A DNA stretch of 64,000 nt from a bacterium. Its GTDB lineage: Bacteria; SZUA-182; DTGQ01. The translations under genes were made by a program, and so were the position numbers. The DNA is taken from contig JBFLZW010000001.1 of the NCBI GenBank assembly GCA_040755755.1, forward strand, positions 62,001 to 126,000. Direction: 5' to 3'. Positions within the stretch are counted from its first letter, which is position 1, and every line of letters begins with the position of its first letter. The notes beneath the pieces are model-generated. The model saw nothing but the letters and a program-made list of their open reading frames with translations, made no database searches and was not told the DNA's origin. Positions 1 to 64,000 of the stretch are shown here, piece by piece.

Positions 1-1
1 G

Positions 2-688
2 CCGGACCGGGGCGGCAAAGCCTATAACATCAGGCGGGAGGTTTCCCCAATCAAGAAGCACCTGGTTTTATCCTATCTTGATCTGGTCAGGGAATTGATA
101 GGATGCAGCGGCAACCCTTTGGATTTAAGCCTGTTTGTGGCCCAGGACAGGGAGAACCAGACAGTGCCGGCAGCTCAGGATATCCCTGAGGGGGGAAAAA
201 GAGTCCTGATCCATCCTGCGGGGGAAAGACCAGCCGAGGTCTGGCCAGGCGAGAAATTTGCCCAGTTGGCAGACCGCCTCATTCAGGAATATGGAGTCAA
301 TATCATCATTGCAGGTTCGGATGAGGATGGAGACCGCGAAAGGGTCAAACAGATCAGCCAGTTGATGTCACTGGCGGGCCATATAACTTATCATTCTACC
401 TGGCGGCAGTTAATCTCTCTGCTGAATACCGTGGATATTTTCGTCGGTCACGACAGCGGCCCGATGCATATAGCCGCTGCCTTGGGGAAGCGGGTAGTGG
501 CCCTGTTCGGGCCTTCTGATCCCAGGGTGCGGCATCCCTGGGGAAGCGGGCATGAAGTGGTCTGGCATCAGTTCCCCTGTTCTCCCTGTGACCGGAATGA
601 CTGCTTCAAGGGAGCGGGAGGTTGTATGGCCAGCATCGAAGTAGCCGAGGTGCTGGAGGCAGTGGCTGGATTTTTGAGCAATGCATAA
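2..688 (+). CDS. Glycosyltransferase family 9 (LPS heptosyltransferase-like), C-terminal part
   Basis: The gene is cut by the left edge; the reading frame is open from base 2. The visible part is the C-terminal nucleotide-sugar binding half of a GT9 enzyme. It has the family signature GHDSGPMHIAAALGK followed by ALFGPSDP (about 490-535), and the Cys-rich tail CSPCDRNDC..GGCM seen in many GT9 proteins. GT9 enzymes transfer ADP-heptose (or a related sugar) to the lipid A-core in the cytoplasm during LPS assembly, so this points to an outer membrane. The exact sugar cannot be told from this fragment. Confidence 0.9.
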   Translation, partial: PDRGGKAYNIRREVSPIKKHLVLSYLDLVRELIGCSGNPLDLSLFVAQDRENQTVPAAQDIPEGGKRVLIHPAGERPAEVWPGEKFAQLADRLIQEYGVNIIIAGSDEDGDRERVKQISQLMSLAGHITYHSTWRQLISLLNTVDIFVGHDSGPMHIAAALGKRVVALFGPSDPRVRHPWGSGHEVVWHQFPCSPCDRNDCFKGAGGCMASIEVAEVLEAVAGFLSNA

Positions 689-740
689 GCAGTCAAAATT
701 TTAAAGATAAAAGACAGAAGACAAAAGACAAAGATATCAC

Positions 741-794
741 CAAAGACACAGAGGCACAGAGAAAAGGAGAGAGTTACAAATTCCTGTGTCTTTG
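741..794. repeat. Short inverted repeat of the ACAGAGG family
   Basis: CAAAGACACAG (741-751) is perfectly inverted as CTGTGTCTTTG (784-794), and the left arm continues as aggcacagag. The units resemble the palindromes at 40941, 55910 and 58967. It lies between the glycosyltransferase and the receiver-domain gene. Confidence 0.6.
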
Positions 795-816
795 ACATAA
801 ATGCGGGGAGAAAGAG

Positions 817-1521
817 ATGGGGCAAAAGATTATTCTCGTATTGGATTCAAATCCGACCATTCAAAAGATTATCGGATTGGCCTTTGCTGACACTGAATAC
901 CAGGCCATATCCCTGAATGTGAATCTGGCTTCAGCCGAGGATGCTCTGGAAAAAATTCATAACATTTCGCCCCACATGATTCTCCTGGATATGGATCTGC
1001 CTGGCATTGGAGGGAAGAACCTCTGCAGGAAAATTAAAGAGGATCCCTCTTTGACCCATTTGCCGGTGATTTTACTGGTTCGGGAGCTTGACAGATACCC
1101 GCTCGAAAATTTTCAGGAGTATGGCCCGGCAAGGGTCCTGGGAAAGCCCTTTGAATCCGCTGATCTGATCCGGGTGGTGGATGAGTGCTTCCATCCGGAT
1201 AAGCGGGGAGATACTGCCGACCGGCTGCCGCCGGCCGTAAGCCTCGATGTTGAGAAGTGGCTTCGTCAGGTTATCGAAGACAAGGTGGAAGAATTCCTCC
1301 AGGCTCATCTGGAAGAAATCATTGCTGACCGGGTGGACAGGTTTCTGCAAGGTGATTCCTGTTCCCGCCAGCTTCAGGCAATTTTCACCGAGGAAGGCGT
1401 TACCCGGCGCATCATGGAGAATTCTAAAAATATCATTGAAAATATTGCCGGAAAGGTTGTCCCTGAGCAGGCCAGGGTGATGATTCAACGGGAAATTGAT
1501 CGGATTAAAAATGGCGGATAA
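817..1521 (+). CDS. Receiver (CheY-like) domain protein with helical C-terminus
   Basis: 234 aa. Residues 1-125 form a response-regulator receiver domain: the acidic pocket is poorly kept at the N-terminus (LVLDSN), the phospho-acceptor region reads LLDMDLPG and the conserved Lys is in LGKPFES. Residues 140-234 have no recognisable DNA-binding or enzymatic output. They are charged and helical ([15 protein letters not shown]), similar to the tails of receiver proteins in delta-proteobacterial gliding or polarity clusters. ATG with GGGGAG 6-10 bases upstream. No histidine kinase is nearby, so this is an orphan regulator of unknown target. Confidence 0.8.
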
Positions 1522-1530
1522 CCTTAATCA

Positions 1531-1555
1531 GGAGCCAGAAGCCAGGAGCCAGAAG
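1531..1555. repeat. Degenerate intergenic repeat, GGAGCCAGAAG family
   Basis: Three tandem GAGCCAGAAG/GAGCCAG units just after the receiver gene and before the valS ribosome site. The reverse complement of the same unit recurs at 21141-21170 and 49547-49582. Confidence 0.6.
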
Positions 1556-1603
1556 AAAAGCATGAATTCTGAATTTCGAACCAGAGGAGGACAATTACTT
1601 TTT

Positions 1604-4327
1604 ATGGAGAACGAATCCTTATCGAAAGCATATAACCCCCAGGATATCGAAGGGAAATGGTTTACCTTCTGGATGGAGAATGGCTTCTTCAAACCCGACA
1701 TGGAAGACCCGGGCAGGGAAACCTATTCGATCGTCATTCCTCCTCCGAATATTACCGGATCACTGCATATCGGACATGCCTTGAATAACACCCTGCAGGA
1801 TATTCTCATCCGGTGGAACCGTCTTTCGGGGAAGAATACCCTGTGGCAACTGGGCATCGATCATGCCGGCATAGCCACCCAGAACGTGGTCGAGCGGCAG
1901 TTGGCCGCTGAAGGGCTGCGCAAGGAAGACCTTGGCCGGGAGGCCTTTGTTCAGAGGGTCTGGAAATGGAAAGGCGAGTCGGGCGGCACGATTGTCGAGC
2001 AGCTCAAGCGGCTTGGCTCATCCTGCGACTGGGAGCGGGAGCGGTTTACCATGGATGAGGGGTTATCCAGGGCTGTGCGGGAGGTGTTTGTCCGCCTGTA
2101 TGAGGAGGGGCTGATTTACCGGGGTGATTACATGATCAACTGGTGTCCCCGGTGCCGGACCGCTCTCTCGGACCTTGAGGTGAATTTCGAAGAGCAGGAG
2201 GGGCATCTGTATTATCTGAAATATCCTCTCCTGGCCGATGAGAGCCGGTCGATCACCGTGGCTACCACCCGGCCTGAAACCATGCTCGGAGATACGGCCG
2301 TGGCTGTCCATCCGGAGGATGAGCGCTATGCTGATTTGATTGGCACAACCATCCGTCTTCCCCTGATGAACAGGGAGATTCCGATCATTGCTGACACCCG
2401 CGTGGACCGTCAGTTCGGCAGCGGGGCAGTCAAGGTAACTCCTGCCCACGATTTCAATGACTTTGACATGGGCAATCAACACCGTCTGCCGATGGTCAAA
2501 GTAATCGACGAGCAGGGGAATATGACTGCTGAGGCCGGTAAATACCAGGGACTGGACCGGTTTGCCTGCCGGAAAAAAGTGCTCAAGGATCTGGAATCGT
2601 TAGGCTACCTGCTCAAGACCGACGCCTACCGCAACGCTGTAGGCCACTGCTACCGCTGCCAGACGGTTGTCGAACCCTTGATTTCCAAACAGTGGTTCCT
2701 GAAAATGAAGCCCCTGGCCGAGCCGGCCATCGAGGCGGTGAAAGAGGGGCGGGTCCGCTTTATTCCCGCTCATTGGGAAAACACCTATTTCGAGTGGATG
2801 AATAACATCCGGGATTGGTGCATCTCCCGCCAGATATGGTGGGGCCACCAGATTCCTGCCTGGCACTGCCAGGATTGTCAGGAGATTACCGTAGCCAGGG
2901 AGAATCCTTCTGCCTGCCGCTCCTGCCACAGCACCAACATCAGGCAGGAAACCGATGTCCTGGACACCTGGTTCAGTTCCGCCCTGTGGCCCTTTTCAAC
3001 TCTCGGCTGGCCGGACCAGAGCCGTGAGCTGGCGCTTTTCTATCCTACCTCGGTCCTGGTTACGGCCTTTGACATTCTGTTCTTCTGGGTAGCCAGAATG
3101 ATCATGATGGGCCTGAAATTCACCGGCACTGTACCTTTTGCCGATGTGTATATTCATGCTCTCATCCGGGATGAGCACGGCCAGAAGATGAGTAAATCGC
3201 GGGGCAATGTCATCGATCCTCTCATCATGATCGATCGGTACGGCACCGACCCTTTTCGGTTCACGCTCGCGGCTCTTGCTGCTCAGGGAAGGGATATCTG
3301 CCTGTCCGAGAAGCGGATCGAGGGCTACCGTCACTTCTGCAATAAGATCTGGAATGCCTCTCGATTCGTACTCATGAACCTGACTGATTTCGATCCCGCG
3401 ATATCGATTGCCCAAATGCCCCGGATGCAGGGTCTGCCCCTGTCCGACCGGTGGATACTGAGCAGGGCGAATAACCTGATCATCCAGGTAGATCAGGCCC
3501 TGACAGAATATAAATTCAACGATGCGGCCAATGCTATTTACCAGTTTTTGTGGCATGAGTTTTGCGACTGGTATATCGAGCTGGTCAAAGGGAGATTCTT
3601 CAGCCAGACCGATACCCGGTCAAAGGCCCTGGCCCAGGCTGTCCTGGTCAAAGTCCTGCGGGACACTCTGGTTCTCCTGCACCCGATCATGCCCTTTATT
3701 ACCGAGGAAATCTGGCAGCAACTGCCGCCCCGCAGTGAGGATAACGGCAGGGAAGCCGCCAAGCAGTCGGGCTATACTGAGGCTGCCGCCAGTATTATGG
3801 TTGACCGCTGGCCCGTCTTTGACCCGTCGCGGGAAGATAAAGAGGCGGAAGAGAAGATGGGCCTGATCATGGATGTGATTAAAGGCATCCGCAATGCCCG
3901 CGCGGAGATGAACCTGCATCCGACCCTCAAAGTTGCGGTTCTGATCAAAGCCAGGGGAAGCGAGCAGCAGGATATCCTGTCAGAATACAGCGGATATATC
4001 GAGCTTTTGGCCCGCTGCGATGGCGTCCGGATTGCCACGGATCTTGAGAAACCCAAGAATTCCGTGTCTCTGGTAGTCCGGGACATGGAAATCTATATTC
4101 CCCTCGAAGGACTGGTCGATTTCGAGGAAGAGCAGAAGAAACTGCTGCGGGAAATCGGCAAGATCGACGAGAAACTGATCTTCCTCAACAAGAAGCTGGC
4201 CAATGAGGACTTTATTCAGAAAGCACCAAGCCACATCGTGGCCAAAGAGCGCGAGGCGGTGGAGCTTTTGAATACCCAGAAAATCAAGCTCCAGCAAAAC
4301 CTCAAGCTGATCTCAGTCGAGGGGTGA
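1604..4327 (+). CDS. valS: Valyl-tRNA synthetase
   Basis: 907 aa, usual length for bacterial ValRS. It charges tRNA-Val in the cytoplasm. Class I signatures: HIGH box [10 protein letters not shown] near residue 52 and KMSKS box [10 protein letters not shown] near 528. The CP1 editing domain carries [19 protein letters not shown] zinc-binding-like segment ([15 protein letters not shown]) lies in the insertion, and a C-terminal coiled coil ([15 protein letters not shown]) ends the protein, as in ValRS. An in-frame ATG exists at 1496 overlapping the upstream gene, but AGAGGAGG at 1583-1590 places the start at 1604. The bases between hold a repeat, not conserved protein. Confidence 0.97.
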
Positions 4328-4332
4328 AAGAA

Positions 4333-4359
4333 GTGGTCAGTGATCAGTGGTCAGTGGCC
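4333..4359. repeat. Degenerate intergenic repeat, TCAGTGG family
   Basis: GTGGTCAGTGATCAGTGG followed by TCAGTGGCC, immediately after the valS stop. The same 8-9 base units occur at seven other intergenic places in the window (25509, 44970, 46789, 47497, 49505, 50934, 62059). Confidence 0.7.
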
Positions 4360-4415
4360 TTAAAACAGGCAATAGGTTTCCCATTCTGACCAGGGAAGGG
4401 TAAAGGATAGACGAG

Positions 4416-5246
4416 ATGTATCTGTCGCTGAAAGATCAGATCATTATTCTGGCTCTCCAGGAGGACATCGGCCACGGTGACCTGACTACGGAAAGCATTG
4501 TCGCGGCAGAAAGGCAGGCAACGGCAAAAATTCAGGCCAAGGAGGAACTTTTGCTGTGCGGCCTTGAGGTTGCCGCCAGAGTCTTTTATCTGCTCGATCC
4601 CTCGCTCCGGTTTCAGGCCAGGGCCTGCGATGGGCAACGGGTGCAGGCTGGAAGAGTAGTGGCCGAGATTGCAGGAAGCGCCAGAGCATTATTGACTGCC
4701 GAGCGTACGGCCCTCAATTTCCTCCAGCGCCTGTCCGGGATTGCCACCAAAGTCGCTCAATATGTGGACTTGCTCCAGGGAACCAAAGCCCGCCTGGTGG
4801 ATACGAGAAAAACCACGCCCGGTCACCGGGACCTCGAAAAGTATGCGGTCCGCTGCGGCGGAGGGCACAACCACCGCTTTGGCCTGAGCGACGGTATCCT
4901 GATCAAGGACAATCATCTGAAAATCGCCGGAGGAATCGAGCAGGCAGTCCGGCTGGCCAGAAAAGCCGCTCCGCACCTGACCAGGATCGAGGTCGAGGTC
5001 GATTTCCTGGACCAGATCGATGAGTGTCTGGCTGTCGGAGTGGATTGCATTCTGCTCGATAATATGAACCCTGATGAATTGCGCAAAGGAGTAGAGCTTA
5101 TCAACCGCCGGTGTCTGACCGAGGCCTCCGGCGGGATTCAGGGAGAGAATATCCCTGAAATCGCCGCCACCGGCGTGGACCTGATCTCCGCAGGAGCCCT
5201 GACCCATACGGTCAAGGCTGTTGATATCAATATGGAGATTGTCTAG
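4416..5246 (+). CDS. nadC: Nicotinate-nucleotide pyrophosphorylase (carboxylating)
   Basis: 276 aa, normal length. It converts quinolinate and PRPP to nicotinate mononucleotide, CO2 and PPi in de novo NAD synthesis. Diagnostic residues: EDIGHGDLT near the start, ALNFLQRLSGIAT, the substrate loop DTRKTTPGHRDLEKYAVRCG with GGGHNHRFGL, KDNHL, and EVEV / LLDNM strands of the TIM-like barrel ending EASGGI. nadA and nadB are not in this window. Separated from valS by one repeat; may be cotranscribed. Confidence 0.97.
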   Translation: MYLSLKDQIIILALQEDIGHGDLTTESIVAAERQATAKIQAKEELLLCGLEVAARVFYLLDPSLRFQARACDGQRVQAGRVVAEIAGSARALLTAERTALNFLQRLSGIATKVAQYVDLLQGTKARLVDTRKTTPGHRDLEKYAVRCGGGHNHRFGLSDGILIKDNHLKIAGGIEQAVRLARKAAPHLTRIEVEVDFLDQIDECLAVGVDCILLDNMNPDELRKGVELINRRCLTEASGGIQGENIPEIAATGVDLISAGALTHTVKAVDINMEIV

Positions 5247-5274
5247 GGGGGTGTGAGGATCTTTTCGGGGAAAA

Positions 5275-5303
5275 TTGACATCCTGATTATGATGCCCTAT
5301 GAT
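5275..5303 (+). promoter_or_regulatory. Predicted sigma70 promoter for vapBC
   Basis: TTGACA (5275-5280), a 17-base spacer, then TATGAT (5298-5303). Near-consensus and in the gap before the antitoxin start at 5367, which fits an autoregulated toxin-antitoxin operon. Pattern reading only. Confidence 0.65.
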
Positions 5304-5366
5304 AATTCCAAGGGAAAGCAAAGGTAATATCACAGCTTAAAACGAGAAGCAACGAGGGCAGTAAGA

Positions 5367-5624
5367 ATGAAAACAATTACCGTGAGAGGTATCGATCCTG
5401 ATCTTGCAGCGAAATTAAAGCAGGTCGCGTCTGAGCAATCCAAGAGCATTAATCAGATCGCTCTGGAGACATTGAAAAAGGGTTTAGGTCTGGAACCACA
5501 GGAGAAATTAGCCAAAATTTATCATGACTTGGATCATCTTTTCGGAAGCTGGACAGAAGAAGAATTCACGACTATTGAAGATAAAATAAACCGCGAAAGA
5601 AAGATTGATGAGGAGTTGTGGTAG
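5367..5624 (+). CDS. VapB/FitA-like ribbon-helix-helix antitoxin
   Basis: 85 aa. The N-terminal 45 residues (MKTITVRGIDPDLAAKLKQ...INQIALETLKKGLG) match the FitA/CopG ribbon-helix-helix pattern, which binds operator DNA. The acidic C-terminus (SWTEEEFTTIEDKINRE) would wrap the toxin. The end overlaps or touches the PIN toxin gene, the standard VapBC arrangement, and a near-consensus promoter precedes it. Family members repress their own operon and neutralise the toxin. Confidence 0.85.
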   Translation: MKTITVRGIDPDLAAKLKQVASEQSKSINQIALETLKKGLGLEPQEKLAKIYHDLDHLFGSWTEEEFTTIEDKINRERKIDEELW

Positions 5625-6025
5625 TGCAGGAGTTGCTGATTGATACCAATATCTATGCTTATGCTATGAAGGGTGATCCAGAGATAACTTCGGTCTTACG
5701 CCGATGTTATAAAATTGGGATTTGTGCTATCAGCATCGGAGAACTTTTATCCGGATTTAAAGGTGGCAGTAAGGAAGAAAAAAACAAAGAAGAATTGAAG
5801 CAATTTTTAGACTCGCCACGGGTTTTTCTTTACCCTATCGATGAAAATACTGCTGAATTTTACAGCTCCGTTTTGAGTGAGCTGAGAAAAATAGGCAAAC
5901 CAATACCTACCAATGATATCTGGATAGCATCTGTGGCCTTCCAATATGGGCTCAAGGTATTTACCAGAGATGCTCATTTTAGCCATATTTCCGGTCTGAT
6001 GGTCGTTGGAATTCGATCCCAATAG
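5624..6025 (+). CDS. vapC: VapC-type PIN-domain ribonuclease toxin
   Basis: About 133 aa PIN domain. The metal-binding acids are all present: D in LLIDTN, E in IGELLSG, D in NDIWIASVA and D in FTRDAHF. Family members cleave tRNA or rRNA unless held by the antitoxin. GTG at 5624 overlaps the antitoxin stop by one base and has AGGAG at 5611-5615, so I prefer it to the in-frame GTG at 5618. Codon use is more AT-rich than the neighbouring nadC and coaX, as usual for transferred toxin pairs. Confidence 0.87.
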   Translation: MQELLIDTNIYAYAMKGDPEITSVLRRCYKIGICAISIGELLSGFKGGSKEEKNKEELKQFLDSPRVFLYPIDENTAEFYSSVLSELRKIGKPIPTNDIWIASVAFQYGLKVFTRDAHFSHISGLMVVGIRSQ

Positions 6026-6040
6026 AGCACATGAACGTAG

Positions 6041-6062
6041 GGTGGGGGCTTTTCGCCCCACC
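6041..6062. repeat. Hairpin GGTGGGG/CCCCACC downstream of vapC
   Basis: Seven-base inverted repeat (6041-6047 and 6056-6062) around gcttttcg, followed by aaatact. A close relative with longer arms lies at 32406-32436, also just past an operon end. Lacks a clear T-run, so more likely a repeat than a terminator. Confidence 0.45.
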
Positions 6063-6107
6063 AAATACTGCACGCGATCCCATCACCAATCCTAACTGGC
6101 CGCGTTT

Positions 6108-6146
6108 TTAATGTGCAGTGTACTGAGATTAATGTGCAGTGTACTG
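6108..6146. repeat. Direct repeat TTAATGTGCAGTGTACTG x2
   Basis: Two exact 18-base copies at 6108-6125 and 6129-6146 (21-base period), 40 bases before coaX. Each contains the palindrome-like core GTGCAGTGTAC. Could be a paired regulator site for coaX or a small repeat; nothing else in the window matches. Confidence 0.5.
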
Positions 6147-6187
6147 GGAGCTGTGTTTATATGTATGGATAGGAGAGTAGATAACCA

Positions 6188-6973
6188 GTGCTGTTAGTCA
6201 TTGATGTCGGAAATACCAATATTGTTCTGGGAGTGTTTCGGGGGGATGAGCTTTGGGGGCAGTGGCGTATCTTTACCAACAAAAGCAAGACATCCGATGA
6301 GATCGGCCTCCTGATGACCCAACTGCTGGCTACCAGAGGGATTAATAAGGGAGAAATCTCCGATATCATTGTCTCCTCGGTGGTTCCCTCGATGGATGAT
6401 GCCCTCCTGAGATCATGCCGGGACTATTTTACCCTTGAACCCGATTTTGTGCGGCCAGGGCAGGAAGAATACCTGTCCATTGCTTATGAAAAACCCGCTG
6501 AACTGGGGGCGGACCGGGTAGTCAATGCGGTAGCTGCCCTCCATCTGTATGGAGCCCCGGCCATTATCATCGACTTTGGAACCGCTACCACGTTCTGTGT
6601 GCTCTCGCGGGAAGGAAAATACCTTGGCGGCTGCATTTTCCCTGGAGTGCAGATTTCTTCATCCGCCCTGTTTAAGGCTGCGGAAAAGCTGGTCCCCGTA
6701 AAGATCGAGGAACCTGCCAGGGTCATTGGCCGCACGACCACAGGCGCTATTCAGTCCGGTTTTTTCTGGGGATTTTCAGCCATGGTGGAAGGACTGATAG
6801 CCAAGATTACCGAAGAGTTGCAGGATACCCCCCTGGTTATTGCCACCGGAGGAAATGCCCACCTTTTTCAGCGCGGATGTCCGGCTATTGACGTGTTCGA
6901 CGAACAGCTCACCCTGAAGGGACTGCACATTATTCACCAAACCAAGCGGGGGCTGGAAGGCATGCCCCACTGA
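6188..6973 (+). CDS. coaX: Type III pantothenate kinase
   Basis: 261 aa, normal length. It phosphorylates pantothenate, the first step of CoA synthesis; type III enzymes are ASKHA-fold, need a monovalent cation and are not feedback inhibited by CoA. Motifs: LVIDVGNTNIVLGVF (phosphate-1), GADRVVNAVAA, IIDFGTATTF (catalytic Asp region), GGCIFPG and ATGGNA. GTG start with AGGAGAG 11-17 bases before it. No birA is adjacent, although coaX often follows it. Confidence 0.95.
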   Translation: MLLVIDVGNTNIVLGVFRGDELWGQWRIFTNKSKTSDEIGLLMTQLLATRGINKGEISDIIVSSVVPSMDDALLRSCRDYFTLEPDFVRPGQEEYLSIAYEKPAELGADRVVNAVAALHLYGAPAIIIDFGTATTFCVLSREGKYLGGCIFPGVQISSSALFKAAEKLVPVKIEEPARVIGRTTTGAIQSGFFWGFSAMVEGLIAKITEELQDTPLVIATGGNAHLFQRGCPAIDVFDEQLTLKGLHIIHQTKRGLEGMPH

Positions 6974-7151
6974 TCCCACTGCCCACACTGATCAGGTTTC
7001 GCTGACCAGAGAGAACCTGCTGGTACTTTCAGTATTTTCATTCCTACCGCTTGGTGATATGATTATCGATATTACAGCATGTGGACGGGGAGTGCCTACA
7101 TCTTTCCTCCAGATGTAAGCTCTCCTTCAAAACGCTCTATGGAGAAAAAAG

Positions 7152-7850
7152 ATGAAAAAGGAATATTTTGAGATATTATTGGAAGACATTAAAAAGGACA
7201 TAGGCTTGGTAGCAGAGAGCTATCAAACTCTGGATAAAAAGATTGATGATGTCAAGAATGAGCTTAATCAGAAGATCAATGATACGCAGGATTTCATGCG
7301 AGCTATGTACAAAGGTTTGGACAGGAAGATAGATCAGACGGCTGAGATGTTAGATAAGAAGATTGATCAGACTGCTGAGAGGTTAGATAAGAAGATAGAT
7401 CAGACTGCTGAGAGGTTAGATAAGAAGATAGATCAGACTGCTGAGAGGTTAGATAAGAAGATTGATCAGACGGCTGAGAGGTTAGATAAGAAGATTGATC
7501 AGACGGCTGAGATGTTAGATAAGAAGGTTGATCAGACGGCTGAGGTGTTAGATAAGAAGATAGCTCAGACGGCTGAGATGTTAGATAAGAAGATAGATCA
7601 GACGGCTGAGGTGTTAGATAAGAAGGTTGATAAATTTTCGGAGAAGCTAGATAAACTAGATAAAAAGGTAGATAAGACAACGGGGAGCTTAAGCAAGAGA
7701 ATAGACCAATTGGATGAGAAGATGGATATCCTCCATAAAGAGTTAAAAGGAGATATTCAGAGAGTGGAAACCAAGGTAGATAGGATAGCTGATACCTATA
7801 CGAATCATGAAGAAAGAATAACTTCTGTTGAGAGAATAATCCATAATTGA
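7152..7850 (+). CDS. Hendecad-repeat coiled-coil protein
   Basis: 232 aa, almost wholly helical, with no signal peptide and no membrane segment. Residues 55-164 are ten 11-residue units of the type LDKKIDQTAER; before and after them the pattern loosens but stays coiled coil (LDKKIDDVKNELNQKIND; VETKVDRIADTYTNHEERI). An 11-residue period gives a nearly straight, slightly right-handed coiled coil. GGAG lies 7 bases before the ATG. It sits directly before a DNA methyltransferase gene. I do not recognise a functional family; the C-terminus resembles DUF-type tails of bacterial coiled-coil proteins near restriction or phage loci. Function unknown. Confidence 0.8.
   Translation: MKKEYFEILLEDIKKDIGLVAESYQTLDKKIDDVKNELNQKINDTQDFMRAMYKGLDRKIDQTAEMLDKKIDQTAERLDKKIDQTAERLDKKIDQTAERLDKKIDQTAERLDKKIDQTAEMLDKKVDQTAEVLDKKIAQTAEMLDKKIDQTAEVLDKKVDKFSEKLDKLDKKVDKTTGSLSKRIDQLDEKMDILHKELKGDIQRVETKVDRIADTYTNHEERITSVERIIHN
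7314..7643 (+). repeat. 33-bp tandem repeat inside the coiled-coil gene (10 units)
   Basis: Ten head-to-tail 33-base units starting at 7314, 7347, 7380 and so on. They are nearly identical at DNA level (TTAGATAAGAAGAT plus GATCAGACGGCTGAG type), differing mainly at the first codon (Met, Arg or Val). Such low divergence suggests recent expansion by slippage, so copy number may vary between strains without breaking the frame. Confidence 0.9.
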
Positions 7851-7907
7851 TTTTAGGGTTTTAGTGTCTGGCTGAAAATTTAAGATTTAGAAAGAAAAAC
7901 TGTCCAA

Positions 7908-9611
7908 ATGGTTTTAGGAAGTATAGATAAGATTGAGAGTAGCTTGGTTGATTTCGTTGAGAAATTAACAGACGAATATATCCAGAACAGTGACCTGCGG
8001 GAAAGAAAATCCAAAAGACAATTCTTTACTCCGCCACAGGTAGGCATATTTATGGCAAACATGTTTACTATCAGTAAGTCTGATATCCATTTGCTGGATC
8101 CTGGGGCAGGAACGGGGATGCTCAGTGCAGCCTTTTGCTGCCGTATCTTGAACCTGGATAGACCGGTCTCCCTCTCGATAGATGCCTTTGAGAATGATCC
8201 GAAATTAATTCCGGTGCTTGATACGGTATTTGGAAACTGTAAGTCGGAATTAGAAAAAAAGGGGCATACACTTGTATACAATATCACTCAGAAAGATTTT
8301 ATCCTGAATAGGGTTAGCCTCCTTAAACAGAAAAGCCTTTTTGAGGATAGCAGATCGCCTCGTTATGATTTCATTATTTCCAATCCTCCTTACTACAAGC
8401 TCAACAAAAGCTCACTGCAGTCTCAGCTCATGGATGAATTTACCTCTGGACAGCCGAACATCTATGCTTTCTTTATGGCATTATCCTTGGAAATGCTCAA
8501 ACCTGGCGGGCAGATGGTTTTCATCACGCCGAGAAGCTTTTGTTCCGGGCTGTATTTTAAGAAATTCAGAAAATGGCTTTTACAGCACAGCCGGATAACT
8601 AATCTCCACATATTTGAATCAAGAAGCAGCGTCTTTGATAAGAACGAGGTTTTACAGGAGAATATCATTATAAAAATTGCTCGCAATGATAATACCGAGC
8701 ATACTGAGCATACTCAGCATACCGAGCAGCCAAAAGAAGTTGTTGTTTCAACGAGCAAAGACAAGTGCTTCCATAGTCTGGAAGAAATAAGAATTGACTA
8801 TGAAGATGTTTTGCAGAGAAGGAATGGAGATATATTCATAAAAATTCCAGCCAAAGAGACTGATTTGAGGGTCCAGCACATCGTGAATTCCTGGGATCAT
8901 ACGCTGAAAGATTTAGGAATGAAAGTCTCCACAGGCCCTGTAGTCTCTTTCCGGGCCAAAACCTATCTCTCCCCGGAGTTTATCGATAAAAGGACAACAT
9001 CACCCCTTTTATGGATGCATAATATCCAGGGCATGGACGTGATCTGGCCATTAATAAAGAAAAAGAAGGAAATGGCAATCAAGATAGAGGAGAGAACAAG
9101 ACCCCTTTTAGTTCCAGCAGGTAATTATGTTCTCATAAAAAGGTTCAGCTCTAAAGAACAGAAGAGAAGGCTCTATGCGGGTGTGTTATTGAAATCGGAA
9201 TTTGATTTTGAAAAGATTGGTATAGAAAATCATCTCAATTACCTATACAAATGTGACGGAATGCTCTCGGTTGAGGAGGCGTATGGTATCGCCGGCATCC
9301 TGAATTCGTCGCTCATGGATATATTCTTCCGGATGATAAACGGCAATACTCAGGTGAATGCCGTGGATATTTTAAACCTTCCCCTGCCTTCGATCGAATT
9401 GGTAAGAGAAATAGGAAGGTTGATTAAAAGGGATAAGCCACCAATAGGCAGGGAATTGGATATGGCTGTTGCGGAGGTGTTAGGCATAGATGGAAATCTG
9501 GCTGAAATAGTAAATGGCAAGGCCCAAGAGCATGACCGAACTCTACCAGAGGTGGTCACGGCTTACCAAATCACCAAGAAGATCGAAAGATACTGGGAAA
9601 AAGGGATATGA
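7908..9611 (+). CDS. N6-adenine DNA methyltransferase, Eco57I/PaeR7I-like
   Basis: 567 aa. N-terminal SAM-dependent MTase domain: FTPPQVGIFMAN near residue 40, motif I LLDPGAGTGML near 62, motif IV ISNPPYYKL near 158, then KPGGQMVFITPRSF. The C-terminal 300 residues would hold target recognition (LPLPSIE region, as in Eco57I-class enzymes). It would methylate adenine in a short site, normally with a paired endonuclease. No endonuclease gene is visible beside it, so it looks orphan. No clear ribosome site before ATG 7908. Its TGA overlaps the ATG of the DUF2283 remnant (ATGA). The segment around 8690-8730 (EHTEHTQHTEQ) is a low-complexity linker. Confidence 0.85.
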   Translation: MVLGSIDKIESSLVDFVEKLTDEYIQNSDLRERKSKRQFFTPPQVGIFMANMFTISKSDIHLLDPGAGTGMLSAAFCCRILNLDRPVSLSIDAFENDPKLIPVLDTVFGNCKSELEKKGHTLVYNITQKDFILNRVSLLKQKSLFEDSRSPRYDFIISNPPYYKLNKSSLQSQLMDEFTSGQPNIYAFFMALSLEMLKPGGQMVFITPRSFCSGLYFKKFRKWLLQHSRITNLHIFESRSSVFDKNEVLQENIIIKIARNDNTEHTEHTQHTEQPKEVVVSTSKDKCFHSLEEIRIDYEDVLQRRNGDIFIKIPAKETDLRVQHIVNSWDHTLKDLGMKVSTGPVVSFRAKTYLSPEFIDKRTTSPLLWMHNIQGMDVIWPLIKKKKEMAIKIEERTRPLLVPAGNYVLIKRFSSKEQKRRLYAGVLLKSEFDFEKIGIENHLNYLYKCDGMLSVEEAYGIAGILNSSLMDIFFRMINGNTQVNAVDILNLPLPSIELVREIGRLIKRDKPPIGRELDMAVAEVLGIDGNLAEIVNGKAQEHDRTLPEVVTAYQITKKIERYWEKGI

Positions 9612-9788
9612 AGGTCATATATGACCAGAAGACTGATCCTATGACTATCATCTTCGTAGAAGATGTATCTATAGCCGAGAGCGATGAAGATAAACCGGGA
9701 GTTATCCTGGACTTATGATGCATCAGGAAACTTGGTATCACTGGAAATCCTCGATGCATCCCGCCGGATAAAGTCACCAAAACAGATT
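9608..9788 (+). pseudogene. DUF2283 protein, frameshifted
   Basis: ATG at 9608 overlaps the methyltransferase stop. The frame reads MKVIYDQKTDPMTIIFVED..PGVILD, the first half of a DUF2283 domain, then hits TGA near 9718. One frame over, starting at the same point, it reads YDASGNLVSLEILDASRR, exactly the second half. Removing one T near 9710-9716 restores a complete domain. DUF2283 proteins are small and often sit beside toxin-type genes. The downstream frame runs straight into the HEPN segment. Confidence 0.75.
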
Positions 9789-10421
9789 GATTATGATGAT
9801 GCTGTTGAATTATTTAACCAGAAAAGGTTCAATAGCTCTGCATCAAGGGCGTATTACGCATCTTATCAAGCCATGTGGTCTGCTTTAGGTGATCCCAAAG
9901 ATGGAGAGAGTTGGAGGCATCTTGCTATAATAAAGCACTTTGTGAGGGGATACCGGTTTGAATCAAACCATCCCAAGACAGGGCCAGGTCTATTGGAAGA
10001 CAAACGCGACTGCCTTTAAGGCGAATGGCACTTACATAAGCCAAGCTTATAATATAGAGAGGACACAAAGCACACAGGGAAAAAAGATCTCCCGCAGAAG
10101 ACGCAGAGAACAACCAATCCGGCAAGGTCCTGATGAAAGTCGGGATATATCGATGTGTCAACGGCCTGGAAGCAAGCAAAAAGTAAAAAGGCACAAGGAG
10201 GAACTTGTTTTACTTTTACTTTTCAATGATATCCTCTGCGTCTCAGCGTCTCTGCGGGAGAATTACTAATTCTTATGTAAGTGCCATTCCCTTTAAGGCG
10301 GCTTTACTCTTATAGGATAAGGAGTGATTATGACGTCGTAGATATTGATCAGCATAACTTAAAGGAATTACTAAAGATAGTAGAAGAGGTAATAAGTATT
10401 ATTGCCGAGAAGGGAAGATAA
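9789..10421 (+). pseudogene. HEPN-domain protein, interrupted by an inserted element
   Basis: The left part (about 9789-10012) encodes DYDDAVELFNQKRFN..SASRAYYASYQAMWSALGD..GLLEDKR, a typical HEPN N-terminal half. The right part (about 10300-10421) encodes LYSYRIRSDYDVVDID..LKIVEEVISIIAEKGR and a stop, the matching C-terminal half. Between them lies a 267-base inverted-repeat element flanked by a 10-base duplication. The two halves are not in frame even after excision, so small indels have also accumulated. HEPN proteins of this type are often toxin or RNase components. Confidence 0.75.
10023..10289. mobile_element. 267-bp MITE-like element in the HEPN gene
   Basis: 18-base perfect terminal inverted repeats: GAATGGCACTTACATAAG (10023-10040) and its complement (10272-10289). 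Directly outside lies a 10-base target duplication, CCTTTAAGGC, at 10013-10022 and 10290-10299. There is no transposase inside. The interior contains a second inverted repeat (CTCCCGCAGA.. at 10089 against ..TCTGCGGGAG ending 10260) of the same family as the palindrome at 58967. A non-autonomous element that moved into an existing gene is the simplest reading. Confidence 0.85.
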
Positions 10422-10428
10422 ACACAAG

Positions 10429-10683
10429 ATGGCAGAGGCAATAGCAATTGAAAAGAGTCTGGCAAGGGCAGTTACAAAACTGGTAGACTCTCTTCATCAG
10501 AAATATCCAGGAATAAATATAAAGCCTATCCCCAGCTATGAGGATGAGGATTTTACGTTTGAGATAGCGATTCCCAAAGATATCCCTATTGATCAGGTCG
10601 AGGAAACTTGTCATAGGGAATGTATCAAGATTGAAGATGAATACGATTTATTTATCCTTCCCAAGGTTGTTTATAAGAAATAG
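10429..10683 (+). CDS. Small protein of unknown function after the HEPN remnant
   Basis: 84 aa, mixed alpha/beta, acidic (ITPIPSYEDEDFTFEI-type centre, IPIDQVEETCHRECIKIEDEYD). I do not recognise the family. It begins 8 bases after the HEPN stop, so it was probably its operon partner. An in-frame ATG at 10402 exists inside the HEPN end, but 10429 follows GAAGGGA at a good distance. It could be the partner of the HEPN toxin, but no antitoxin motif (no MNT nucleotidyltransferase GSRARG) is present. Confidence 0.6.
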   Translation: MAEAIAIEKSLARAVTKLVDSLHQKYPGINIKPIPSYEDEDFTFEIAIPKDIPIDQVEETCHRECIKIEDEYDLFILPKVVYKK

Positions 10684-10846
10684 CCTCAATGGCTGACATA
10701 TTGCGGTTCGTTAACCAGCAGAAGAAATTATTTATAATCCTCCTGAAATTGAATACTTAACAATACCCAACGCGCTTCAATGGCGATTACACAGTATATA
10801 GCCATATCATCGATAAGGCCGACCTGGTTGATGATGTCATAGTGTC
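10684..10846. other. Gap between small protein and second methyltransferase
   Basis: 163 bases. One plus-strand frame reads NGDYTVYSHIIDKADLVDDVIVS-like residues to a stop at about 10850, which may be the tail of a decayed gene. There is no start codon or wider similarity I can name. Confidence 0.3.
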
Positions 10847-12661
10847 ATGATATCTCATGAGCCAGAATTTATTATGTACAAGCATACAAAGCCCAAAGAG
10901 AAAGCCCGAATAGAATTTGGAGATTTTCAAACTCCGCAGGAGTTGGCTTTCCTGATTTGCAGGTTTCTCAGGAGCACGGGTATTGCGCCTTTATCGATAG
11001 TCGAGCCAACTTGTGGACAGGGCAGTTTTCTCATCGCTGCCCTGGAGACTTTTACCTCGGCCAGCCAGGTGCTGGGGATTGATATTAACAGCTCCTATCT
11101 CAATAAGGTACGCGATAAGTTATTGAATCATCCATTCTCAGGCAAGGTCGAGCTCAAGCACGGGGATTTTTTTGCCCTGAGATGGAGAAACATAGTAGAC
11201 ACCTTGCCTGAGCCTTTATTGATAATAGGAAATCCACCCTGGGTAACGAACTCCGAATTGGGAAGTATCGATGGCGGGAATCTTCCCTTGAAGTCTAACT
11301 TTCAACATCATGGAGGACTTGACGCCATTACGGGTAAAAGTAATTTCGATATCTCGGAATGGATGCTGATTCAATTACTTACCTGTATCAGGCATAAACA
11401 GGCGATACTGGCTATGCTGTGCAAGACTGCTGTTGCCCGTAAGGTTCTCAAGGATATGTGGCAGAATAACCCTGGGATAGCCAATGCCGCAATCTATTTG
11501 ATTGATGCAAAGAAATACTTCAATGTTTCTGTCGATGCATGTTTGCTCATATGTCATGCCAATAAAAGGCAAGTTACTATGGATTTTCTCCATTTCCCCT
11601 ACTATAAGGGCTCCCTGTTTCTCGATGAGGAGGGTGGAAATAGCCATCACCCCCACCCAACCTCCCCCCTCAAGGGGGAGGAGCCCAAAGATGCCCCCCC
11701 TGACACAGGGGCTCCCTGCCTCAAGGGGGCGGGGGGGAGGGAAAGCTCTCTCCTTAAGGGAGATAGCCAAGGCCCTCCCCTCAAGTGTGATGGTGAATGC
11801 TCCCACACAAGATTGGAAACATCTGAAGTTTCCAACCATGCGTATGTCTATCCGTGTCTTACCCAAAACTCACCCATTGCAGCCATTGGTATCAGAGATT
11901 CCCGGCTCATCGCTGACATAACAAAATACACCCGGTGGAAGCATCTTGAGCTTGAAGGGGAGGAGTTGTATACATGGCGATCCGGGATAAAGCATGATTG
12001 CAGGAAAGTGATGGAACTCATCCAGGAGGAGAATTCCTATAGGAATGGCTTAGGTGAATGTTACGACCTTGAGGATAACTGTATCTATCCATTCCTCAAA
12101 AGTTCTGACCTTGGCAGGCGGGAAGATAGTGCTTTTTGCAAGGATGGTGCTTCTTGTATTGTTCCTCGTTGTTGGGTTATAATTACTCAGGAATTTGTCG
12201 GGCAGGACACTTCCACTATCCGCCATAAGGCACCAAAAACATGGCGTTATTTAGTAGACCACAGGGATTTCTTTACTCAGCGTAAGAGCTCGATTTATAA
12301 AAACCGTCCCCCTTTTGCTATTTTTGCCATAGGGGATTATGCATTTTCACCCTGGAAGGTAGCGATATCCGGGCTCTATAAAAAGCTTTATTTTGTTGTC
12401 ATCGGCCCCCATGCTGGTAAACCCGTTATGGTAGATGATACCTGTTATTTTATTTCATGCCACAGTGAAGGTGAGGCTAACTTGATTGCAGAGTTATTAA
12501 ATTCATCTCCTTCGCGTGAGTTCCTGTCGTCGTTCATATTTTGGGATGCAAAAAGGCCGGTTACAGTCGAAGTTCTCAGGCGAATAGATATTGTTAAGCT
12601 TGCTGATGTCTTAGGCAGGAAGGAAGAGATTGAATTTTATTTAGGCAAGAAGAAACAATAG
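10847..12661 (+). CDS. Second N6-adenine DNA methyltransferase
   Basis: 604 aa. DFQTPQELA near residue 28, motif I VEPTCGQGSFL near 54, acidic loop GIDINSSYL, motif IV IGNPPWVTN near 129. The rest is target-recognition type (FLKSSDLGRR; FAIGDYAFSPWKVAISG). It differs from the enzyme at 7908 and has no endonuclease partner here. Residues about 266-327 are a Pro/Gly/Lys-rich insert (HHPHPTSPLKGEE) encoded by an intruding repeat; removing it joins GGN with the conserved VYPCLTQ region. Start could be ATG 10847 or ATG 10874 (MYKHTKPKEK); neither has a strong ribosome site. Confidence 0.82.
   Translation: MISHEPEFIMYKHTKPKEKARIEFGDFQTPQELAFLICRFLRSTGIAPLSIVEPTCGQGSFLIAALETFTSASQVLGIDINSSYLNKVRDKLLNHPFSGKVELKHGDFFALRWRNIVDTLPEPLLIIGNPPWVTNSELGSIDGGNLPLKSNFQHHGGLDAITGKSNFDISEWMLIQLLTCIRHKQAILAMLCKTAVARKVLKDMWQNNPGIANAAIYLIDAKKYFNVSVDACLLICHANKRQVTMDFLHFPYYKGSLFLDEEGGNSHHPHPTSPLKGEEPKDAPPDTGAPCLKGAGGRESSLLKGDSQGPPLKCDGECSHTRLETSEVSNHAYVYPCLTQNSPIAAIGIRDSRLIADITKYTRWKHLELEGEELYTWRSGIKHDCRKVMELIQEENSYRNGLGECYDLEDNCIYPFLKSSDLGRREDSAFCKDGASCIVPRCWVIITQEFVGQDTSTIRHKAPKTWRYLVDHRDFFTQRKSSIYKNRPPFAIFAIGDYAFSPWKVAISGLYKKLYFVVIGPHAGKPVMVDDTCYFISCHSEGEANLIAELLNSSPSREFLSSFIFWDAKRPVTVEVLRRIDIVKLADVLGRKEEIEFYLGKKKQ
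11642..11826 (+). repeat. In-frame repeat insertion in the methyltransferase
   Basis: GC-rich repeat with GCCATCACCCCCACCCA, CTCAAGGGGGAGGAG, GCTCTCTCCTTAAGGGAG and AACATCTGAAG blocks. The same blocks in the same order occur on the other strand at 50321-50430, inside the phage protease/scaffold gene. Both copies keep the host frame open. Confidence 0.8.
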
Positions 12662-12684
12662 GGTTTGGAAGCGGGAGTTATCGA

Positions 12685-13542
12685 ATGCGGGAGTACAAGG
12701 ATAGAGTCAGGGAGTATTTTTCGCATAAGAAGGGGGAGGGATTGATTCTTTCCCCAATCAATTGGCTGGTGATTGAAAAATGGGAGAAGATGGGCATCCC
12801 TTTGCATGTTGTTATCCAGGGGATAGATAAAACCTTTGAGCATCTTCGCTCAAGCGGCCTTCAGCAGAAAAAGGTTCACCATCTTGCCTATTGCGAACCG
12901 GAAATCATGAATTTATGGAAGGCGCATCAGAAAAAGAGCTATATTGGATCGGGCACCCATAATGAATCAGGTATCCAGAACGGATCAGGTATCCATGACG
13001 GATCAGGCAATCAGTATGAAGGAGCAGCCACCCATGTGGATCAGATGCAGCAGAGTTCTGGTGAGGAGCAAAAAAAGCTTCGGGAGTATATTGACCGGAG
13101 GATATCCCTGGCAATCAGGGAGATAACGCGGGCAATGGAAAAGCTGAACAAAGGCGCAGGCAGCAGCCAGGGGGCTGATGCCAGTATGGGCCAGGAGTCC
13201 AATTCCGGCGAGCCACTGACAGATGTTTTTGGCCGCATCGTTGGTGATATCCACCTGGAAGAGGAGTTAGCCAGTCTTCAGCAGGAAATCCGGGCATGTC
13301 ACCGCATTGACGCAGAGGCAATCGAAAAGCGGCTGCAGGGGCTGGACGAGCGGCTTGTGCAAGGTCTCCTGGATGCTCTTCCCGCAGATAAAAGGGATGC
13401 TCTTCTCCTGGCTGCCCAGAGGCAGACCCGAAGGTATAAAAACCAGATGGAAAGTGATGCTTATCAGGAAACGGTTCGGGCTTGTTCCATTGAACTTCTG
13501 AGGGCAGAGTTAGGTATCCACCAACTGAGTCTTTATCAATGA
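12685..13542 (+). CDS. Partner protein of DnaC-like ATPase (DnaD-like N-terminus)
   Basis: 285 aa. The N-terminal 75 residues (EYFSHKKGEGLILSPINWLVIEKWEKMGIPLHVVIQGIDKTFEH) form a helical domain repeatedly found in the gene just upstream of a DnaC-type ATPase in delta-proteobacteria and relatives. The middle is a low-complexity linker with SGIQNGSGIHDGSG repeats, followed by a helical C-terminus (ELASLQQEIRACHRIDAEAIEKRLQGLDERL). Likely a helicase-loading or primosome accessory protein, inferred from position only. ATG follows GGGAG. Confidence 0.6.
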   Translation: MREYKDRVREYFSHKKGEGLILSPINWLVIEKWEKMGIPLHVVIQGIDKTFEHLRSSGLQQKKVHHLAYCEPEIMNLWKAHQKKSYIGSGTHNESGIQNGSGIHDGSGNQYEGAATHVDQMQQSSGEEQKKLREYIDRRISLAIREITRAMEKLNKGAGSSQGADASMGQESNSGEPLTDVFGRIVGDIHLEEELASLQQEIRACHRIDAEAIEKRLQGLDERLVQGLLDALPADKRDALLLAAQRQTRRYKNQMESDAYQETVRACSIELLRAELGIHQLSLYQ

Positions 13543-13595
13543 GCGGGGTTACCTGCAACGAAGCTCGATTCGATATAAATGAGGATTGATCAGCC

Positions 13596-14417
13596 ATGAA
13601 TGAATCTCAAGAGATACAAGGTGAACAGCAGCCTATGTTCGATGAAAACTGCCCCACCTGCGAGGGGACCGGGTGGGAGCGGGTTATCGAGGATGGTTTC
13701 GAGAAGGTCAAAAGGTGTAAGTGCTACTATCAGGCGCGGCGAAAACGGCTGTTATTGGCGGCCCGGATACCCCGCAGGTATTCACACTGCACACTGGACC
13801 GGTTTATCGTCAGCGATGTCGATTACGAGGAATGCTCCAAGGGCTTATCCAAGGGCAGGGGTTTGGATCCCTATAAGAACCATGTCAATATTGCCGGGGC
13901 TAAATTCGGGGCTGAAAATTTTATCCGGAAATATCGGACTACCCAGCAGAAAGAGGGTATTTTCTTTATGGGTAAATGCGGTGTGGGAAAGACACACCTT
14001 GCGGTAGCCATTATCCGGGAGCTTATTGAAAATGGGGGAGTCCCCTGCATGTTCTATGATTTCCGGGACCTGCTCAAGGAGATTCAGGCATCGTACAACC
14101 CGCAGTCTCAAATCTCTGAATACTCGGTCCTGGAGCCGGTATTGACGATAGAGATTTTACTTCTGGATGAGTTGGGAGCGGCCAAAGTGACAGACTGGAT
14201 GCGGGATACGTTGACCTATATCCTCAACACCCGCTACAATGAGAACCTGACGACCATTATCACTTCCAACTGGCTGGATGAGAAGAAAGATAACAATGAT
14301 GAGATACTGGAGGAGCGAATCGGGGAACGGTTGCGCTCCCGGCTCTCTGAGATGTGCAAGGTCTATGAAATTATTGGCCAGGATTTTCGGAGAAAGAGCG
14401 GCCGTGCTTACTCGTGA
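13596..14417 (+). CDS. DnaC/IstB-like helicase-loader ATPase
   Basis: 273 aa. N-terminal zinc-finger-like CPTCEGTGW..CKCYY, then an AAA+ domain with Walker A MGKCGVGKTHLA near residue 125, Walker B ILLLDELGA near 187, and sensor TIITSNW. This is the DnaC/DnaI arrangement: it would bind ssDNA and help load the replicative helicase. IstB transposition helpers share the fold, but there is no istA or insertion-sequence end nearby, and the upstream partner gene argues for a replication role. Confidence 0.82.
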   Translation: MNESQEIQGEQQPMFDENCPTCEGTGWERVIEDGFEKVKRCKCYYQARRKRLLLAARIPRRYSHCTLDRFIVSDVDYEECSKGLSKGRGLDPYKNHVNIAGAKFGAENFIRKYRTTQQKEGIFFMGKCGVGKTHLAVAIIRELIENGGVPCMFYDFRDLLKEIQASYNPQSQISEYSVLEPVLTIEILLLDELGAAKVTDWMRDTLTYILNTRYNENLTTIITSNWLDEKKDNNDEILEERIGERLRSRLSEMCKVYEIIGQDFRRKSGRAYS

Positions 14418-14495
14418 ATCCGGGATTCGGGGTTGGCAGGAATAGAGAACATCTGGCAATGTAACCATAACATATAACCGGAGGAGAAATACATC

Positions 14496-15656
14496 ATGGG
14501 AATGTGGGTTGGCAGAGGCAGAAAAGCCAGGCGATGCTATGGCTTTGATGAGATTGCCCTGGTACCGGGAAAAATTACTATTAATCCAAACGATGTCGAT
14601 GTAAAATGGAAATTGCGGGATCTGGAGTTTGAAATTCCGATTATGGCTGCGGCCATGGATGGAGTGGTAGACTGCAGGTTTGCCATTGAGATGGGAAAAC
14701 TTGGAGGTCTGGCTGTTCTGAACCTGGAAGGGGTGCAGACCCGCTACGAGGATCCGCAGGAAGCGATTAACATGATCATCAATGCGGAGATGCAGGAATC
14801 CACGCGGGTGATCCAGGAGGTATACAGCAGGCCGGTGCAGGAGGAATTGATCAGCAAAAGGATCGGGGAAATGAAAGCTGCCGGAGTGAAGGTCGCTGTT
14901 TCGAGCATCCCCATGAATGCGGAGCGCTTTGGCCGGATCGCCCAGGAAGCGGGAGCGGATGTGTTTGTGGTCCAGTCCACCGTCACCACGGTGAGACACT
15001 ACTCTACGGAATATGAAACCGTTGATTTTTTCAAGCTTCGCAGGCAGATCACTATCCCTCTGATCATCGGCAACTGTGTCACCTTTGATACCACAGTGGA
15101 GCTTATGGAGACCGGAGCGGATGCCCTGTTGATCGGGGTTGGGCCGGGTGCGGCCTGCACCACCCGCGGAGTACTGGGTATCGGAGTCCCCCAGGTAACA
15201 GCTACGGCGGACGCTGCGGCGGCCCGGGATTTTTATTATAAGCAATCAGGAAGGTATGTTCCGGTTATCACGGACGGCGGCATGTCGGTCGGCGGGGATA
15301 TTTGCAAGGCCTTTGCCAGCGGAGCGGATGCGGTTATGGTGGGATCAGCTTTCACCCGGGCTCAGGAAGCACCGGGCAAGGGGTATCACTGGGGAATGGC
15401 CATGCCTCATGCAGCCCTGCCTCGAGGCACCAAAATCAAGACCAGAGTCTCAGGCACCCTGAAGCAGATTCTCTTTGGACCTGCCGAACTGGATGATGGA
15501 TCCCAGAACCTGGTAGGCGCGCTGAAAACCTCGATGGGTAACTGCGGAGCCAAAAACATCCGGGAGATGCAGATGACGGAGTTGATCATTGCCCCGGCTA
15601 TCAAGACCGAAGGCAAGATCTTTCAGCAAGTTCAGCGCGTTGGGATGGGGAAATAA
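14496..15656 (+). CDS. guaB3: GuaB3-type IMP dehydrogenase/GMP reductase family protein
   Basis: 386 aa barrel without CBS domains, so shorter than true IMPDH (about 490 aa). It keeps the nucleotide loop [20 protein letters not shown] with the catalytic Cys, [12 protein letters not shown] and the flap/Tyr-type C-terminus. The N-terminus ([20 protein letters not shown]) is typical of the GuaB3 subfamily of actinobacteria, cyanobacteria and relatives. Recent work on cyanobacterial GuaB3 favours GMP reductase over IMP dehydrogenase activity, so the reaction here is open. GGAGGAG precedes the ATG. Its TAA overlaps the guaA ATG by one base, so both are translated together. Confidence 0.87.
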
Positions 15657-17206
15657 TGACCGGCATTGACCAGAAGATTTTAATCTATGATTTCGGATCT
15701 CAATACACGCAGCTTATTGCCCGCTGTATCAGAGAGAGCAAGGTTTACTGTGAGATCGTCCCCTATACCTTTGACCTGGAAAAACTGCGGCAGGCCAATC
15801 CCACCGGACTTATCTTCTCCGGCGGGCCATTCAGCGTCTTTGACCCGCAGGCACCTCTGGTGACCGGGGAAATCATGGCTTTGGGCATTCCCATCCTGGG
15901 GATCTGCTATGGCATGCAGTTGATTGCCCATCTGTCAGGAGGAGAAGTAGCTCGCACACCCAAGCGGGAATATGGAAAAGCGGAGCTTCAGGTGGATAAT
16001 GCCGGGGATGATCTGTTTCAGGGGTTTGCGATTGAAAACAATGTGGTCTGGATGAGTCACGGGGACCAGATCGTTCATCTGCCCCACTGCTTTACTCCTC
16101 TGGCTCATACGGCCAATGCTCCCTATGCGGCCATCAAACACCGGGACAAGCCTATTTATGGTGTGCAGTTTCATCCGGAAGTCGTTCATACGCACCAGGG
16201 AAGAAAAATCCTCCAAAATTTCGTTCACCGGATCTGCCAATGCGCTCCGGATTGGACCATGGCCTCATTCATCACTCATGCCATTCACACCATCAGGAAG
16301 AAGGTGGGGGACAAGCGGGTAATATGCGCCCTGAGCGGCGGAGTGGACTCATCGGTAGCCGCTGTCCTGACCCATGAAGCCATCGGAGACCAGCTGACCT
16401 GCATTTTCGTGGATAATGGTCTTTTGCGCAAAGGGGAAGCGGAAAAGGTGCAGGATGTCTTTGGGAGGTTTTTTCACATCAGGCTGGTCCACTGCCATGC
16501 TGCAGAGCGGTTCCTGAAAAAACTGGCCGGGGTCACTGACCCGGAAAGGAAACGCAAGATTATCGGCAATGAATTTATCTTCCTTTTCGAAGAGGAAGCC
16601 GGTAAGATTCAGGATGCGGAATTTCTGGTACAGGGGACTCTCTATCCGGACGTGATCGAGAGCGTCTCGGTCAAAGGGCCTTCGGCCACGATCAAGAGCC
16701 ATCATAACGTCGGAGGACTGCCGGAGAGGATGAATCTGCAAATTCTGGAGCCGCTTCGGGAATTGTTCAAGGATGAGGTGCGCCTTGTCGGCAAAGAGCT
16801 GGGAATCCCGGAAGAGATTATCTGGCGGCAGCCTTTCCCGGGGCCGGGTCTGGCTATCCGGGTAATCGGCGAGGTGACCGAAGAGCGGCTGAAAATTTTG
16901 CGGGAATCGGATGTCATCGTGCTGGAGGAAATCCGGGCCGCCGGTCTCTACCGGCAGATATGGCAATCCTTCGCTATCCTGCTTCCCCTGAAAACCGTCG
17001 GAGTTATGGGGGATGACCGGACCTACGAGAATGTCATTGCCCTTCGGGCAGTCAACAGCCTCGATGGCATGACCGCTGACTGGGTAAAGCTGCCCTATGA
17101 AGTGCTGGAGCGGATATCCAACCGTATCATCAACGAGGTGAATGGCGTCAACCGCGTGGTTTACGACATCAGCTCCAAGCCGCCAAGCACCATCGAGTGG
17201 GAGTGA
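15656..17206 (+). CDS. guaA: GMP synthase (glutamine-hydrolysing)
   Basis: 516 aa, normal length. Converts XMP, glutamine and ATP to GMP. N-terminal class I amidotransferase: GGPFSVFD, catalytic Cys in [11 protein letters not shown], His/Glu in QFHPEV. Then the ATP-pyrophosphatase P-loop [12 protein letters not shown], and the C-terminal dimerisation domain ending [17 protein letters not shown], complete. One-base overlap with guaB3. Confidence 0.97.
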
Positions 17207-17244
17207 GGGAAAAGGCAAAAATACAAAAGAAAATACAAAGGACA

Positions 17245-17280
17245 CCACAGAGACACAGAGGCACAGAGAGACACAGAGAG
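17245..17280. repeat. Single-arm ACAGAG repeat
   Basis: Tandem CACAGAGA/CACAGAGG units after guaA. Only a weak complementary segment (CTCTTTGTGTG near 17294) follows, so the hairpin is decayed compared with the copies at 40941 and 58967. Confidence 0.55.
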
Positions 17281-17403
17281 TGGTAGTAGCCGCTCTTTGT
17301 GTGATTGCCTAGGTCTTTTGAGAGTTTTCGAGCTGCTGTTGAGAAGCTTCGCTTCTGACTTCCGATTAACTGCAACCCTACCAACCAGGGATAATCATAC
17401 GTT

Positions 17404-20400
17404 ATGAGTAACTCAAATTTCGTCCATCTTCACGTACATACCCAGTACAGCCTGCTGGATGGTGCCTGCCGGATCAACCGGCTGGTTGACAGGGCCAGAG
17501 AGTGGGGAATGCCTGCTCTGGCCATTACCGATCATGGCAACATGTTCGGGGCAATAGAGTTTTACCAGGCGGTCAAGAAGGCTGGTTTAAAACCGATTAT
17601 CGGCTGCGAGGTCTATGTGGCCCCCAAAAGCCGGAAAGAGAGAAGCTCGCGGGGCATCACCGATGCCGCTTATCATCTGGTTCTCCTGGCCAGGGATTGG
17701 TGCGGCTATCAGAATTTAGTGCGTCTGGTCACAGCCGGGTATCTGGAGGGATTCTATTATAAGCCCCGGATTGACAAGGAGATTTTACAGCAGCACGCTG
17801 AAGGATTGATAGCCATGAGTGCCTGCCTGAAGGGGGAGATTCCCCACCTTTTAGCCCGGGGAATGAGGGATGAAGCCCGGCAGGTTATCGGCCAGTATAC
17901 GGAAATCATGGGAAAGGAAAATTTCTTTCTGGAGATTCAAAGCAACGGGATCCCGGAACAGGCGACGGTGAACCGGGAACTGATCGAGCTGGCCAGAGAG
18001 ATGGACCTTTCCCTGGTGGCCACCAATGACTGTCACTACCTTGAGGCCAGGGAGGCTTTCAGCCATGAGGTGCTTCTGTGCCTTCAGACCGGAAAAACGC
18101 TGAGCGATCCCAAGCGGATGAAGATGTCCACGGACCAGTTTTACTTTCGCTCTCCCCGGGAAATGGCCGCCCTCTTTCAGGATATTCCGGAGGCAATCAG
18201 CAATACCCTGTCCATTGCCGAGCGATGCAACCTGGAATTCAAGTTTGGTCAGTATTACCTGCCCAATTACCAGCCTCCTGCCGGAAACACCCTGGAGAGT
18301 TACCTTGAGGAGCTTGCCTACCAGGGGATTGCACGGCGGTACGATATCCTGCGGGATTGCGATCTAACGCCACGGCTGGAGCGGCTCAAGCAGGAAAGGG
18401 CGTCTTCGGGAAACGGGCAGGATGCGCCCAAGATACCCCTGCACGAAACACCACAGCAGGCAGCTATCCTGGACCGGCTCGACCTTGAGCTTCGGGTGAT
18501 CGAGAAGATGGGCTTTCCCGGTTATTTTCTGGTCGTCTGGGATTTCGTTCATCATGCGCGCAGCCAGGGAATCGCTGTTGGCCCCGGAAGGGGCTCGGCA
18601 GCCGGAAGTCTTGTTGCCTATGCGCTTGGCATCACCGATATCGACCCTCTGGCCTATGGGCTGCTCTTTGAGCGGTTTTTGAATCCAGAGCGGGTGAGCA
18701 TGCCGGATATCGATATTGATTTTTGCATGCGCCGCAGGGATGAGGTGATCGATTATGTAGGGACAAAGTATGGCCGCGATAATGTGGCCCAGATCATCAC
18801 CTTCGGAACTATGGCTGCCAAGGGAGTGGTGCGGGATGTGGGACGGGTCCTGGGTATGGAGTATGCCGAAACGGACCGGATCGCCAAGCTCATACCCAAT
18901 GTTTTGAACATCACCCTGGAAGAGGCACTGCAGCAGGAGGAGCGCCTGCGAAACCTGATCCAGGAGGATGAGAAGGTAGCACAGTTGTTCGAGATTTCGA
19001 AGGTCCTCGAAGGATTGACCCGCCATGCCTCGACCCATGCGGCCGGCATTGTGATCAGCCCGCGTCCGCTGGTGGAATTTCTTCCCCTCTACAGCGTGCA
19101 AAAGGAAAAAGGCGACGGTGTGGCAGCCAAGGGGGATGTAGTCTGCCAGTTCCAGATGAAGGATGTTGAAAAGATCGGCCTGCTGAAGATGGATTTTCTC
19201 GGACTGCGCACCCTGACCCTGATCCAGGATGCCCTGCAGTTGATTCAGGAATCTCGCGGACTGCACCTGGATCTGAACACCATACCGATGGATGACGAGG
19301 CTACCTTCAACCTGCTGAAGGAGGCCAGAACCGTTGGAGTGTTCCAGCTTGAAAGTTCGGGGATGAGGGACCTGCTGCGGAGAATGAAGCCGGACCGGTT
19401 TGAGGATCTGATCGCCCTGGTGGCTCTTTTCCGGCCCGGACCCCTGGGCAGCGGGATGGTGGATGATTTTATCCAGCGAAAGTTCGGCAAGGTCGAGATC
19501 CGCTATGATCATCCCTGCCTGGAAAGCATCCTGAAAGAGACCTACGGGGTTATTGTCTATCAGGAGCAGGTCATGAAGATTGCCAGCGAACTGGCCGGAT
19601 TTACCCTGGGTGATGCGGACCTGCTGCGCCGGGCCATGGGAAAAAAAGACCCGGAGGTCATGGCCAGACAGAAAAGCAAATTCATCGACGGTGCCACGGC
19701 CAGGGGAGTTGACCCGCAAGTTTCGGATAAAATCTTCAATCTGATCTTTCATTTTGCAGGCTACGGGTTCAACAAGTCTCACAGTGCAGCCTATGCCCTT
19801 ATTTCCTACCGGACCGCTTATTTGAAAGCCCATTATCCGGTCGAACTGATGGCTGCCCTGATGACCAGTGAAAAGGAAGATACTGATGAGGTAGTTAAAT
19901 TCATCAATGAAGCCAGAGAGATGGGTATCGCCATTCTGCCGCCTGAGGTGAATGAAAGCCAGATCAACTTTAATGTGGTTGACGGCCGCATCCGGTTTGG
20001 CCTGGCAGCTATCAAGAATGTGGGAGAGAATGCTGTTGCCGCCATTATCAAAGCCCGGCAGAAGGGTGGCAAATTTTCGGACCTGTTCGATTTCTGTCGC
20101 CGGGTGGACCTGCGGACGGTTAACAAACGGGTCATGGAAAGCCTGGTCAAGTCGGGGGCTTTCGACTCCCTGGGAGGCCACAGGGCACAATTGATGGAAG
20201 CCCTTGACGAGGCAGTGGAATTTGGGCAGATGATGCAAAAAGCCAAAAGCAGCCGTCAGACCTCGCTGTTTGACTATGATGAAGAGCAGGGAAATGGCCA
20301 GAACGATGGCAGTGGCAGCAGCCAGCCCCATGCCCTGCCCCGGACTGAGGAATGGCATGACAGGCAGCGTCTGCAATATGAGAAGGAAGTGATCGGCTTT

Positions 20401-20997
20401 TACCTCACCGGGCACCCCCTGAACCGCTATGCCCTGGACCTGCAATCACATACCAGCCACACTACTCAGGATATTCCCTCCCTGCCCGCCAAACAGGCGG
20501 TAAGGATTGGCGGTTTACTGAAACTGGAGCGGGAAATTGTGACCCATAAAAAGGGGGAGAGGATGGCTTTTGCTCTTCTTGAGGATATCTCTGGTACGGT
20601 AGAGATCGTTCTTTTTCCTGATGTATATAAAAGTGCGGCTGAATTCGTGAACCAGGACATTCCCGTGCTGATTAAAGGTCAGGTGGATATCAAGGGGGAA
20701 AAGGCGGCTGTTGCGGCCGATGAGGTTGTGTCCCTGGATGAGCTGCGCAAAAAACTGGTGAAGGAGCTTCATCTGCGGTTGCCCGTTCAGGGTTTCGGTT
20801 CGGAGGATGTGAAGGATCTGTATCAGCTTGTTCAAAAACATCAGGGCCGGTGCAGGCTCTATCTGCATTTTTTCCCCGAAGGGGGAAAGGAGTTCGTCTT
20901 TCTGGCTGGTTCCGATATTCGGGTTGAGCCTTCGGAAGATTTGATCATGGAAATCGAAAAACGCCTGGGAAAGGGATCGGTCCTGCTGGAAAGATAA
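17404..20997 (+). CDS. dnaE: DNA polymerase III alpha subunit
   Basis: 1197 aa, DnaE1-type. N-terminal PHP domain (HLHVHTQYSLLDG; ITDHGNMFG), polymerase palm with GPGRGSAAGSLVAYALG near residue 395 and the catalytic PDIDIDF near 435, finger/thumb region, a helix-hairpin-helix segment (FNKSHSAAYALISYRTAYLK) and an OB-fold near residues 1035-1100 (VRIGGLLKLEREI..FPDVYKSAAEF). Replicative polymerase of the chromosome. ATG 17404 matches the conserved N-terminus; only CAGGGA is upstream. Confidence 0.97.
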   Translation: MSNSNFVHLHVHTQYSLLDGACRINRLVDRAREWGMPALAITDHGNMFGAIEFYQAVKKAGLKPIIGCEVYVAPKSRKERSSRGITDAAYHLVLLARDWCGYQNLVRLVTAGYLEGFYYKPRIDKEILQQHAEGLIAMSACLKGEIPHLLARGMRDEARQVIGQYTEIMGKENFFLEIQSNGIPEQATVNRELIELAREMDLSLVATNDCHYLEAREAFSHEVLLCLQTGKTLSDPKRMKMSTDQFYFRSPREMAALFQDIPEAISNTLSIAERCNLEFKFGQYYLPNYQPPAGNTLESYLEELAYQGIARRYDILRDCDLTPRLERLKQERASSGNGQDAPKIPLHETPQQAAILDRLDLELRVIEKMGFPGYFLVVWDFVHHARSQGIAVGPGRGSAAGSLVAYALGITDIDPLAYGLLFERFLNPERVSMPDIDIDFCMRRRDEVIDYVGTKYGRDNVAQIITFGTMAAKGVVRDVGRVLGMEYAETDRIAKLIPNVLNITLEEALQQEERLRNLIQEDEKVAQLFEISKVLEGLTRHASTHAAGIVISPRPLVEFLPLYSVQKEKGDGVAAKGDVVCQFQMKDVEKIGLLKMDFLGLRTLTLIQDALQLIQESRGLHLDLNTIPMDDEATFNLLKEARTVGVFQLESSGMRDLLRRMKPDRFEDLIALVALFRPGPLGSGMVDDFIQRKFGKVEIRYDHPCLESILKETYGVIVYQEQVMKIASELAGFTLGDADLLRRAMGKKDPEVMARQKSKFIDGATARGVDPQVSDKIFNLIFHFAGYGFNKSHSAAYALISYRTAYLKAHYPVELMAALMTSEKEDTDEVVKFINEAREMGIAILPPEVNESQINFNVVDGRIRFGLAAIKNVGENAVAAIIKARQKGGKFSDLFDFCRRVDLRTVNKRVMESLVKSGAFDSLGGHRAQLMEALDEAVEFGQMMQKAKSSRQTSLFDYDEEQGNGQNDGSGSSQPHALPRTEEWHDRQRLQYEKEVIGFYLTGHPLNRYALDLQSHTSHTTQDIPSLPAKQAVRIGGLLKLEREIVTHKKGERMAFALLEDISGTVEIVLFPDVYKSAAEFVNQDIPVLIKGQVDIKGEKAAVAADEVVSLDELRKKLVKELHLRLPVQGFGSEDVKDLYQLVQKHQGRCRLYLHFFPEGGKEFVFLAGSDIRVEPSEDLIMEIEKRLGKGSVLLER

Positions 20998-21097
20998 GCA
21001 GTAGGTAGTTACAAGAAAGATAGACAAGGAAATTGAGAATATTGGAATTTTAGGGTCAATTTGATTCCAAAGAAAAGCCGAATGAATATGGGCGGGG

Positions 21098-21170
21098 AAT
21101 CAGGAGCCGGAATCCGCGATGCGGAAAAAAGTATTTCTCCTGACTTCTGGCTTCTGGCTTCTGGCTTCTC
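21098..21170. repeat. CTTCTGGCTTCTGG repeat with short inverted ends
   Basis: TCAGGAG (21098) pairs with CTCCTGA (21137), followed by tandem CTTCTGG units. Same family as 1531-1555 (opposite orientation) and 49547-49582. Lies in the dnaE-accA gap. Confidence 0.55.
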
Positions 21171-21207
21171 GATTGACCTGTAAGCTTAAAAGGGAGCAGA
21201 GAAATAG

Positions 21208-22167
21208 GTGGCTATTCTGGATTTTGAAAAACAATTCATTGAATTGGATGGCGCTATTCGGGAAATGCGGAATCTGGCTGCAGAATGGGGCGATAATGCC
21301 CGCCAGGAGTTGAAGAGGCTGAAGAAAAGGCGTCAGAAGATTTTTTATGAAACCTATGCCAAATTGACACCCTGGCAAAGAACACTCCTGGCCAGGCACC
21401 CTGACAGACCCTATACGCTGGATTATATTAATTTGATCTTTTCCGATTTTATCGAATTGCGCGGAGACCGGAAATTCAGCGATGATCCAGCCATTGTTGG
21501 AGGATTTGCTCAACTGGAGGGGCAGAAAGTAATTGTCATCGGTCATCAGAAGGGGAGAGGGACCAAGGAAAACATCAACCGGAACTTCGGCATGGCAAGC
21601 CCCGAAGGGTTCCGCAAGGCCCTGCGGATTATGAAACTGGCTGAAAAATTCCGCAAGCCGGTGATTACCTTTATCGATACACCCGGAGCCTATCCGGGCC
21701 TTGGTGCGGAAGAGCGGGGGCAAGCCGAGGCTATTGCCCGCAACCTCTATGAGATGATTTTGCTCCGCGTGCCCATCATTTCAGTTGTCACTGGAGAGGG
21801 AGGAAGCGGCGGAGCACTGGCTCTGGGGGTTGCCGACCGGCTGCTGATGCTGGAAAACAGTGTTTATTCCGTGATTTCTCCTGAAGGCTGCGCTGCTATT
21901 CTCTGGAAAGATCATACCAAAGCCACTGATGCAGCCAGTGCCCTGCGAATGACTGCTCAGGATTTATTGAAGCTTAAGGTTGCCGACGAAGTCCTGAAAG
22001 AGCCCATCGGCGGAGCGCACCGCAATCCCGCAATGACTGCCCATATCATTCGGCGGGCTATCATGCGGAGTCTTGCCCGGTTATCCACTGTTTCGGAAGA
22101 CAAACTCCTGGAGGACCGGTACCGGCGATATCGCCAGTATGGAGTGTATCGGGAACTGGTGGAGTAG
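21208..22167 (+). CDS. accA: Acetyl-CoA carboxylase carboxyltransferase subunit alpha
   Basis: 319 aa, normal length. With AccD it moves carboxyl from biotin to acetyl-CoA to make malonyl-CoA, the first step of fatty acid synthesis. N-terminal coiled coil (DFEKQFIELDGAIREMRNLA), then the crotonase-like domain with GDRKFSDDPAIVGG, GRGTKENINRNFGMASPEG, TFIDTPGAYPG and VTGEGGSGGALAL. GTG start with GGGAGCAGAG upstream. The dnaE-accA order is common in bacteria. Confidence 0.97.
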   Translation: MAILDFEKQFIELDGAIREMRNLAAEWGDNARQELKRLKKRRQKIFYETYAKLTPWQRTLLARHPDRPYTLDYINLIFSDFIELRGDRKFSDDPAIVGGFAQLEGQKVIVIGHQKGRGTKENINRNFGMASPEGFRKALRIMKLAEKFRKPVITFIDTPGAYPGLGAEERGQAEAIARNLYEMILLRVPIISVVTGEGGSGGALALGVADRLLMLENSVYSVISPEGCAAILWKDHTKATDAASALRMTAQDLLKLKVADEVLKEPIGGAHRNPAMTAHIIRRAIMRSLARLSTVSEDKLLEDRYRRYRQYGVYRELVE

Positions 22168-22955
22168 ATCCTTCGGGCAAAAGCCCCCTTCGTCGTTCGA
22201 ACTCGGATGTATCATCCTCAACTGAACTGTGGTTTGATCCTCAGAGGTGGAGTTTGAAGCAAAATCAATGGCTTACGGGAAGGAATCCCTCAAGCCGGAT
22301 TGGATAATGGCTTCATTATGATGCATTTCTTCTATCTTTGCCTGGAGAGGGGTCTCAGGAGCCAACCATAGATGGCAGGTACCCACTGAGGCACCATGAT
22401 GAGCCGGGTGTTCCTGGCTCGGTATCGCTTGAAAAATTTTTAATTTTTCAGTAAGTTACGCTCGATTGTTGAATATCAGCTCAGATGTTGAAAAATTTGT
22501 TACCAGTTGATCGATGGCCAGGAACCAGAGAAGATGTGCTTTCCATTTATGGCCGATACCAAATGATCAGCAATAAATCTAATCTTCAAGTTGTAGATCA
22601 ATTATAATATTTCCAGGGATATCCTTAACTTGCTAACATAAAACCTGTTTTATTTGGTTGATCATAGTTCTGCAACCTTTATTGTCCTCGTATCGCCCTT
22701 CCACGTTTTTACCCTCATCGGCATTATTTGCACAAAAGAAAAGCATCTCAGGAGGATCTGAATTTATCAGTTCTGAAGAGGAGAGGTTCAACTAATTGAT
22801 TTATTTAATTTAATCTTTTCCCTGATTTTGGCAGTAATTTTGCAAGGTTATCGTTATGGTTCCGTTACTGTTCTCTAGCTGGTTTTATTAACTGCTAACC
22901 GTCAACCTTGTTTGGTCCCCTTTTATACCGAGGGGAATTGAAGGAGGGGAGAATC
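22168..22955. other. 788-bp non-coding stretch
   Basis: No convincing ORF on either strand. The first 270 bases are rich in local inverted repeats (for example GGCTT..AAGCC around a GGGA/TCCC stem near 22270-22300, and GAGCC..GGCTC at 22357-22430), which would suit a structured RNA or long leader. The remainder is AT-rich. It contains no tRNA, tmRNA, RNase P or SRP RNA signature that I can recognise. Confidence 0.4.
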
Positions 22956-24260
22956 TTGAAAGAAAAACATCTTTTCCTTTTCGCTCTGTTCAGTATGGTG
23001 CTGATATTCTCTTCCAGTATTTGCTTCGCGGCAGTGGGCCCTCAGCAGGTTAAATCTTTTAGCAGCTCTGGTGGAGAGATGAAATCAGCATCCTCAGTTT
23101 CAGGATCCGGAACTAATGGCGTCCCCAAAGCCTTTTTGACCGCCAGGCAGGGAGGAAACCGCCAATTCCGGTGGACCACAACCGGCAAGGTTCCCGGTGA
23201 CAGATCAGCCAGAGGAGCCCTCGATGGCTCATCCTACTCCAGCAAAGATAATACCTTCACTACCACGGTACTCTCAGATACCGTGAAGATTGGTCAGCAA
23301 AGCCAACCTCCCAGCTATAATGTCTATAAGGCCTTCCTGTCCTTCGACACTTCCGGCATTCCCCAGGATGCCACCAATATTTCCGCAAAACTGGTTTTTT
23401 ATGGGAAAAGAAAGGTGCTGACCGGGACGCCAAGCCCGGATTTTTCCATCCATGTGTTTAAATCGGTTTATGAAGAACCTCTCTGGAACTCGGATTGGGA
23501 AGCGACCACAGGGGCCCCATTCGAGGATGCCGCCAAATATGCGAGCGATGCCAATGTCCCTGTCAATCCCAATGCATCCCAGGAGGAAGTAGCCCTAAAT
23601 TCTGAACTTTGCCGTAATGAGATTGCCATCAGTGATGCTTCCTTACTGATCACCAAGGGGGGAATTACCAAGCTGGCGCTGGTAAGCTCCAATACATATG
23701 CGGGATCTGCCCCTTCAGCCGATGAGTATATTGAGATCTATTCTCCCAATGCAGTGAAAGAGTTACGGCCTCGCCTGGAAATCAGCTATGATGGAAGTGC
23801 GATGGAAATCAAGCCGGTATTGAGATGGCTTGCCGGGGACGCGTACTTTAAGGATACCGGTGCTTATCCTGATCAGATATACACCGGAGCAACGTCCGTA
23901 ACTTTTCGGGTGCGCTATTTCAGTGCTGATGCAAATGGAGACTCCGGCCCTGCACCTGAAGTCCATCAGGTGTTGATCGATATCAACAGCGATGGAGATT
24001 ATGATGATCCGGGCGAACAGGTAGATATGGAGGCTTTGCCTGATCCAGGAGATGATTACAGCGATGGAAGAGATTACGGAGCGACAGTCACCCTGGTCGG
24101 CAATGGGAAAAACATCAAGTATCAATTCCTGTTCAAGTCCGATGCAGATAGTACCGTTGAAGCAGGAGGTTCTCCCGCAACGGCTCAGGTGATTACTGCC
24201 ATCCAGGCTGAGAAGAAGTCAAAAAGTGATAGTAAATCCTGTTTTATTTCCTCTCTGTAA
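22956..24260 (+). CDS. Secreted beta-sandwich protein with CFI-like C-terminus
   Basis: 434 aa from TTG 22956, chosen because AAGGAGGGG ends 5 bases before it and a clean signal peptide follows (FLFALFSMVLIFSSSICFA). In-frame ATG 22908 has no such support. Residues 100-265 resemble a DNRLRE-type beta-sandwich found in secreted or surface proteins (KAFLSFDTSGIPQ..ISAKLVFYG). Residues 270-410 form a second beta-rich domain with a calcium-loop-like acidic run (DINSDGDYDDPGE). The protein ends KSCFISSL, close to the CFI-box sorting signal but cut short. Followed by a strong terminator. Function unknown, probably surface. Confidence 0.75.
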   Translation: MKEKHLFLFALFSMVLIFSSSICFAAVGPQQVKSFSSSGGEMKSASSVSGSGTNGVPKAFLTARQGGNRQFRWTTTGKVPGDRSARGALDGSSYSSKDNTFTTTVLSDTVKIGQQSQPPSYNVYKAFLSFDTSGIPQDATNISAKLVFYGKRKVLTGTPSPDFSIHVFKSVYEEPLWNSDWEATTGAPFEDAAKYASDANVPVNPNASQEEVALNSELCRNEIAISDASLLITKGGITKLALVSSNTYAGSAPSADEYIEIYSPNAVKELRPRLEISYDGSAMEIKPVLRWLAGDAYFKDTGAYPDQIYTGATSVTFRVRYFSADANGDSGPAPEVHQVLIDINSDGDYDDPGEQVDMEALPDPGDDYSDGRDYGATVTLVGNGKNIKYQFLFKSDADSTVEAGGSPATAQVITAIQAEKKSKSDSKSCFISSL

Positions 24261-24290
24261 GGGGGAGTTCACTTACCTGAATTTTTACAA

Positions 24291-24321
24291 AAAGGGCTGC
24301 CGTGGAAGGCAGCCCTTTTTT
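24291..24321 (+). terminator. Rho-independent terminator after the secreted protein
   Basis: Stem AAAGGGCTGCC (24291-24301) and GGCAGCCCTTT (24308-24318) with a 6-base loop and a T-run to 24321. Perfect 11-bp stem. Confidence 0.9.
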
Positions 24322-24503
24322 GTTTCAGCCGGTTTTGTACGCATGTCTCGTCTCTGGCTCCCTAAAACCGTCATTCCGATTCAGCCGCAAGTTGAAAGAT
24401 TTATGGCAATAAGATATAATAACACTGATCTAAGCCTGATTTTAGGGTTCATTCAAGGCTATATTACCAACCCATGCCATCAACGGGCAGGAGAAATTTT
24501 CCC

Positions 24504-24845
24504 ATGCACGAGCTGTCGCTGGTCCAGGAGTTGATTGGAGTATTAGAGGAGCAGGTGAGGGTTCATACGGTAAAAAAGGTCCTTCGCGTAAACCTGAGGG
24601 TAGGGAAAATGACATCTGTCGTGCCTTCTTCTCTCGCCTTTTGCTTTGAGGTTTTATCCCGCGGCACCAGCCTTGAAGGGGCGGTACTTGATATCGAAGA
24701 GATTCCGGTAAGATGCCGGTGTACCACGTGCCAGGAGGAATTTGAGGTTGAATCCTTTACCTTTTTCTGCCCAAAGTGCGGGGGGAATAACCTTGAGCAG
24801 CTCTCAGGCCGTGAATTTTTGATTCATCATCTGGAGGTCGATTGA
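24504..24845 (+). CDS. hypA: Hydrogenase nickel-insertion protein HypA
   Basis: 113 aa. N-terminal MHE nickel site, needed for nickel binding, fixes the start at ATG 24504 (GGCAGGAG upstream), not the longer 24474 frame. C-terminal zinc site: CRCTTC..FFCPKCGG. HypA hands nickel with HypB to the hydrogenase large subunit before proteolytic processing. Its TGA abuts the hypB GTG. Confidence 0.95.
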   Translation: MHELSLVQELIGVLEEQVRVHTVKKVLRVNLRVGKMTSVVPSSLAFCFEVLSRGTSLEGAVLDIEEIPVRCRCTTCQEEFEVESFTFFCPKCGGNNLEQLSGREFLIHHLEVD

Positions 24846-25508
24846 GTGGAAATCAAGGTATTATCCAATATTTTAAAGGCCAATGAGGCTATTGCCGAGG
24901 AGAACCGGCAACTGTTTTCACAAGAGGGGATTCTGGTTTTCAATTTAATCAGTTCCCCGGGCTCGGGGAAGACATCGATACTGGAAAAAACGATTGAGCA
25001 TTTGCTTCCTGACTTTCGGCTCGGTGTTATCGAGGGAGATATCCAGACCAGCAGGGACGCAGAGCGGATCCATGCCCTGGGGATTCCGGTAATTCAGATT
25101 AATACTCAGGGGGGATGTCATCTTGATGCCAACATGGTCAAAATGGCCCTGCCCGCGCTGCCGCTGAAGGAGCTTGATTGTCTGATCATCGAAAATGTGG
25201 GCAACCTTGTCTGCCCGGCTGACTACCAGTTGGGGGAGCACATGAAGGTCGTGGTCCTGAGTGTCACCGAAGGTGATGACAAGCCCAGTAAGTATCCGGC
25301 GATATTCCATGAAAGTCGAATCCTGATCATGAATAAAATAGATTTATTGCCATTTACCAACTTTGATCTGGCCGCAGCCAGAGAGTCGGCCTTGCAGATC
25401 AATCCTCACCTGAGGATATTCGAAGTTTCCTGCAAGAGCGGTCAGGGGATCGATTCATGGACGGGCTGGCTGAAGGCAGAGATAAAAAAGCATCGTTCAG
25501 CACAGTAG
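24846..25508 (+). CDS. hypB: Hydrogenase nickel-incorporation GTPase HypB
   Basis: 220 aa SIMIBI-class GTPase. P-loop SSPGSGKTSILE near residue 38, switch EGDIQTSRDAERI, metal site GGCHLDA, base-recognition NKIDLLPF. There is no His-rich N-terminal nickel store, so it is the short form. GTG start directly adjoins the hypA stop. Works with HypA on nickel delivery. Confidence 0.95.
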   Translation: MEIKVLSNILKANEAIAEENRQLFSQEGILVFNLISSPGSGKTSILEKTIEHLLPDFRLGVIEGDIQTSRDAERIHALGIPVIQINTQGGCHLDANMVKMALPALPLKELDCLIIENVGNLVCPADYQLGEHMKVVVLSVTEGDDKPSKYPAIFHESRILIMNKIDLLPFTNFDLAAARESALQINPHLRIFEVSCKSGQGIDSWTGWLKAEIKKHRSAQ

Positions 25509-25537
25509 AGTGGTCAGTGGCCAGTGATCAGTGATCA
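25509..25537. repeat. TCAGTGG-family repeat between hypB and hypF
   Basis: AGTGGTCAGTGGCCAGTGAT followed by CAGTGATCA. It overlaps the possible GTG start of hypF at 25531. Confidence 0.7.
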
Positions 25538-25539
25538 TT

Positions 25540-27948
25540 ATGAGGTTAGCATCTCCCATGAAAGGTATAGTAAGCTCCTGTGCCCGTTGTGCAGAGTATG
25601 GCGGGCACGGTGATTCCCGCCGGGAAAAAGTACGGGCCAGGCTGCTGGTCAAGGGTGTGGTTCAGGGAGTGGGCTTTCGTCCCTTTGTGGGCCGCTTTGC
25701 TCAGGAAAACCATGTATCCGGCTGGGTTTTGAATTCTTCTTCCGGCGTTGAAATCGAGGTCGAGGGACATCGCGGGGATGTGGAAAAGTTTGTGCAGGGG
25801 TTTGCTGAAAGAGTACCTTCCAGGGCATTGATAACCCGGCTCGATGTTTCCTATCATCCTCCGGCAGGATACCTTGGGTTCACTATTCAGGAGAGTATTG
25901 TTCAGCCCCAGGAATTCACCCTGATTTCGCCGGATCTTGCTATCTGCCCCGATTGCCTCCGCGAGCTTCGAGACCCCCGGAACCGGCGGTATGGCTATCC
26001 CTTTATCAACTGCACCAACTGCGGTCCGCGCTACACCATCATCCGGGATATCCCCTACGATCGCGCCAGAACAACCATGCAAAAATTTGTTATGTGTCCT
26101 GCCTGTGAGAGGGAGTATGGCGATCCCGCTGACCGAAGGTTCCACGCCCAGCCGAATGCCTGCCGGGACTGCGGCCCGAAAATCTGGCTGACTGACTCGA
26201 AGGGTAATCGATGCTCCGGCGATGCCGGAGCTGGCGACACTATAGTCAGGGCCAGGGACCTTTTGGCCCAGGGGAAGATTCTGGCCATCAAGGGGCTGGG
26301 CGGCTTTCATCTGGCCTGCGATGCAGGCGATGAAGAAGCTGTGCGGGCTTTACGGTCGCGGAAGAGACGGGAGGAAAAACCCTTTGCCCTCATGGCCGGA
26401 ACGGTCGCGGATATCAGGCTGTTTTGCCATGTTTCCGAACAGGAGGAGCAGAGTCTCACATCTCCCCGGGCGCCGATCGTCCTTCTCAAGAAGCGGGATG
26501 ATTCACTTCTTGCACCCTCCGTGGCCCCGAAGAGTGAGCATTTTGGGGTCATGCTTCCCTACACTCCGCTGCATCATCTGTTGATGGATGGTCCCTGTCC
26601 TGCCCTGGTCATGACCAGCGGCAATATCAGTCAGGAGCCGATTGTGATTTCCAACGAAGAGGCTCTGGCGAGGCTTTCAGGGATAGCCGATTATTTTCTC
26701 TTCCATGACCGGGATATTTATACCCGCGCCGATGATTCGATTGTTCAAATCGTGGAGGGAAAAGAAGCCCTCATTCGCCGGTCACGGGGATATTGCCCCC
26801 TGCCGGTTCATCTGGGGAAGCATTTCCGGCAAAACATCGGCCACCAGGGATACCGGGAAGTGCTGGCCTGCGGTGCTGAATTGAAAAACACCATTTGCCT
26901 GACCAGGGAGGAGGATGCTTTTGTCAGCCAGTACCTCGGTGATCTGGAAAACCTGGAAACCTTCCGGTTTTTTGAGCACACGGTCAATAAAATGAAGCGC
27001 ATCCTGAAAGTCGATCCCAAAATCATCGCCTATGACCTGCATCCGGATTACCTGAGCACCAAGTATGCGCAAGCCGCCGCCGGATTCGATCTTCGGGTCC
27101 CCGTGCAGCATCATCATGCTCATATAGCCAGTTGTATGGCAGAGAATGGACTGGATGGCAGGGTAATCGGGATCGCCTGGGACGGCACCGGATACGGCGA
27201 GGATGGATGCATCTGGGGAGGTGAATTTCTGGTTGCCGATTTTGCCTCCTTTGAGCGAAAAGCCTTCTTTTCGTATGTTCCCCTGCCGGGAGGACACATG
27301 GCCATCAGGGAGCCGTATCGCATGGCCTTCAGCTATCTTTACCAGGTGTTCGGAGAGGGGCTGATGGACCTGGACCTGAACTTTCTGCGTCAGATCGACC
27401 GGGGTAAACAGCGGGCGGTTATGGAAATTATTCGAAAAGGAATCAACTCTCCCCTGACTTCCAGTGCGGGGAGGATTTTCGAGGCCCTTGCCAGCATCCT
27501 GGGAGTAAGGCACCGAAACACCTTTGAAGGGCAGGCAGCCATGGACCTTGAGTACCTTGCCTCTTCAGCGAAGGTCAGGGAGGGGGTATCCTCATACCCT
27601 TATATCATCAGGCAGGCAGCCAGCCAGTACCTGATCGAAACAGCGCCCATGTTTGAGCGGATCGTGCATGACCTCGTTGACCATCAGGATCCGGCCCGAA
27701 TTGCCTTCCGGTTTCATTCGACGATGGCTGATATTGCGGTTGAAGTTTGCCGGAAGATCAGAGAAGAATATGGCCTCAGCAGAGTTGCCTTGAGCGGAGG
27801 GGTCTTTCAGAACCGTCTTTTGACCTCACTCCTGCTCGGAAAGCTGTCCGACCAGGAGTTTGACTGCTATCAGCAGTGGAAGGTTCCCCCCAATGACGGG
27901 GGTATCTCTCTGGGACAGGCAGCAATTGCCATTGGCAGATCTTGCTAA
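25540..27948 (+). CDS. hypF: Carbamoyltransferase HypF
   Basis: About 800 aa, full length. Makes the CN ligands of the NiFe centre from carbamoyl phosphate, with HypE. Domains in order: acylphosphatase (GVVQGVGFRPFVGRFAQ), two zinc fingers (CPDC..CTNC and CPAC..CRDC), YrdC-like (IKGLGGFHLACDA; MTSGNISQEPI), Kae1-like transferase (HHHAHIASCMAENG; WDGTGYGEDG; SGGVFQNRLLT). Start uncertain: GTG 25531, ATG 25540 or ATG 25558; the first lies in a repeat. hypC, hypD and hypE, also required, are not in the window. Confidence 0.95.
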   Translation: MRLASPMKGIVSSCARCAEYGGHGDSRREKVRARLLVKGVVQGVGFRPFVGRFAQENHVSGWVLNSSSGVEIEVEGHRGDVEKFVQGFAERVPSRALITRLDVSYHPPAGYLGFTIQESIVQPQEFTLISPDLAICPDCLRELRDPRNRRYGYPFINCTNCGPRYTIIRDIPYDRARTTMQKFVMCPACEREYGDPADRRFHAQPNACRDCGPKIWLTDSKGNRCSGDAGAGDTIVRARDLLAQGKILAIKGLGGFHLACDAGDEEAVRALRSRKRREEKPFALMAGTVADIRLFCHVSEQEEQSLTSPRAPIVLLKKRDDSLLAPSVAPKSEHFGVMLPYTPLHHLLMDGPCPALVMTSGNISQEPIVISNEEALARLSGIADYFLFHDRDIYTRADDSIVQIVEGKEALIRRSRGYCPLPVHLGKHFRQNIGHQGYREVLACGAELKNTICLTREEDAFVSQYLGDLENLETFRFFEHTVNKMKRILKVDPKIIAYDLHPDYLSTKYAQAAAGFDLRVPVQHHHAHIASCMAENGLDGRVIGIAWDGTGYGEDGCIWGGEFLVADFASFERKAFFSYVPLPGGHMAIREPYRMAFSYLYQVFGEGLMDLDLNFLRQIDRGKQRAVMEIIRKGINSPLTSSAGRIFEALASILGVRHRNTFEGQAAMDLEYLASSAKVREGVSSYPYIIRQAASQYLIETAPMFERIVHDLVDHQDPARIAFRFHSTMADIAVEVCRKIREEYGLSRVALSGGVFQNRLLTSLLLGKLSDQEFDCYQQWKVPPNDGGISLGQAAIAIGRSC

Positions 27949-28032
27949 GTGTACACAACGCGGCAAATCCCCATCATAAACCTTCCTGAGAGTTGAGCTG
28001 TCATTATTTGTCATTTTCAGGCTGTGCTTTTC

Positions 28033-28061
28033 TTGACTAAACAAAACAGCCACGGTACAAT
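28033..28061 (+). promoter_or_regulatory. Predicted sigma70 promoter for the hydrogenase operon
   Basis: TTGACT (28033-28038), exactly 17 bases, TACAAT (28056-28061), in an AT-rich 195-base gap between hypF and the protease gene. It implies an untranslated leader of about 75 bases. No sigma54 GG-N10-GC pattern was noticed. Confidence 0.65.
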
Positions 28062-28143
28062 CTGATATATTGCACATTAAGGATTGCCTTTAATATTTTA
28101 TTTCACAAACTCCCCAATTTTTTAAAATTATTTTTATTTATAT

Positions 28144-28638
28144 ATGGGAAAATATAAGCTAACCATTCTGGGTTTAGGGAATCTTTTACTGAAAGATGAA
28201 GGCTTTGGCGTACATTTTGTCCGTCACTTTCAGGATAAGTATTGTCTGCCTGAGAACATGGCAATCATTGATGGAGGTACGCTCGGTTATGCGCTGATGG
28301 ACGTTATCTGCCAGACAGAACACCTTTTGGTAGTCGATACGGTCAAGGCGGACGATAAGCCGGGATCGATTTACCGCTTCTCTCCAGAGGCAATTCCAGC
28401 CTGTCTGGATTATGCAACCAGTGCCCATGAGGTGGAATTTCTGGATGTTCTGCTCAAGGCCGAGATGCTGGGAGAGGCACCATCGACAGCCATCATCGCC
28501 GTAGTCCCGGAAGATATGCAGGGAATGGGAATGGAATTAAGCAAGGTCATGCAGGCTGCGCTTCTCACAGTAGAAGATGTGGTCAAAAAGGAGATTGAAA
28601 ATCTTGGTGGAAGTTTTTCGCTTTTGGTCGTTCAATAG
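28144..28638 (+). CDS. hyaD: Hydrogenase maturation protease (HyaD/HupD family)
   Basis: 164 aa. Nickel-dependent endopeptidase that clips the C-terminal peptide of the large subunit after metal insertion. Conserved LGLGNLLLKDEGFGV with the metal Glu, VVDTVKADD with the Asp, and SAHEVEF with the His. No obvious ribosome site before ATG 28144. First gene of the structural cluster, ahead of small and large subunits, which is a less common order. Confidence 0.93.
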   Translation: MGKYKLTILGLGNLLLKDEGFGVHFVRHFQDKYCLPENMAIIDGGTLGYALMDVICQTEHLLVVDTVKADDKPGSIYRFSPEAIPACLDYATSAHEVEFLDVLLKAEMLGEAPSTAIIAVVPEDMQGMGMELSKVMQAALLTVEDVVKKEIENLGGSFSLLVVQ

Positions 28639-28689
28639 GTAATCCCCAGCTCAACCGGCACTTATAGTCGGTTAGGAAGGAGGATTTTT

Positions 28690-29892
28690 ATGGCCTTGGA
28701 TGAAATGTTTTCAAACAAGGGTGAGCAGCTGAGGGCCTGCTATGATGCCTTAATGAAGAAATGCGACTCTCACCTTGAGAAAATGCACCAGGAGCTGCCG
28801 CTGCCTCAAGACAAGTGGAATGAGGCCCTGATTTCTCGCGGGGTGAGCAGGCGTGATTTTCTGAAATGGTGTTCGATTATGACTGCCGCCCTGACACTGC
28901 CACCTGCTTTTACCCCCAAAGTGGCTCAGGCTGCCGAGATGGCCAGCCGTATCCCCGTTGTCTGGCTCAATCTGTCCGAGTGTACCGGCTGTACCGAAGC
29001 TTTGCTTCGAAGCTCCTATCCGAACATCGATGATCTAATTCTGGACACGATCTCGCTGGAGTACCACGAGACCCTGATGGTGGCCTCCGGACATCAGGCT
29101 GAGGAATGTCTGAACGAAGCCCTGGAAAAATTCGCCGGACAGTTTGTCTGTGTTATCGAGGGGGCCATTCCTCTGGGAATGAACGGGAAGTACCTCACTA
29201 TTGGAGCCAGGGGGAAAACCGGGTATGAGATAGCCAAAGAAGTAGCTTCGAAAGCGGCTATGGTCATCAGTATTGGCTCATGTTCTTCCTTTGGGAATAT
29301 TCCGGCAGCCAGACCGAATCCAACCCAAGCCCGGGGGATCGGGGATGCGCTGAAAATCCCGACGGTCAATATTGCCGGATGTCCCCCCAATGCCACGAAT
29401 TTTGTCGGTACCCTGCTGCACTACATCCTGTTTGGTGCGCTTCCTGCCCTTGACAGGCTGGGCCGTCCTCTGTGGGCCTATGGGAAGCGGATCCACGATT
29501 TTTGTGAGCGCCGTCCCCATTACGATGCCGGAGAGTTTGTGGAGGAATGGGGAGACGAGTATGCCAAACGGGGATTTTGTCTCTACAAGGTTGGATGCAA
29601 AGGGCCGTATACCTATGCCAATTGCAGTCAGGTCCGGTTCAACCAGGGCTCCTCATGGCCGGTGATGGCCGGGCATGGATGCATGGGGTGTACCGAGCCG
29701 GGATTTTGGGACAGGATGGCCCCCCTCGAAAAACCGATGGCCGACCATGCTCCTCTTCCCCTGGCTGGAGTTGAAGCGACGGCTGATGAGATCGGTATCG
29801 GATTGGCGGCGGTAACACTGGCTGGAATCGGTGTCCATGCTGTAGGAAGCGTGCTCAGAGGAGTTGGAAAAGAGAAAGGAGGCGAGGAATAA
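28690..29892 (+). CDS. hyaA: [NiFe] hydrogenase small subunit
   Basis: 400 aa. Twin-arginine signal SRRDFLKWCSIMTAALTLPP near residues 54-73 after an unusually long n-region of about 50 residues. Iron-sulfur ligands: LSECTGCTEALLR (proximal), GSCSSFGNIPAA, NIAGCPPNATNF, then RPHYDAGEF with later Cys residues (CLYKVGCKGPYTYANC, HGCMGCTEPGFWD) for distal and medial clusters. A C-terminal hydrophobic helix (IGLAAVTLAGIGVHAVGSVL) anchors it to the membrane. This is a group 1 periplasmic H2-uptake enzyme. AGGAGG precedes the ATG. Confidence 0.96.
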   Translation: MALDEMFSNKGEQLRACYDALMKKCDSHLEKMHQELPLPQDKWNEALISRGVSRRDFLKWCSIMTAALTLPPAFTPKVAQAAEMASRIPVVWLNLSECTGCTEALLRSSYPNIDDLILDTISLEYHETLMVASGHQAEECLNEALEKFAGQFVCVIEGAIPLGMNGKYLTIGARGKTGYEIAKEVASKAAMVISIGSCSSFGNIPAARPNPTQARGIGDALKIPTVNIAGCPPNATNFVGTLLHYILFGALPALDRLGRPLWAYGKRIHDFCERRPHYDAGEFVEEWGDEYAKRGFCLYKVGCKGPYTYANCSQVRFNQGSSWPVMAGHGCMGCTEPGFWDRMAPLEKPMADHAPLPLAGVEATADEIGIGLAAVTLAGIGVHAVGSVLRGVGKEKGGEE

Positions 29893-29893
29893 C

Positions 29894-31567
29894 ATGGCCA
29901 GGCGCATTATCGTCGATCCGATTACCAGAATCGAAGGGCATCTTCGAATCGAAGTGGAAATAGATGACAATAATCGTGTTATTGACGCCTGGAGCTCAGC
30001 TACCTTATGGCGGGGATTCGAACAGATTTTACAGGGAAGGGACCCCAGGGATGCAGGGCTGATTACCCAGAGATTCTGCGGCGTATGCACCTATTCCCAT
30101 TACGAGGCAGCCACCCTGGCTGTAGAAGATGCCATTGGTGTGGTGCCGCCGAAAAACGCCCGGATCATCAGAAACCTCATCCAGGGAGCGCAATACCTTC
30201 ATGACAAGATGGTGCACTTTTACCATCTTCATGGCCTTGACTGGGTGGATATTGTCAGCGCGTTGTCAGCCAAACCGGGTGATGCCGTGGATCTGGCCCG
30301 CAGTGTCTGTGAAAACCCGTACAACTGCTCGGTCAGTCATTACGAGGAAGTCCAAAAACGGCTGACCGCCTTTGTCCAGAGCGGCCGGCTCGGCCCCTTT
30401 GCCCACGCTTATTGGGGCAATGCATCCTATAAGCTTCCGCCTCCCGCCAACCTGGTCATCGCCTCTCACTACCTGGATGCTCTGAGCGTCCAGCGGGTGG
30501 CGGCTCAGATGATGGCTCTGTTTGGCGGTAAGAATCCCCATCCGCAGACTCTGGTCGTCGGCGGTGTGACCAGCGTGATGGATGCCATGAATGCCGCCCG
30601 GCTGGGAGAGTATCTCTACCGGCTGAAGGAGGTGAAGAAATTCATTGAAACTGCCTACTTCCCTGATGTTCTCCTGGCTGCTCAGTATTACAAGGATGAG
30701 GGAGCGGCAGGTATCGGTGCTGGAGTGAAAAATTACCTCAGCTATGGAGGATTTCCCCTCGACGATCAATGGCAGGGAAAGCTCTTTCCCCGCGGAGCGA
30801 TCCTGGGAGGGAATTTGAGCCAGGTTTATGATATCGACGAGAAGAAGATCACCGAGGAAGTGACCCATTCCTGGTATGAGGGAAATGGTGCTGTGCACCC
30901 CTATGAGGGTGAAACCAGACCGGATTATACCGGCTTCGATGCGCAGGGGTACCTCAAAGGGAATGAAAAGTACAGTTGGGTCAAGGCTCCCCGCTATGAC
31001 GGAAAGCCCATGGAAGTTGGCCCCCTGGCCAGGATCCTGGTCGGCTATGCCGGAGGGGACAAGAAGATCAGAGAACTGGTCGATGGCTTGATCGGCAAAA
31101 CCGGCATCCCCACCGATGCCCTTTTCTCGACTCTCGGACGGACAGCAGCCCGCTGTCTTGAGGCCAGGCTGGTGGCTGACCATGTTGAAGGGTGGGTTTA
31201 CGAACTGGTGGGTAATATCAAGGCCGGTGACCAGAGGACCTGGACCCGGTGCGATATCCCGCAATCAGCTCAAGGCCGGGGAATGACCGAGGCCCCGCGG
31301 GGTGCTCTGGGACACTGGATAAGGATCGAGAACAGGGCCATAGCCAATTACCAGGCTGTTGTGCCCTCAACCTGGAATGCCTCGCCACGGGACGCAAAAG
31401 GGCAAAGAGGCCCGTATGAGGAATCTCTGGTCGGAACCGTGCTGGCCAACCCGGATCAGCCCCTGGAAATTATCCGCACTATTCACTCCTTTGATCCCTG
31501 CCTTGCCTGCGCGGTCCATATTATCGATCCGCGAAGAAGCACGATCAGAGAATTCAAGATCCAATGA
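29894..31567 (+). CDS. hyaB: [NiFe] hydrogenase large subunit
   Basis: 557 aa from ATG 29894 (GGAGGCGAGG upstream), 1 base after the small-subunit stop. Nickel ligands: RFCGVCTYSH near residue 60 and the C-terminal DPCLACAVH. The 15 residues after that His (IIDPRRSTIREFKIQ) are the peptide removed by the protease at 28144, so the precursor is intact. Oxidises H2 at the NiFe(CN)2CO centre and is exported with the small subunit through Tat. Confidence 0.97.
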   Translation: MARRIIVDPITRIEGHLRIEVEIDDNNRVIDAWSSATLWRGFEQILQGRDPRDAGLITQRFCGVCTYSHYEAATLAVEDAIGVVPPKNARIIRNLIQGAQYLHDKMVHFYHLHGLDWVDIVSALSAKPGDAVDLARSVCENPYNCSVSHYEEVQKRLTAFVQSGRLGPFAHAYWGNASYKLPPPANLVIASHYLDALSVQRVAAQMMALFGGKNPHPQTLVVGGVTSVMDAMNAARLGEYLYRLKEVKKFIETAYFPDVLLAAQYYKDEGAAGIGAGVKNYLSYGGFPLDDQWQGKLFPRGAILGGNLSQVYDIDEKKITEEVTHSWYEGNGAVHPYEGETRPDYTGFDAQGYLKGNEKYSWVKAPRYDGKPMEVGPLARILVGYAGGDKKIRELVDGLIGKTGIPTDALFSTLGRTAARCLEARLVADHVEGWVYELVGNIKAGDQRTWTRCDIPQSAQGRGMTEAPRGALGHWIRIENRAIANYQAVVPSTWNASPRDAKGQRGPYEESLVGTVLANPDQPLEIIRTIHSFDPCLACAVHIIDPRRSTIREFKIQ

Positions 31568-31591
31568 GGAGGAAGGGAGGTCAAAGGTTCG

Positions 31592-32323
31592 ATGAAAGAT
31601 GCAATAAGGAATCCAGTGAGGAACTCAATAAGGGAAAAAAGAGCGGGGTTAATACGGCCCCTGATAGCGAGAAGACAGTGGTCCGTGGCCATGTGCATCA
31701 ACCATTGGGCTATGGCCGTCTGTATCGTGATTCTGGTTATCAGTGGATTGTACATTGGCCGCCCTCTTACCATAGCGGCAGGGGAGACCTGGCAGAAGTT
31801 TTCCATGGCCCAGGTCCGCTTCGTTCACCTTCTCTTTGGCTTCATCCTGACAGCGCTTCTTGTCTGGCGGGCTTACCTGGCGTTTTTTTCACGCTTTCAT
31901 GCAGACTGGAAAGATTTTTTTGCCTGGCTCGATCTGCAAAATGTCTATAAGCAGGTCAAGTTTTATACCCTCATTACCACCGAGATGCCGGAGCATACCG
32001 GATTGTATGGTACCTTGCAGGCTGCGGCTTATGGCTTTTTGCTGGTTATGGTCTTTGTGGTTGTCATAACCGGCCTGATTCTCTACGCTGCCCTTTACCG
32101 GGCAGGACTTGGGGGGATTGTCTATTCGGTTTCCCGGTACCTGGAAGGCGCTTTCGGCGGTCTGGCCGGAGCCCGCTTTATTCACCATATCCTGACCTGG
32201 GGCTTTGTATTATTCATCTTTGTCCATACCTATCTGGCATTCTGGTATGATATCGTTTCCCAGAAAGGTACCATTTCCTCGATTATCAGTGGCCGGGTAT
32301 TTGAAAAGGCAGGGGAGCATTAG
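31592..32323 (+). CDS. hyaC: Hydrogenase cytochrome b subunit
   Basis: 243 aa, four hydrophobic segments (about 36-56, 75-96, 130-155, 195-220) with His residues for two b hemes (INHWAMAV, VRFVHLLFGF, RFIHHILTWG, FVHTYLAFW). Takes electrons from the small subunit to quinone. A soluble arginine-rich N-terminus of about 30 residues precedes the first helix. GGGAGG lies about 12 bases before ATG. Last gene of the operon; a hairpin follows at 32406. Confidence 0.93.
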   Translation: MKDAIRNPVRNSIREKRAGLIRPLIARRQWSVAMCINHWAMAVCIVILVISGLYIGRPLTIAAGETWQKFSMAQVRFVHLLFGFILTALLVWRAYLAFFSRFHADWKDFFAWLDLQNVYKQVKFYTLITTEMPEHTGLYGTLQAAAYGFLLVMVFVVVITGLILYAALYRAGLGGIVYSVSRYLEGAFGGLAGARFIHHILTWGFVLFIFVHTYLAFWYDIVSQKGTISSIISGRVFEKAGEH

Positions 32324-32405
32324 TCCCGCTGGCTGACTGCTGACCGCGGGAATTGCGTGGCCCCGGTCAGGGGCAGCAAACAGATTGCGGAGTACAGATT
32401 GCGAA

Positions 32406-32436
32406 GTATTGGGTGGGACTTTTGCCCACCCAATAC
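32406..32436. repeat. Perfect 12-bp inverted repeat after hyaC
   Basis: GTATTGGGTGGG and CCCACCCAATAC around a 7-base loop. Related to the hairpin at 6041. May stop or stabilise the hydrogenase transcript, but the T-run is missing. Confidence 0.6.
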
Positions 32437-32460
32437 TCCGAAGAATGCACTTGATTTCCT

Positions 32461-32488
32461 CGTCATTCCCGCTTTCGCGGGAATGACG
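32461..32488. repeat. REP-like palindrome CGTCATTCCCGC
   Basis: CGTCATTCCCGC, TTTC, GCGGGAATGACG: 12-bp perfect arms. A shorter copy is at 62102-62121. This palindrome type is widespread in bacterial genomes. It supplies the last codons and stop of the DUF2442 gene on the minus strand. Confidence 0.75.
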
Positions 32489-32735
32489 GTTGAAACTCTT
32501 CCTTTGACACAGTTTCCCATCGTGCCTGAATAGTATCGGCAGAAAGGTCTGCTCCGCAGTCCCATTCGATAAAGTATTTGCCGTTATGAATTCGTTCAAA
32601 CTCACTTCTGTCTTTGAGCGGTGCGAAGACTTCGGATTCAAGATACGGCTTTACGTCAAATAAACCTGTTTTCCCATCTTCGGCTTTGATGTACAGCATG
32701 TAATTATCTTTTGGAATAATTTCTGCAATAATCAT
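32463..32735 (-). CDS. DUF2442 protein
   Basis: 90 aa. MIIAEIIPKDNYMLYIKAEDGKTGLFDVKPYL.. matches DUF2442 proteins, small beta-rich proteins often paired with DUF4160 and treated as toxin-antitoxin components. No DUF4160 gene is adjacent. The final residues (SFPRKRE) come from the REP palindrome, so the native C-terminus was probably replaced or extended when the repeat arrived. Follows the RelE-like gene on the same strand. Confidence 0.7.
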   Translation of the reverse strand: MIIAEIIPKDNYMLYIKAEDGKTGLFDVKPYLESEVFAPLKDRSEFERIHNGKYFIEWDCGADLSADTIQARWETVSKEEFQPSFPRKRE

Positions 32736-32781
32736 TGATCAAGCCCTTGTATTGGAAAGGGTTTCTTGCCGCTATTAGAAT

Positions 32782-33138
32782 CTATCTACCATGCGTTTCT
32801 GTAAGAATACGCCGAATTTGATCTGCTGACACATCTCCTTGATCCAATTTGGAATAGATTGTCACCAGAATAATCTGGTTTGGAGACTTAAGATAATATA
32901 TCAAGCGATATCCAGAACGTTTACCCTTTCTAATATCACCATTTCTAATCCGTACTTTGAATACGGTATAAGCTGTTCCCTGTATACGATCACCAACCGC
33001 TTCACCTTTACAGAGCGCATCAATTATCGGCTGAACATCAGACCGAATCTGAAGGTATTTCTTAGCCAAGTGGCGAAGGTTACGTTTAAACTCAGGAGTA
33101 TACTCTACAGAGGTTGATTTTGAAGCCTCATCCGACAT
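32782..33138 (-). CDS. RelE/ParE-family toxin
   Basis: About 118 aa from ATG 33138 (alternative ATG 33147). VEYTPEFKRNLRHLAKKY at the N-terminus and KVRIRNGDIRKGKRSGYRLIYYLKSPNQIILVTIYSK match RelE-type ribosome-dependent mRNA endonucleases. Basic residues for mRNA binding are kept. The start overlaps the end of the upstream small gene, the usual antitoxin-first operon. Confidence 0.82.
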   Translation of the reverse strand: MSDEASKSTSVEYTPEFKRNLRHLAKKYLQIRSDVQPIIDALCKGEAVGDRIQGTAYTVFKVRIRNGDIRKGKRSGYRLIYYLKSPNQIILVTIYSKLDQGDVSADQIRRILTETHGR

Positions 33139-33352
33139 CAATATCATCCCATAAATTAGATACTGAGCTTGTTTCACCCTCTAGAGCTTCTTTTAAGCCC
33201 TGGTGGAAACTCGCCTTCGCCGGCTTTAAGGTTACGCTTTCACGAAATAGGTGGACAATCTGAAGTAAGTTCGGGAGATATTCCTCTGGAGTCTCCCTAA
33301 TTTCACGAATCAATTGTTCCTCATAACTGGATGTTTTGATAGACATAATCAT
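33128..33352 (-). CDS. Antitoxin partner of the RelE-like toxin
   Basis: 74 aa, helical and acidic (YEEQLIREIRETPEEYLPNLLQIVHLF..LWDDIDVG). It resembles DUF2281/VapB-like short antitoxins that precede RelE toxins. No HTH is evident. AAGGAAAT upstream of ATG 33352 or in-frame ATG 33346. The stop lies inside the toxin start region, giving coupled translation. Confidence 0.65.
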   Translation of the reverse strand: MIMSIKTSSYEEQLIREIRETPEEYLPNLLQIVHLFRESVTLKPAKASFHQGLKEALEGETSSVSNLWDDIDVG

Positions 33353-34363
33353 GATTTCCTTCTTTAACTTATTATAACCTGAACAATGTAATGTAGTCTT
33401 TCATTTAGGATTTGTCAGTAAATAACCTGAACATTTCTATGTATACAACTGCCTGAAAGGGGCGGAAAATTCAAGCTATATTCTGAACACCGTTCAACTT
33501 AATTCTGGACAGCTCCTTAGTCTTTCATTTAGAATTATATATGAACTATGGTTAGTCGATTAACACTTAACTAATGAAGTTTCCATACCTTTCAGGTATT
33601 ATATCAAATGAAAAGATATTTTCAAATTTTTTATCAAAAGGGGAAATCAGGGGGGAAATTCATCCACTACTCTTTGCAAAAAATACTGACCACCTCTAAC
33701 TACTTATTTTCAATTATTTTTAATAACTTAAATAATTGGGCGCTATCAACCTTAATCAGTGGTTCCTACCGTGTGAAGGCATATTCACAGGGGGCTTGAT
33801 CAATCCCATATCCTGTTATCTCTTTGAGTTATTTAATAAAATTCTATTATTCCTTTCTGTGTGCCATTCTTTATATCATGTTATATTATGATTGTCAGGG
33901 GGGAATGAAAGGGGAATATGTTACCATAAACCAAGACTACATACCGGGCTGGACAAGAATATCTGGTAATGTCAACCCGAAAATCATTCACTCCTGCACA
34001 CTCATGGCATCTATAGGTAATTATGCCATATATAAGCCTGGAAGATAATGCCTGTTTGCTCTTGGCATTCTTCACACACCACCCTTCATCGCCCTTTTCC
34101 CCCTGACTTTTTTAGAAGGTCAATTTTTGGTTAGAAATTGCCCTTCTAAGGACAAAAATAAATGTCTATTTTGTAGTTATCTATTTTAATTTCATATGCT
34201 TGCCGTGGTCCGACTCGGTAGCCCACGGTAGCCCTGGTAGCCCGTATGGCGGACAGGGCATTCACCCCCCTGACTTCTGTCATGCGAAGGAAGTGTCCTC
34301 CGAGCTAATCCTTTCAAAAAATAACCCTTGACCTTTTCTAACCAGTCCATTAAACTGGTTGTT
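33353..34363. other. 1-kb AT-rich gap between toxin-antitoxin operons
   Basis: Two tiny plus frames (33608-33799, 33824-34048) look random. Seen: direct repeat TAGTCTTTCATTTAG (near 33393 and 33520), ATAACCTGAACA twice (33373, 33424), and a hairpin at 34112-34149 (TTAGAAGG..CAATTT / AAATTG..CCTTCTAA). GGTAGCCC recurs three times near 34209-34240. No gene supported. Confidence 0.5.
34328..34356 (+). promoter_or_regulatory. Predicted promoter for the Phd-VapC operon, possibly leaderless
   Basis: TTGACC (34328-34333), 17 bases, TAAACT (34351-34356). The antitoxin ATG begins 8 bases after the -10 box and no ribosome site precedes it, so the transcript may start at or next to the ATG. Confidence 0.5.
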
Positions 34364-34639
34364 ATGAAAACAATAAAAGATTCAAAGAAAAATTCAAACA
34401 ACACAATCAGTGCCTTTGACGCCAAGACACATCTATCCCGTTTATTAAAAGAAGTTCAGGATGGGCAAATCTTTACCATCACCAAAAGAGGGAAACCCGT
34501 TGCTCGTCTGGTTCCATTTCCGGAAGGTAAAGAAAAGATGGGAAGGTATGAAATTTTAAGAGAATTTGATTCTATCAGAGAAAAGATCGAGGGGAAAGTT
34601 GATATTCAATCTTATATCGAGGAAGGCAGAAAGTATTAA
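34364..34639 (+). CDS. Phd/YefM-family antitoxin
   Basis: 91 aa. NTISAFDAKTHLSRLLKEVQDGQIFTITKRGKPVARLVPF is the classic Phd/YefM DNA-binding domain; the C-terminus (IREKIEGKVDIQSYIEEGRKY) should bind the toxin. Start at ATG 34364 rather than 34328, which would overlap the promoter. TAATG overlap with the PIN gene. Confidence 0.9.
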   Translation: MKTIKDSKKNSNNTISAFDAKTHLSRLLKEVQDGQIFTITKRGKPVARLVPFPEGKEKMGRYEILREFDSIREKIEGKVDIQSYIEEGRKY

Positions 34640-35055
34640 TGGACTGGGTAATAGATTGCTCCTGTACTGCTGCATTGTTTCTTCCTGATGAGTCTTCTTC
34701 AAAGGTAAAATCTTTTATTTCAGATTTGGCTGAAGACTCTACCCTATGGATTCCTGCTCTGTGGTGGTATGAGATGACAAATGTATTGACCGTTGCGGAA
34801 AGAAGAAAACGGATAAGTCATTCCGAGATTTTAAAAATCATTCACTTGTTTGATCAGTTTAATTTGAATACCGATAATTCAAATGGAGCCAAATTCTCTA
34901 ATCAGGTTTATGAATTGGCCAAATTATATAAATTGAGTGCTTATGATGCCACATACTTGGAACTTTCAATAAGAAAAGAGGCAGGCTTGGCAACTCTGGA
35001 TAAGCAATTATTAACTGCAACAAAGGAAGCCGGTGTTAAGGTATTTGACCTGTGA
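34639..35055 (+). CDS. vapC: VapC-type PIN-domain toxin
   Basis: 138 aa. PIN acids: D in WVIDCS, E in WWYEMTNVL, D in SAYDATYLEL and D in ATLDKQL. Sits one base overlapped behind the Phd-type antitoxin, a common hybrid of Phd antitoxin with PIN toxin. AT-rich like its partner. Confidence 0.9.
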   Translation: MDWVIDCSCTAALFLPDESSSKVKSFISDLAEDSTLWIPALWWYEMTNVLTVAERRKRISHSEILKIIHLFDQFNLNTDNSNGAKFSNQVYELAKLYKLSAYDATYLELSIRKEAGLATLDKQLLTATKEAGVKVFDL

Positions 35056-35067
35056 TCATTCCCTTGC

Positions 35068-35346
35068 TTACTTCAGAAAAGCCAACACCTGACCAAAATC
35101 ACCTTCTGCAGCCATAATCAGGGCTTCTACCTTCTCCGCGTCAGGATCCCGGAGAAGGAGAAGTGATTGCCGGATAGCCTGGCGTGCCTCCCCCGGTTTC
35201 CTTTCTCTGAGAAGGCAGACAGCCCGCCTCTTCAATTCAGCGGCCTGGTCCTGGATAACCAGCAGCTTGCTCAGGTCGGTCTGACAGCGGTAGCATTGGC
35301 TCCCTCCCCGGTAGGGAGCACGGCAGGTTGGGCAGCGCCATTCCAT
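35068..35346 (-). CDS. Zinc-ribbon protein of the Hsp70 operon
   Basis: 92 aa. N-terminal ribbon WRCPTCRAPYRGGSQCYRCQTDLS, then a helical TPR-like segment (ELKRRAVCLLRERKPGEARQAIRQSLLLL). AGGAGGGA ends 8 bases before the ATG, 21 bases after the DnaK-like stop. Likely a small accessory to the chaperone; family not named. Confidence 0.7.
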   Translation of the reverse strand: MEWRCPTCRAPYRGGSQCYRCQTDLSKLLVIQDQAAELKRRAVCLLRERKPGEARQAIRQSLLLLRDPDAEKVEALIMAAEGDFGQVLAFLK

Positions 35347-35369
35347 ACTATCTATCCCTCCTATCCTTT

Positions 35370-37142
35370 CTATCCCTCCAGGTAAAAGAGGATCTCGGAT
35401 AGATTCTCGATACTGCTGGTAAGAGCCTCGTAGTCTGAGTTTTGGATACTGTCCCTGATCTCCTCGATAAGGTTGATAACCTCTTCCTTGTCCTCTTCGG
35501 GAATATCGGGCAGCATCTTTTCGGCTTTTTCAACCAGGGCTCTTCCCTGGACAATCTTTTCTCTGACTTCTCTGGTCTGAGCGGATTCCAAAGGAGGCAG
35601 GTACTCGGCCTCTGCGGTCCTGAACAACTGGTCAATTCTTCCCCTGGCTTTTTCCTTTTCCACTGCCTGGAACTGGGAGATGGCATTCTCGATGGTGATG
35701 TTTTTCTTGAGGCCGGTCTTTTTTTCGGTAGCCGAGACCCGCAGGATGCCGTCAAGATCCAAATCGAACTGGAAGACAATTTCATTGCCCGCGGGTACGG
35801 CGCTCAGGCCTTCCACCATAAACCGTCCAATCAGGATGTTCTTGGCCGCATCCGGATCTTCACCCTGGTAAACCTTTACCTCCACGGCCTTCTGCCGGTC
35901 AAACATGGTATAGAAGACTTCGCTCTTCGATGCCGGAATGGGTGTGTTCTTTCTGATGATCGGAGCATAGACCAGCGGATAAAAGGGAATCCCGTCCATA
36001 TCTCCCACGTAACTGGTTCCAAAGGTGTAGGGGGTGATATCGACCAGTACGGCGGACACTTCCTCTCCGCCAATCATTCCGGCCTGGATACCGGCTCCCA
36101 TAGCCACACACAGGTCCGGCTCAAGTTCCTGCCTGGGCTCGATATTCAACCGCTCCTGAATCATCCGGCTGACCAGGGGAGTCCGCGTTGCTCCGCCTAC
36201 CAGCAGCAACTGGTCAATCTGATAAGGGTTCAGGCTGGCCCCTTTCAGGGCTATATGAATCGCCTCCAGGGTTTCTTCAATGAAGGGTTTGATCATGTCC
36301 TCATACTCAGTCCGGGAGATTTCCAGGGAAAGATGGTAAGGCAGGCCATCTTTCTGCATCAGGTACTCTTCTTCAACCGTGGCAAAGGGCCGGTCGCTCA
36401 GCTCCCGTTTGGCCTTTTCAGCAGCCCGCAGTAACCTGGCGTGGAATCGTGGCTCTCCTTTTAATCTTTCTACTTCATTCTCGCCAATCTCTTTCCTGAG
36501 ATGTTCAATGATAAAGGAGTATATCTTCTCGTCAAAATCATCTCCGCCCAGATGATTATTCCCGTGGCTCGATAATACCTCCACCAGACCGGCATGAATG
36601 CTGACTACCGAGACATCGAAGGTTCCTCCTCCAAGGTCATAGACCAGGACCTTCTGCTCAGTCCGGTGGCCGGTTTCATAAGCCAGGGAGGCGGCTGTAG
36701 GTTCGTTGATGATGCGGACCACCTCCAGACCGGCAATTTCTCCGGCGTCACGGGTCGCCTGGCGCTGGGCATCGCTGAAATAAGCGGGCACGGTTATGAC
36801 CGCTTTTTTGACTTCATGGCCCAGGAACTTCTCTGCCCTTTGCTTCAGAGCCCGAAGAATAATGGCTGATATTTCCTGGGGGGTATAGAGCGTGTCTCCC
36901 AGCGAGACTTTCTCGTCAGTGCCCATCTTTCGCTTGATCGACTTGACGGTTCGTTCAGGGTAGAGCACGTATTGGTTTTTGGCCGGTTCTCCTACCAGAA
37001 TCTGGCCATCTTCCGACAAACTGACAAAGGAGGGCATGATCTTATGATTATGTTCATCGGCAATAACCACCGGCTGTCCGTTCTGGATCACAGCCGCTTC
37101 CGAATTGGTGGTTCCAAGATCAATTCCAATAATAGTTTCCAT
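35370..37142 (-). CDS. DnaK-like Hsp70 with short C-terminus
   Basis: 590 aa, about 50 shorter than standard DnaK. ATPase domain complete: IGIDLGTTNSEAAV, VPAYFSDAQRQATRDAG, IINEPTAASLAY, VYDLGGGTFDVS, LLVGGATRTPLV. The substrate domain follows (DITPYTFGTSYVG; FYTMFDRQKAVEVKVYQGE) and the helical lid is reduced, with no EEVD-like or glycine-rich tail. A paralogue in a cluster with its own J-like and GrpE-like proteins, not the main dnaK operon (no dnaJ, hrcA). Confidence 0.9.
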   Translation of the reverse strand: METIIGIDLGTTNSEAAVIQNGQPVVIADEHNHKIMPSFVSLSEDGQILVGEPAKNQYVLYPERTVKSIKRKMGTDEKVSLGDTLYTPQEISAIILRALKQRAEKFLGHEVKKAVITVPAYFSDAQRQATRDAGEIAGLEVVRIINEPTAASLAYETGHRTEQKVLVYDLGGGTFDVSVVSIHAGLVEVLSSHGNNHLGGDDFDEKIYSFIIEHLRKEIGENEVERLKGEPRFHARLLRAAEKAKRELSDRPFATVEEEYLMQKDGLPYHLSLEISRTEYEDMIKPFIEETLEAIHIALKGASLNPYQIDQLLLVGGATRTPLVSRMIQERLNIEPRQELEPDLCVAMGAGIQAGMIGGEEVSAVLVDITPYTFGTSYVGDMDGIPFYPLVYAPIIRKNTPIPASKSEVFYTMFDRQKAVEVKVYQGEDPDAAKNILIGRFMVEGLSAVPAGNEIVFQFDLDLDGILRVSATEKKTGLKKNITIENAISQFQAVEKEKARGRIDQLFRTAEAEYLPPLESAQTREVREKIVQGRALVEKAEKMLPDIPEEDKEEVINLIEEIRDSIQNSDYEALTSSIENLSEILFYLEG

Positions 37143-37191
37143 AGCTTTCTTTGTTTTTCCTTTCTTTCATTACCCCTTATCATTCCTTATA

Positions 37192-37911
37192 TTATATTGG
37201 TAATTTTTCTCTTTTATTTACTTTCACTTCCGCTGGCCGCAGGATCTCCCCATCCAGCCGGAAGCCCTTGCGGATTTCCTCTATCACCAGGCCATTGGGC
37301 AAATCATCCCGCTTTTCCACTTCAAGAGCCCGCATGATGAATGGATCGAAACTCCCTCCCGCAGCTTCGATCGGTGATACTCCATAGGAAGTCAGCAGGC
37401 GGTCGAGGTGCCTCAGGGTCATTTTCTGCCCCTCGACGAATTTCTCCTTCCATGAAGCCCATCCTCCTGTCAGCCGGATCAGCCCGGTTGGCCGGATGCT
37501 TTCAGCAGCTTTGATCCCCTGCTCCAGGCGGTCCCGGATGTCCAGCATGCCATGCAGAAGGGGACGAAGGGAGGCGGCTTGCAGTTCTGCCGCTTCCTTG
37601 CGCCGCTGTGCCCGGTCCTGTTGCAGGGTCTCCAGTGCTTCCTGCAAAGTCTGCGAGGTCTTTTCCCACTGATCTGCCCCTGCTTTCCATTGACGGGATG
37701 CGATTTTGGTCTCCTGCCGCAAAGCCGCAAGTTCGCTGAACAGGGAAAATAGATCCATCTGTACGGAAGGAGAAGCTTCGGTGCACTCCGGTCCCTCTGT
37801 GCAGGCCGCCATCTGGTCGGCAATCTGGTGAATGTCCTGCTCCTCCAGCCAGCGCTGGAATTTGGCAGTCAACTCCTCTTTAAAACTTTGAGTCCATTCT
37901 TCTTCATTCAT
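37192..37911 (-). CDS. GrpE-like nucleotide-exchange factor, divergent
   Basis: 239 aa. Long N-terminal helical part (LAALRQETKIASRQWKAG..LQEALETLQQDRAQRRKEAAEL), then a C-terminal GrpE head pattern (ALEVEKRDDLPNGLVIEEIRKGFRLDGEILRPAEVKV). In GrpE this head opens the DnaK nucleotide cleft. Lies between the J-like and DnaK-like genes, so the match is supported by context. Confidence 0.8.
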   Translation of the reverse strand: MNEEEWTQSFKEELTAKFQRWLEEQDIHQIADQMAACTEGPECTEASPSVQMDLFSLFSELAALRQETKIASRQWKAGADQWEKTSQTLQEALETLQQDRAQRRKEAAELQAASLRPLLHGMLDIRDRLEQGIKAAESIRPTGLIRLTGGWASWKEKFVEGQKMTLRHLDRLLTSYGVSPIEAAGGSFDPFIMRALEVEKRDDLPNGLVIEEIRKGFRLDGEILRPAEVKVNKREKLPI

Positions 37912-37914
37912 TCC

Positions 37915-38259
37915 TTATCTCTTTTCCCCTGATGATTGTGATTTCTTATATTCCTTAAGGGCAATGTCAATCAATTTCTTCGGGGGAATCCGCTTTCTTT
38001 CACCACTGGCCAGTAAATTTCCCGCCAACTCCTGGGGATCAGGCTCTTCAAGGTGAAAGAGCTTGTAAGCCACCCGGCTCCGGGGAGTGGCAATCGCTTC
38101 ATAAGCCTCACGGATTTCCTTGAATTCTTCCGGAAATCTCTCCGGCGGATATTCTTTAACCTTGCGGACGTAAGCCTCCTTGATTGCGAGGTCGCTGGCC
38201 GATGGCGAAATCTGCAATGCCTTGTAGGGATTTTTCATTCCCTCGTATGAATTTTTCAT
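37915..38259 (-). CDS. J-domain-like protein lacking the HPD motif
   Basis: 114 aa. Helices I-III of a J domain are visible (NPYKALQISPSASDLAIKEAYVRKVK.. and EEFKEIREAYEAIATPRSRVAY), but the loop that should be HPD reads EYPPERFPE. HPD is needed to trigger ATP hydrolysis in normal Hsp70 pairs, so the partner mechanism may differ. The start has an imperfect 21-base duplication (MKNSYEG / MKNPYKA), giving two possible ATGs at 38259 and 38238. Three bases separate its stop from the GrpE-like ATG. Confidence 0.75.
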   Translation of the reverse strand: MKNSYEGMKNPYKALQISPSASDLAIKEAYVRKVKEYPPERFPEEFKEIREAYEAIATPRSRVAYKLFHLEEPDPQELAGNLLASGERKRIPPKKLIDIALKEYKKSQSSGEKR

Positions 38260-38287
38260 TCTTCCACCCTCTCTCTTTCACCTTTCT

Positions 38288-40714
38288 TCAGAAAAGACGC
38301 ATCTGCTTCAGACGAGACCTTAATCCTCCCCTGCGGCCTCTTTTGGTATCAGGTAGAGTATCGGCAGCTACTCTCTCGGCATGCGTCGGGGAGTACAAAG
38401 GATGAATCCCATCGATGAATTCACTGACTTCCTTGCTCATTTTCAGATCTGCGGCCTCCCGAAACTTTTCTTCAAGATTCGCAAGCTGTTCGTAAAGATC
38501 CATACTCCAGAGCATGGGTATTTTCCCTTGAGACCGGCCAACAAGAGCATAAAACCGGAACCGGAGATTCTGACTGAACCGCTTCTCCGCCTCTCTGGCA
38601 TAGTGGACCAGCAGGGGATAGAGGCGGACCATGGCCAGAAAATGGCAAATTTCCAGCAATTCACTCTCGGTAGATTGGATCTTGTGAATGGCCTTTTCCA
38701 CAAAGGGACCAACAATGCCTATTCTTTTTCGGGTATCGGGTTGAACCTTGATGCCGGACCGGAAATAGGCAAGACCCAGGTGAATGAGCTGCCTGATCTC
38801 TTCAGCCGTTGGCTCCTGCCGGAGCTTTCTGTCCAGGACCTCTTTATACGGAGCGATTTCGCTATCAGGAATGCCCCAAAGATTTGCTTCAATAAAAATA
38901 TGAAAGTAAATCCCTACCCCATCCCTGCCAAGCTGGATTCCTTCCCGGATAAGGGAGTGGCCCCTGGTCTTGTCAGCCATAATTATTTCAGCCATCCCCC
39001 AGGTTACCTGGAGACGGCCATTGTTTGTCTTTGAGGTCAGCAGGGTTTGAGCATATCCAAAATCCTTTCTGGCCAGGGCAAATTTTTTCTTCCATATCCG
39101 CTGGTGAGCGGAAATAATGTGAATCATAATCTTGAGATCCCGGGCCTTCTCGTTGAGAGGATCATGCTGCAAGGCCGCATCCAGAAAGCGAAGGGCTTTT
39201 TGCATGGCCTTTCTGTTAAAGGCATCGATCGCTAATTCGATCAGGGCATCGATCTGTCCGGGAAAGACCTGGATAAATTTCTCCAGCCATTCGGTAACCT
39301 CTTTTTTCCGCCCCCGTTGGCGATAATAATCAATAACCTGCTGATAAGTTTGTATATCCTGTGGATCATATTCAAGGCTCTCGGTGAGATACTTGATAAA
39401 TGGCTCTTTCGGCCCCGGTTTGTCTTCCGGACCAAACCCGAACAGGGCGCGGAAGAACATGTCATCAGGGTTAAACATTTTTGTGGTATGTTCAGCCATC
39501 CTCCTGAGGATTTGGGCCAGGGCCAGATTTTTTTCCTCCTCGGTCGGAAAATGACTTGCGGCCTCGTCATTCTTAATCACATCGAGGCATTCCTGCCAGG
39601 AACGATTCGCCTGCGCCCATCCATTTTTCCGCTCGTGCATAATAGCTGATAGCCTGCACCGCTCGAAAGGATCCGGCTCAACACCCCAAAGGGCCTGGTA
39701 GCTTTTGGCAAATCCTTTCACGGTTGATGAGCGGGCCAGAATGCCCATACTGCTTTGTCTGAGTAGTTCCCGGTCCTCATCCGCCGGCAGATAGTCAGCC
39801 AGCTTTCGCAGGATTCTGGCCATTGCCGGGCCGCTGTCAGATTGACTCGCCTGTTTCAGAGACCGTAACAGTGACAAAACTTCGGCCCGATTACCGAGCA
39901 TTTCCTTTAAAAAGGAGATCTCTTCGGGCTGAAGGGAAATGGATTGTGCTTTTTTGTGGTTTCCTTCATCCGGCTGCATCGCCAGGTTAAAGAGGGGGAT
40001 AACACCGGCTATGGGAGAATCCTCCACCGAGATGCGGTTGAAGATTCCCTGTGCCTCCTGGTCCTGACGCTGATAAAAAGCGGTCAGCCCCTTCAGCAGT
40101 ACCTTCCAGTCGCGGTATGGAGATCGGAGCCCGATGGGCTGGAGAATCTCGGCTACCCGCTCCTCCTGCCCCTCAGCCAGGACCCGAAGGGCTTCCTGAA
40201 CCAGGTGCTTGTGCTGGACAAGGGGGGAGTCCGGAGGGACCGAAGCCAGGATCCCCGGAACCTCTGCCAGGGCAAGTAAAGCCAGGGTCGATTCCTGCTT
40301 CTGGAACCACTTGGTATCCCTGATCTTTTCCTGATTCCGGTATAAGACCTGGCTGGCCTTCGGATACTCGCCTGACTGGAAGAGCTGTTCGAGGTAAAAG
40401 GGAAGGTCCATCTCACGGCCGTAACTTTTGGCCACATGCTCCCACAGCTCAATCGCTTCCCGGTGCATCCCTTTGTCACCCAGTTCCTTCATCCTGCCCT
40501 GGTATGCCTGAACCAGTTTGTCCAGAGCATCTCCATGATCACCCGGCTGGGAGAGAATGGTCTTGTAATTTTCAATAGCCTTCTTGTACTGGCCCCTTTC
40601 CAGGAAGAGCTGCGCGTTTTTGTACAACTCTTCACGGGGAATTGCGGCCAGATCGGGGTGTTGAGTTTTCTTTTTGCTTTTGGCAGCTTGCTTCGCCTGC
40701 TTCTTTTTGCTCAT
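38288..40714 (-). CDS. Large TPR-repeat protein heading the Hsp70 operon
   Basis: 808 aa, no signal peptide. Lys-rich N-terminus (MSKKKQAKQAAKSKKK), then TPR-type helices throughout (NAQLFLERGQYKKAIENYKTIL; AIDAFNRKAMQKALRFLDAALQHDP). Cytoplasmic scaffold or client adaptor by inference. First gene of the minus-strand cluster; 28 bases before the J-like gene. The centre (residues 200-400) is less clearly TPR. Confidence 0.75.
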   Translation of the reverse strand: MSKKKQAKQAAKSKKKTQHPDLAAIPREELYKNAQLFLERGQYKKAIENYKTILSQPGDHGDALDKLVQAYQGRMKELGDKGMHREAIELWEHVAKSYGREMDLPFYLEQLFQSGEYPKASQVLYRNQEKIRDTKWFQKQESTLALLALAEVPGILASVPPDSPLVQHKHLVQEALRVLAEGQEERVAEILQPIGLRSPYRDWKVLLKGLTAFYQRQDQEAQGIFNRISVEDSPIAGVIPLFNLAMQPDEGNHKKAQSISLQPEEISFLKEMLGNRAEVLSLLRSLKQASQSDSGPAMARILRKLADYLPADEDRELLRQSSMGILARSSTVKGFAKSYQALWGVEPDPFERCRLSAIMHERKNGWAQANRSWQECLDVIKNDEAASHFPTEEEKNLALAQILRRMAEHTTKMFNPDDMFFRALFGFGPEDKPGPKEPFIKYLTESLEYDPQDIQTYQQVIDYYRQRGRKKEVTEWLEKFIQVFPGQIDALIELAIDAFNRKAMQKALRFLDAALQHDPLNEKARDLKIMIHIISAHQRIWKKKFALARKDFGYAQTLLTSKTNNGRLQVTWGMAEIIMADKTRGHSLIREGIQLGRDGVGIYFHIFIEANLWGIPDSEIAPYKEVLDRKLRQEPTAEEIRQLIHLGLAYFRSGIKVQPDTRKRIGIVGPFVEKAIHKIQSTESELLEICHFLAMVRLYPLLVHYAREAEKRFSQNLRFRFYALVGRSQGKIPMLWSMDLYEQLANLEEKFREAADLKMSKEVSEFIDGIHPLYSPTHAERVAADTLPDTKRGRRGGLRSRLKQMRLF

Positions 40715-40940
40715 CGCTCATCAACCGCCACGCTTGTGTATTTTGGATTATGATTTATTGATATATTAAAATTGCCAATGGCTTATTGATACTAAAATCG
40801 GCACGATTTTACAAGACATTATATCGTGCGCTCGGCACAAAAGTTAGTATAAGTGATATAGCTTTATTTGTCAATCAGTTAGTTGCTTGCTCTAGGTGGG
40901 TATTCTCCCCTTGAGAAAAGGAGAGAGGTAAGATTTTCAG

Positions 40941-41098
40941 TAACTACTCAGGTACAGAGGCACAGAGGGACAAAGGCACAGAGGGGAAAAGAAGATACCA
41001 TGCATATTGAGCACTGTAATCGGGCAGTTGAGCATCGAATAGCCAAAGGTAACTTTGTGCCTCTGTGCCTTTGCCCCTTTGTGCCTGAGGAAATGTTA
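40941..41098. repeat. Imperfect palindrome of the ACAGAGG family
   Basis: Left arm TAACTACTCAGGTACAGAGG then more 8-base units to 40983; right arm from 41053 to 41098 (TTTGTGCCTCTGTGCCTTTG.. ending GAGGAAATGTTA) is its approximate inverse. About 65 bases lie between. Left end matches the palindrome at 55910. Confidence 0.75.
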
Positions 41099-41221
41099 CC
41101 CCTCCAGCCCGAATGCCCCCTTTGTTTTGTATCATCAATGCCTTGAATTCTTTATTTCCTCCCAAATTGCACGGTATGTCTCCTGTTTCCCCAGATGCCA
41201 TTTTTCCCATCGGAGCAGCTA

Positions 41222-41524
41222 TCAGGAAACAAATTTCCTTTTTTTCTCATGAACAGTTCTTCGAATGGCATTACGAATAGCGTAGGGATTTATTCTCAGT
41301 ATCCCACAGATATTGCGGAAGCTGAATGGATAGTCAAAGTTATCTATGGATATCCAATAGGCCGCTGCATCTCTTCCATCGTTATTAACAATATCCAGCA
41401 GGGCCTGATCCAGGACTGCTTCGGCAAGGGCTTTGATCTCCGGCGGTATGGAGTCTTGCCGAAATTCAGCCAGGTATTCTTTTTCAAGTTGAATAGGTTC
41501 AATGGCATCGATCGTCATAGTCAT
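41222..41524 (-). CDS. Conserved small protein of unknown function
   Basis: 100 aa, helical. WISIDNFDYPFSFRNICGIL followed by NPYAIRNAIRR resembles a small family scattered in delta-proteobacteria and Nitrospira genomes, with a helix-turn-helix-like C-terminus. Gene end of the minus-strand phage-type run or independent; cannot tell. Confidence 0.5.
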   Translation of the reverse strand: MTMTIDAIEPIQLEKEYLAEFRQDSIPPEIKALAEAVLDQALLDIVNNDGRDAAAYWISIDNFDYPFSFRNICGILRINPYAIRNAIRRTVHEKKRKFVS

Positions 41525-41584
41525 GTTTCTCTCCCCTCGAAAATAAGTTCACCCCTAAAAGGGTTCCCCCTGAAAAACTCTCCC

Positions 41585-41836
41585 TTAAAAAGACCTCCTG
41601 AAGGCTCCTGGTAAAATGCCTCTCTTCGGTCTTTCTATCTCTCTATCCATCTTCAGCTTCTGCTGAATGTGTTCCTCCCACCAATTCTCCAGCATTTTCT
41701 GGTCAGCCTCATAGACGGAATTCTGGCTGTCTCCTTTGATAATAGGTGCACCCTGGGCTATGTAGGTTATAACTTTTCTCCATCCGGTGCCGAAAAAACC
41801 GGCAATTGCCTGTTTACCAACCAATGGACGGCCCAT
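41585..41836 (-). CDS. HTH protein, possible small terminase-like subunit
   Basis: 83 aa. MGRPLVGKQAIAGFFGTGWRKVITYIAQGAPI is a Nu1/MerR-like winged-helix opening as in DNA-packaging small subunits; rest helical and basic. Strong AAGGAGGGATG before ATG. Terminase small subunits normally sit before the large one, not after the tape measure, so a regulatory HTH protein is equally possible. Confidence 0.5.
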   Translation of the reverse strand: MGRPLVGKQAIAGFFGTGWRKVITYIAQGAPIIKGDSQNSVYEADQKMLENWWEEHIQQKLKMDREIERPKRGILPGAFRRSF

Positions 41837-41947
41837 GAAATCATCCCTCCTTCCCTCGGTCTGAAGGACCGCACAATAGACTGCACAATAATCTGAAACT
41901 TATCTTACCAATCTTACCAACCCTCATCAAAGCCGTGCCTTTTCCCT

Positions 41948-42015
41948 AGTACAGGTCGCGGGAATTACAAAGCCCCCTCACCCCGGCCCTCTCCCCTTCA
42001 GGGGCGAGGGAGTTA
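41948..42015. repeat. CCCTCACCCC..CTCTCCCC repeat fragment
   Basis: CCCCCTCACCCCGGCCCTCT then CCCCTTCAGGGGCGAGGGAG: GC-rich hairpin type resembling, but not identical to, the repeats at 11642 and 50321. Confidence 0.45.
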
Positions 42016-42082
42016 AAGGGAGTTAAAATGGCTCCATCCCCTGCGTTTGGCCGCTGCCCTATCCAGTTAGAGAGAGAACTAT

Positions 42083-44227
42083 TTAAATCCGCGATCGGGC
42101 TTTTTGCACCACAGTTGGATCATCGAGGCTTTCCAATACCTTTTGTCTGATAATCTGCCCATCGACAACCACATTAATGGTGATCTGACCTGATTCTTTC
42201 AGGTCAAGCAGCATGGGAGCAAGGGCTTGACTGACTTCCCGGCCAATATCCCGGGCCGAGTTTGCGGATATGCTCTCCCATTGTGCCTGCTGTCCCCCCA
42301 ATCCCCCTGCTCCCGTTATGCCGAGAGATTTACTCCGTATCTCCTGCACCCAGGGAATGCTCTCGACTCCGGCCCTCACTGAAGCAACTTCGGTACTGTA
42401 GTCAGTGCTCACTTCCTGCCGCCAGGGCAGATATTGTGAAGTCATGAACCTGGCGTAGCTGGAAAATGCCTCTGGGTCTGCCAGGGCACTGGCGTAGAGC
42501 TCACCTCTGAGAGTCTCAAGCCTGGCCATGCTTTCGGCAGGAGCGAGTGAACCGGTGTCGAGGCTCATCAGAAAATTATCAACTGTCCCTGTAAGGGCGG
42601 TGGTGTTCTGACCCAAGGCTTCGGTGTTGAGGCCAAGAGCTTCCCGAAGGCCCTGAAACGCTGTATTCAAGGTTTCCCAGAAAGGCTGAAAATCCAGGAG
42701 AGCAGACGACAGCTCACCTGCCATCTGGGTCAAGAAGCCCTGGGCCTGGTCCAGAGGCAGATTGCCGCTTATATACTGCTTCAGCACTTCACTCAGGGCA
42801 GGCCGGGAATCCGTCCCATAGAATGGCTGAAAGATTATGGGTAAAAATTCCTGCTCGGCAAATCCCTTGATGAGAGATTGCTGCACACTGTTCAGGATAC
42901 TCTGCTTGAAATTCTCCTCAAATGTCTGAAACTCACCGGTCTTGAGAGAAGCGGTAAAAGCTTGGCCCATCCCGGCAGTGACCAGATCGAAAATCCCATT
43001 GACCTGCTGGTTGAGATCGGTGAAAAACTCCTTCCAGGGAGTTTGACTTTCCGCTGAACCAAGGGCAATTTCTCCCCGGTTGAACCAGCCGGGAATCACG
43101 CTCCTGGCAAACTGCTCGAGCTGGGGGAATATTTCCTCGGTGATTGCTACTCCGGGATGACGGGTCAGGAACAAGTCGAAAATTGAATTTGACAGTATCC
43201 CCGGTCGGCCAATCGGTGAGAAGATGTCCTGGCTGTTCATCCAGTCTTCAAAGGCAGACATGGCCTGTCCAGGCGGCAGTCCGGTGAACTGGTTGAATTT
43301 CCAGTCCAGATAGGACTGTAAGACATCTCTGTTGTAGCCGTAAACGAAAAGGCCAAGGTTTCCGGTCATGGTCTCCATGAATATATCTTTCAGCTCTTCC
43401 TGGAAGCCGGTGCCGAAAACCTCCGAAAGCTGCCCAAAAGAGCCAAGAGCAACCTTGATCAGCCCCTGCACGGTCTGCTGGTTGAGAATATCCTCGATCG
43501 ATCTTCCTATTCCCCCCAGACTGAAATCAACGTCAGGAACTTCCTCTCCACCTGCTACCACAGCCAGTTTTTTCATAAAGTCCAACTGGCTTTGCCAGAC
43601 CTCTTCGACCGCGGCTACGATTTTGGGATCGCGGCCCATATTCTGCCAGGTTTCGGCCACACTCGCAATCTGCCCGTCAATGGTCTTCCAGAGCAGATTA
43701 AAGGACGGAAGCTCAGGCTCACTTTCCTCTACCCTGTGCATGAGCGATCCCATAAGCCCACTGACTGCAGCACCGAAAGGTCCCGCAACCAGCCCGGAGC
43801 TGAAGGTATTCAATACTGCATTTTCAAAAGTGCTGGAAGCAGTCCCTGTACTCCTACTCTGTCCTTTTTGATAACCCACAAGGCCGGTAAAGTAATTGTC
43901 CAGGGGTGACGATTTCAGACCTGCAGAAGGGGCAGCCTGCGGCAGGGTTCTGGCGGTTGAATTCTGGGCTGAGGACAATCCTTGCCCTCCGCTGATCGGA
44001 GGATCAAGATTCAGCGATCTGAGGGCCGCAGCCAGCCCGGCTGCGGCCCTTTTCTGAAGGAGGAGATTCTCCCCGACTCCGGTGAGAGTCGTCTGGAGCC
44101 TCTTGAGTTTTTCTGATGTTTCATCAGTTCTTTTTCCCGTATCCTCAATGGCCTGCCCAAATTCTCTGACCACCCTGACTGAATTACCATTCTCTAATTT
44201 GAGGTTTAAGCCTGACTCACGATTCAT
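42083..44227 (-). CDS. Phage tail tape-measure-type protein
   Basis: 714 aa. N-terminal coiled coil (VRVVREFGQAIEDTGKRTDETSEKLKRLQ), Ala/Gly hydrophobic middle (GAAVSGLMGSL) and long helical stretches, in the tape-measure position directly after the tail chaperone, whose shifted frame overlaps its ATG by 11 bases. At about 1.5 angstrom per residue a tail near 100 nm would result. No tail-tip genes follow, which is unusual. Confidence 0.75.
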   Translation of the reverse strand: MNRESGLNLKLENGNSVRVVREFGQAIEDTGKRTDETSEKLKRLQTTLTGVGENLLLQKRAAAGLAAALRSLNLDPPISGGQGLSSAQNSTARTLPQAAPSAGLKSSPLDNYFTGLVGYQKGQSRSTGTASSTFENAVLNTFSSGLVAGPFGAAVSGLMGSLMHRVEESEPELPSFNLLWKTIDGQIASVAETWQNMGRDPKIVAAVEEVWQSQLDFMKKLAVVAGGEEVPDVDFSLGGIGRSIEDILNQQTVQGLIKVALGSFGQLSEVFGTGFQEELKDIFMETMTGNLGLFVYGYNRDVLQSYLDWKFNQFTGLPPGQAMSAFEDWMNSQDIFSPIGRPGILSNSIFDLFLTRHPGVAITEEIFPQLEQFARSVIPGWFNRGEIALGSAESQTPWKEFFTDLNQQVNGIFDLVTAGMGQAFTASLKTGEFQTFEENFKQSILNSVQQSLIKGFAEQEFLPIIFQPFYGTDSRPALSEVLKQYISGNLPLDQAQGFLTQMAGELSSALLDFQPFWETLNTAFQGLREALGLNTEALGQNTTALTGTVDNFLMSLDTGSLAPAESMARLETLRGELYASALADPEAFSSYARFMTSQYLPWRQEVSTDYSTEVASVRAGVESIPWVQEIRSKSLGITGAGGLGGQQAQWESISANSARDIGREVSQALAPMLLDLKESGQITINVVVDGQIIRQKVLESLDDPTVVQKARSRI

Positions 44228-44570
44228 GGTCTTGACTGTTCTCCTTCAGGAAACTTTCCACTTTCCTGACCTTGTAAATAATATCCAGTTGCTCTTCAGC
44301 CTCGATAGCCATCAGGTCCATGACCCTGGCTAAAAATCCATAATCCAGTTGGCCGCTCATGTCTCCCCTGGCTCCGAAGCACAGGTCATGAACCTCAAGG
44401 CAGGTTTCATTGACTGCCAGAAGTCGCGGCGGCCTTCTGCCAGGATATCTGGTCTCACAGCCATCACAGGGCGGATTGATACCCTGCCGATCGAATTTCT
44501 TCCGGCATCTGGCACAGTAGGTTGGGTTCTCTCCGTTATTCCTCAGTCGCCAGCGCCAGAAGTCAATGAG
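44217..44570 (-). CDS. Tail assembly chaperone extension (-1 frame, GT-like)
   Basis: After slipping, the frame continues LIDFWRWRLRNNGENPTYC.. for 117 codons to TGA 44217-44219. There is no usable start codon before MSGQLDYGF, so it needs the shift. It contains a zinc-ribbon pattern CARCRKKF..CDGCETRYPG and an amphipathic C-terminus (FLARVMDLMAIEAEEQL). Together with the upstream 127 residues this gives a 244-aa fusion, analogous to lambda gpGT. Confidence 0.75.
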   Translation of the reverse strand, partial: LIDFWRWRLRNNGENPTYCARCRKKFDRQGINPPCDGCETRYPGRRPPRLLAVNETCLEVHDLCFGARGDMSGQLDYGFLARVMDLMAIEAEEQLDIIYKVRKVESFLKENSQDHES

Positions 44571-44950
44571 TTTTTTACCTCTTCCTCACGTGCCTGGCTT
44601 GCCCTGGCCTGAGCATCGAGGCAGGCGGCAGCTACAAGATTGGTGAACCCGGGAAATTGTTCGACTAATATCTTTTTATTCTCCTCGTTGAAAGGGATCG
44701 GCTGGCCGGTACCATCCTTAAGCTCCCAGTCAATAACCTGGCCCAGGAAAATTTTTGGCAGATAAATATCCTGGTCAAAGCTGCTGCGGGAGGTTTCAGC
44801 CTCCCTGCGGATGTGGCGAAGCTCGGTTCTGGTCAATGGCTTAATCCTGACTCTGAAGCTAAGTCCTTCAAATTCCGATTTTTCAAAAACCCGATGACTT
44901 CCGTCAATCCACACTCCATCCCTCTGGTTTAAATCTAACAGTAAATCCAT
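44543..44950 (-). CDS. Tail assembly chaperone, short (unshifted) form
   Basis: 135 aa. MDLLLDLNQRDGVWIDGSHRVFEKSEFEGLSFRVRIKPLTRTELRHIRRE.. is the tail-chaperone type placed between tail tube and tape measure, like gpG of lambda. The frame ends at TGA 44543-44545. At 44570-44576 it carries a slippery AAAAAAC in the right phase for -1 shifting. Confidence 0.75.
   Translation of the reverse strand: MDLLLDLNQRDGVWIDGSHRVFEKSEFEGLSFRVRIKPLTRTELRHIRREAETSRSSFDQDIYLPKIFLGQVIDWELKDGTGQPIPFNEENKKILVEQFPGFTNLVAAACLDAQARASQAREEEVKNSLTSGAGD
44570..44576 (-). promoter_or_regulatory. Predicted -1 ribosomal frameshift site AAAAAAC
   Basis: Reading frame is GTA AAA AAC, so A-AAA-AAC fits the X-XXY-YYZ rule exactly. 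It is in the last tenth of the chaperone gene and followed by a GC-rich region (TTCTGGCGCTGGCGACTGAG) able to form a stem. Confidence 0.8.
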
Positions 44951-44969
44951 AGTTCATTCTCCTTCCTGC

Positions 44970-45000
44970 ACTGACCACTGGCCACTGACCACTGATCACT
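44970..45000. repeat. TCAGTGG-family repeat in the phage module
   Basis: ACTGACCACTGGCCACTGAC followed by CACTGATCACT between the chaperone and tail-tube genes; same family as the host copies at 4333, 25509 and 62059. Confidence 0.7.
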
Positions 45001-45007
45001 TTCTTTA

Positions 45008-45961
45008 TTACGCATAACTTGCCTGGCTGTTGATCAAAATCACCCGAAAGTCACTGGCTGCCGCCGCGTTCTGGTAATAACCGATAAAACTCAGGTCCAG
45101 ATAGGCTCCTCCGGGTCCCTGGATTGCCGGTGATTCATGGCTATATTCAAGCTCGTCAGCCAGAAAGGCTATGGAATGAGTTCCCAGAGTGCAGGTTACC
45201 GAGAGCGAACTTTTGGTGTGATTTCTTCCTTTGGCAATAAGGGTATCAGCATCGAACATGCCCTTGATTTTACCTTCAAGAGCGGGAGTCCCCTCGCCTG
45301 CTATGGTCCCCTCGCCGCTGCCAGCCAGGCCAAAACCCATAACCGTATTATTTTGAAAGTTGAAACTGATCTCCTCCAGGGTATCGATTGCCGATCCGCC
45401 TTCACTGGCGGCAGCATCGCAGTTATGGAATATTGTGGCAGGTCTGCTGACATCAACGGTCGGCGACTCCTGATATGAGCTTGCGCTGTACTCTTCTTTC
45501 GCTCCGATTATCGGCACGGTATAGCGCAGCTCGCCATTGCCGCCAAAGCTGATGCTGAACCCGCCAGCCTTGCAGCCGGTATAGAGATAAAACCTGCTCT
45601 CGTTTGGCCAGCCCTTTTCGAGCAGAAACGAGGGAGTCAGGGCTCCTATTTTGAATGTATGCGTATATGGATCGCTGGATCCGGTTGTAGTCGGTGCTCC
45701 GAAAACCATCTTGAGAATATAGCCGATAGCTATCAGATCAACCGGCCCGGTCAAATTACCGGTTACTGTTTTATTCCCGTAAAATGGCCTGGCAGCATGA
45801 CGGCCAGCCCCCAGAATGGTTGAGGATTGAGGCTTCTGGTCCACTTTCAGATCGCATGAGCCAAAGGGAAGTTTAATGGCCGCCGCTGAAACCGGCGGTG
45901 TTTTAAATGCTGTTTCAAAATCAAGCAGCAACTGACTGCTGGCATTACTTGCCCAACCCAT
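45008..45961 (-). CDS. Major tail tube protein
   Basis: 317 aa, beta-rich (GASGG-type strands, FYLYTGCKAGGFSISFGGNGELRYTVPIIGAKEEY), typical of siphophage tail tube proteins with paired beta hairpins. Position between tail terminator and tail chaperone supports it. No membrane segment. Confidence 0.75.
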   Translation of the reverse strand: MGWASNASSQLLLDFETAFKTPPVSAAAIKLPFGSCDLKVDQKPQSSTILGAGRHAARPFYGNKTVTGNLTGPVDLIAIGYILKMVFGAPTTTGSSDPYTHTFKIGALTPSFLLEKGWPNESRFYLYTGCKAGGFSISFGGNGELRYTVPIIGAKEEYSASSYQESPTVDVSRPATIFHNCDAAASEGGSAIDTLEEISFNFQNNTVMGFGLAGSGEGTIAGEGTPALEGKIKGMFDADTLIAKGRNHTKSSLSVTCTLGTHSIAFLADELEYSHESPAIQGPGGAYLDLSFIGYYQNAAAASDFRVILINSQASYA

Positions 45962-45994
45962 ATATCAAGCTCCTTCCTGTTCCTTCCCCTTCCC

Positions 45995-46432
45995 CTACCA
46001 GCTCCTGTGCCTGGTAAAGACAAAGGTTATGGTTTTTTTCTGAATCATCTCTTCCTTATCCCCGTACAATTGACTGGGATCTTCTGAGACCGGAAAAACA
46101 TTCTGCACACCGGGAAGATTCAACTTCTGATCAATCAGGCTGGTTACGACATCATTGGCCACAGCCAGAACGCCATGAGTGCCCATGACCGATTCTTCAG
46201 GTTTTAATATCCGCTGGTACACGGTTATCCTGACCTCAGCGTGCTGGAGGTAATTCCTGGCCAGCATCTGTTCATTTCTGATTGGGCCATCCTTGATGAC
46301 AATGGCTGGAAAATTGCCAGCGGCTGGAATTGAATTCTCATCGCTGATAATGGAAATATCTCCATCCCGCACATAGCTCAGGGTGTCATCAGCCTGAAGA
46401 TGTGTTTTGATTGCCTTCAGCAGTTCTTTCAT
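45995..46432 (-). CDS. Tail terminator/completion protein
   Basis: 145 aa. MKELLKAIKTHLQADDTL..FPAIVIKDGPIRNEQ..AEVRITVYQRI fits the small alpha/beta proteins that cap the tail tube and join it to the head. Located just before the tail tube gene, the usual place. Confidence 0.65.
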   Translation of the reverse strand: MKELLKAIKTHLQADDTLSYVRDGDISIISDENSIPAAGNFPAIVIKDGPIRNEQMLARNYLQHAEVRITVYQRILKPEESVMGTHGVLAVANDVVTSLIDQKLNLPGVQNVFPVSEDPSQLYGDKEEMIQKKTITFVFTRHRSW

Positions 46433-46470
46433 GGTGTTAGTCTCGTGTAAAGACAGTTGTCAGTCCGCGA

Positions 46471-46752
46471 TCACATAAGATGGATATAAAGCTTTCCGCC
46501 GTCAATGGTTAAGATGTTGATCCCCTGGACTCCCCGCCGCTCAAGTCTTCGCTCTTCAATGGCCTGGCTTTCGCTGTGAGGCGCACCAGCCAGAGCCCGT
46601 ATTTTCCACAGCATGTTTCCGAGACTGTCCCGTACTTCAAGATCATCATTGGCAGCTCCCGGATGCCACTCCATGCTTTTGATGTCATAAACACCCGGCT
46701 TATTTTCAACCGTGTCGATTTCCATTGGGTTCTTACTCCAATCATTAGCCAT
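46471..46752 (-). CDS. Small phage-module protein, unknown
   Basis: 93 aa, KPGVYDIKSMEWHPGAANDDLEVRDSLG..LWKIRALAG. A beta-sandwich-like small protein between the adaptor and tail terminator; head-tail joining or capsid-associated role possible by position only. Confidence 0.55.
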   Translation of the reverse strand: MANDWSKNPMEIDTVENKPGVYDIKSMEWHPGAANDDLEVRDSLGNMLWKIRALAGAPHSESQAIEERRLERRGVQGINILTIDGGKLYIHLM

Positions 46753-46799
46753 AGGGCTTCTCCTTTCTATCGATGCCGTTTATTTCTGGCCACTGACCA

Positions 46800-47471
46800 C
46801 TAATAATTATCCAGCGTTCCGCTTGAAGCATCGGAGATGCGGCCCATTGAGAATATCCGGTCTCTTTTGCTGCCGGTTGTCATTGGCCCCGGATAATTTT
46901 CCGTATCCGGTGCATCAGCACCCAGCGAAACAACCCCTCTGGCCACATTCTCAAGGAACTTGAGTGCGGATATATACCGGTCCCGCCGTTCATCCGGAGC
47001 ACCTTTTCGCCGGGCATAGAGATTGTAGAGGGTAATATCAACACTGATCTTGCGGATCATCACCGGAACGCCGGTAAAGGGCAAATTCGTATACCGGGCT
47101 GCACAATAGCTGTCAATCTCAGCACCGGCGTCAGCAATAGCCCGCTCAATCACCGAGGTGCTGATGGTGTTCAACTCTGTGACCGCAGTTCCGCTCTGGT
47201 GAGGTGCAGCCGTGGTCTTATTCACCCCTCGTACGCAGCCGGTCAACTGGTTGCCGATCTTTTCCGTATAGTCAATCTGCTCCGAATCGATCTCAATCCT
47301 GCCGCCGGATTCCGAAAACCTGGAAGCATCCGTGAGGATAATACCTGTTTCTGCTGCATCGATCTCCCCAGCCAGGGTACCGGAAGCGAGATTGCTCCGG
47401 TCGTCGGTCAATTGAATGAGATCATCTTCCTGCATCTGCTCTTTCAAGTCACTCAGGGTACAGTACATCAT
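46800..47471 (-). CDS. DUF1320 head-tail adaptor with inserted domain
   Basis: 223 aa from ATG 47471 (AGGAG 8 bases upstream), not 47492. The ends match DUF1320 (gp36 of Mu type): MYCTLSDLKEQMQEDDLIQLTDD at the start and VIERAIADAGAEIDSYCAARY..GAPDERRDRYISALKFLENVARG later. Between them about 70 residues (IILTDASRFSESGGRIEIDS..LTGCVRGVNKTTAAPHQSG) form a small beta domain commonly seen in phage tail or fibre proteins. Confidence 0.78.
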   Translation of the reverse strand: MMYCTLSDLKEQMQEDDLIQLTDDRSNLASGTLAGEIDAAETGIILTDASRFSESGGRIEIDSEQIDYTEKIGNQLTGCVRGVNKTTAAPHQSGTAVTELNTISTSVIERAIADAGAEIDSYCAARYTNLPFTGVPVMIRKISVDITLYNLYARRKGAPDERRDRYISALKFLENVARGVVSLGADAPDTENYPGPMTTGSKRDRIFSMGRISDASSGTLDNY

Positions 47472-47496
47472 GAAAGTTACTCCTGTGGTCATTATA

Positions 47497-47540
47497 GTGG
47501 TCAGTGGCCAGTGGTGAGTGGTCAGTGATCAGTGGTCAGT
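47497..47540. repeat. TCAGTGG-family repeat before the DUF1320 gene
   Basis: Five consecutive GTGGTCAGTG/GTGATCAGTG units in the capsid-adaptor gap. Longest array of the family in this window. Confidence 0.75.
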
Positions 47541-47665
47541 AAAGGAGAAATGGCACTTTGATTGCCGGGGCGGCACTGCCACTGTGACCGCCCCGGCGAT
47601 CACAAACCACCTGTGTAAGACCCATTCTCCCCTGGCCCCGAATAATCCAGTGGATATCCCCCTTG

Positions 47666-48646
47666 CTAACTGGCGATGGTGTTGTACCACAAATAGCCAA
47701 GATCCGCGCCGGTCTGGAGAATACAGACATTCTCCTTTACTTCATACACGTCCTGATTTTCAGCAGGCTCATTCCATGTCCTGGTGCTTCGGGGAAGCCC
47801 GTTCGGATAAGGGACCCTGACCTGATAGCCGGAGCTTGGGGTCTTGAGTCCCGGAACCGGTGGCCGGTAGAAGAGAAAAGCCGAGCCTTTACCGGCATTT
47901 TTCTCCCAGATTCTGGCAGCCGTAAACTCGGAACCAGCTTTCTTCTCCTTGGCGGAGGAGTAAATAGCCCCGCCAACCAGGACTTCATCCAGGTCAAAGA
48001 GGGCAGCGATCAGCTCAGCCGAGATAATGCCCCGCTGCGTGTATTTGATTCGCTCAAGCACCGTGGTTTCCATTTTAAGCTCTTTCAGGGTGTTTGCAGA
48101 GAGCAGCAGCACATTGGGCCGAAACCCGGTATTGCTCTCGATCCGGTCAATGGCAGTCTCAACATCCCTGATAAAGGTATTGCCTGCACCTGCGGCCCAC
48201 AACCCTTGAGCATCCTCGCCTCCGGAAAGATCAGACCAGGTGCTGGTGAGGACGATCTCGGCCACCCGGCGCTCTTTTTTCAGGTCGATCTTCATGGTGC
48301 AAAATTCAATGGCATCCTGCTCCGGCTGCAAGGGGGGAGTATTGGGCAGAGCAGCCAGTTGCCGGTCCTCTTCGGTAACTTCCTTGGCAAAGGCATACTC
48401 CGTGGCGTTGATAGACACGGTATCGATTTTATAGCCGCCTCTGGCTGACCTTGTTCCGGGTGCCCTGATAGCCGCCTCATCACGAAACCAGTCACTCTTC
48501 AGATAGCGGCCAATTTTGGCTTCGGGCGAAGGGCTGTCAATGACCGGAAAGACCCGGTCCGCAATGTAGGCACGATTCCGGTAAGCAAGAGAAATATTGG
48601 CCAAAGGCCCTGAAACCAGTAAACCTCTCACATTTGGCTGTCCCAT
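47666..48646 (-). CDS. Major capsid protein
   Basis: 326 aa. RGLLVSGPLANISLAYRNRAYIADRVFP near the start and NVLLLSANTLKELK..FDLDEVLVGGAIYSS in the middle are typical of Mu/GpE-like HK97-fold capsid proteins that follow a DUF2190 decoration gene. It has no N-terminal delta domain of its own, consistent with a separate scaffold (49591-50205). Confidence 0.82.
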   Translation of the reverse strand: MGQPNVRGLLVSGPLANISLAYRNRAYIADRVFPVIDSPSPEAKIGRYLKSDWFRDEAAIRAPGTRSARGGYKIDTVSINATEYAFAKEVTEEDRQLAALPNTPPLQPEQDAIEFCTMKIDLKKERRVAEIVLTSTWSDLSGGEDAQGLWAAGAGNTFIRDVETAIDRIESNTGFRPNVLLLSANTLKELKMETTVLERIKYTQRGIISAELIAALFDLDEVLVGGAIYSSAKEKKAGSEFTAARIWEKNAGKGSAFLFYRPPVPGLKTPSSGYQVRVPYPNGLPRSTRTWNEPAENQDVYEVKENVCILQTGADLGYLWYNTIAS

Positions 48647-48727
48647 AGCTATTTTCCTCTCTTCTTATGTAGGCAGCGGGTTGCAGGATAGAGATTCCTG
48701 CTCCACTGATACCTGCTGATTGAATGA

Positions 48728-49483
48728 TTAATGGACTCCGGTTCCAAGACTGTAAATAGTTACGCTCGAACCATCGTTTATAACGCACAAAAAGCGCCGG
48801 CTGTTATTCTGGGCAATAGTCATGGTGCCGGACAGGGTTATATTTGCACCAGCAGTCAGGGTAATGGTTTCGGCAGCATCCGCTGTGTTGCGGATAGTAA
48901 ACTCAAAGGAATTGCCCGCACTGGCCTGAGTCAGGGCAGCAATAATCTGTGCTGCATCGGGAAAGACATCAGAGCGGTCAGCCCCGTTCGGATCGCGCAG
49001 GATCAGGCCGCCAAGCAATTGCTCAGCAGTATAGGTAGCGGCCCCGGCCTCAGACAGGGTGGTCACGGATATCTGGCCGATGATGGTTCCGGCACCATAA
49101 GGGAACGGGCCGATCAGTTCCACGGCACACAGGTCATCTTCAGCGTCAGCAGCCTCAAGAACACGGGCCCGCGTATACTTCCAGTTAGCGCCCGCATCCT
49201 CAGCCTTGCCTGCATCAGCGGCACTGACATATTCAGGCTTGACGAACTTGCCAATGCTGAGGGCCGCACCGGCTACCAGCTTGCTCTTGCCAAGCAGCAT
49301 GACACTGCCTGCCTGACCGCTGGCCGGTGCATCCTGCAGGATGCCAAGGGCCACTTCCGCGCTTGAATCCGGTAATCTTATCTTACCCGTGGCCGGATCC
49401 AGAACCACGAAATGGTATTGATAATTCGAGAGATCTTCCGCTGCCTGAAAGGGAAGACGAAGAACAGCATTTTCTGTGCTCAT
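48728..49483 (-). CDS. DUF2190-type capsid decoration protein
   Basis: 251 aa. The first 125 residues (ENAVLRLPFQAAEDLSNYQYHFVVLDP..GILQDAPASGQAGSVMLLGKSKLVAGA) match DUF2190. The C-terminal half (ITLTAGANITLSGTMTIAQNNSRRFLCVINDG) is a beta-helix or head-spike-like extension. Lies directly upstream of the capsid gene. Confidence 0.72.
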   Translation of the reverse strand: MSTENAVLRLPFQAAEDLSNYQYHFVVLDPATGKIRLPDSSAEVALGILQDAPASGQAGSVMLLGKSKLVAGAALSIGKFVKPEYVSAADAGKAEDAGANWKYTRARVLEAADAEDDLCAVELIGPFPYGAGTIIGQISVTTLSEAGAATYTAEQLLGGLILRDPNGADRSDVFPDAAQIIAALTQASAGNSFEFTIRNTADAAETITLTAGANITLSGTMTIAQNNSRRFLCVINDGSSVTIYSLGTGVH

Positions 49484-49504
49484 ATTTCTTTCTCCTTGTT
49501 ATAG

Positions 49505-49582
49505 GTGGTCAGTGATCGGTGATCAACAGCAGGATAAAAATTTACCGGCTCCTGACTTCTGACTTGTGACTTCTGACTCCTG
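49505..49582. repeat. Two repeat families side by side
   Basis: GGTGGTCAGTGATCGGTGAT (TCAGTGG family, from 49505) and CTCCTGACTTCTGACTTGTG (TTCTGAC family, 49550 on) between scaffold and decoration genes, both shared with host intergenic spaces. Confidence 0.65.
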
Positions 49583-49590
49583 AAAATGAA

Positions 49591-50205
49591 TTATCTGGCA
49601 AGGTGGATTTCCTGCTCATACTCTCTGACAAGATCAGGATTTTCCCGCTGAACCTCGCTGAAGGCGGCCATATAATCAAGTTTTGGATTCTCTTTCATCT
49701 TCCCGGCAACCAGATCGTTCAATTGCTGGCCTGCATTGCCGGAGGCGGCGATATTTTTAGCCCTGGTGGCAAATTCACCGAAATTGACTGTCCTGGGCAG
49801 CTCAGAAAGAAAGTTGCGAAACCACTGGTACGGAGTTTCTTTTTTGCCTTCGGCAAAGTTGAAATTCTGATCAGTCCCCAGACTCTCCATGAATTGAGCG
49901 AGACCCAGTTTTTCCCATGCTGGCAGGATGTGGCCAAACTGAATGCCAGTGGTGATAAACTCTCTGATTTCCTTCCTCCTGGCCGCTTCTCCATCCTTCC
50001 GCCGCTGCTCGGCAAAGTCTGCCGTGGCCTCTTTCCGGCCCTCTTCTCTGGCCTCCTCGATTTTCCTGGCTGTCTCATCACTGATTTGATTCAGCCGCTC
50101 GGTAAACTCTCCAATGCTTTTTTGCAGCTTTTCCTCGAATTCAGCCGTAATCCGCTCCCGCTGCTGATCGAGGAGAGCCTGCATCTGCTCCTCTGTGTAA
50201 GACAT
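49591..50205 (-). CDS. Nested scaffolding protein (in-frame internal start)
   Basis: 204 aa. ATG 50205 is in frame with the protease gene and preceded by AAGGAGGGTC at the right distance. The product is just the helical scaffold domain, matching the Mu I/Z and lambda C/Nu3 design, where the scaffold is made alone from an internal start. Confidence 0.7.
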   Translation of the reverse strand: MSYTEEQMQALLDQQRERITAEFEEKLQKSIGEFTERLNQISDETARKIEEAREEGRKEATADFAEQRRKDGEAARRKEIREFITTGIQFGHILPAWEKLGLAQFMESLGTDQNFNFAEGKKETPYQWFRNFLSELPRTVNFGEFATRAKNIAASGNAGQQLNDLVAGKMKENPKLDYMAAFSEVQRENPDLVREYEQEIHLAR

Positions 50206-50910
50206 ATTCTGACCCTCCTTATGTTGAGTAAAGTTTTCGTCCTCCCTCTGTTGAGTAGAGCTTTCGCTCAACGCCGGTGCAGCACCGGCATTTTCTCCTG
50301 TCGATGCGCTGCTGCCCTCCTCAGATGTTCCCCATCTCACCTGAGAGCCTTCACCATCTCCCGTGAGGAGAGAGCCTTCACTATTCTCCTCCCCCTTGAG
50401 GGGGGAGACTGGGTGGGGGTGATGGCCATTGTCATCCTCCTCACTGTTCTCTGCCCCAAGAGCATCGGAAAAAAGCATGCAGTGCTCACCTTCTCCGAAC
50501 TTGAGGTCAGCCAGCCCCTTGACAGCGGGAGGCATGCCACCCAAAAACCCGACATGCCGAAGGCGGCCGTCGGGATAGAAACTGGCCGAGCGCTTTTTGT
50601 ACAGGCCCTGCCTGACTGCCTGAGCAAACTCCGGCACCACATCCTTGAATTTGGCCATAAGTACATTAACTTTGCTTCCATCATTGAGCTTCCGGGTTAC
50701 CTTCCTGAGAGCTTTCACCCAGCCAAAGGCCGGAGAGTTATCGTGAGGATGTCCAACCGTTATCGGCGGCTCATGGTATTCGGGATCGAAGAGCCGTATT
50801 GCCTTGTCAATCAGCTCATCCCCCTCATGCTCGGCACCCTGACTGTCGATTTGCTTTCCTCCGGCAAAGATTGGCACCCAGTCATCGAAACCTGAAAAAT
50901 CCCTGTTCAT
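49591..50910 (-). CDS. Phage prohead protease/scaffold fusion (Mu I-like)
   Basis: 439 aa. Residues 1-150 are a Mu I-type protease: ITVGHPHDNSPAFGWVKALRKV, then KKRSASFYPDGRLRHVGFLGG. Residues 150-235 are a low-complexity linker containing the intruding repeat (DDNGHHPHPVSPLKGEE). Residues 236-439 are a coiled-coil scaffold (QALLDQQRERITAEFEEKLQKS) that also has its own start at 50205. It would cleave the scaffold during head maturation. Confidence 0.8.
   Translation of the reverse strand: MNRDFSGFDDWVPIFAGGKQIDSQGAEHEGDELIDKAIRLFDPEYHEPPITVGHPHDNSPAFGWVKALRKVTRKLNDGSKVNVLMAKFKDVVPEFAQAVRQGLYKKRSASFYPDGRLRHVGFLGGMPPAVKGLADLKFGEGEHCMLFSDALGAENSEEDDNGHHPHPVSPLKGEENSEGSLLTGDGEGSQVRWGTSEEGSSASTGENAGAAPALSESSTQQREDENFTQHKEGQNMSYTEEQMQALLDQQRERITAEFEEKLQKSIGEFTERLNQISDETARKIEEAREEGRKEATADFAEQRRKDGEAARRKEIREFITTGIQFGHILPAWEKLGLAQFMESLGTDQNFNFAEGKKETPYQWFRNFLSELPRTVNFGEFATRAKNIAASGNAGQQLNDLVAGKMKENPKLDYMAAFSEVQRENPDLVREYEQEIHLAR
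50321..50430 (-). repeat. In-frame repeat insertion in the protease/scaffold gene
   Basis: On the minus strand it reads GGCCATCACCCCCACCCA, CTCAAGGGGGAGGAG, GCTCTCTCCTCACGGGAGAT and AACATCTGA: the same ordered blocks as 11642-11826, about 60 bases shorter. It encodes HHPHPVSPLKGEE here and HHPHPTSPLKGEE there, in the same frame. Confidence 0.8.
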
Positions 50911-50931
50911 TATCCTATCCTCCTTTCTTTT

Positions 50932-52167
50932 TCACTGGCCACTGTTTTTACTAACCACTTCCTCTCCCTCCAGTGGCTGCGGCAGGCCGTAAGTTTCATA
51001 AAAATACGATTTGGCTATCGGCAGGCCGATCTCGGTCACTAATGTCCTGTCAATCTGACTTCGATCTGCCAGGTCCGGCTTTTTACCGGCGTGGGTCACC
51101 AGGCGGGGGTAGCTGGTCACGCCCGGAAAGTTGTAATCAACAATCCAGGGTATCAGGACCTTATTCAGATATCCGTCGAGCAGGTCCGCATCAGCTTCGA
51201 TGATATCCTGCCTCACTTCATCATGGATCTGCGAGGCGGCGTAAGAGCCCCTGCTGCCGACATCGGTGGTCAGGGTCTGGCCAAGTGCGGTTTTCGATAT
51301 TTGCCGGTCGAAATACTCACAGGCTGCCAGATATGAGCCATCACCCTGCCGGGAGGCTTCCATCAACTCTATGGACATGGAGTCCGGAATAACGATCCCG
51401 GTCTCGGTTCTGATGGCATCGATGGCTTCAAGGAGTTTTGTCCGCTGCTCCCTGGCCTGGGCCGGGTACTTGCCGATGGGGGTTGGCATGCTGAATTTCT
51501 CCATAAAAATGACCCAGAATTTGATGCCATGCTTCTTGAACCAGACCGGCCACCAGAGCTTTTGCCCCAGGCCCTGGCCATACGGGTTGTCGCTGTCGCC
51601 GTACTGGAAGATGAGGAATTTACGGTCCGGAAGCGGATCTCCGTTGATCATCGAGGCTGGGGTCAGTAAGCGCGGCTCCCGCTCCAAAGTAAAGCAGAAA
51701 CGCCTTGGATGCTTGCCAAGGAACCGGTCGATAACGATATTCCCGTTTTTCACTTTCCAGATGATTTCAGCGCCATAGTAGCCGTAGAGAATTGCCTGCA
51801 GGATTTCAAGCCGCAGTTGATCGAAGTTACAATCCATGAGCACGGATTCGACGAATTGGGCAATCTGCACATCGGGCAGGTCACGGCCCGACTTTGAGGC
51901 CCGGCGGTGATTTCCCGCCGGGACCACACTCCACTCCTTGCCGACTACGGCCAGATAGCGGGTCTGCAGCACGGAAAAAGCATGCGGATCGCGGACAACC
52001 TCATCGTAGAGCCTGATTCCCTTCCCTCTGGCTTCGGTAAGCAGCACCGGGTCCGGATTTTCCAGGCGGTTGATCCAGCCGCCGAAAACGTCAAGGTCTT
52101 TGCCGGTCGTGGCAATTTCCTTCTCAACTGTTTTTGGTATCTTTATCTCATTGAATTCAGTTGTCAT
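50932..52167 (-). CDS. Mu gp29-like portal protein (DUF935)
   Basis: 411 aa. DLDVFGGWINRLENPDPVLLTEARGKGIRLYDEVVRDPHAFSVLQTRYLAV and KFWVIFMEKFSMPTPIGKYP are typical of the DUF935 portal family. The dodecameric portal sits at one capsid vertex and is the DNA channel. Genes on both sides are the terminase and the protease, as in Mu-type head modules. Confidence 0.85.
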   Translation of the reverse strand: MTTEFNEIKIPKTVEKEIATTGKDLDVFGGWINRLENPDPVLLTEARGKGIRLYDEVVRDPHAFSVLQTRYLAVVGKEWSVVPAGNHRRASKSGRDLPDVQIAQFVESVLMDCNFDQLRLEILQAILYGYYGAEIIWKVKNGNIVIDRFLGKHPRRFCFTLEREPRLLTPASMINGDPLPDRKFLIFQYGDSDNPYGQGLGQKLWWPVWFKKHGIKFWVIFMEKFSMPTPIGKYPAQAREQRTKLLEAIDAIRTETGIVIPDSMSIELMEASRQGDGSYLAACEYFDRQISKTALGQTLTTDVGSRGSYAASQIHDEVRQDIIEADADLLDGYLNKVLIPWIVDYNFPGVTSYPRLVTHAGKKPDLADRSQIDRTLVTEIGLPIAKSYFYETYGLPQPLEGEEVVSKNSGQ

Positions 52168-52185
52168 GTGCCTGACTCCTTAAGT

Positions 52186-53724
52186 TCAATAGCAGTTCAT
52201 TGCGGCCATATAGTCACACTTTCGGCCAGTGCTGTCGAAATCAAAACAGGCAGTGCGGGTGCGAAAATACTTGAGCGCCATGCTCAGCATGTCCGCCTGG
52301 TCCATGGTCGCCCCAAGCGGGAAGTGGCCGATTTCCTGCAAAAAATCAGACAGCCAGGGTGCTGAATCAGGCAGCCAGACATTGCCTGCCTCGATGGCCG
52401 GGCTCTCGATGGCCAGTCTGGTGATTTTGTCCGATTCAGGCGCGAATGGAATCAGAGGGAGCGCAGTTTCCAGCGGCAGATCCTGCAGCAGGGAAGAGCC
52501 GGTTGACTTATCCTCAATCAGAATGACCTGAGGATTGAATTTTTCAGCCAGGGCTTTGACCATCCGCTTGCCGAGAGGATAGGTCAGCCATTCCCGAAAG
52601 ACATCGACAAGGTAATAGCCGGTCTTGGTTCTGACCCAGGTTCCGCAGACCCAGGGGCAGTTGAGCAGCTCATCCGCCTTCTGGGCCGTATCCCAGCATT
52701 GCAGTACCTCTATCCACTGATCCCGTGAAGGGATGGCCCGGTAAGTACGAAACCAGTCAAGCCGGACCAGGCCGCCTTTTGACGGAACAGGGTTTTGCTG
52801 CAATTGCCCGGCTGTGCCAAAGGTACCAAGCACTTTTTTCTGCTGATCAAGCCAGTCCCGGTCAAAGCGGGCCGGCCACAGCAATTCTCCCTCCACCTCA
52901 CGCGGGTCCTGCACTCCCAGGCAGGTCACGCACCTTCTGTCCGGCTCAAACTCCATGGGAAAGCACAGATGCTCCCAGCCGCCGTCCTTGAGCACATGAC
53001 CGGTCAGGTCATCCTCGTGAAGACGCTGCATAATGATGACAATGGCCGACTTTTTCGGATCATTGAGCCTGGTGAAAAGCTCCTGATCAAAGGTATCGAG
53101 GGTGTTCTGCCGTTCCGTATCGGAGAACATGGCTTTTTTGGCATTGTGAGGATCATCGATGATCAGAATATCCCCCCCCTCTCCGGTCACTCCCGAAGTC
53201 ATGCCAAAGGCCACCCTGCAGCCGGTACGGTTATTCTCGTACCTCGTCTTCTGGTTCTGGTCCGTGGTGAACCGGAAGCGGTCTGCCCAGCCGGTTTTAA
53301 ACCACTGGCTGTCGATGATCCGCCGTGACTTCAGGCAATCGCGGGTCGCCAGGGCATCCTTGTGCGATCCGGTCAAAAATCGCTTGGTCGGATCCTGCAG
53401 CCAGACCCAAACCGGCCACATGACTGAAACAATGGTCGATTTGGATGTCCGGTACGGGACATTAATCACCAGACGACGGATCTCACCTCTGGCCACAGCC
53501 TCAAGATGATTGCAGATCGAATCAATATGCCAGTTATCGACAAAGGAACGACCGGGCTCAACTACCGGCCATGCCGCCTCGATGAAGGAGCGAAGGGACT
53601 TTTCAGCCCCCTCGTACATTTCCCGCTCAGCAGCGGAAAGTCCGGTCTCCTGACCGCAGGCACCGTATGCTTCCTGAGCACCTTCCCGTACTGCATCCTG
53701 CACTTTTGTCCTCTTCTTCATTGC
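52186..53724 (-). CDS. Terminase large subunit
   Basis: 512 aa from ATG 53724 (CTGGAGGATA upstream), rather than 53748. ATPase domain: NVPYRTSKSTIVSV (Walker A-like), GDILIIDDPHNAKKAM (Walker B). Nuclease domain: VLQCWDTAQKA, VILIEDKSTGSSLLQDL and MDQADMLSMALKYF. Packages DNA into the prohead and cuts it. First gene of the minus-strand module; a terminator at 53812-53852 isolates it from the upstream operon. Confidence 0.9.
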   Translation of the reverse strand, partial: AMKKRTKVQDAVREGAQEAYGACGQETGLSAAEREMYEGAEKSLRSFIEAAWPVVEPGRSFVDNWHIDSICNHLEAVARGEIRRLVINVPYRTSKSTIVSVMWPVWVWLQDPTKRFLTGSHKDALATRDCLKSRRIIDSQWFKTGWADRFRFTTDQNQKTRYENNRTGCRVAFGMTSGVTGEGGDILIIDDPHNAKKAMFSDTERQNTLDTFDQELFTRLNDPKKSAIVIIMQRLHEDDLTGHVLKDGGWEHLCFPMEFEPDRRCVTCLGVQDPREVEGELLWPARFDRDWLDQQKKVLGTFGTAGQLQQNPVPSKGGLVRLDWFRTYRAIPSRDQWIEVLQCWDTAQKADELLNCPWVCGTWVRTKTGYYLVDVFREWLTYPLGKRMVKALAEKFNPQVILIEDKSTGSSLLQDLPLETALPLIPFAPESDKITRLAIESPAIEAGNVWLPDSAPWLSDFLQEIGHFPLGATMDQADMLSMALKYFRTRTACFDFDSTGRKCDYMAAMNCY

Positions 53725-53811
53725 ATTATCCTCCAGGTTGCTTTTCATGCTGGGGCTTGTATGCCCCGATGATAATTACCCAGATTACCCAGCGGCTGCA
53801 GCCCGAAAAAC

Positions 53812-53852
53812 AAAAAAGCCCGGTAAAACCATCTCTGGTTTCGACCGGGCTT
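53812..53852 (-). terminator. Rho-independent terminator upstream of the phage module
   Basis: On the minus strand AAGCCCGGT pairs with ACCGGGCTT, with an inner AAACC/GGTTT stem and a run of T after it. It stops transcription arriving from the radical SAM gene before the terminase. Confidence 0.75.
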
Positions 53853-53942
53853 CAAGGTACGCTTTTTCAGAAAGCGTCTTTCAGTAACCGTTACTTATTG
53901 ATTCAATTGAAGAACTGAACATCCCCTGCACTGCGTTATGAG

Positions 53943-54098
53943 GTGCGGAGGATGTCAATTTATTTTATTATTATGATATTTATAATTTGCACCCTAGTTT
54001 ATTATTGGATCGATATGTTTAATTTTTATAACTATATTTTTAATATATCAAACATCAATCGAGATTTCAAGTATTATTTTTATCAAAATTGCCTAAAA
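53943..54098. other. AT-rich gap between terminator and small minus-strand ORF
   Basis: Strongly AT-rich. A plus-strand frame (53943-54188) of mostly Ile, Phe and Tyr is compositional, not a gene. Nothing else seen. Confidence 0.4.
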
Positions 54099-54281
54099 TT
54101 ATTTTTCGGCCGTTGGGCGAGAAATCCTAAATTCAGGATCATTCCAGAGTTTTTCAAAATAATCATTATAATATTCAAATCCATTTGAATTAGCCCTAAA
54201 TTCATAGCCCTCATCTTTCTGAAATCTCTCTATAAAAACCACAAAAAAGGAGGGAGGATATTTACCATGTCCGAAACTCAC
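54099..54281 (-). CDS. Possible 60-aa coupled protein
   Basis: GTG 54281 overlaps the radical SAM stop in GTGA. MSFGHGKYPPSFFVVFIERFQ..FEYYNDYFEKLWNDPEFRISRP has mixed charged and aromatic composition, more protein-like than the surrounding AT-rich DNA. No family recognised. It could be a leftover extension of the radical SAM gene or a small partner. Confidence 0.35.
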   Translation of the reverse strand: MSFGHGKYPPSFFVVFIERFQKDEGYEFRANSNGFEYYNDYFEKLWNDPEFRISRPTAEK

Positions 54282-55798
54282 CTGATAAACTGGTTCAAAT
54301 ACCGTTTGAATCCTTCCTTGAAATAGCTTGGCATGACCTTGAATGTTCTCAGGTAGCTGCCATTCTGTGAAAGCCTGATTACCTGGAAATAGGTAAGTGG
54401 CTCACGGATGAACAGAGAGAACAATCGAGCCAGGGTAAAGGTAATTTTAAATCCGAAGGATTCAGGGTCTTTTTTATAGAGGTCCAGCACTTTGTGCATA
54501 TGCTCTTTCCTGAGAAAAGTGGAGATTCTCAGCATATCGTTGAGGGTGCTTTTCTTGTATACCAGATAATCCTTCCTGAGAGAGCTTTCCATGCTCAGGG
54601 AATTCTGCTCTGCTTTTGTGTATAATTCGGTCCCCAGATACAGGCTCAGTGAAAAAAACTGGGTATAGAACGGCTTTGGGGTCTCCATAAGGGTTTGTAT
54701 TGTTTCAAGCTGGTCTTCCTCTGTTTCAAATGGATTATCGAGAATAACATCGTAAAAAGCAGCTATCTGAAAATCCCTGATAAGACCCGCTGCCTTGAGG
54801 AAGTCTGCCTTTAATGACCTTCGCTGATAGATTTCCCTGCAAACCCGGTCGCTTCCGCTTTGCAGGCCAACACTGATCCAGGCAAGCCCGGCCCTTTTCA
54901 AGGATTCCATTTTATCCCGGGTGATATAGGTAGGAATGCTTCTCACGATAAAGGGCTTTTTCACCTTTTCCTGATACGCTTCACAAAATTCCCTGAGATA
55001 TTCGCCGGTGCAGGCTAAAAAGCAATCGTCCTGGAAATTGATGTACTCGATCTCCGGGTTATTCTGCACAGCCCTCTCAAGCTCACTGATAACATTGCCG
55101 ATGCTCCGCCGCCTGACCTTTTTGGACCCATAGAGCCGTGAGATAAAGTTGTTGCAGCAGTAAGTGCAGGAAAACGGGCATCCTCTGGAGCTCATGACAC
55201 TATAGGTTGTCCCTGAATACCGGGCATGCTTCTGAAAAGAGCGTTTGCTGACCGGTGCTATGCCCTTATGGTCCTGAACATAGCAGTGAACCGGAATATG
55301 ATCATAAAACGGGATTTCATCCAGATTTTCGATAAGCGGATACAAGGGGTTTTTCCTGAGCTGCCCATGAACTCTGAAGCAAAGGTTGTTGATGTTGGCC
55401 AGGCTTTCGTTTCTGTCAATGGCTCCGGCTGCATCCAGGATCGTTCTCTCGCCTTCTCCGATGCAGACGTAATCAGCGTAATCCAGACACATTTCCGGCG
55501 CAATAGTCGGATGTATGCCTCCCCAGATAATTGGAATTGATGGAAAACAGCTTTTCAGATAGGCAGTTAAGCAGCAGGCATTATCATACTCAACCGACAT
55601 CAAGCTTATTCCGATCAATCCGGGCGAACGATCAGAAACAAATTCCCTGATCTGTTCAAGGGCTTTGGCATCATTCGGGTTAAAGGCTGGTAAACAAAGG
55701 AAGAGAGAATCGCAGGAGTTATTGAGTAAGGTATAGTGAAGATATTTCAGTCCGAGAATGTCCAAGTCCTTCTGTAATGAAATCAACAGGATGCTCAT
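54278..55798 (-). CDS. B12-binding-domain radical SAM protein
   Basis: 506 aa. N-terminal cobalamin-binding-like fold (ILLISLQKDLDILGLKYLHY; GLIGISLMSVEYDNA; IPIIWGGIHPTIAP; YVCIGEGE). Radical SAM core: SSRGCPFSCTYCCNNF (CxxxCxxC near 209), then IEYINFQDDCFL, SVGLQSGSDRV. C-terminal 130 residues are helical and unplaced. Such proteins perform radical methylations or similar chemistry in secondary or lipid metabolism; the substrate is unknown. Confidence 0.87.
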   Translation of the reverse strand: MSILLISLQKDLDILGLKYLHYTLLNNSCDSLFLCLPAFNPNDAKALEQIREFVSDRSPGLIGISLMSVEYDNACCLTAYLKSCFPSIPIIWGGIHPTIAPEMCLDYADYVCIGEGERTILDAAGAIDRNESLANINNLCFRVHGQLRKNPLYPLIENLDEIPFYDHIPVHCYVQDHKGIAPVSKRSFQKHARYSGTTYSVMSSRGCPFSCTYCCNNFISRLYGSKKVRRRSIGNVISELERAVQNNPEIEYINFQDDCFLACTGEYLREFCEAYQEKVKKPFIVRSIPTYITRDKMESLKRAGLAWISVGLQSGSDRVCREIYQRRSLKADFLKAAGLIRDFQIAAFYDVILDNPFETEEDQLETIQTLMETPKPFYTQFFSLSLYLGTELYTKAEQNSLSMESSLRKDYLVYKKSTLNDMLRISTFLRKEHMHKVLDLYKKDPESFGFKITFTLARLFSLFIREPLTYFQVIRLSQNGSYLRTFKVMPSYFKEGFKRYLNQFIR

Positions 55799-55909
55799 TT
55801 CTCTTATCCCTGTTTCCGGAAAAATAAGGCTTATTGACTATTTATTATAACTTTATCGGTGATAACACTACTATCCTAATTCATGTATCAGCCAATAGTC
55901 AAATATTCA

Positions 55910-55981
55910 TAACTACTCAGGCACAAAGGGGCAAAAGGGCAAAGGCAGAGGTACAAATGTGCCTTTGTGCCTGAGTAGTTA
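55910..55981. repeat. Palindrome TAACTACTCAGGCACAAAGG
   Basis: TAACTACTCAGGCACAAAGG (55910-55929) and its perfect complement (55962-55981) around a 32-base loop of similar units. Shares the TAACTACTCAGG end with the larger copy at 40941. Confidence 0.85.
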
Positions 55982-56309
55982 CCGCATTTCTTTTAATTTT
56001 GGCGTCATAGGGGTTATGAAATCTCTATATAATTTTAAGGAAAGGCATGCTGTTTCTATTACCTGTTAAGGTGATAATAAGTAGTATTACTCATAATTAG
56101 GAGAATAATTACTTTCTTCTAATATAGCCTTGTACTCATTTCACTGGTATCAATCTTGCCTTAATAAATCGGCAGACATACTCAAAAAATTAAACTAAGA
56201 AAAAGGAGATGAAAAGAGAAGAAAGAGCAAAAGCTAAGAGCATACTGAAAACATACATTGAAATCCTTTAGAAGAACTGCTTTGCGGGTTGGAAAGGGGA
56301 ATTTCCAAA

Positions 56310-56864
56310 ATGATGATCAAGAAGAGGCTCTCATGGTTATCTTTCACAGCGGTTACTGTATCATTCGCTCTATTCTTAATGTATTCACCCACACCCATAG
56401 CTCATGCACAAAACTGGGCAGCCTTACCACCTTATAATACCTTATGGCCTTTATGGTCGTCGGCTCTATCACCTCTCGATGCTGGCGGGGTGCCGGTCCC
56501 AATAGTAAGTGAATTAACCAAGTCTACTATCTTGCCTGTTGAACCCGGGTTAACTTGGAATCCATCACTAAACTACCCATGGCTTCTTTATAATACACCA
56601 TTGGGTATGGCCTATTTTGATCCAATTGGTGGTGTCGATTTCTGGCCCCCTTCAAGCTTAATAAAATCAAACGGATCAATTAAGGTTTTAACCCTTCCAA
56701 CAGACTACGCAGCATTGCCGGTGACCTCTTCAAGCTTTATAACAGATTTTCTTCCAGTGGCCAATCCAGCAGCCGTAGGGTTTTTAGCTGCTATTCCAGG
56801 AGCATTCCCAAACGGTATACTTCCTGTCTATTTAGGTGCCAGCGCCCTTCTTCCTATACTGTAA
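56310..56864 (+). CDS. Small secreted protein, unknown
   Basis: 184 aa from ATG 56310 (AAAGGGGA upstream; a TTG 56289 frame is possible). Signal peptide (LSWLSFTAVTVSFALFLM..TPIAHAQ). The mature part is Pro/Leu/Ala-rich with repeated short hydrophobic turns (NTLWPLWSSALSPLDAGGVPVP; FITDFLPVANPAAVGFLAAIPG). No charged catalytic pattern and no domain I know. Stands alone with 400 bases of upstream gap, so it is probably regulated separately. Confidence 0.65.
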   Translation: MMIKKRLSWLSFTAVTVSFALFLMYSPTPIAHAQNWAALPPYNTLWPLWSSALSPLDAGGVPVPIVSELTKSTILPVEPGLTWNPSLNYPWLLYNTPLGMAYFDPIGGVDFWPPSSLIKSNGSIKVLTLPTDYAALPVTSSSFITDFLPVANPAAVGFLAAIPGAFPNGILPVYLGASALLPIL

Positions 56865-57163
56865 TGCGATTGAAAAGGTGCGCGTGTTCCCCACGGGCGT
56901 AGGGATGAACCGCGCACCCATGCCGACAATGGGCCTTGCTCTGGGAGCGGGAATCCAGACAGCCCCTTAAAGATAGCCTTGACAGGGCACTAGATTATTG
57001 CTATAGAGAACATGCCGGGAACAAAGACAAGAGAATTTCCCCCGTTGAATAAAAACAGGAGAATTTTCCACTTTCCAGGATGGGAACATGGTATTGACAT
57101 TGTCCCCTCAGGCTACGTGAGGATATCTCTTTATAAGATCATCTCTTTATAAGACCGCCACGT

Positions 57164-58123
57164 ATGGACCGAAGCGATTTCAGGAAGTTACTCATTCAGG
57201 AAAAACTGGTTCTGCCTCCCCTGTGCGGCTACACGGATTATCCCTATCGAAGGATATTAGCCAGATTTGGAGGCATCATCCTTATTACGGAAATGGTCAA
57301 GGCCAGGGCTATCCTGGTCAATAATGAGCGAACCATGAAGATGCTGGTGCGCTCAGAGGAAGAGACCTGCACCGGGGCCCAATTGCTGGGCTCTGAGCCC
57401 GAGATTATGGCCAGGGCTGCGCTTGTCTGCCAGAACCTGGGCTTTTCCTTTGTGGATATCAATCTGGGGTGTCCGGCCAGAAAAGTGCTCTCCAAACAGG
57501 AGGGCGGAGCCCTGCTGAAAAACCCTGACCAGATCGGAAGGATTCTGGGAGCGGTTCGCCGGGCCATAAACATCCCTCTGACCATCAAGATGCGGCTGGG
57601 ATTTCGGACGAACGAGTTGACTGCCCTGGTTGTGGCCAGGATGGCTGAAGAAAACGGGGTTGACGCTATCACGGTTCATGGCCGCAGCGTGGAGCAGGGG
57701 TATTCCGGTCCGGTGGACTGGCAGCGGATCAAAGAGATAGCCCAGTCTGTCAGCGTGCCGGTGATTGCCAATGGCGGCATAGGAACGGCATTTATGCCCA
57801 GAGAAATCCTCCAGCAAACCGGGGCAATGGCCGTCATGCCGGGCAGGGCCATTCTGGGCAATCCCTGGCTGATCGGCGAAATCCTGCATCAGTTGCATGG
57901 CCGGGAGATAGGCCAATCCCGGTCTATTGACAAAATTAAAGAAACCGCTCTGGATCATTTTGACAGTCTGGCCAGGTTTTATGATGAAAGATCGGCTTGC
58001 CTGAGCATGAGGAGATTTCTCTCTTTCTATTTTAAGGGCACACCCCGGATAGTGGAAATGCGAAGAAAACTGAGTACACTGAATAGCCGGTCGGACTTCA
58101 TCCTACTGCTGGGACAGGGCTAG
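57164..58123 (+). CDS. dus: tRNA-dihydrouridine synthase (DusB-like)
   Basis: 319 aa. FMN barrel: LPPLCGYTDYPYRRI, FVDINLGCPARKV with the catalytic Cys, IKMRLGF, ITVHGRSVEQGYSG, VIANGGIG and MPGRAILGNPWLI. Reduces uridines in tRNA D-loops using NADPH. ATG 57164 fits the family; no clear ribosome site. Confidence 0.93.
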   Translation: MDRSDFRKLLIQEKLVLPPLCGYTDYPYRRILARFGGIILITEMVKARAILVNNERTMKMLVRSEEETCTGAQLLGSEPEIMARAALVCQNLGFSFVDINLGCPARKVLSKQEGGALLKNPDQIGRILGAVRRAINIPLTIKMRLGFRTNELTALVVARMAEENGVDAITVHGRSVEQGYSGPVDWQRIKEIAQSVSVPVIANGGIGTAFMPREILQQTGAMAVMPGRAILGNPWLIGEILHQLHGREIGQSRSIDKIKETALDHFDSLARFYDERSACLSMRRFLSFYFKGTPRIVEMRRKLSTLNSRSDFILLLGQG

Positions 58124-58249
58124 TCCCCCACCCCCCTGGCCTTTGCTGCCAACTTCCCCCACCCCCATCTTGACCCGCACGCATATTTGCCGTATCATAG
58201 TGGAATATGAAAGCTAGTAGTAAGACTTTGAGAAAAGGTGAGTAAAGAG

Positions 58250-58456
58250 ATGAAAGCTATTGAGTTTAAAGCCAGAGTAGATAAAGGGGTCATTAAAATT
58301 CCTGACGAGTTCAGAAATAAAATTGACCATGAGGTAAGAGTTATTCTTTTGCTGGAAGAGGAAAAAAAGGAATATGTAGGCAAACCCCGGTTTACCGCAG
58401 TCAAAATAAAAACCAAAAGTTTCAAGTTTAACCGGGAAGAGGCCAATGAAAGATAA
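58250..58456 (+). CDS. VapB-type antitoxin
   Basis: 68 aa from ATG 58250 (AAGGTGAG upstream). IEFKARVDKGVIKIPDEFRN..HEVRVILLLEE has the swapped-hairpin AbrB-like pattern common to VapB antitoxins. C-terminus basic. The PIN gene starts inside its last codons. Confidence 0.72.
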   Translation: MKAIEFKARVDKGVIKIPDEFRNKIDHEVRVILLLEEEKKEYVGKPRFTAVKIKTKSFKFNREEANER

Positions 58457-58853
58457 AGCTTTTATTGACACCAATGTTTTGATTTATTTATATTCGGAAG
58501 ATGAAACTGAAAAACGGCAGGTTGCAGAAAACCTGGTGGACAATTCTCCACCGATAATCAGCATCCAGGTATTAAATGAAATCTCCAACGTGATGGTAAA
58601 GAAACTGAAACTCGCTCCCAAGGCCATTTCCAGGGTAATCGAGGAACTCTCCAGACATTGTATGGTAAGAGAAATAACTGTAGATACGATTCAATCAGCA
58701 TTAAAGATTGCTGAAAAGTATAGATATTCTTATTATGACAGTCTGATTGTGGCAAGTGCTCTGGAGGATCAATGTAAGATTCTCTATTCCGAAGACATGC
58801 AGTCTGGGCAATATATCGAAGATCAGCTAAGAATTACTAATCCCTTTTTATAA
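58446..58853 (+). CDS. vapC: VapC-type PIN-domain toxin
   Basis: 135 aa. PIN acids: D in AFIDTNVLIYL, E in VLNEISNVM, D in YYDSLIVASAL, E/D in YSEDMQSG. Overlaps the antitoxin end by 11 bases. Confidence 0.88.
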   Translation: MKDKAFIDTNVLIYLYSEDETEKRQVAENLVDNSPPIISIQVLNEISNVMVKKLKLAPKAISRVIEELSRHCMVREITVDTIQSALKIAEKYRYSYYDSLIVASALEDQCKILYSEDMQSGQYIEDQLRITNPFL

Positions 58854-58966
58854 TAAACAGAACAGGGAGATCATGGAATATTATACTAAAATCTCTCATA
58901 TATGGTAGCCATCACACTGTTTGGATCTGATGCCTTTAGCGAAGTGAAAATCCTATAGAGGGGATT

Positions 58967-59040
58967 TCCCGCAGAGACGCAGAGGCGCAGAGAAAATAAT
59001 TTTGTCTTTTTTACCTCTGCGCCTCTGCGTCTCTGCGGGA
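58967..59040. repeat. Perfect 26-bp-arm palindrome, GCAGAGACGCAGAGG type
   Basis: Left arm 58967-58992 (CCCGCAGAGACGCAGAGG core) and right arm 59015-59040 are exact complements around a 22-base AT-rich loop. The same arm type lies inside the inserted element at 10023. About 40 bases before the uvrA promoter. Confidence 0.9.
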
Positions 59041-59081
59041 GAAATATTAATGTGTTGTCTTACCAATATGAGCGACTAAAA

Positions 59082-59109
59082 TTGACATAATTTTCCATTA
59101 CCTTACTAT
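59082..59109 (+). promoter_or_regulatory. Predicted promoter of uvrA, possibly leaderless
   Basis: TTGACA (59082-59087), 16 bases, TACTAT (59104-59109). uvrA ATG is 9 bases downstream and there is no ribosome site between, so transcription may begin at or next to the start codon. No LexA-like box noticed. Confidence 0.5.
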
Positions 59110-59117
59110 ATCGAAGT

Positions 59118-62054
59118 ATGAAATTAAGCGATCATGATTATTCCTCCCTGGAGCTCAAGAGCCTGATCATTCAGGGGGCCAGGGAGCATAATCTCAAAAA
59201 TATCGATCTTGAAATCCCCAAAAAGAAAATGGTGGTTTTCACCGGCGTGAGCGGTTCCGGAAAATCCTCGCTGGCGTTCGATACTATCTATGCCGAAGGA
59301 CAGCGCCGCTATGTAGAATCGCTGTCCAGCTATGCCCGCCAGTTTCTGGGACAGATGGAAAAGCCCCACTACGACTATATCCGGGGGCTTTCGCCTACCA
59401 TTGCCATCGAGCAAAAGGCAGCCAGTAAAAATCCCCGCTCGACCGTGGGCACGCTGACCGAAATCTATGACTACCTTCGGGTGTTCTTTGCCCGCCTGGG
59501 GGTACAGCACTGCTACCGCTGCGGACGTCCGATCGGCGCCCAATCGCCGGAGCAGATCGTGGCCGAGGTCCTGCGGCTTCCGCCAAAGACCAAAATCCTG
59601 CTGCTGGCACCCCTGGTGCGCCAGCGAAAAGGGGAATTCCGAGACCTTCTGACCGAGGTCCAGCGGGGCGGCTTTGTCCGGGTGCGAGTTGACGGCCAGG
59701 TGCTGGAGCTTTCTGAAATTCCCGGCCTGGATAAAAAGAAAAAGCACACCATCGAGGTAGTAGTGGATCGGCTGATCATCACCGATCAGGTCAAGGAGCG
59801 GCTGACCGATTCGGTCGAGACCGCCCTCCGGGTAGGCAAAGGGCAACTGGTGGTTTCCTGCCTGGCCGATGCCTCCCCCGACAGTGCATCCCGCAGCAGC
59901 AGTGCATCCTCATCACCAGGCGGCAGTCAGCAGCCAGCCTGCCAGGATATCCCCTTCAGCGAGCACCTGGCCTGTGACCTGTGCGGGCTCAGTTGTCCTG
60001 AGCTTTCGCCGCAGCTTTTCTCCTTCAACAGCCCCCTGGGCATGTGCCGGGAGTGCAACGGCCTTGGCACGCGGGCTGAAATCGACCCCAGCCTGATCGT
60101 GCCGGACCCGACCAAGTCCATTCATGAAGGTGCGCTCGAAGCCATCGGCTTTACCATGAAAAACCAGAAGGGCTGGTCGTATCAGATATTTTCCGCTATC
60201 GCCAGGGAACTTGGCATCGACCTTGATACTCCCTTTGGCCAGCTCAGCAGGGAGCATCAGCAGGCTATTCTCTATGGCTCAGGCGACCGGGAATTTGTGG
60301 TCAATTATACCGGCCAGAAGTTCGATCTTGATTACACTACCAAAAACGAGGGCATTATCCCGACCCTCCTTCGCCGTATGAAACAGACAACCTCAGAGAG
60401 TCAGAAGACCCGGTATGAACAGTACATGAGCGACATTCCCTGCACTGACTGCCAGGGAACGCGGCTTCGGCCCGAAGCCCGCAGCGTGCGGGTGGGAGGA
60501 AAGACCCTGCCCGAACTCACCTCCATGAGTATCGAGCATTTGTACGGCTTTTTCGATGCCCTTAAGGTCGAGGGCAGCAGCCGGGCACTGATTGCCGCTG
60601 AGCTGGTCAAGGAGCTGCAATCCCGGCTGCGGTTCCTGCTGAATGTGGGGCTTGGATATCTGTCCCTCAACAGGTCCGGCCCGTCGCTTTCGGGCGGCGA
60701 GTCCCAGCGGCTTCGCCTGGCCAGCCAGATGGGCACCGAGCTGACCGGCGTCCTCTATGTGCTCGATGAGCCGAGCATCGGGCTTCATCAGCGGGATAAC
60801 CAGAAGCTCCTGAGAGCCCTTCTCCACCTCCGGGATATCGGCAATTCCCTGATCGTGGTCGAACATGACCGCGAGACGATCGAGGCCGCAGATCATGTGG
60901 TTGACTTTGGGCCGGGTGCTGGTGTGCATGGCGGAGAAGTTATTTTTTCCGGCCCTCCTGAAATGATGAAAAAGGACCTTAACTCTCTGACCGGCCAATA
61001 TCTGTCTGGCCACAAGGAAATTCCGGTCCCCACAACCCGCAGGTCTCCCACAGGGTGGATCACCATCCAGGGGGCCAGTGAAAATAACCTCAAAGACATC
61101 GATGTCCCCATCCCCCTTGGGGTGCTCTGCTTTGTGACCGGCGTGTCCGGGGCAGGGAAAAGCAGCCTCATCCGCCAGATCCTCTATCCGGCTGCGGCTA
61201 ACCGCCTGCACAATGCCCGGCTGGCTGTCGGCAGGCATCGAGGCATTCAGGGCTTCGAGCAGCTCGATAAAATCATCAATATTGACCAGCGGCCCATTGG
61301 CCGCACTCCCCGCTCCAATCCAGCCACCTACGTCAAGGTCTTTGACCTTATCCGGGAGGTGTTTTCCTGGCAGACCGAGGCCAGGGTCGCCGGATACGGC
61401 AAGGAAAGGTTCAGCTTCAATCTGAAGGGCGGGCGGTGCGAGGCATGTTCCGGCGACGGCATGGTCAGGGTGGAGATGCACTTTCTGCCCGATGTCTACG
61501 TACCCTGCGAGGTCTGCCACGGGAGCCGCTTTAACGAGGCAACGCTGCGCATCACCTACAAGGGAAAGAACATCGCCCAGGTCCTCGATATGACCGTGGA
61601 AGAGGCCATGTCACTGTTTTCCAACCACCCCAAAATCCTCCGCATCCTGCAAACCCTTTCCGATGTGGGACTTGAGTACATCAAGCTTGGCCAGCCCTCC
61701 ACTACCCTGTCCGGCGGTGAGGCCCAGCGGATAAAGCTCTCCCGTGAGCTGGCCCGGATCGACACCGGAAGAACCCTCTACCTGCTCGACGAGCCGACAA
61801 CAGGGCTGCATTTTGAGGATATCCGCAAGCTCCTTATCGTCCTCAACCGCCTGGTGGATGCAGGCAACAGCGTCCTGGTCATCGAGCACAACCTGGATAC
61901 CATCAAGACCGCAGATTACATCCTCGATCTTGGCCCTGAAGGGGGAGACCAGGGCGGCAGGCTGGTGGCTGCCGGAACGCCGGAGGAGGTCTGCCGCGTT
62001 CCTGAATCACCGACAGGTCAGGTGCTGCGGGAATTGGTTGGGAGTGGTTGGTGA
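59118..62054 (+). CDS. uvrA: Excinuclease ABC subunit A
   Basis: 978 aa. Two ABC ATPase halves: Walker [13 protein letters not shown] near 43 and [12 protein letters not shown] near 675; signatures [12 protein letters not shown] and [12 protein letters not shown]. Zinc-binding [20 protein letters not shown] and [20 protein letters not shown] regions. Recognises bulky DNA damage with UvrB. A Ser-rich segment near residues 253-270 ([15 protein letters not shown]) replaces ordered sequence usually found there. Confidence 0.97.
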
Positions 62055-62058
62055 TTAG

Positions 62059-62121
62059 GGGTCAGTGGTCAGTGGTCAGTAAAAAATACGGAGTACCCCT
62101 CATTCCCGCGAAAGCGGGAAT
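62059..62121. repeat. TCAGTGG repeat and REP palindrome after uvrA
   Basis: GGGGTCAGTGGTCAGTGGTC (from 62058) followed by ATTCCCGC-GAAA-GCGGGAAT at 62102-62121, the shorter copy of the palindrome at 32461. Confidence 0.7.
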
Positions 62122-62330
62122 CCAGTGGTTTCTTCTAAATAGCCTAAACCCAACATTCAGGACACCATTGGACCTGGCGGCTCATGGGTCAAATGTTGGG
62201 TTTACTCCAAGATGGGAAACATCTGTGCCCTGGGGCCAAATTTACCAGCCTTGATTTCTGCCTTAGCTTATGATAAATTAAATGAAGGATAAATTATTTA
62301 CGGATATCAAGAAAAAGTTAAGGGTCAAAA

Positions 62331-63848
62331 ATGCTTTTACACCAGCAATTTGTATCCGTGGCCAAAAAATATCCAGGCAAACTCTCCATCATTGACCGTA
62401 CTACGGGGAAGCAGCTTACTTTCTCCAGTGCTCTTGTGGCGTCCCTCATCCTGGCTGATAAATTCCGGGAATATGAACCCGGTTATCTCGGCATCATGAT
62501 TCCGACCTCTGCGGGTTGTGCCCTGGCTATTTTGGCTGCTTTAATGAGCGGCAGGATTCCGGTCATGATCAACTATTCAACCGGAGCTGCCTATAATGCC
62601 GAATTTGCCCGGAAAAAATGCGGCTTCAAGACCATCATCACTTCAAGAACCCTGGTGGAGAAGATACATTGCCGCCTGGTCAGGGGAATGGTCTTCATCG
62701 AGGATATCATGAAGAGCATTTCCACGGCAGACAAATTCAAGGCAGCGCTCAAGTCAAGATTACCGCTGCCGCTTCTTCTCAAAGCCATCCATCGAGGGGA
62801 TGAAGACGACAATCTCGTCATCCTGTTCACCAGCGGCAGTGAAAAAGAGCCGAAAGCCGTCCAGTTGACTCACCGGAATATCGTCTCGAATGTCGAAGGT
62901 CTGACCGAAATGTTCGGGTTTTCGGCAAAGGACCGTATGCTGGCCAATCTGCCCTATTTCCATGTGTTTGGTCAGACAGCCAACCTCTGGCTGCCCGTCT
63001 ATCACGGAATGACGATTATCGCTTATTCCAACCCGCTCGACTATAAGACCATCTGCACCATTGTTCGTGAGGAAAAACCGACCTTAATGGCCGGAACCCC
63101 ATTTTTTTTCAAAGGCTATCTTCACAAGTCGGAACCGGGTGATTTTCAGAGCATCCGCATCGCCCTGACTGGTGCTGATCGATGCCCGGAGGCGCTGCGC
63201 AGGGGATTTATGGATAAACACCGGATACCGCTGCTCGACGCCTATGGAACCACGGAGACATCACCGGCCATTTCCGCCAACACCCCAGAGTTCAACCGGC
63301 CCGGCAGTGTCGGCAGGATTCTTCCGAATATACAGGTGAGAATTGAAAATTACGAGACCGGCCGGGAATGCGCTGCCGGTGAAGTTGGCAGGATCCTGGT
63401 CAGGGGCGCTTCCGTGATGAAGGGATATCTTCATGATTTTGAAGAGACTTCACTGCACCTTCGGAATGGCTGGTACGATACCGGCGATATGGGATTTATG
63501 GACGTGGAAGGTTATCTCTGGCATGTCGGCAGGTTGAGGCGATTCGTTAAAATCGGAGGCGAAATGGTCTCGCTGGTTCGCGTGGAAACCATTCTGGAAA
63601 GGCTGCTTCCGGAAAATGTTTCCTGCTGTGTGGTTGAGATCCCCGATGCCCTGAAAGGGACCAGAATAGTGGCTGCGGTTACCCGGAAAGTCGATGAAAA
63701 GCGCATCCTGGAACAGATGGCAGAGCTGCTTCCCAACCTTGCCCTTCCAAAGCAGTTTGTGGTTATCGAGGACCTTCCCGGTCTTGAAAGCGTCAAGACA
63801 GACTTTCAGGCTGTTTCCGAGATGGTGCGCGCCAGATTGGGGAAGTGA
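62331..63848 (+). CDS. AMP-binding acyl-CoA/acyl-ACP synthetase
   Basis: 505 aa ANL-superfamily enzyme: VILFTSGSEKEPKAVQLTH (phosphate loop), YGTTETSPAIS, YDTGDMGFMDVEGYLWHVGRLRRFVKIGGEMVS, catalytic C-terminal Lys in SVKTDFQ. N- and C-terminal halves complete. It most resembles the Aas-type acyl-ACP synthetase domain used for lysophospholipid reacylation, but has no linked acyltransferase, so free fatty acid activation is equally likely. Confidence 0.85.
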   Translation: MLLHQQFVSVAKKYPGKLSIIDRTTGKQLTFSSALVASLILADKFREYEPGYLGIMIPTSAGCALAILAALMSGRIPVMINYSTGAAYNAEFARKKCGFKTIITSRTLVEKIHCRLVRGMVFIEDIMKSISTADKFKAALKSRLPLPLLLKAIHRGDEDDNLVILFTSGSEKEPKAVQLTHRNIVSNVEGLTEMFGFSAKDRMLANLPYFHVFGQTANLWLPVYHGMTIIAYSNPLDYKTICTIVREEKPTLMAGTPFFFKGYLHKSEPGDFQSIRIALTGADRCPEALRRGFMDKHRIPLLDAYGTTETSPAISANTPEFNRPGSVGRILPNIQVRIENYETGRECAAGEVGRILVRGASVMKGYLHDFEETSLHLRNGWYDTGDMGFMDVEGYLWHVGRLRRFVKIGGEMVSLVRVETILERLLPENVSCCVVEIPDALKGTRIVAAVTRKVDEKRILEQMAELLPNLALPKQFVVIEDLPGLESVKTDFQAVSEMVRARLGK

Positions 63849-63880
63849 GAAGGGGGAGAGTGTTCCTCCTGCTTCTTTTC

Positions 63881-64000
63881 CTACCAGACATCGGCGCAAA
63901 AGTTTTGGTATGTACATCCGGTACATTGGCCCCGGTTTTTCGTCTGACCGGGCAGCCGCTCTTTCTGCAGCATTTCCCGGATAGAAGATACGAGTTTCAG
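63881..64000 (-). CDS. Cas4/RecB-like nuclease, C-terminus only
   Basis: 39 residues at the edge: LKLVSSIREMLQKERLPG..GQCTGCTYQNFCADVW then stop. CxxCxxxxxC with the short tail is the iron-sulfur end of Cas4 or the related RecB-family exonucleases; the N-terminal cysteine and nuclease core lie outside the window. Opposite strand to the synthetase and its neighbour, with a 32-base gap. Confidence 0.6.
   Translation of the reverse strand: MKLVSSIREMLQKERLPGQTKNRGQCTGCTYQNFCADVW

Follow-up and report, generated by a model that had tools for sequence, protein, structure and literature searches.

A strain-specific, recently spread family of MITEs with an IS4-type signature and one of its copies within a HEPN gene

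The 64-kb window (the whole stretch of DNA that was analysed) contains a gene-less element of 267 bp inserted in a HEPN-family gene. This element very probably belongs to a high-copy MITE family that was, or still is, moved in trans by an IS4-family DDE transposase, with ends of the IS4-subgroup type. A recent and strain-specific family with an IS4-type signature is well supported: it is new as a family and ordinary in kind, and the mechanism itself is standard. In this way an unexplained high-copy repeat family is assigned to a defined type of transposase, and the combined signature of end, duplication and target becomes searchable in other genomes. The features of the locus are listed in Table 1.

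Table 1. Features of the interrupted HEPN gene, the inserted element and the stand-alone palindrome (positions in the window)
Feature	Position	Strand	Basis
HEPN-family gene, N-terminal part, interrupted	9684–10019	+	Alignment to relative's HEPN protein
Target-site duplication, left copy CCTTTAAGGC	10013–10022		Repeat read directly outside end
267-bp non-autonomous IS4-type element (MITE), probable	10023–10289	+	Ends, copies, duplication
Left terminal inverted repeat GAATGGCACTTACATAAG	10023–10040	+	Inverted-end comparison
Inner palindrome, left arm CTCCCGCAGAAGACGCAGA	10091–10109	+	Sequence, folding
Inner palindrome, right arm CTCTGCGTCTCAGCGTCTCTGCGGGAG	10234–10260	+	Sequence, folding
Right terminal inverted repeat	10272–10289	−	Inverted-end comparison
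Target-site duplication, right copy	10290–10299		Repeat read directly outside end
HEPN-family gene, C-terminal part	10300–10421	+	PF05168; frame opens at 10281 inside element
Stand-alone palindrome, CCCGCAGAGACGCAGAG type, outside IS4-type element	58967–59040		No GAATGGCAC ends

The element is bounded by inverted ends of 18 bp that match each other with zero mismatches, and only 0.01 inverted pairs with up to three mismatches would be expected in shuffled sequence. Directly outside these ends the same 10 bp are found on both sides as an exact duplication. Perfect ends and a 10-base duplication had both been described in the initial annotation, and both were confirmed. No gene of its own was found within the 267 bp, as the open reading frames listed there are short or enter from the flanks; together with dozens of copies in the genome this supports the earlier claim of a mobile element without a transposase. 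The element folds into nested inverted repeats, composed of the terminal repeats and an inner CTCCCGCAGA...TCTGCGGGAG palindrome. The strong folding of the element strand (z −7.4) is explained by the inverted ends and this palindrome and was not counted as a sign of an RNA; a search against Rfam yielded nothing that matches across the element.

The N-terminal half of the HEPN gene is not recognised by Pfam, but its product aligns with the HEPN protein of a relative at 75% identity. The C-terminal half (10281–10421) matches PF05168 with an E-value of 6e-4 and 20.4 bits, just below the cut-off of 22. An uninserted relative was available for comparison: in G002, which belongs to the same family, the HEPN gene occupies one open frame with nothing inserted and is followed by the same next gene. 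The element had been proposed to have broken the gene, and it does sit within it. However, removing the element would not bring the two halves into one frame, and the upstream frame runs into a stop that belongs to the target sequence itself. The gene thus carries a further lesion, and in view of this independent frame change the break cannot be ascribed to the insertion alone. Two type II restriction-modification DNA-methyltransferase genes flank the interrupted gene (window 7908–9611 and 10847–12661; PADLOC MTase_II matches of 2e-124 and 1e-157).

The assembly of the host genome (5.26 Mb in 88 contigs, 97.6% complete) contains 60 + 51 = 111 ends at up to one mismatch, and a DNA search recovered about 40 full or partial copies of the element with 90–100% identity. 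Full copies measure 263–275 bp and many are identical to a copy inserted elsewhere; among the full copies compared, the one in the window is one of four identical copies of 267 bp. We compared 35 element-sized end pairs, which include a few pairs of a second family (see below) and some composite pairs. Matching flanks were observed in 25 of them, with an exact 10-bp duplication in 23 and one mismatch in 2. A matching duplication is absent in the other 10 pairs, some of which are composite or second-family pairs; the remaining ones may result from recombination or assembly joins. The duplication carries a central TA in all 23 exact copies. When all 111 ends are considered, T stands at the sixth flanking position outward in 108 and A at the following one in 106, so that the target of the family in this genome can be written as N3-YTAR-N3. 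This pattern is independent of the query, since the target was not used in finding the ends.

An empty counterpart was also present: positions 1–130 of contig C35 correspond at 100% to both flanks of a copy on contig C14 (22 and 118 aligned bases) and contain a single AAACTAAATG, the sequence in which the C14 copy sits. The boundaries of the element and its duplication are therefore exact. The initial annotation had made its reading depend on further copies of the ends in the genome and on an empty site, and both exist: the genome-wide search returned dozens of copies, and insertion-free sequence is provided by the C14/C35 pair and by the gene in G002. The family is thus short, free of open reading frames, bounded by inverted ends and duplications in many copies and represented by empty sites, which identifies it as a MITE. 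These repeats also explain why many contigs of the assembly break there. At one further locus (L082 1224–1525) a full copy with its 10-bp duplication is directly followed by a lone 18-bp end, possibly what is left of an earlier insertion there.

The ends were absent, at up to one mismatch, from 59 other genomes, among them eight relatives (one congener, two members of its family, one of its order and four of its class). The family could be taken for a dead one, with old copies explained by shared ancestry or recombination, as the assembly yields no transposase (see below) and some copies are without matching duplications. We regard this as unlikely, because many copies at unrelated sites are identical or more than 99% identical and the relatives have none; both observations show that the family spread recently. 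Its copies constitute a reservoir of insertion polymorphism. A plasmid collection searched with the element gave no match. Viral contigs with the 18-mer were considered and rejected, as the seven stretches contain single or same-strand matches and no inverted end pair.

The IS4 subgroup is characterized by ends of the type -AATR--------WTW---- and direct repeats of 10–13 bp (De Palmenaer et al. 2008, PMC2266710, Table 1). All seven constrained end positions are matched by GAATGGCACTTACATAAG (PMC2266710), and the 10-bp duplication falls within the range of the subgroup. The ends of E. coli IS4 read TAATGCC...GTTAAG. Unlike members of the subgroup, the element in the host genome is 263–275 bp long and non-coding, and the centre of its target is strictly TA. 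A text search of the literature did not find the GAATGGCACTTA end, and for TAAGTGCCATT it gave no paper on a bacterial transposon by title.

Species-representative genomes were searched with a pattern that joined the end to the target core in front of it, and more than 119 matches were obtained; as this pattern included YTAR, target conservation among these matches is biased. Complete elements of 1518–1532 bp with inverted ends were found at eight loci (L129, L135, L139, L150, L169, L178, L181 and L206), with ends of GAATGGCACTTACTTAAG or ACATAAG. They encode proteins of 455–474 amino acids that are IS4-family transposases (NCBIfam IS4_1, NF033592), with scores of 217–236 bits against a cut-off of 115. 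A common Y-R-E-K spacing (LYKQRWHVELDLRNIK) is seen in these proteins, and the transposase of L129 is 29% identical to InsG of E. coli IS4. The Y(2)R(3)E(6)K DDE transposase of the IS4 subgroup is thus present in complete elements with the same ends elsewhere, whereas the window element has none. L206 combines the exact 18-bp left end of the window element with an open transposase frame of 457 codons; its 10-bp flank repeat has one mismatch. Exact 10-bp duplications were observed in Burkholderia-group copies, e.g. TGTCTAGGAT, CTCCTAGAAT and GGCCTAACAC. The elements from Paraburkholderia, Burkholderia, Caballeronia, Rhodoferax and other proteobacteria (L135, L150, L169, L178, L206) share with the MITE 16–18 identical bp at the ends, the 10-bp duplication and a YTAR-type target, but they carry a transposase and their interior is unrelated. 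As a less biased check, 30 copies from six of these genomes were read, a few of which are the loci that brought the genomes in. Their target centre is looser: it is YTAR in 15 of the 30 and mostly CAGG- or CTGR-like in the others. Gene-less short elements with like ends and 10-bp repeats occur in other genomes as well (L142, L144, L173, L180, L183, L198 and L204). The first six of these, with GAATGGCACTTA ends similar to those of the MITE and 114–199 bp in length, likewise have no transposase gene; they differ from the MITE in the interior next to the ends and were read as sequence matches only.

Duplications of 10 bp are not by themselves confined to IS4. The element could in principle be a MITE of another IS family with duplications of 8–10 bp (e.g. 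IS1, IS256 or ISAs1) whose IS4-like ends arose by convergence, and the host genome provides no partner transposase that would speak for IS4. However, several independent complete elements combine the 18-bp end (0–1 differences) with the same duplication and target class, and all of them encode a transposase of the IS4 family, which renders a different IS family highly improbable. The expectation that duplication size and terminal repeats could identify the responsible transposase was thus borne out at the level of the family, by way of complete elements elsewhere.

According to our preferred reading, an IS4-family transposase would bind the 18-bp ends, cut the element out, presumably by cut-and-paste chemistry, and join it to target DNA cut with a 10-bp stagger around the TA of N3-YTAR-N3; the 10-bp duplication would arise as the gaps are filled. 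Mobilisation in trans may belong to the past or may still take place, and the inner CCCGCAGAG...CTCTGCGGG palindrome would be a passenger module common to other repeats of the genome. The enzyme itself, the chemistry and the movement in trans are deduced. Profile searches of this 97.6%-complete assembly gave no match to an IS4 transposase of this type and none to PF13006, the N-terminal domain of E. coli IS4, and the matches to PF01609 are only fragments of other IS elements. One PF01609 fragment was considered as a partner and discarded: it is itself interrupted by an end of the second family, so that the proximity of a terminal repeat is no evidence of partnership there. At L066 (3009–3593) a second-family element is inserted in a fragment of an IS transposase gene of another type. 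A match to the transposase profile in the relative G003 (E 4e-4) was also rejected, being a short C-terminal piece with an interrupted frame. Those contig ends bearing terminal repeats that were read all lead into MITE-type sequence and not into IS sequence. The partner transposase may have been lost, may have acted from a mobile replicon or may be missing from the assembly, in which repeats could have collapsed; an orphan MITE does not need a partner in its own genome.

The palindrome has a distribution of its own. Its arm CCCGCAGAGNCGCAGAG occurs 77 times in the host genome; a search of the eight relatives found no copy. By position, 35 of the 77 arms are no more than 260 bp away from an IS4-type end and are hence assigned to the element family; the other 42 are found elsewhere. 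Among the first 30 places read, many of the arms outside the element belong to other kinds of repeat, at least two, each with conserved flanks of its own. The palindrome is therefore a module common to several repeat families, of which the MITE is only one carrier, and the suggestion that a mobile carrier explains the palindrome family is not supported. The palindrome reported to stand alone at 58967 is real and of the same type, with no GAATGGCAC ends around it. One could suppose that the CCCGCAGAG palindrome is the true mobile unit, similar to REP or BIME sequences, and that the GAATGGCAC ends are incidental flanks, given the 42 arms outside the element, which include stand-alone hairpins. 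We consider this very unlikely, as the GAATGGCAC ends mark the exact limits of the duplications and empty sites, a second family combines these ends and a TA-centred target with a different interior, and one 120-bp copy (L076) is without the DNA between the palindrome arms.

This second short family of the host genome has ends of the type GAATGGCACTTACAGAAG/AGAAC or GAATGGCACTTACAGAAC and a length of about 145 bp or more (L072 12262–12405, L074 2542–2686, L070 3025 and L079 2548). Its GC-rich interior is unrelated to that of the first family and its target is the same, centred on TA. These shared ends and target would fit a single transposase that acts on several MITE families. More tentatively, it is conceivable, though we would not favour it, that an IS4 transposase, short-lived or delivered horizontally, recently invaded the genome, amplified at least two unrelated MITE families that share only about 14 terminal bases and then disappeared; what remains would be an orphan burst limited to this strain. 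In this scenario the GC-rich palindrome spread on its own through several of the repeat families. Further contexts of the CCCGCAGAG type (window 58967–59040; L250–L272) are flanked by TTAAGGATAGAAGAATGA...CGCTCTTATGGGAAAGACGACACG and CCTATAGAGGGG...TCGCTCATATTGGTAAGACAACAC and may represent other mobile families.

Follow-up and report, generated by a model that had tools for sequence, protein, structure and literature searches.

The DNA analysed here, a window of 64,000 nucleotides (G000:C1:62001-126000), comes from a 5.26 Mb draft genome assembled in 88 contigs. The host bacterium belongs to a rarely sampled phylum from which few genomes are known. From 53748 down to 41222 on the minus strand, the window contains a phage head and tail-tube module with a portal of the Mu type.

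The head and tail-tube module

The ORF list and searches with Pfam and PHROG HMMs gave 13 intact ORFs, together with one conserved -1 frameshift gene, in the order terL, Mu portal, protease, cement, major capsid, gp36 adaptor, 93-aa gene, tail completion, tail tube, chaperone, tape measure and two small genes. Of this stretch, 90% is taken up by ORFs. An initial annotation, made from the letters and open reading frames of the window, had called intact packaging, head and tail-tube genes here; we found all of its listed frames on the minus strand at the coordinates that it gave, and the HMMs name most of them.

The packaging and head genes lead the cluster. TerL, the large terminase (520 aa; 52186..53748), matches phrog_38 (3.9e-89) and PF17289, and aligns at 82% identity with its counterpart in the congeneric genome G001 and at 65% with those of two phages; its ATPase (K103, D198/D199) and nuclease (D353, D413, D486) positions are invariant among four relatives. 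The Mu-type portal (411 aa; 50932..52167; PF06074, 3.5e-107) lacks, by alignment, the C-terminal ~100 aa present in phage relatives. Downstream are a head maturation protease/scaffold (439 aa; 49591..50910; phrog_976, 1.3e-59, and alignment), a cement/scaffold protein (251 aa; 48728..49483; phrog_673, 3e-52, with a weak match to PF09956) and the major capsid protein (326 aa; 47666..48646; phrog_1005, 2e-68), which is 90% identical in G001.

The connector and tail genes begin with a head-tail adaptor of the Mu gp36 type (46800..47492; PF07030, 2e-33; phrog_195). There follow a conserved 93-aa protein (46471..46752), 89% identical in G001 and 53% identical in phage L142 (G060; IMG/VR IMGVR_UViG_3300037424_002137, 36,973 bp), a tail completion/terminator protein (45995..46432) with a weak match to PF11367 and 65% identity to the same-place gene of L142, and the tail tube protein (317 aa; 45008..45961; PF18906, 4.4e-35). 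The tail assembly chaperone G (44543..44950; phrog_313, 5e-7) is extended into GT (44217..44573) through a -1 frameshift on the heptamer A AAA AAC (motif GTAAAAAACTC within 44559-44578). The slippery heptamer and the downstream frame KLIDFWRWR are kept in both species and the zero-frame ends differ, while the frame and CxxC motifs of the extension are kept in G001 and in L142; a functional tail assembly system needs this frameshift. The next ORF (714 aa; 42083..44227) matched no HMM family and was called as the tape measure from its position and its 29-49% identity to phage tape measures.

Two small genes complete the module, and they are the only small terminase candidates in the cluster. The 83-aa protein (41585..41836; 75% identical in G001) has a weak Nu1-like HTH (PF07471, E=0.02, below the cut-off) and is a candidate small terminase or regulator. 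The 100-aa helical protein (41222..41524; 72% identical in G001), to which we assigned no role, has a distant relative in a host context in another genome (G003). Searches of phage and viral collections returned no viral homolog of either, and the predicted structures of both were too low in confidence for fold searches.

An ORF and PHROG scan of 37 flanking ORFs upheld the statement of the initial annotation that no integrase, replication, lysis, tail-tip or fibre gene lies on either side. No transposase was found in the module or next to it, and the matches listed for the flanking ORFs (25 of 56 PHROG families) are of host type only, for example DNA polymerase, restriction-modification, a DnaC/IstB-type ATPase and ABC transporters. 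Lacking integration, lysis, replication, tail-tip and fibre genes, the module differs from an intact prophage and contrasts with the Mu-like phage C9 of the same genome; the window also holds, in or beside the module, neither the integrase nor the replication gene of a capsid-encoding satellite. Its structural and packaging genes of phage type form a cluster on the chromosome with no linked replication or integration genes, as in gene-transfer agents (GTAs). Three heptamer tandem arrays occupy intergenic gaps of the module (44969-45000, 47496-47540 and 49552-49583). The initial annotation had read these repeats as a sign of long residence in the genome; the repeats are real, but we did not find them at the matching places in G001, and they therefore say little about the age of the module.

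The copy in a second species and the phage relatives

G001, the only other genome of the genus that we examined and, like the first, a metagenome bin, carries the same module with the same gene order and every ORF open (C133:82-12820; the contig matches JAILZY010000019 of MAG HOT.CON.50). Proteins of the two modules are 54-90% identical. The module was absent from the genomes examined of two other genera of the family, and among nine genomes of the phylum only one other (G008) has anything, a distant prophage. Only 81 bases of the G001 contig follow the last module gene, which limits any statement on the 3' neighbour there; on the one assembled side, ORF inspection revealed no integrase or replication gene. 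With the module present in the congener and no phage-only genes at its flanks, the outcomes that the initial annotation had set against its own reading did not occur.

The two copies also share a leader upstream of terL. A block of 47 bp with a promoter-like site and another of about 90 bp with a terminator-like hairpin are each ~87% identical in G001, and the DNA further upstream is unrelated between the genomes. The promoter-like site (54042..54070, minus strand) reads TTGAAA-17-TATATT, with TTGCAT-17-TATAGT at the matching place in G001. The hairpin, which carries a T-run and lies before terL (53812..53852, minus strand; 87% identical in G001), is preceded by a smaller one (53859-53877, minus strand). 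The upstream neighbour in G001 is oriented away from the module, so the terminator of that copy is the module's own and not that gene's. The terminator block had no other significant match in either genome, and the leader had no match in Rfam at the gathering score.

Comparison with phages indicates what the module is missing. L142, the best of the whole-phage relatives that we found in IMG/VR, shares the module's genes and their order between TerL and the tape measure, with identities of 69% for TerL, 71% for the portal, 63% for the capsid and 69% for the chaperone in addition to the values above. It additionally encodes Mu-F, Phage_tail_S, a methyltransferase, a 1157-aa tape measure, a 138-aa protein, a 1252-aa hub, a fibre-like gene and early genes, but not the two small 3' genes. 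A second IMG/VR phage, L249, has a tail tube protein 74% identical to that of the module; its tape measure has 1222 aa, and tail-tip genes come next. C9 resembles the module in its chaperone (81% identity), tube (62%) and completion protein (54%), and differs in having a capsid of phrog_371 (a different head), a transposase, a transposition ATPase, an amidase, Mu-F and a tail tip; it is a phage with its mobility genes, whereas the module has none. Relative to L142, L249 and C9, both species lack the portal C-terminus of ~100 aa, Mu-F, Phage_tail_S, the accessory genes and an adjacent tail tip. Mu-F (PF04233) had no match anywhere in G001 and in the first genome matched only in C9. The tape measure in both species is ~450 residues shorter than those of the phage relatives (714 aa in the window versus 1013-1222 aa), and common to both copies are the 83-aa and 100-aa genes, the promoter and the leader terminator.

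Divergence, location and unlinked tail-tip genes

Pooled fourfold-site identity between the two modules is 0.50 (n=1246), compared with 0.54 for pooled host genes when two tail-tip genes are included and ~0.56 without them; single host genes range from 0.47 to 0.63, and module genes compared with L142, L249 and C9 mostly give 0.25-0.45. Divergence of the module is thus slightly above the host mean, and the copies appear to have parted about when their hosts did, perhaps slightly earlier. The chaperone is an exception to simple descent: its fourfold identity is 0.72 to C9 of the same genome versus 0.31 to G001, which is a sign of exchange with the resident phage. That the module was already reduced around the split of the genus, and has been under purifying selection since, is well supported by these comparisons.

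The initial annotation had proposed looking in related genomes for the same module at the same place. The module is indeed in the congener, but its surroundings and chromosomal location differ. Flank synteny failed as proof of vertical descent, in that hydrogenase and uvrA orthologs lie ~27 kb apart around the module in the first genome and are adjacent in G001, with uvrA inverted; genes flanking the G001 module map to contigs C10 and C22 of the first genome. Since the module sits at different chromosomal positions in two heavily rearranged genomes, it may retain some residual mobility. The differing positions would suit a phage satellite or mobile capsid-encoding element, spread by phages like C9 that supply tail tip, lysis and mobility, and C9 does have the missing tail tip as well as the exchange at the chaperone. 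We nonetheless consider this account unlikely, since no integrase, transposase or replication gene accompanies the module, its divergence tracks that of the host, and no second Mu-type portal occurs in G001, so that no such helper prophage was found there; in genomes this heavily rearranged, position is weak evidence.

Hub-type tail-tip genes occur elsewhere in both genomes, where the initial annotation had proposed to look for them (C33:967-4754 in the first and C135:470-5951 in G001). Each is paired with a 138/139-aa partner among host genes, next to an iron-type ABC transporter on C33 and a GH15 glycoside hydrolase on C135. That both species have this stand-alone pair, and that a downstream stretch is 78% identical between them, gives the loci a certain appeal. 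As a co-inherited second GTA locus, however, they were rejected: fourfold identity is 0.18-0.31, against ~0.5 for the module, the C33 copy matches C9 more closely, and an insertion of ~1.4 kb breaks up the hub gene of G001. By this measure the unlinked copies are not co-inherited with the module. We also rejected a shared leader ahead of the tail-tip locus, there being no significant similarity, and a join of contigs C133 and C135, as the contig ends examined have no sequence in common.

An interrupted hub and a missing tail tip fit a particle with no need to deliver DNA, and the tail proteins share 54-81% identity with their counterparts in the resident phage C9. Both observations agree with a role in defence, whereby module proteins would co-assemble with proteins of related phages entering the cell and make the resulting particles useless, or serve as decoys, with no DNA transfer. 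We judge this improbable, because the conservation of TerL, portal, protease and frameshift together goes beyond the needs of one- or two-protein interference.

The separate or replaced origin of the tail-tip genes in the two species implies that such phages reach the genus repeatedly. One could accordingly imagine that each species independently acquired a naturally compact phage or phage arm and that both copies are recent defective prophages, and the fourfold divergence slightly above the host mean leans the same way. Yet L142, L249 and C9, which can be read past the tape measure, all have longer tape measures, then a tail tip, and Mu-F and/or Phage_tail_S; the pairing of the HTH and 100-aa genes was not seen in viral collections, nor the leader in the closest phage; and the two modules are mutual closest relatives in every compared gene except the chaperone. 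We therefore hold such a double acquisition to be quite improbable.

Selection, domestication and possible function

The suggestion of the initial annotation that the open frames reflect selection is now well supported. In 12 of 13 ORFs, dN/dS between the two species is 0.04-0.23 (NG86), values to be read with the caution that dS near or above 1 is imprecise; dS of the chaperone is undefined. A neutral simulation of one lineage at 0.5 substitutions per site gave ~115 stops and left at most 2 of 13 ORFs intact. The broken Mu-portal remnant C61 of the same genome is evidence that unselected phage genes do decay there. A dead prophage remnant with frames open by chance or recency, as the incomplete phage gene set and intergenic heptamer repeats might suggest, is very improbable against these three results, and only a gross error in the dS estimates could save it from refutation. 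We are confident that the module has been retained under selection.

At the level of sequence, the two modules share the reduced gene set, the promoter, the leader terminator and the chaperone frameshift, and all frames are open and conserved. Domestication by the host is well supported and is the simplest account, because it covers the shared reduced architecture, the open frames and the near host-level divergence. The initial annotation had proposed a domesticated capsid system or GTA: the G001 copy, the purifying selection and the near host-level synonymous divergence sustain domestication, and we put forward the GTA as a working hypothesis. It is probably the likeliest use of the module, since the packaging and assembly parts are intact and nothing is present to package or move the module itself; vertical inheritance under purifying selection, in two species only, is also GTA-like. 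We believe that the module is slightly more apt than not to make a DNA-packaging particle; that it transfers DNA as a GTA is possible, at somewhat less than even chances.

The explanation that we favor, and consider reasonably probable as a whole, is as follows. A siphophage with a Mu-type portal would have become fixed in an ancestor of the genus and been trimmed to head, tail-tube and assembly genes, under selection since, that would form a GTA-like particle. Transcription from the conserved promoter would halt at the leader terminator until a signal permits read-through. Capsid, cement and protease would build a head on the portal, which TerL would fill with DNA, aided by one of the two small genus-specific proteins or by nothing sequence-specific. 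The tail would be made from the adaptor, completion protein, chaperone G/GT, tape measure and tube protein, and a tape measure of about 714 aa at 1.5 A per residue predicts a length of ~107 nm. The packaged DNA would be the host's, because the module is linked to no gene for replication, excision or integration, and the particle would act as gene-transfer agents do. A more specific proposal, that this is a GTA that arose independently from a Mu-portal siphophage, with an unlinked tail tip exchanged with resident phages and expression gated by the leader terminator, is offered tentatively and seems to us rather doubtful.

The GTA of Rhodobacter capsulatus, RcGTA, is a stand-alone chromosomal cluster running from TerL through portal, protease, capsid, head-tail connection and tail tube to tape measure, without phage replication or integration genes. 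Genes g12-g15 of RcGTA encode the distal tail, hub, peptidase and megatron proteins, and its small terminase has no HTH (PMC7296036, PMC6854486). The gene classes of our module, which is known from its genes alone, agree with those of RcGTA (PMC7296036, PMC6854486), but its cluster has no tail tip and its small terminase is only a candidate, and its head and portal are of the Mu/phrog_1005 type. A literature search found no relevant paper on a GTA in this bacterial group or on the MAG set itself. If a DNA-carrying particle is made, this would be a further origin of GTAs, in a little-sampled phylum and from phages with a Mu portal and a siphophage tail, a type unlike that of RcGTA; even failing that, the module is a clear example of a host retaining a phage capsid system. 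It can be compared with a whole phage relative, with a congener and, within its own genome, with both a related phage and a decayed relic. More distantly, the same major capsid family occurs at 28-36% identity in Roseobacter phages RDJL Phi 1/2, Pseudomonas phages KPP23/RSP and Arthrobacter phages, all of them complete phages of about 60 kb.

The module site in a related genome

In G001, the one other genome of the genus that we compared at this site and which also carries the phage head and tail-tube module, uvrA is inverted and the hydrogenase genes directly adjoin it, and therefore the 27-kb stretch at window 32311-59136 is absent from this site of G001. Besides the module itself, the stretch in the source genome contains genes for a DnaK-type chaperone, a TPR protein and a B12-binding radical SAM protein, as well as a pair of the PIN toxin type.

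Isolated tail hubs

Downstream of the tail-hub gene that lies apart from the module, a short ORF on the plus strand is conserved in both species (about 472-648 of L203, source contig C33; 160-375 of L205, G001 contig C135). Its cysteines are paired (CESCG..CGQC), and it is reminiscent of phage Mu Com. The hub gene of G001 is broken by an insertion of approximately 1.4 kb (L205, 2155-3602), apparently an insertion sequence.

Other phage and mobile-element genes

Contig C9 of the source genome (L015, L016) carries a Mu-like phage at 1-36392, encoding a transposase, transposition ATPase, amidase, head and siphophage tail; both contig ends bear the same sequence in inverted copies, resembling an insertion-sequence end. 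Within the window, an IstB/IS21-type ATPase gene (13596-14417) lies near an N6 DNA methylase gene (10847-12661). A prophage is also present in the anammox planctomycete Candidatus Brocadia sapporoensis (L060, NZ_MJUW02000056), and its major capsid protein is 63% identical to that of the window.
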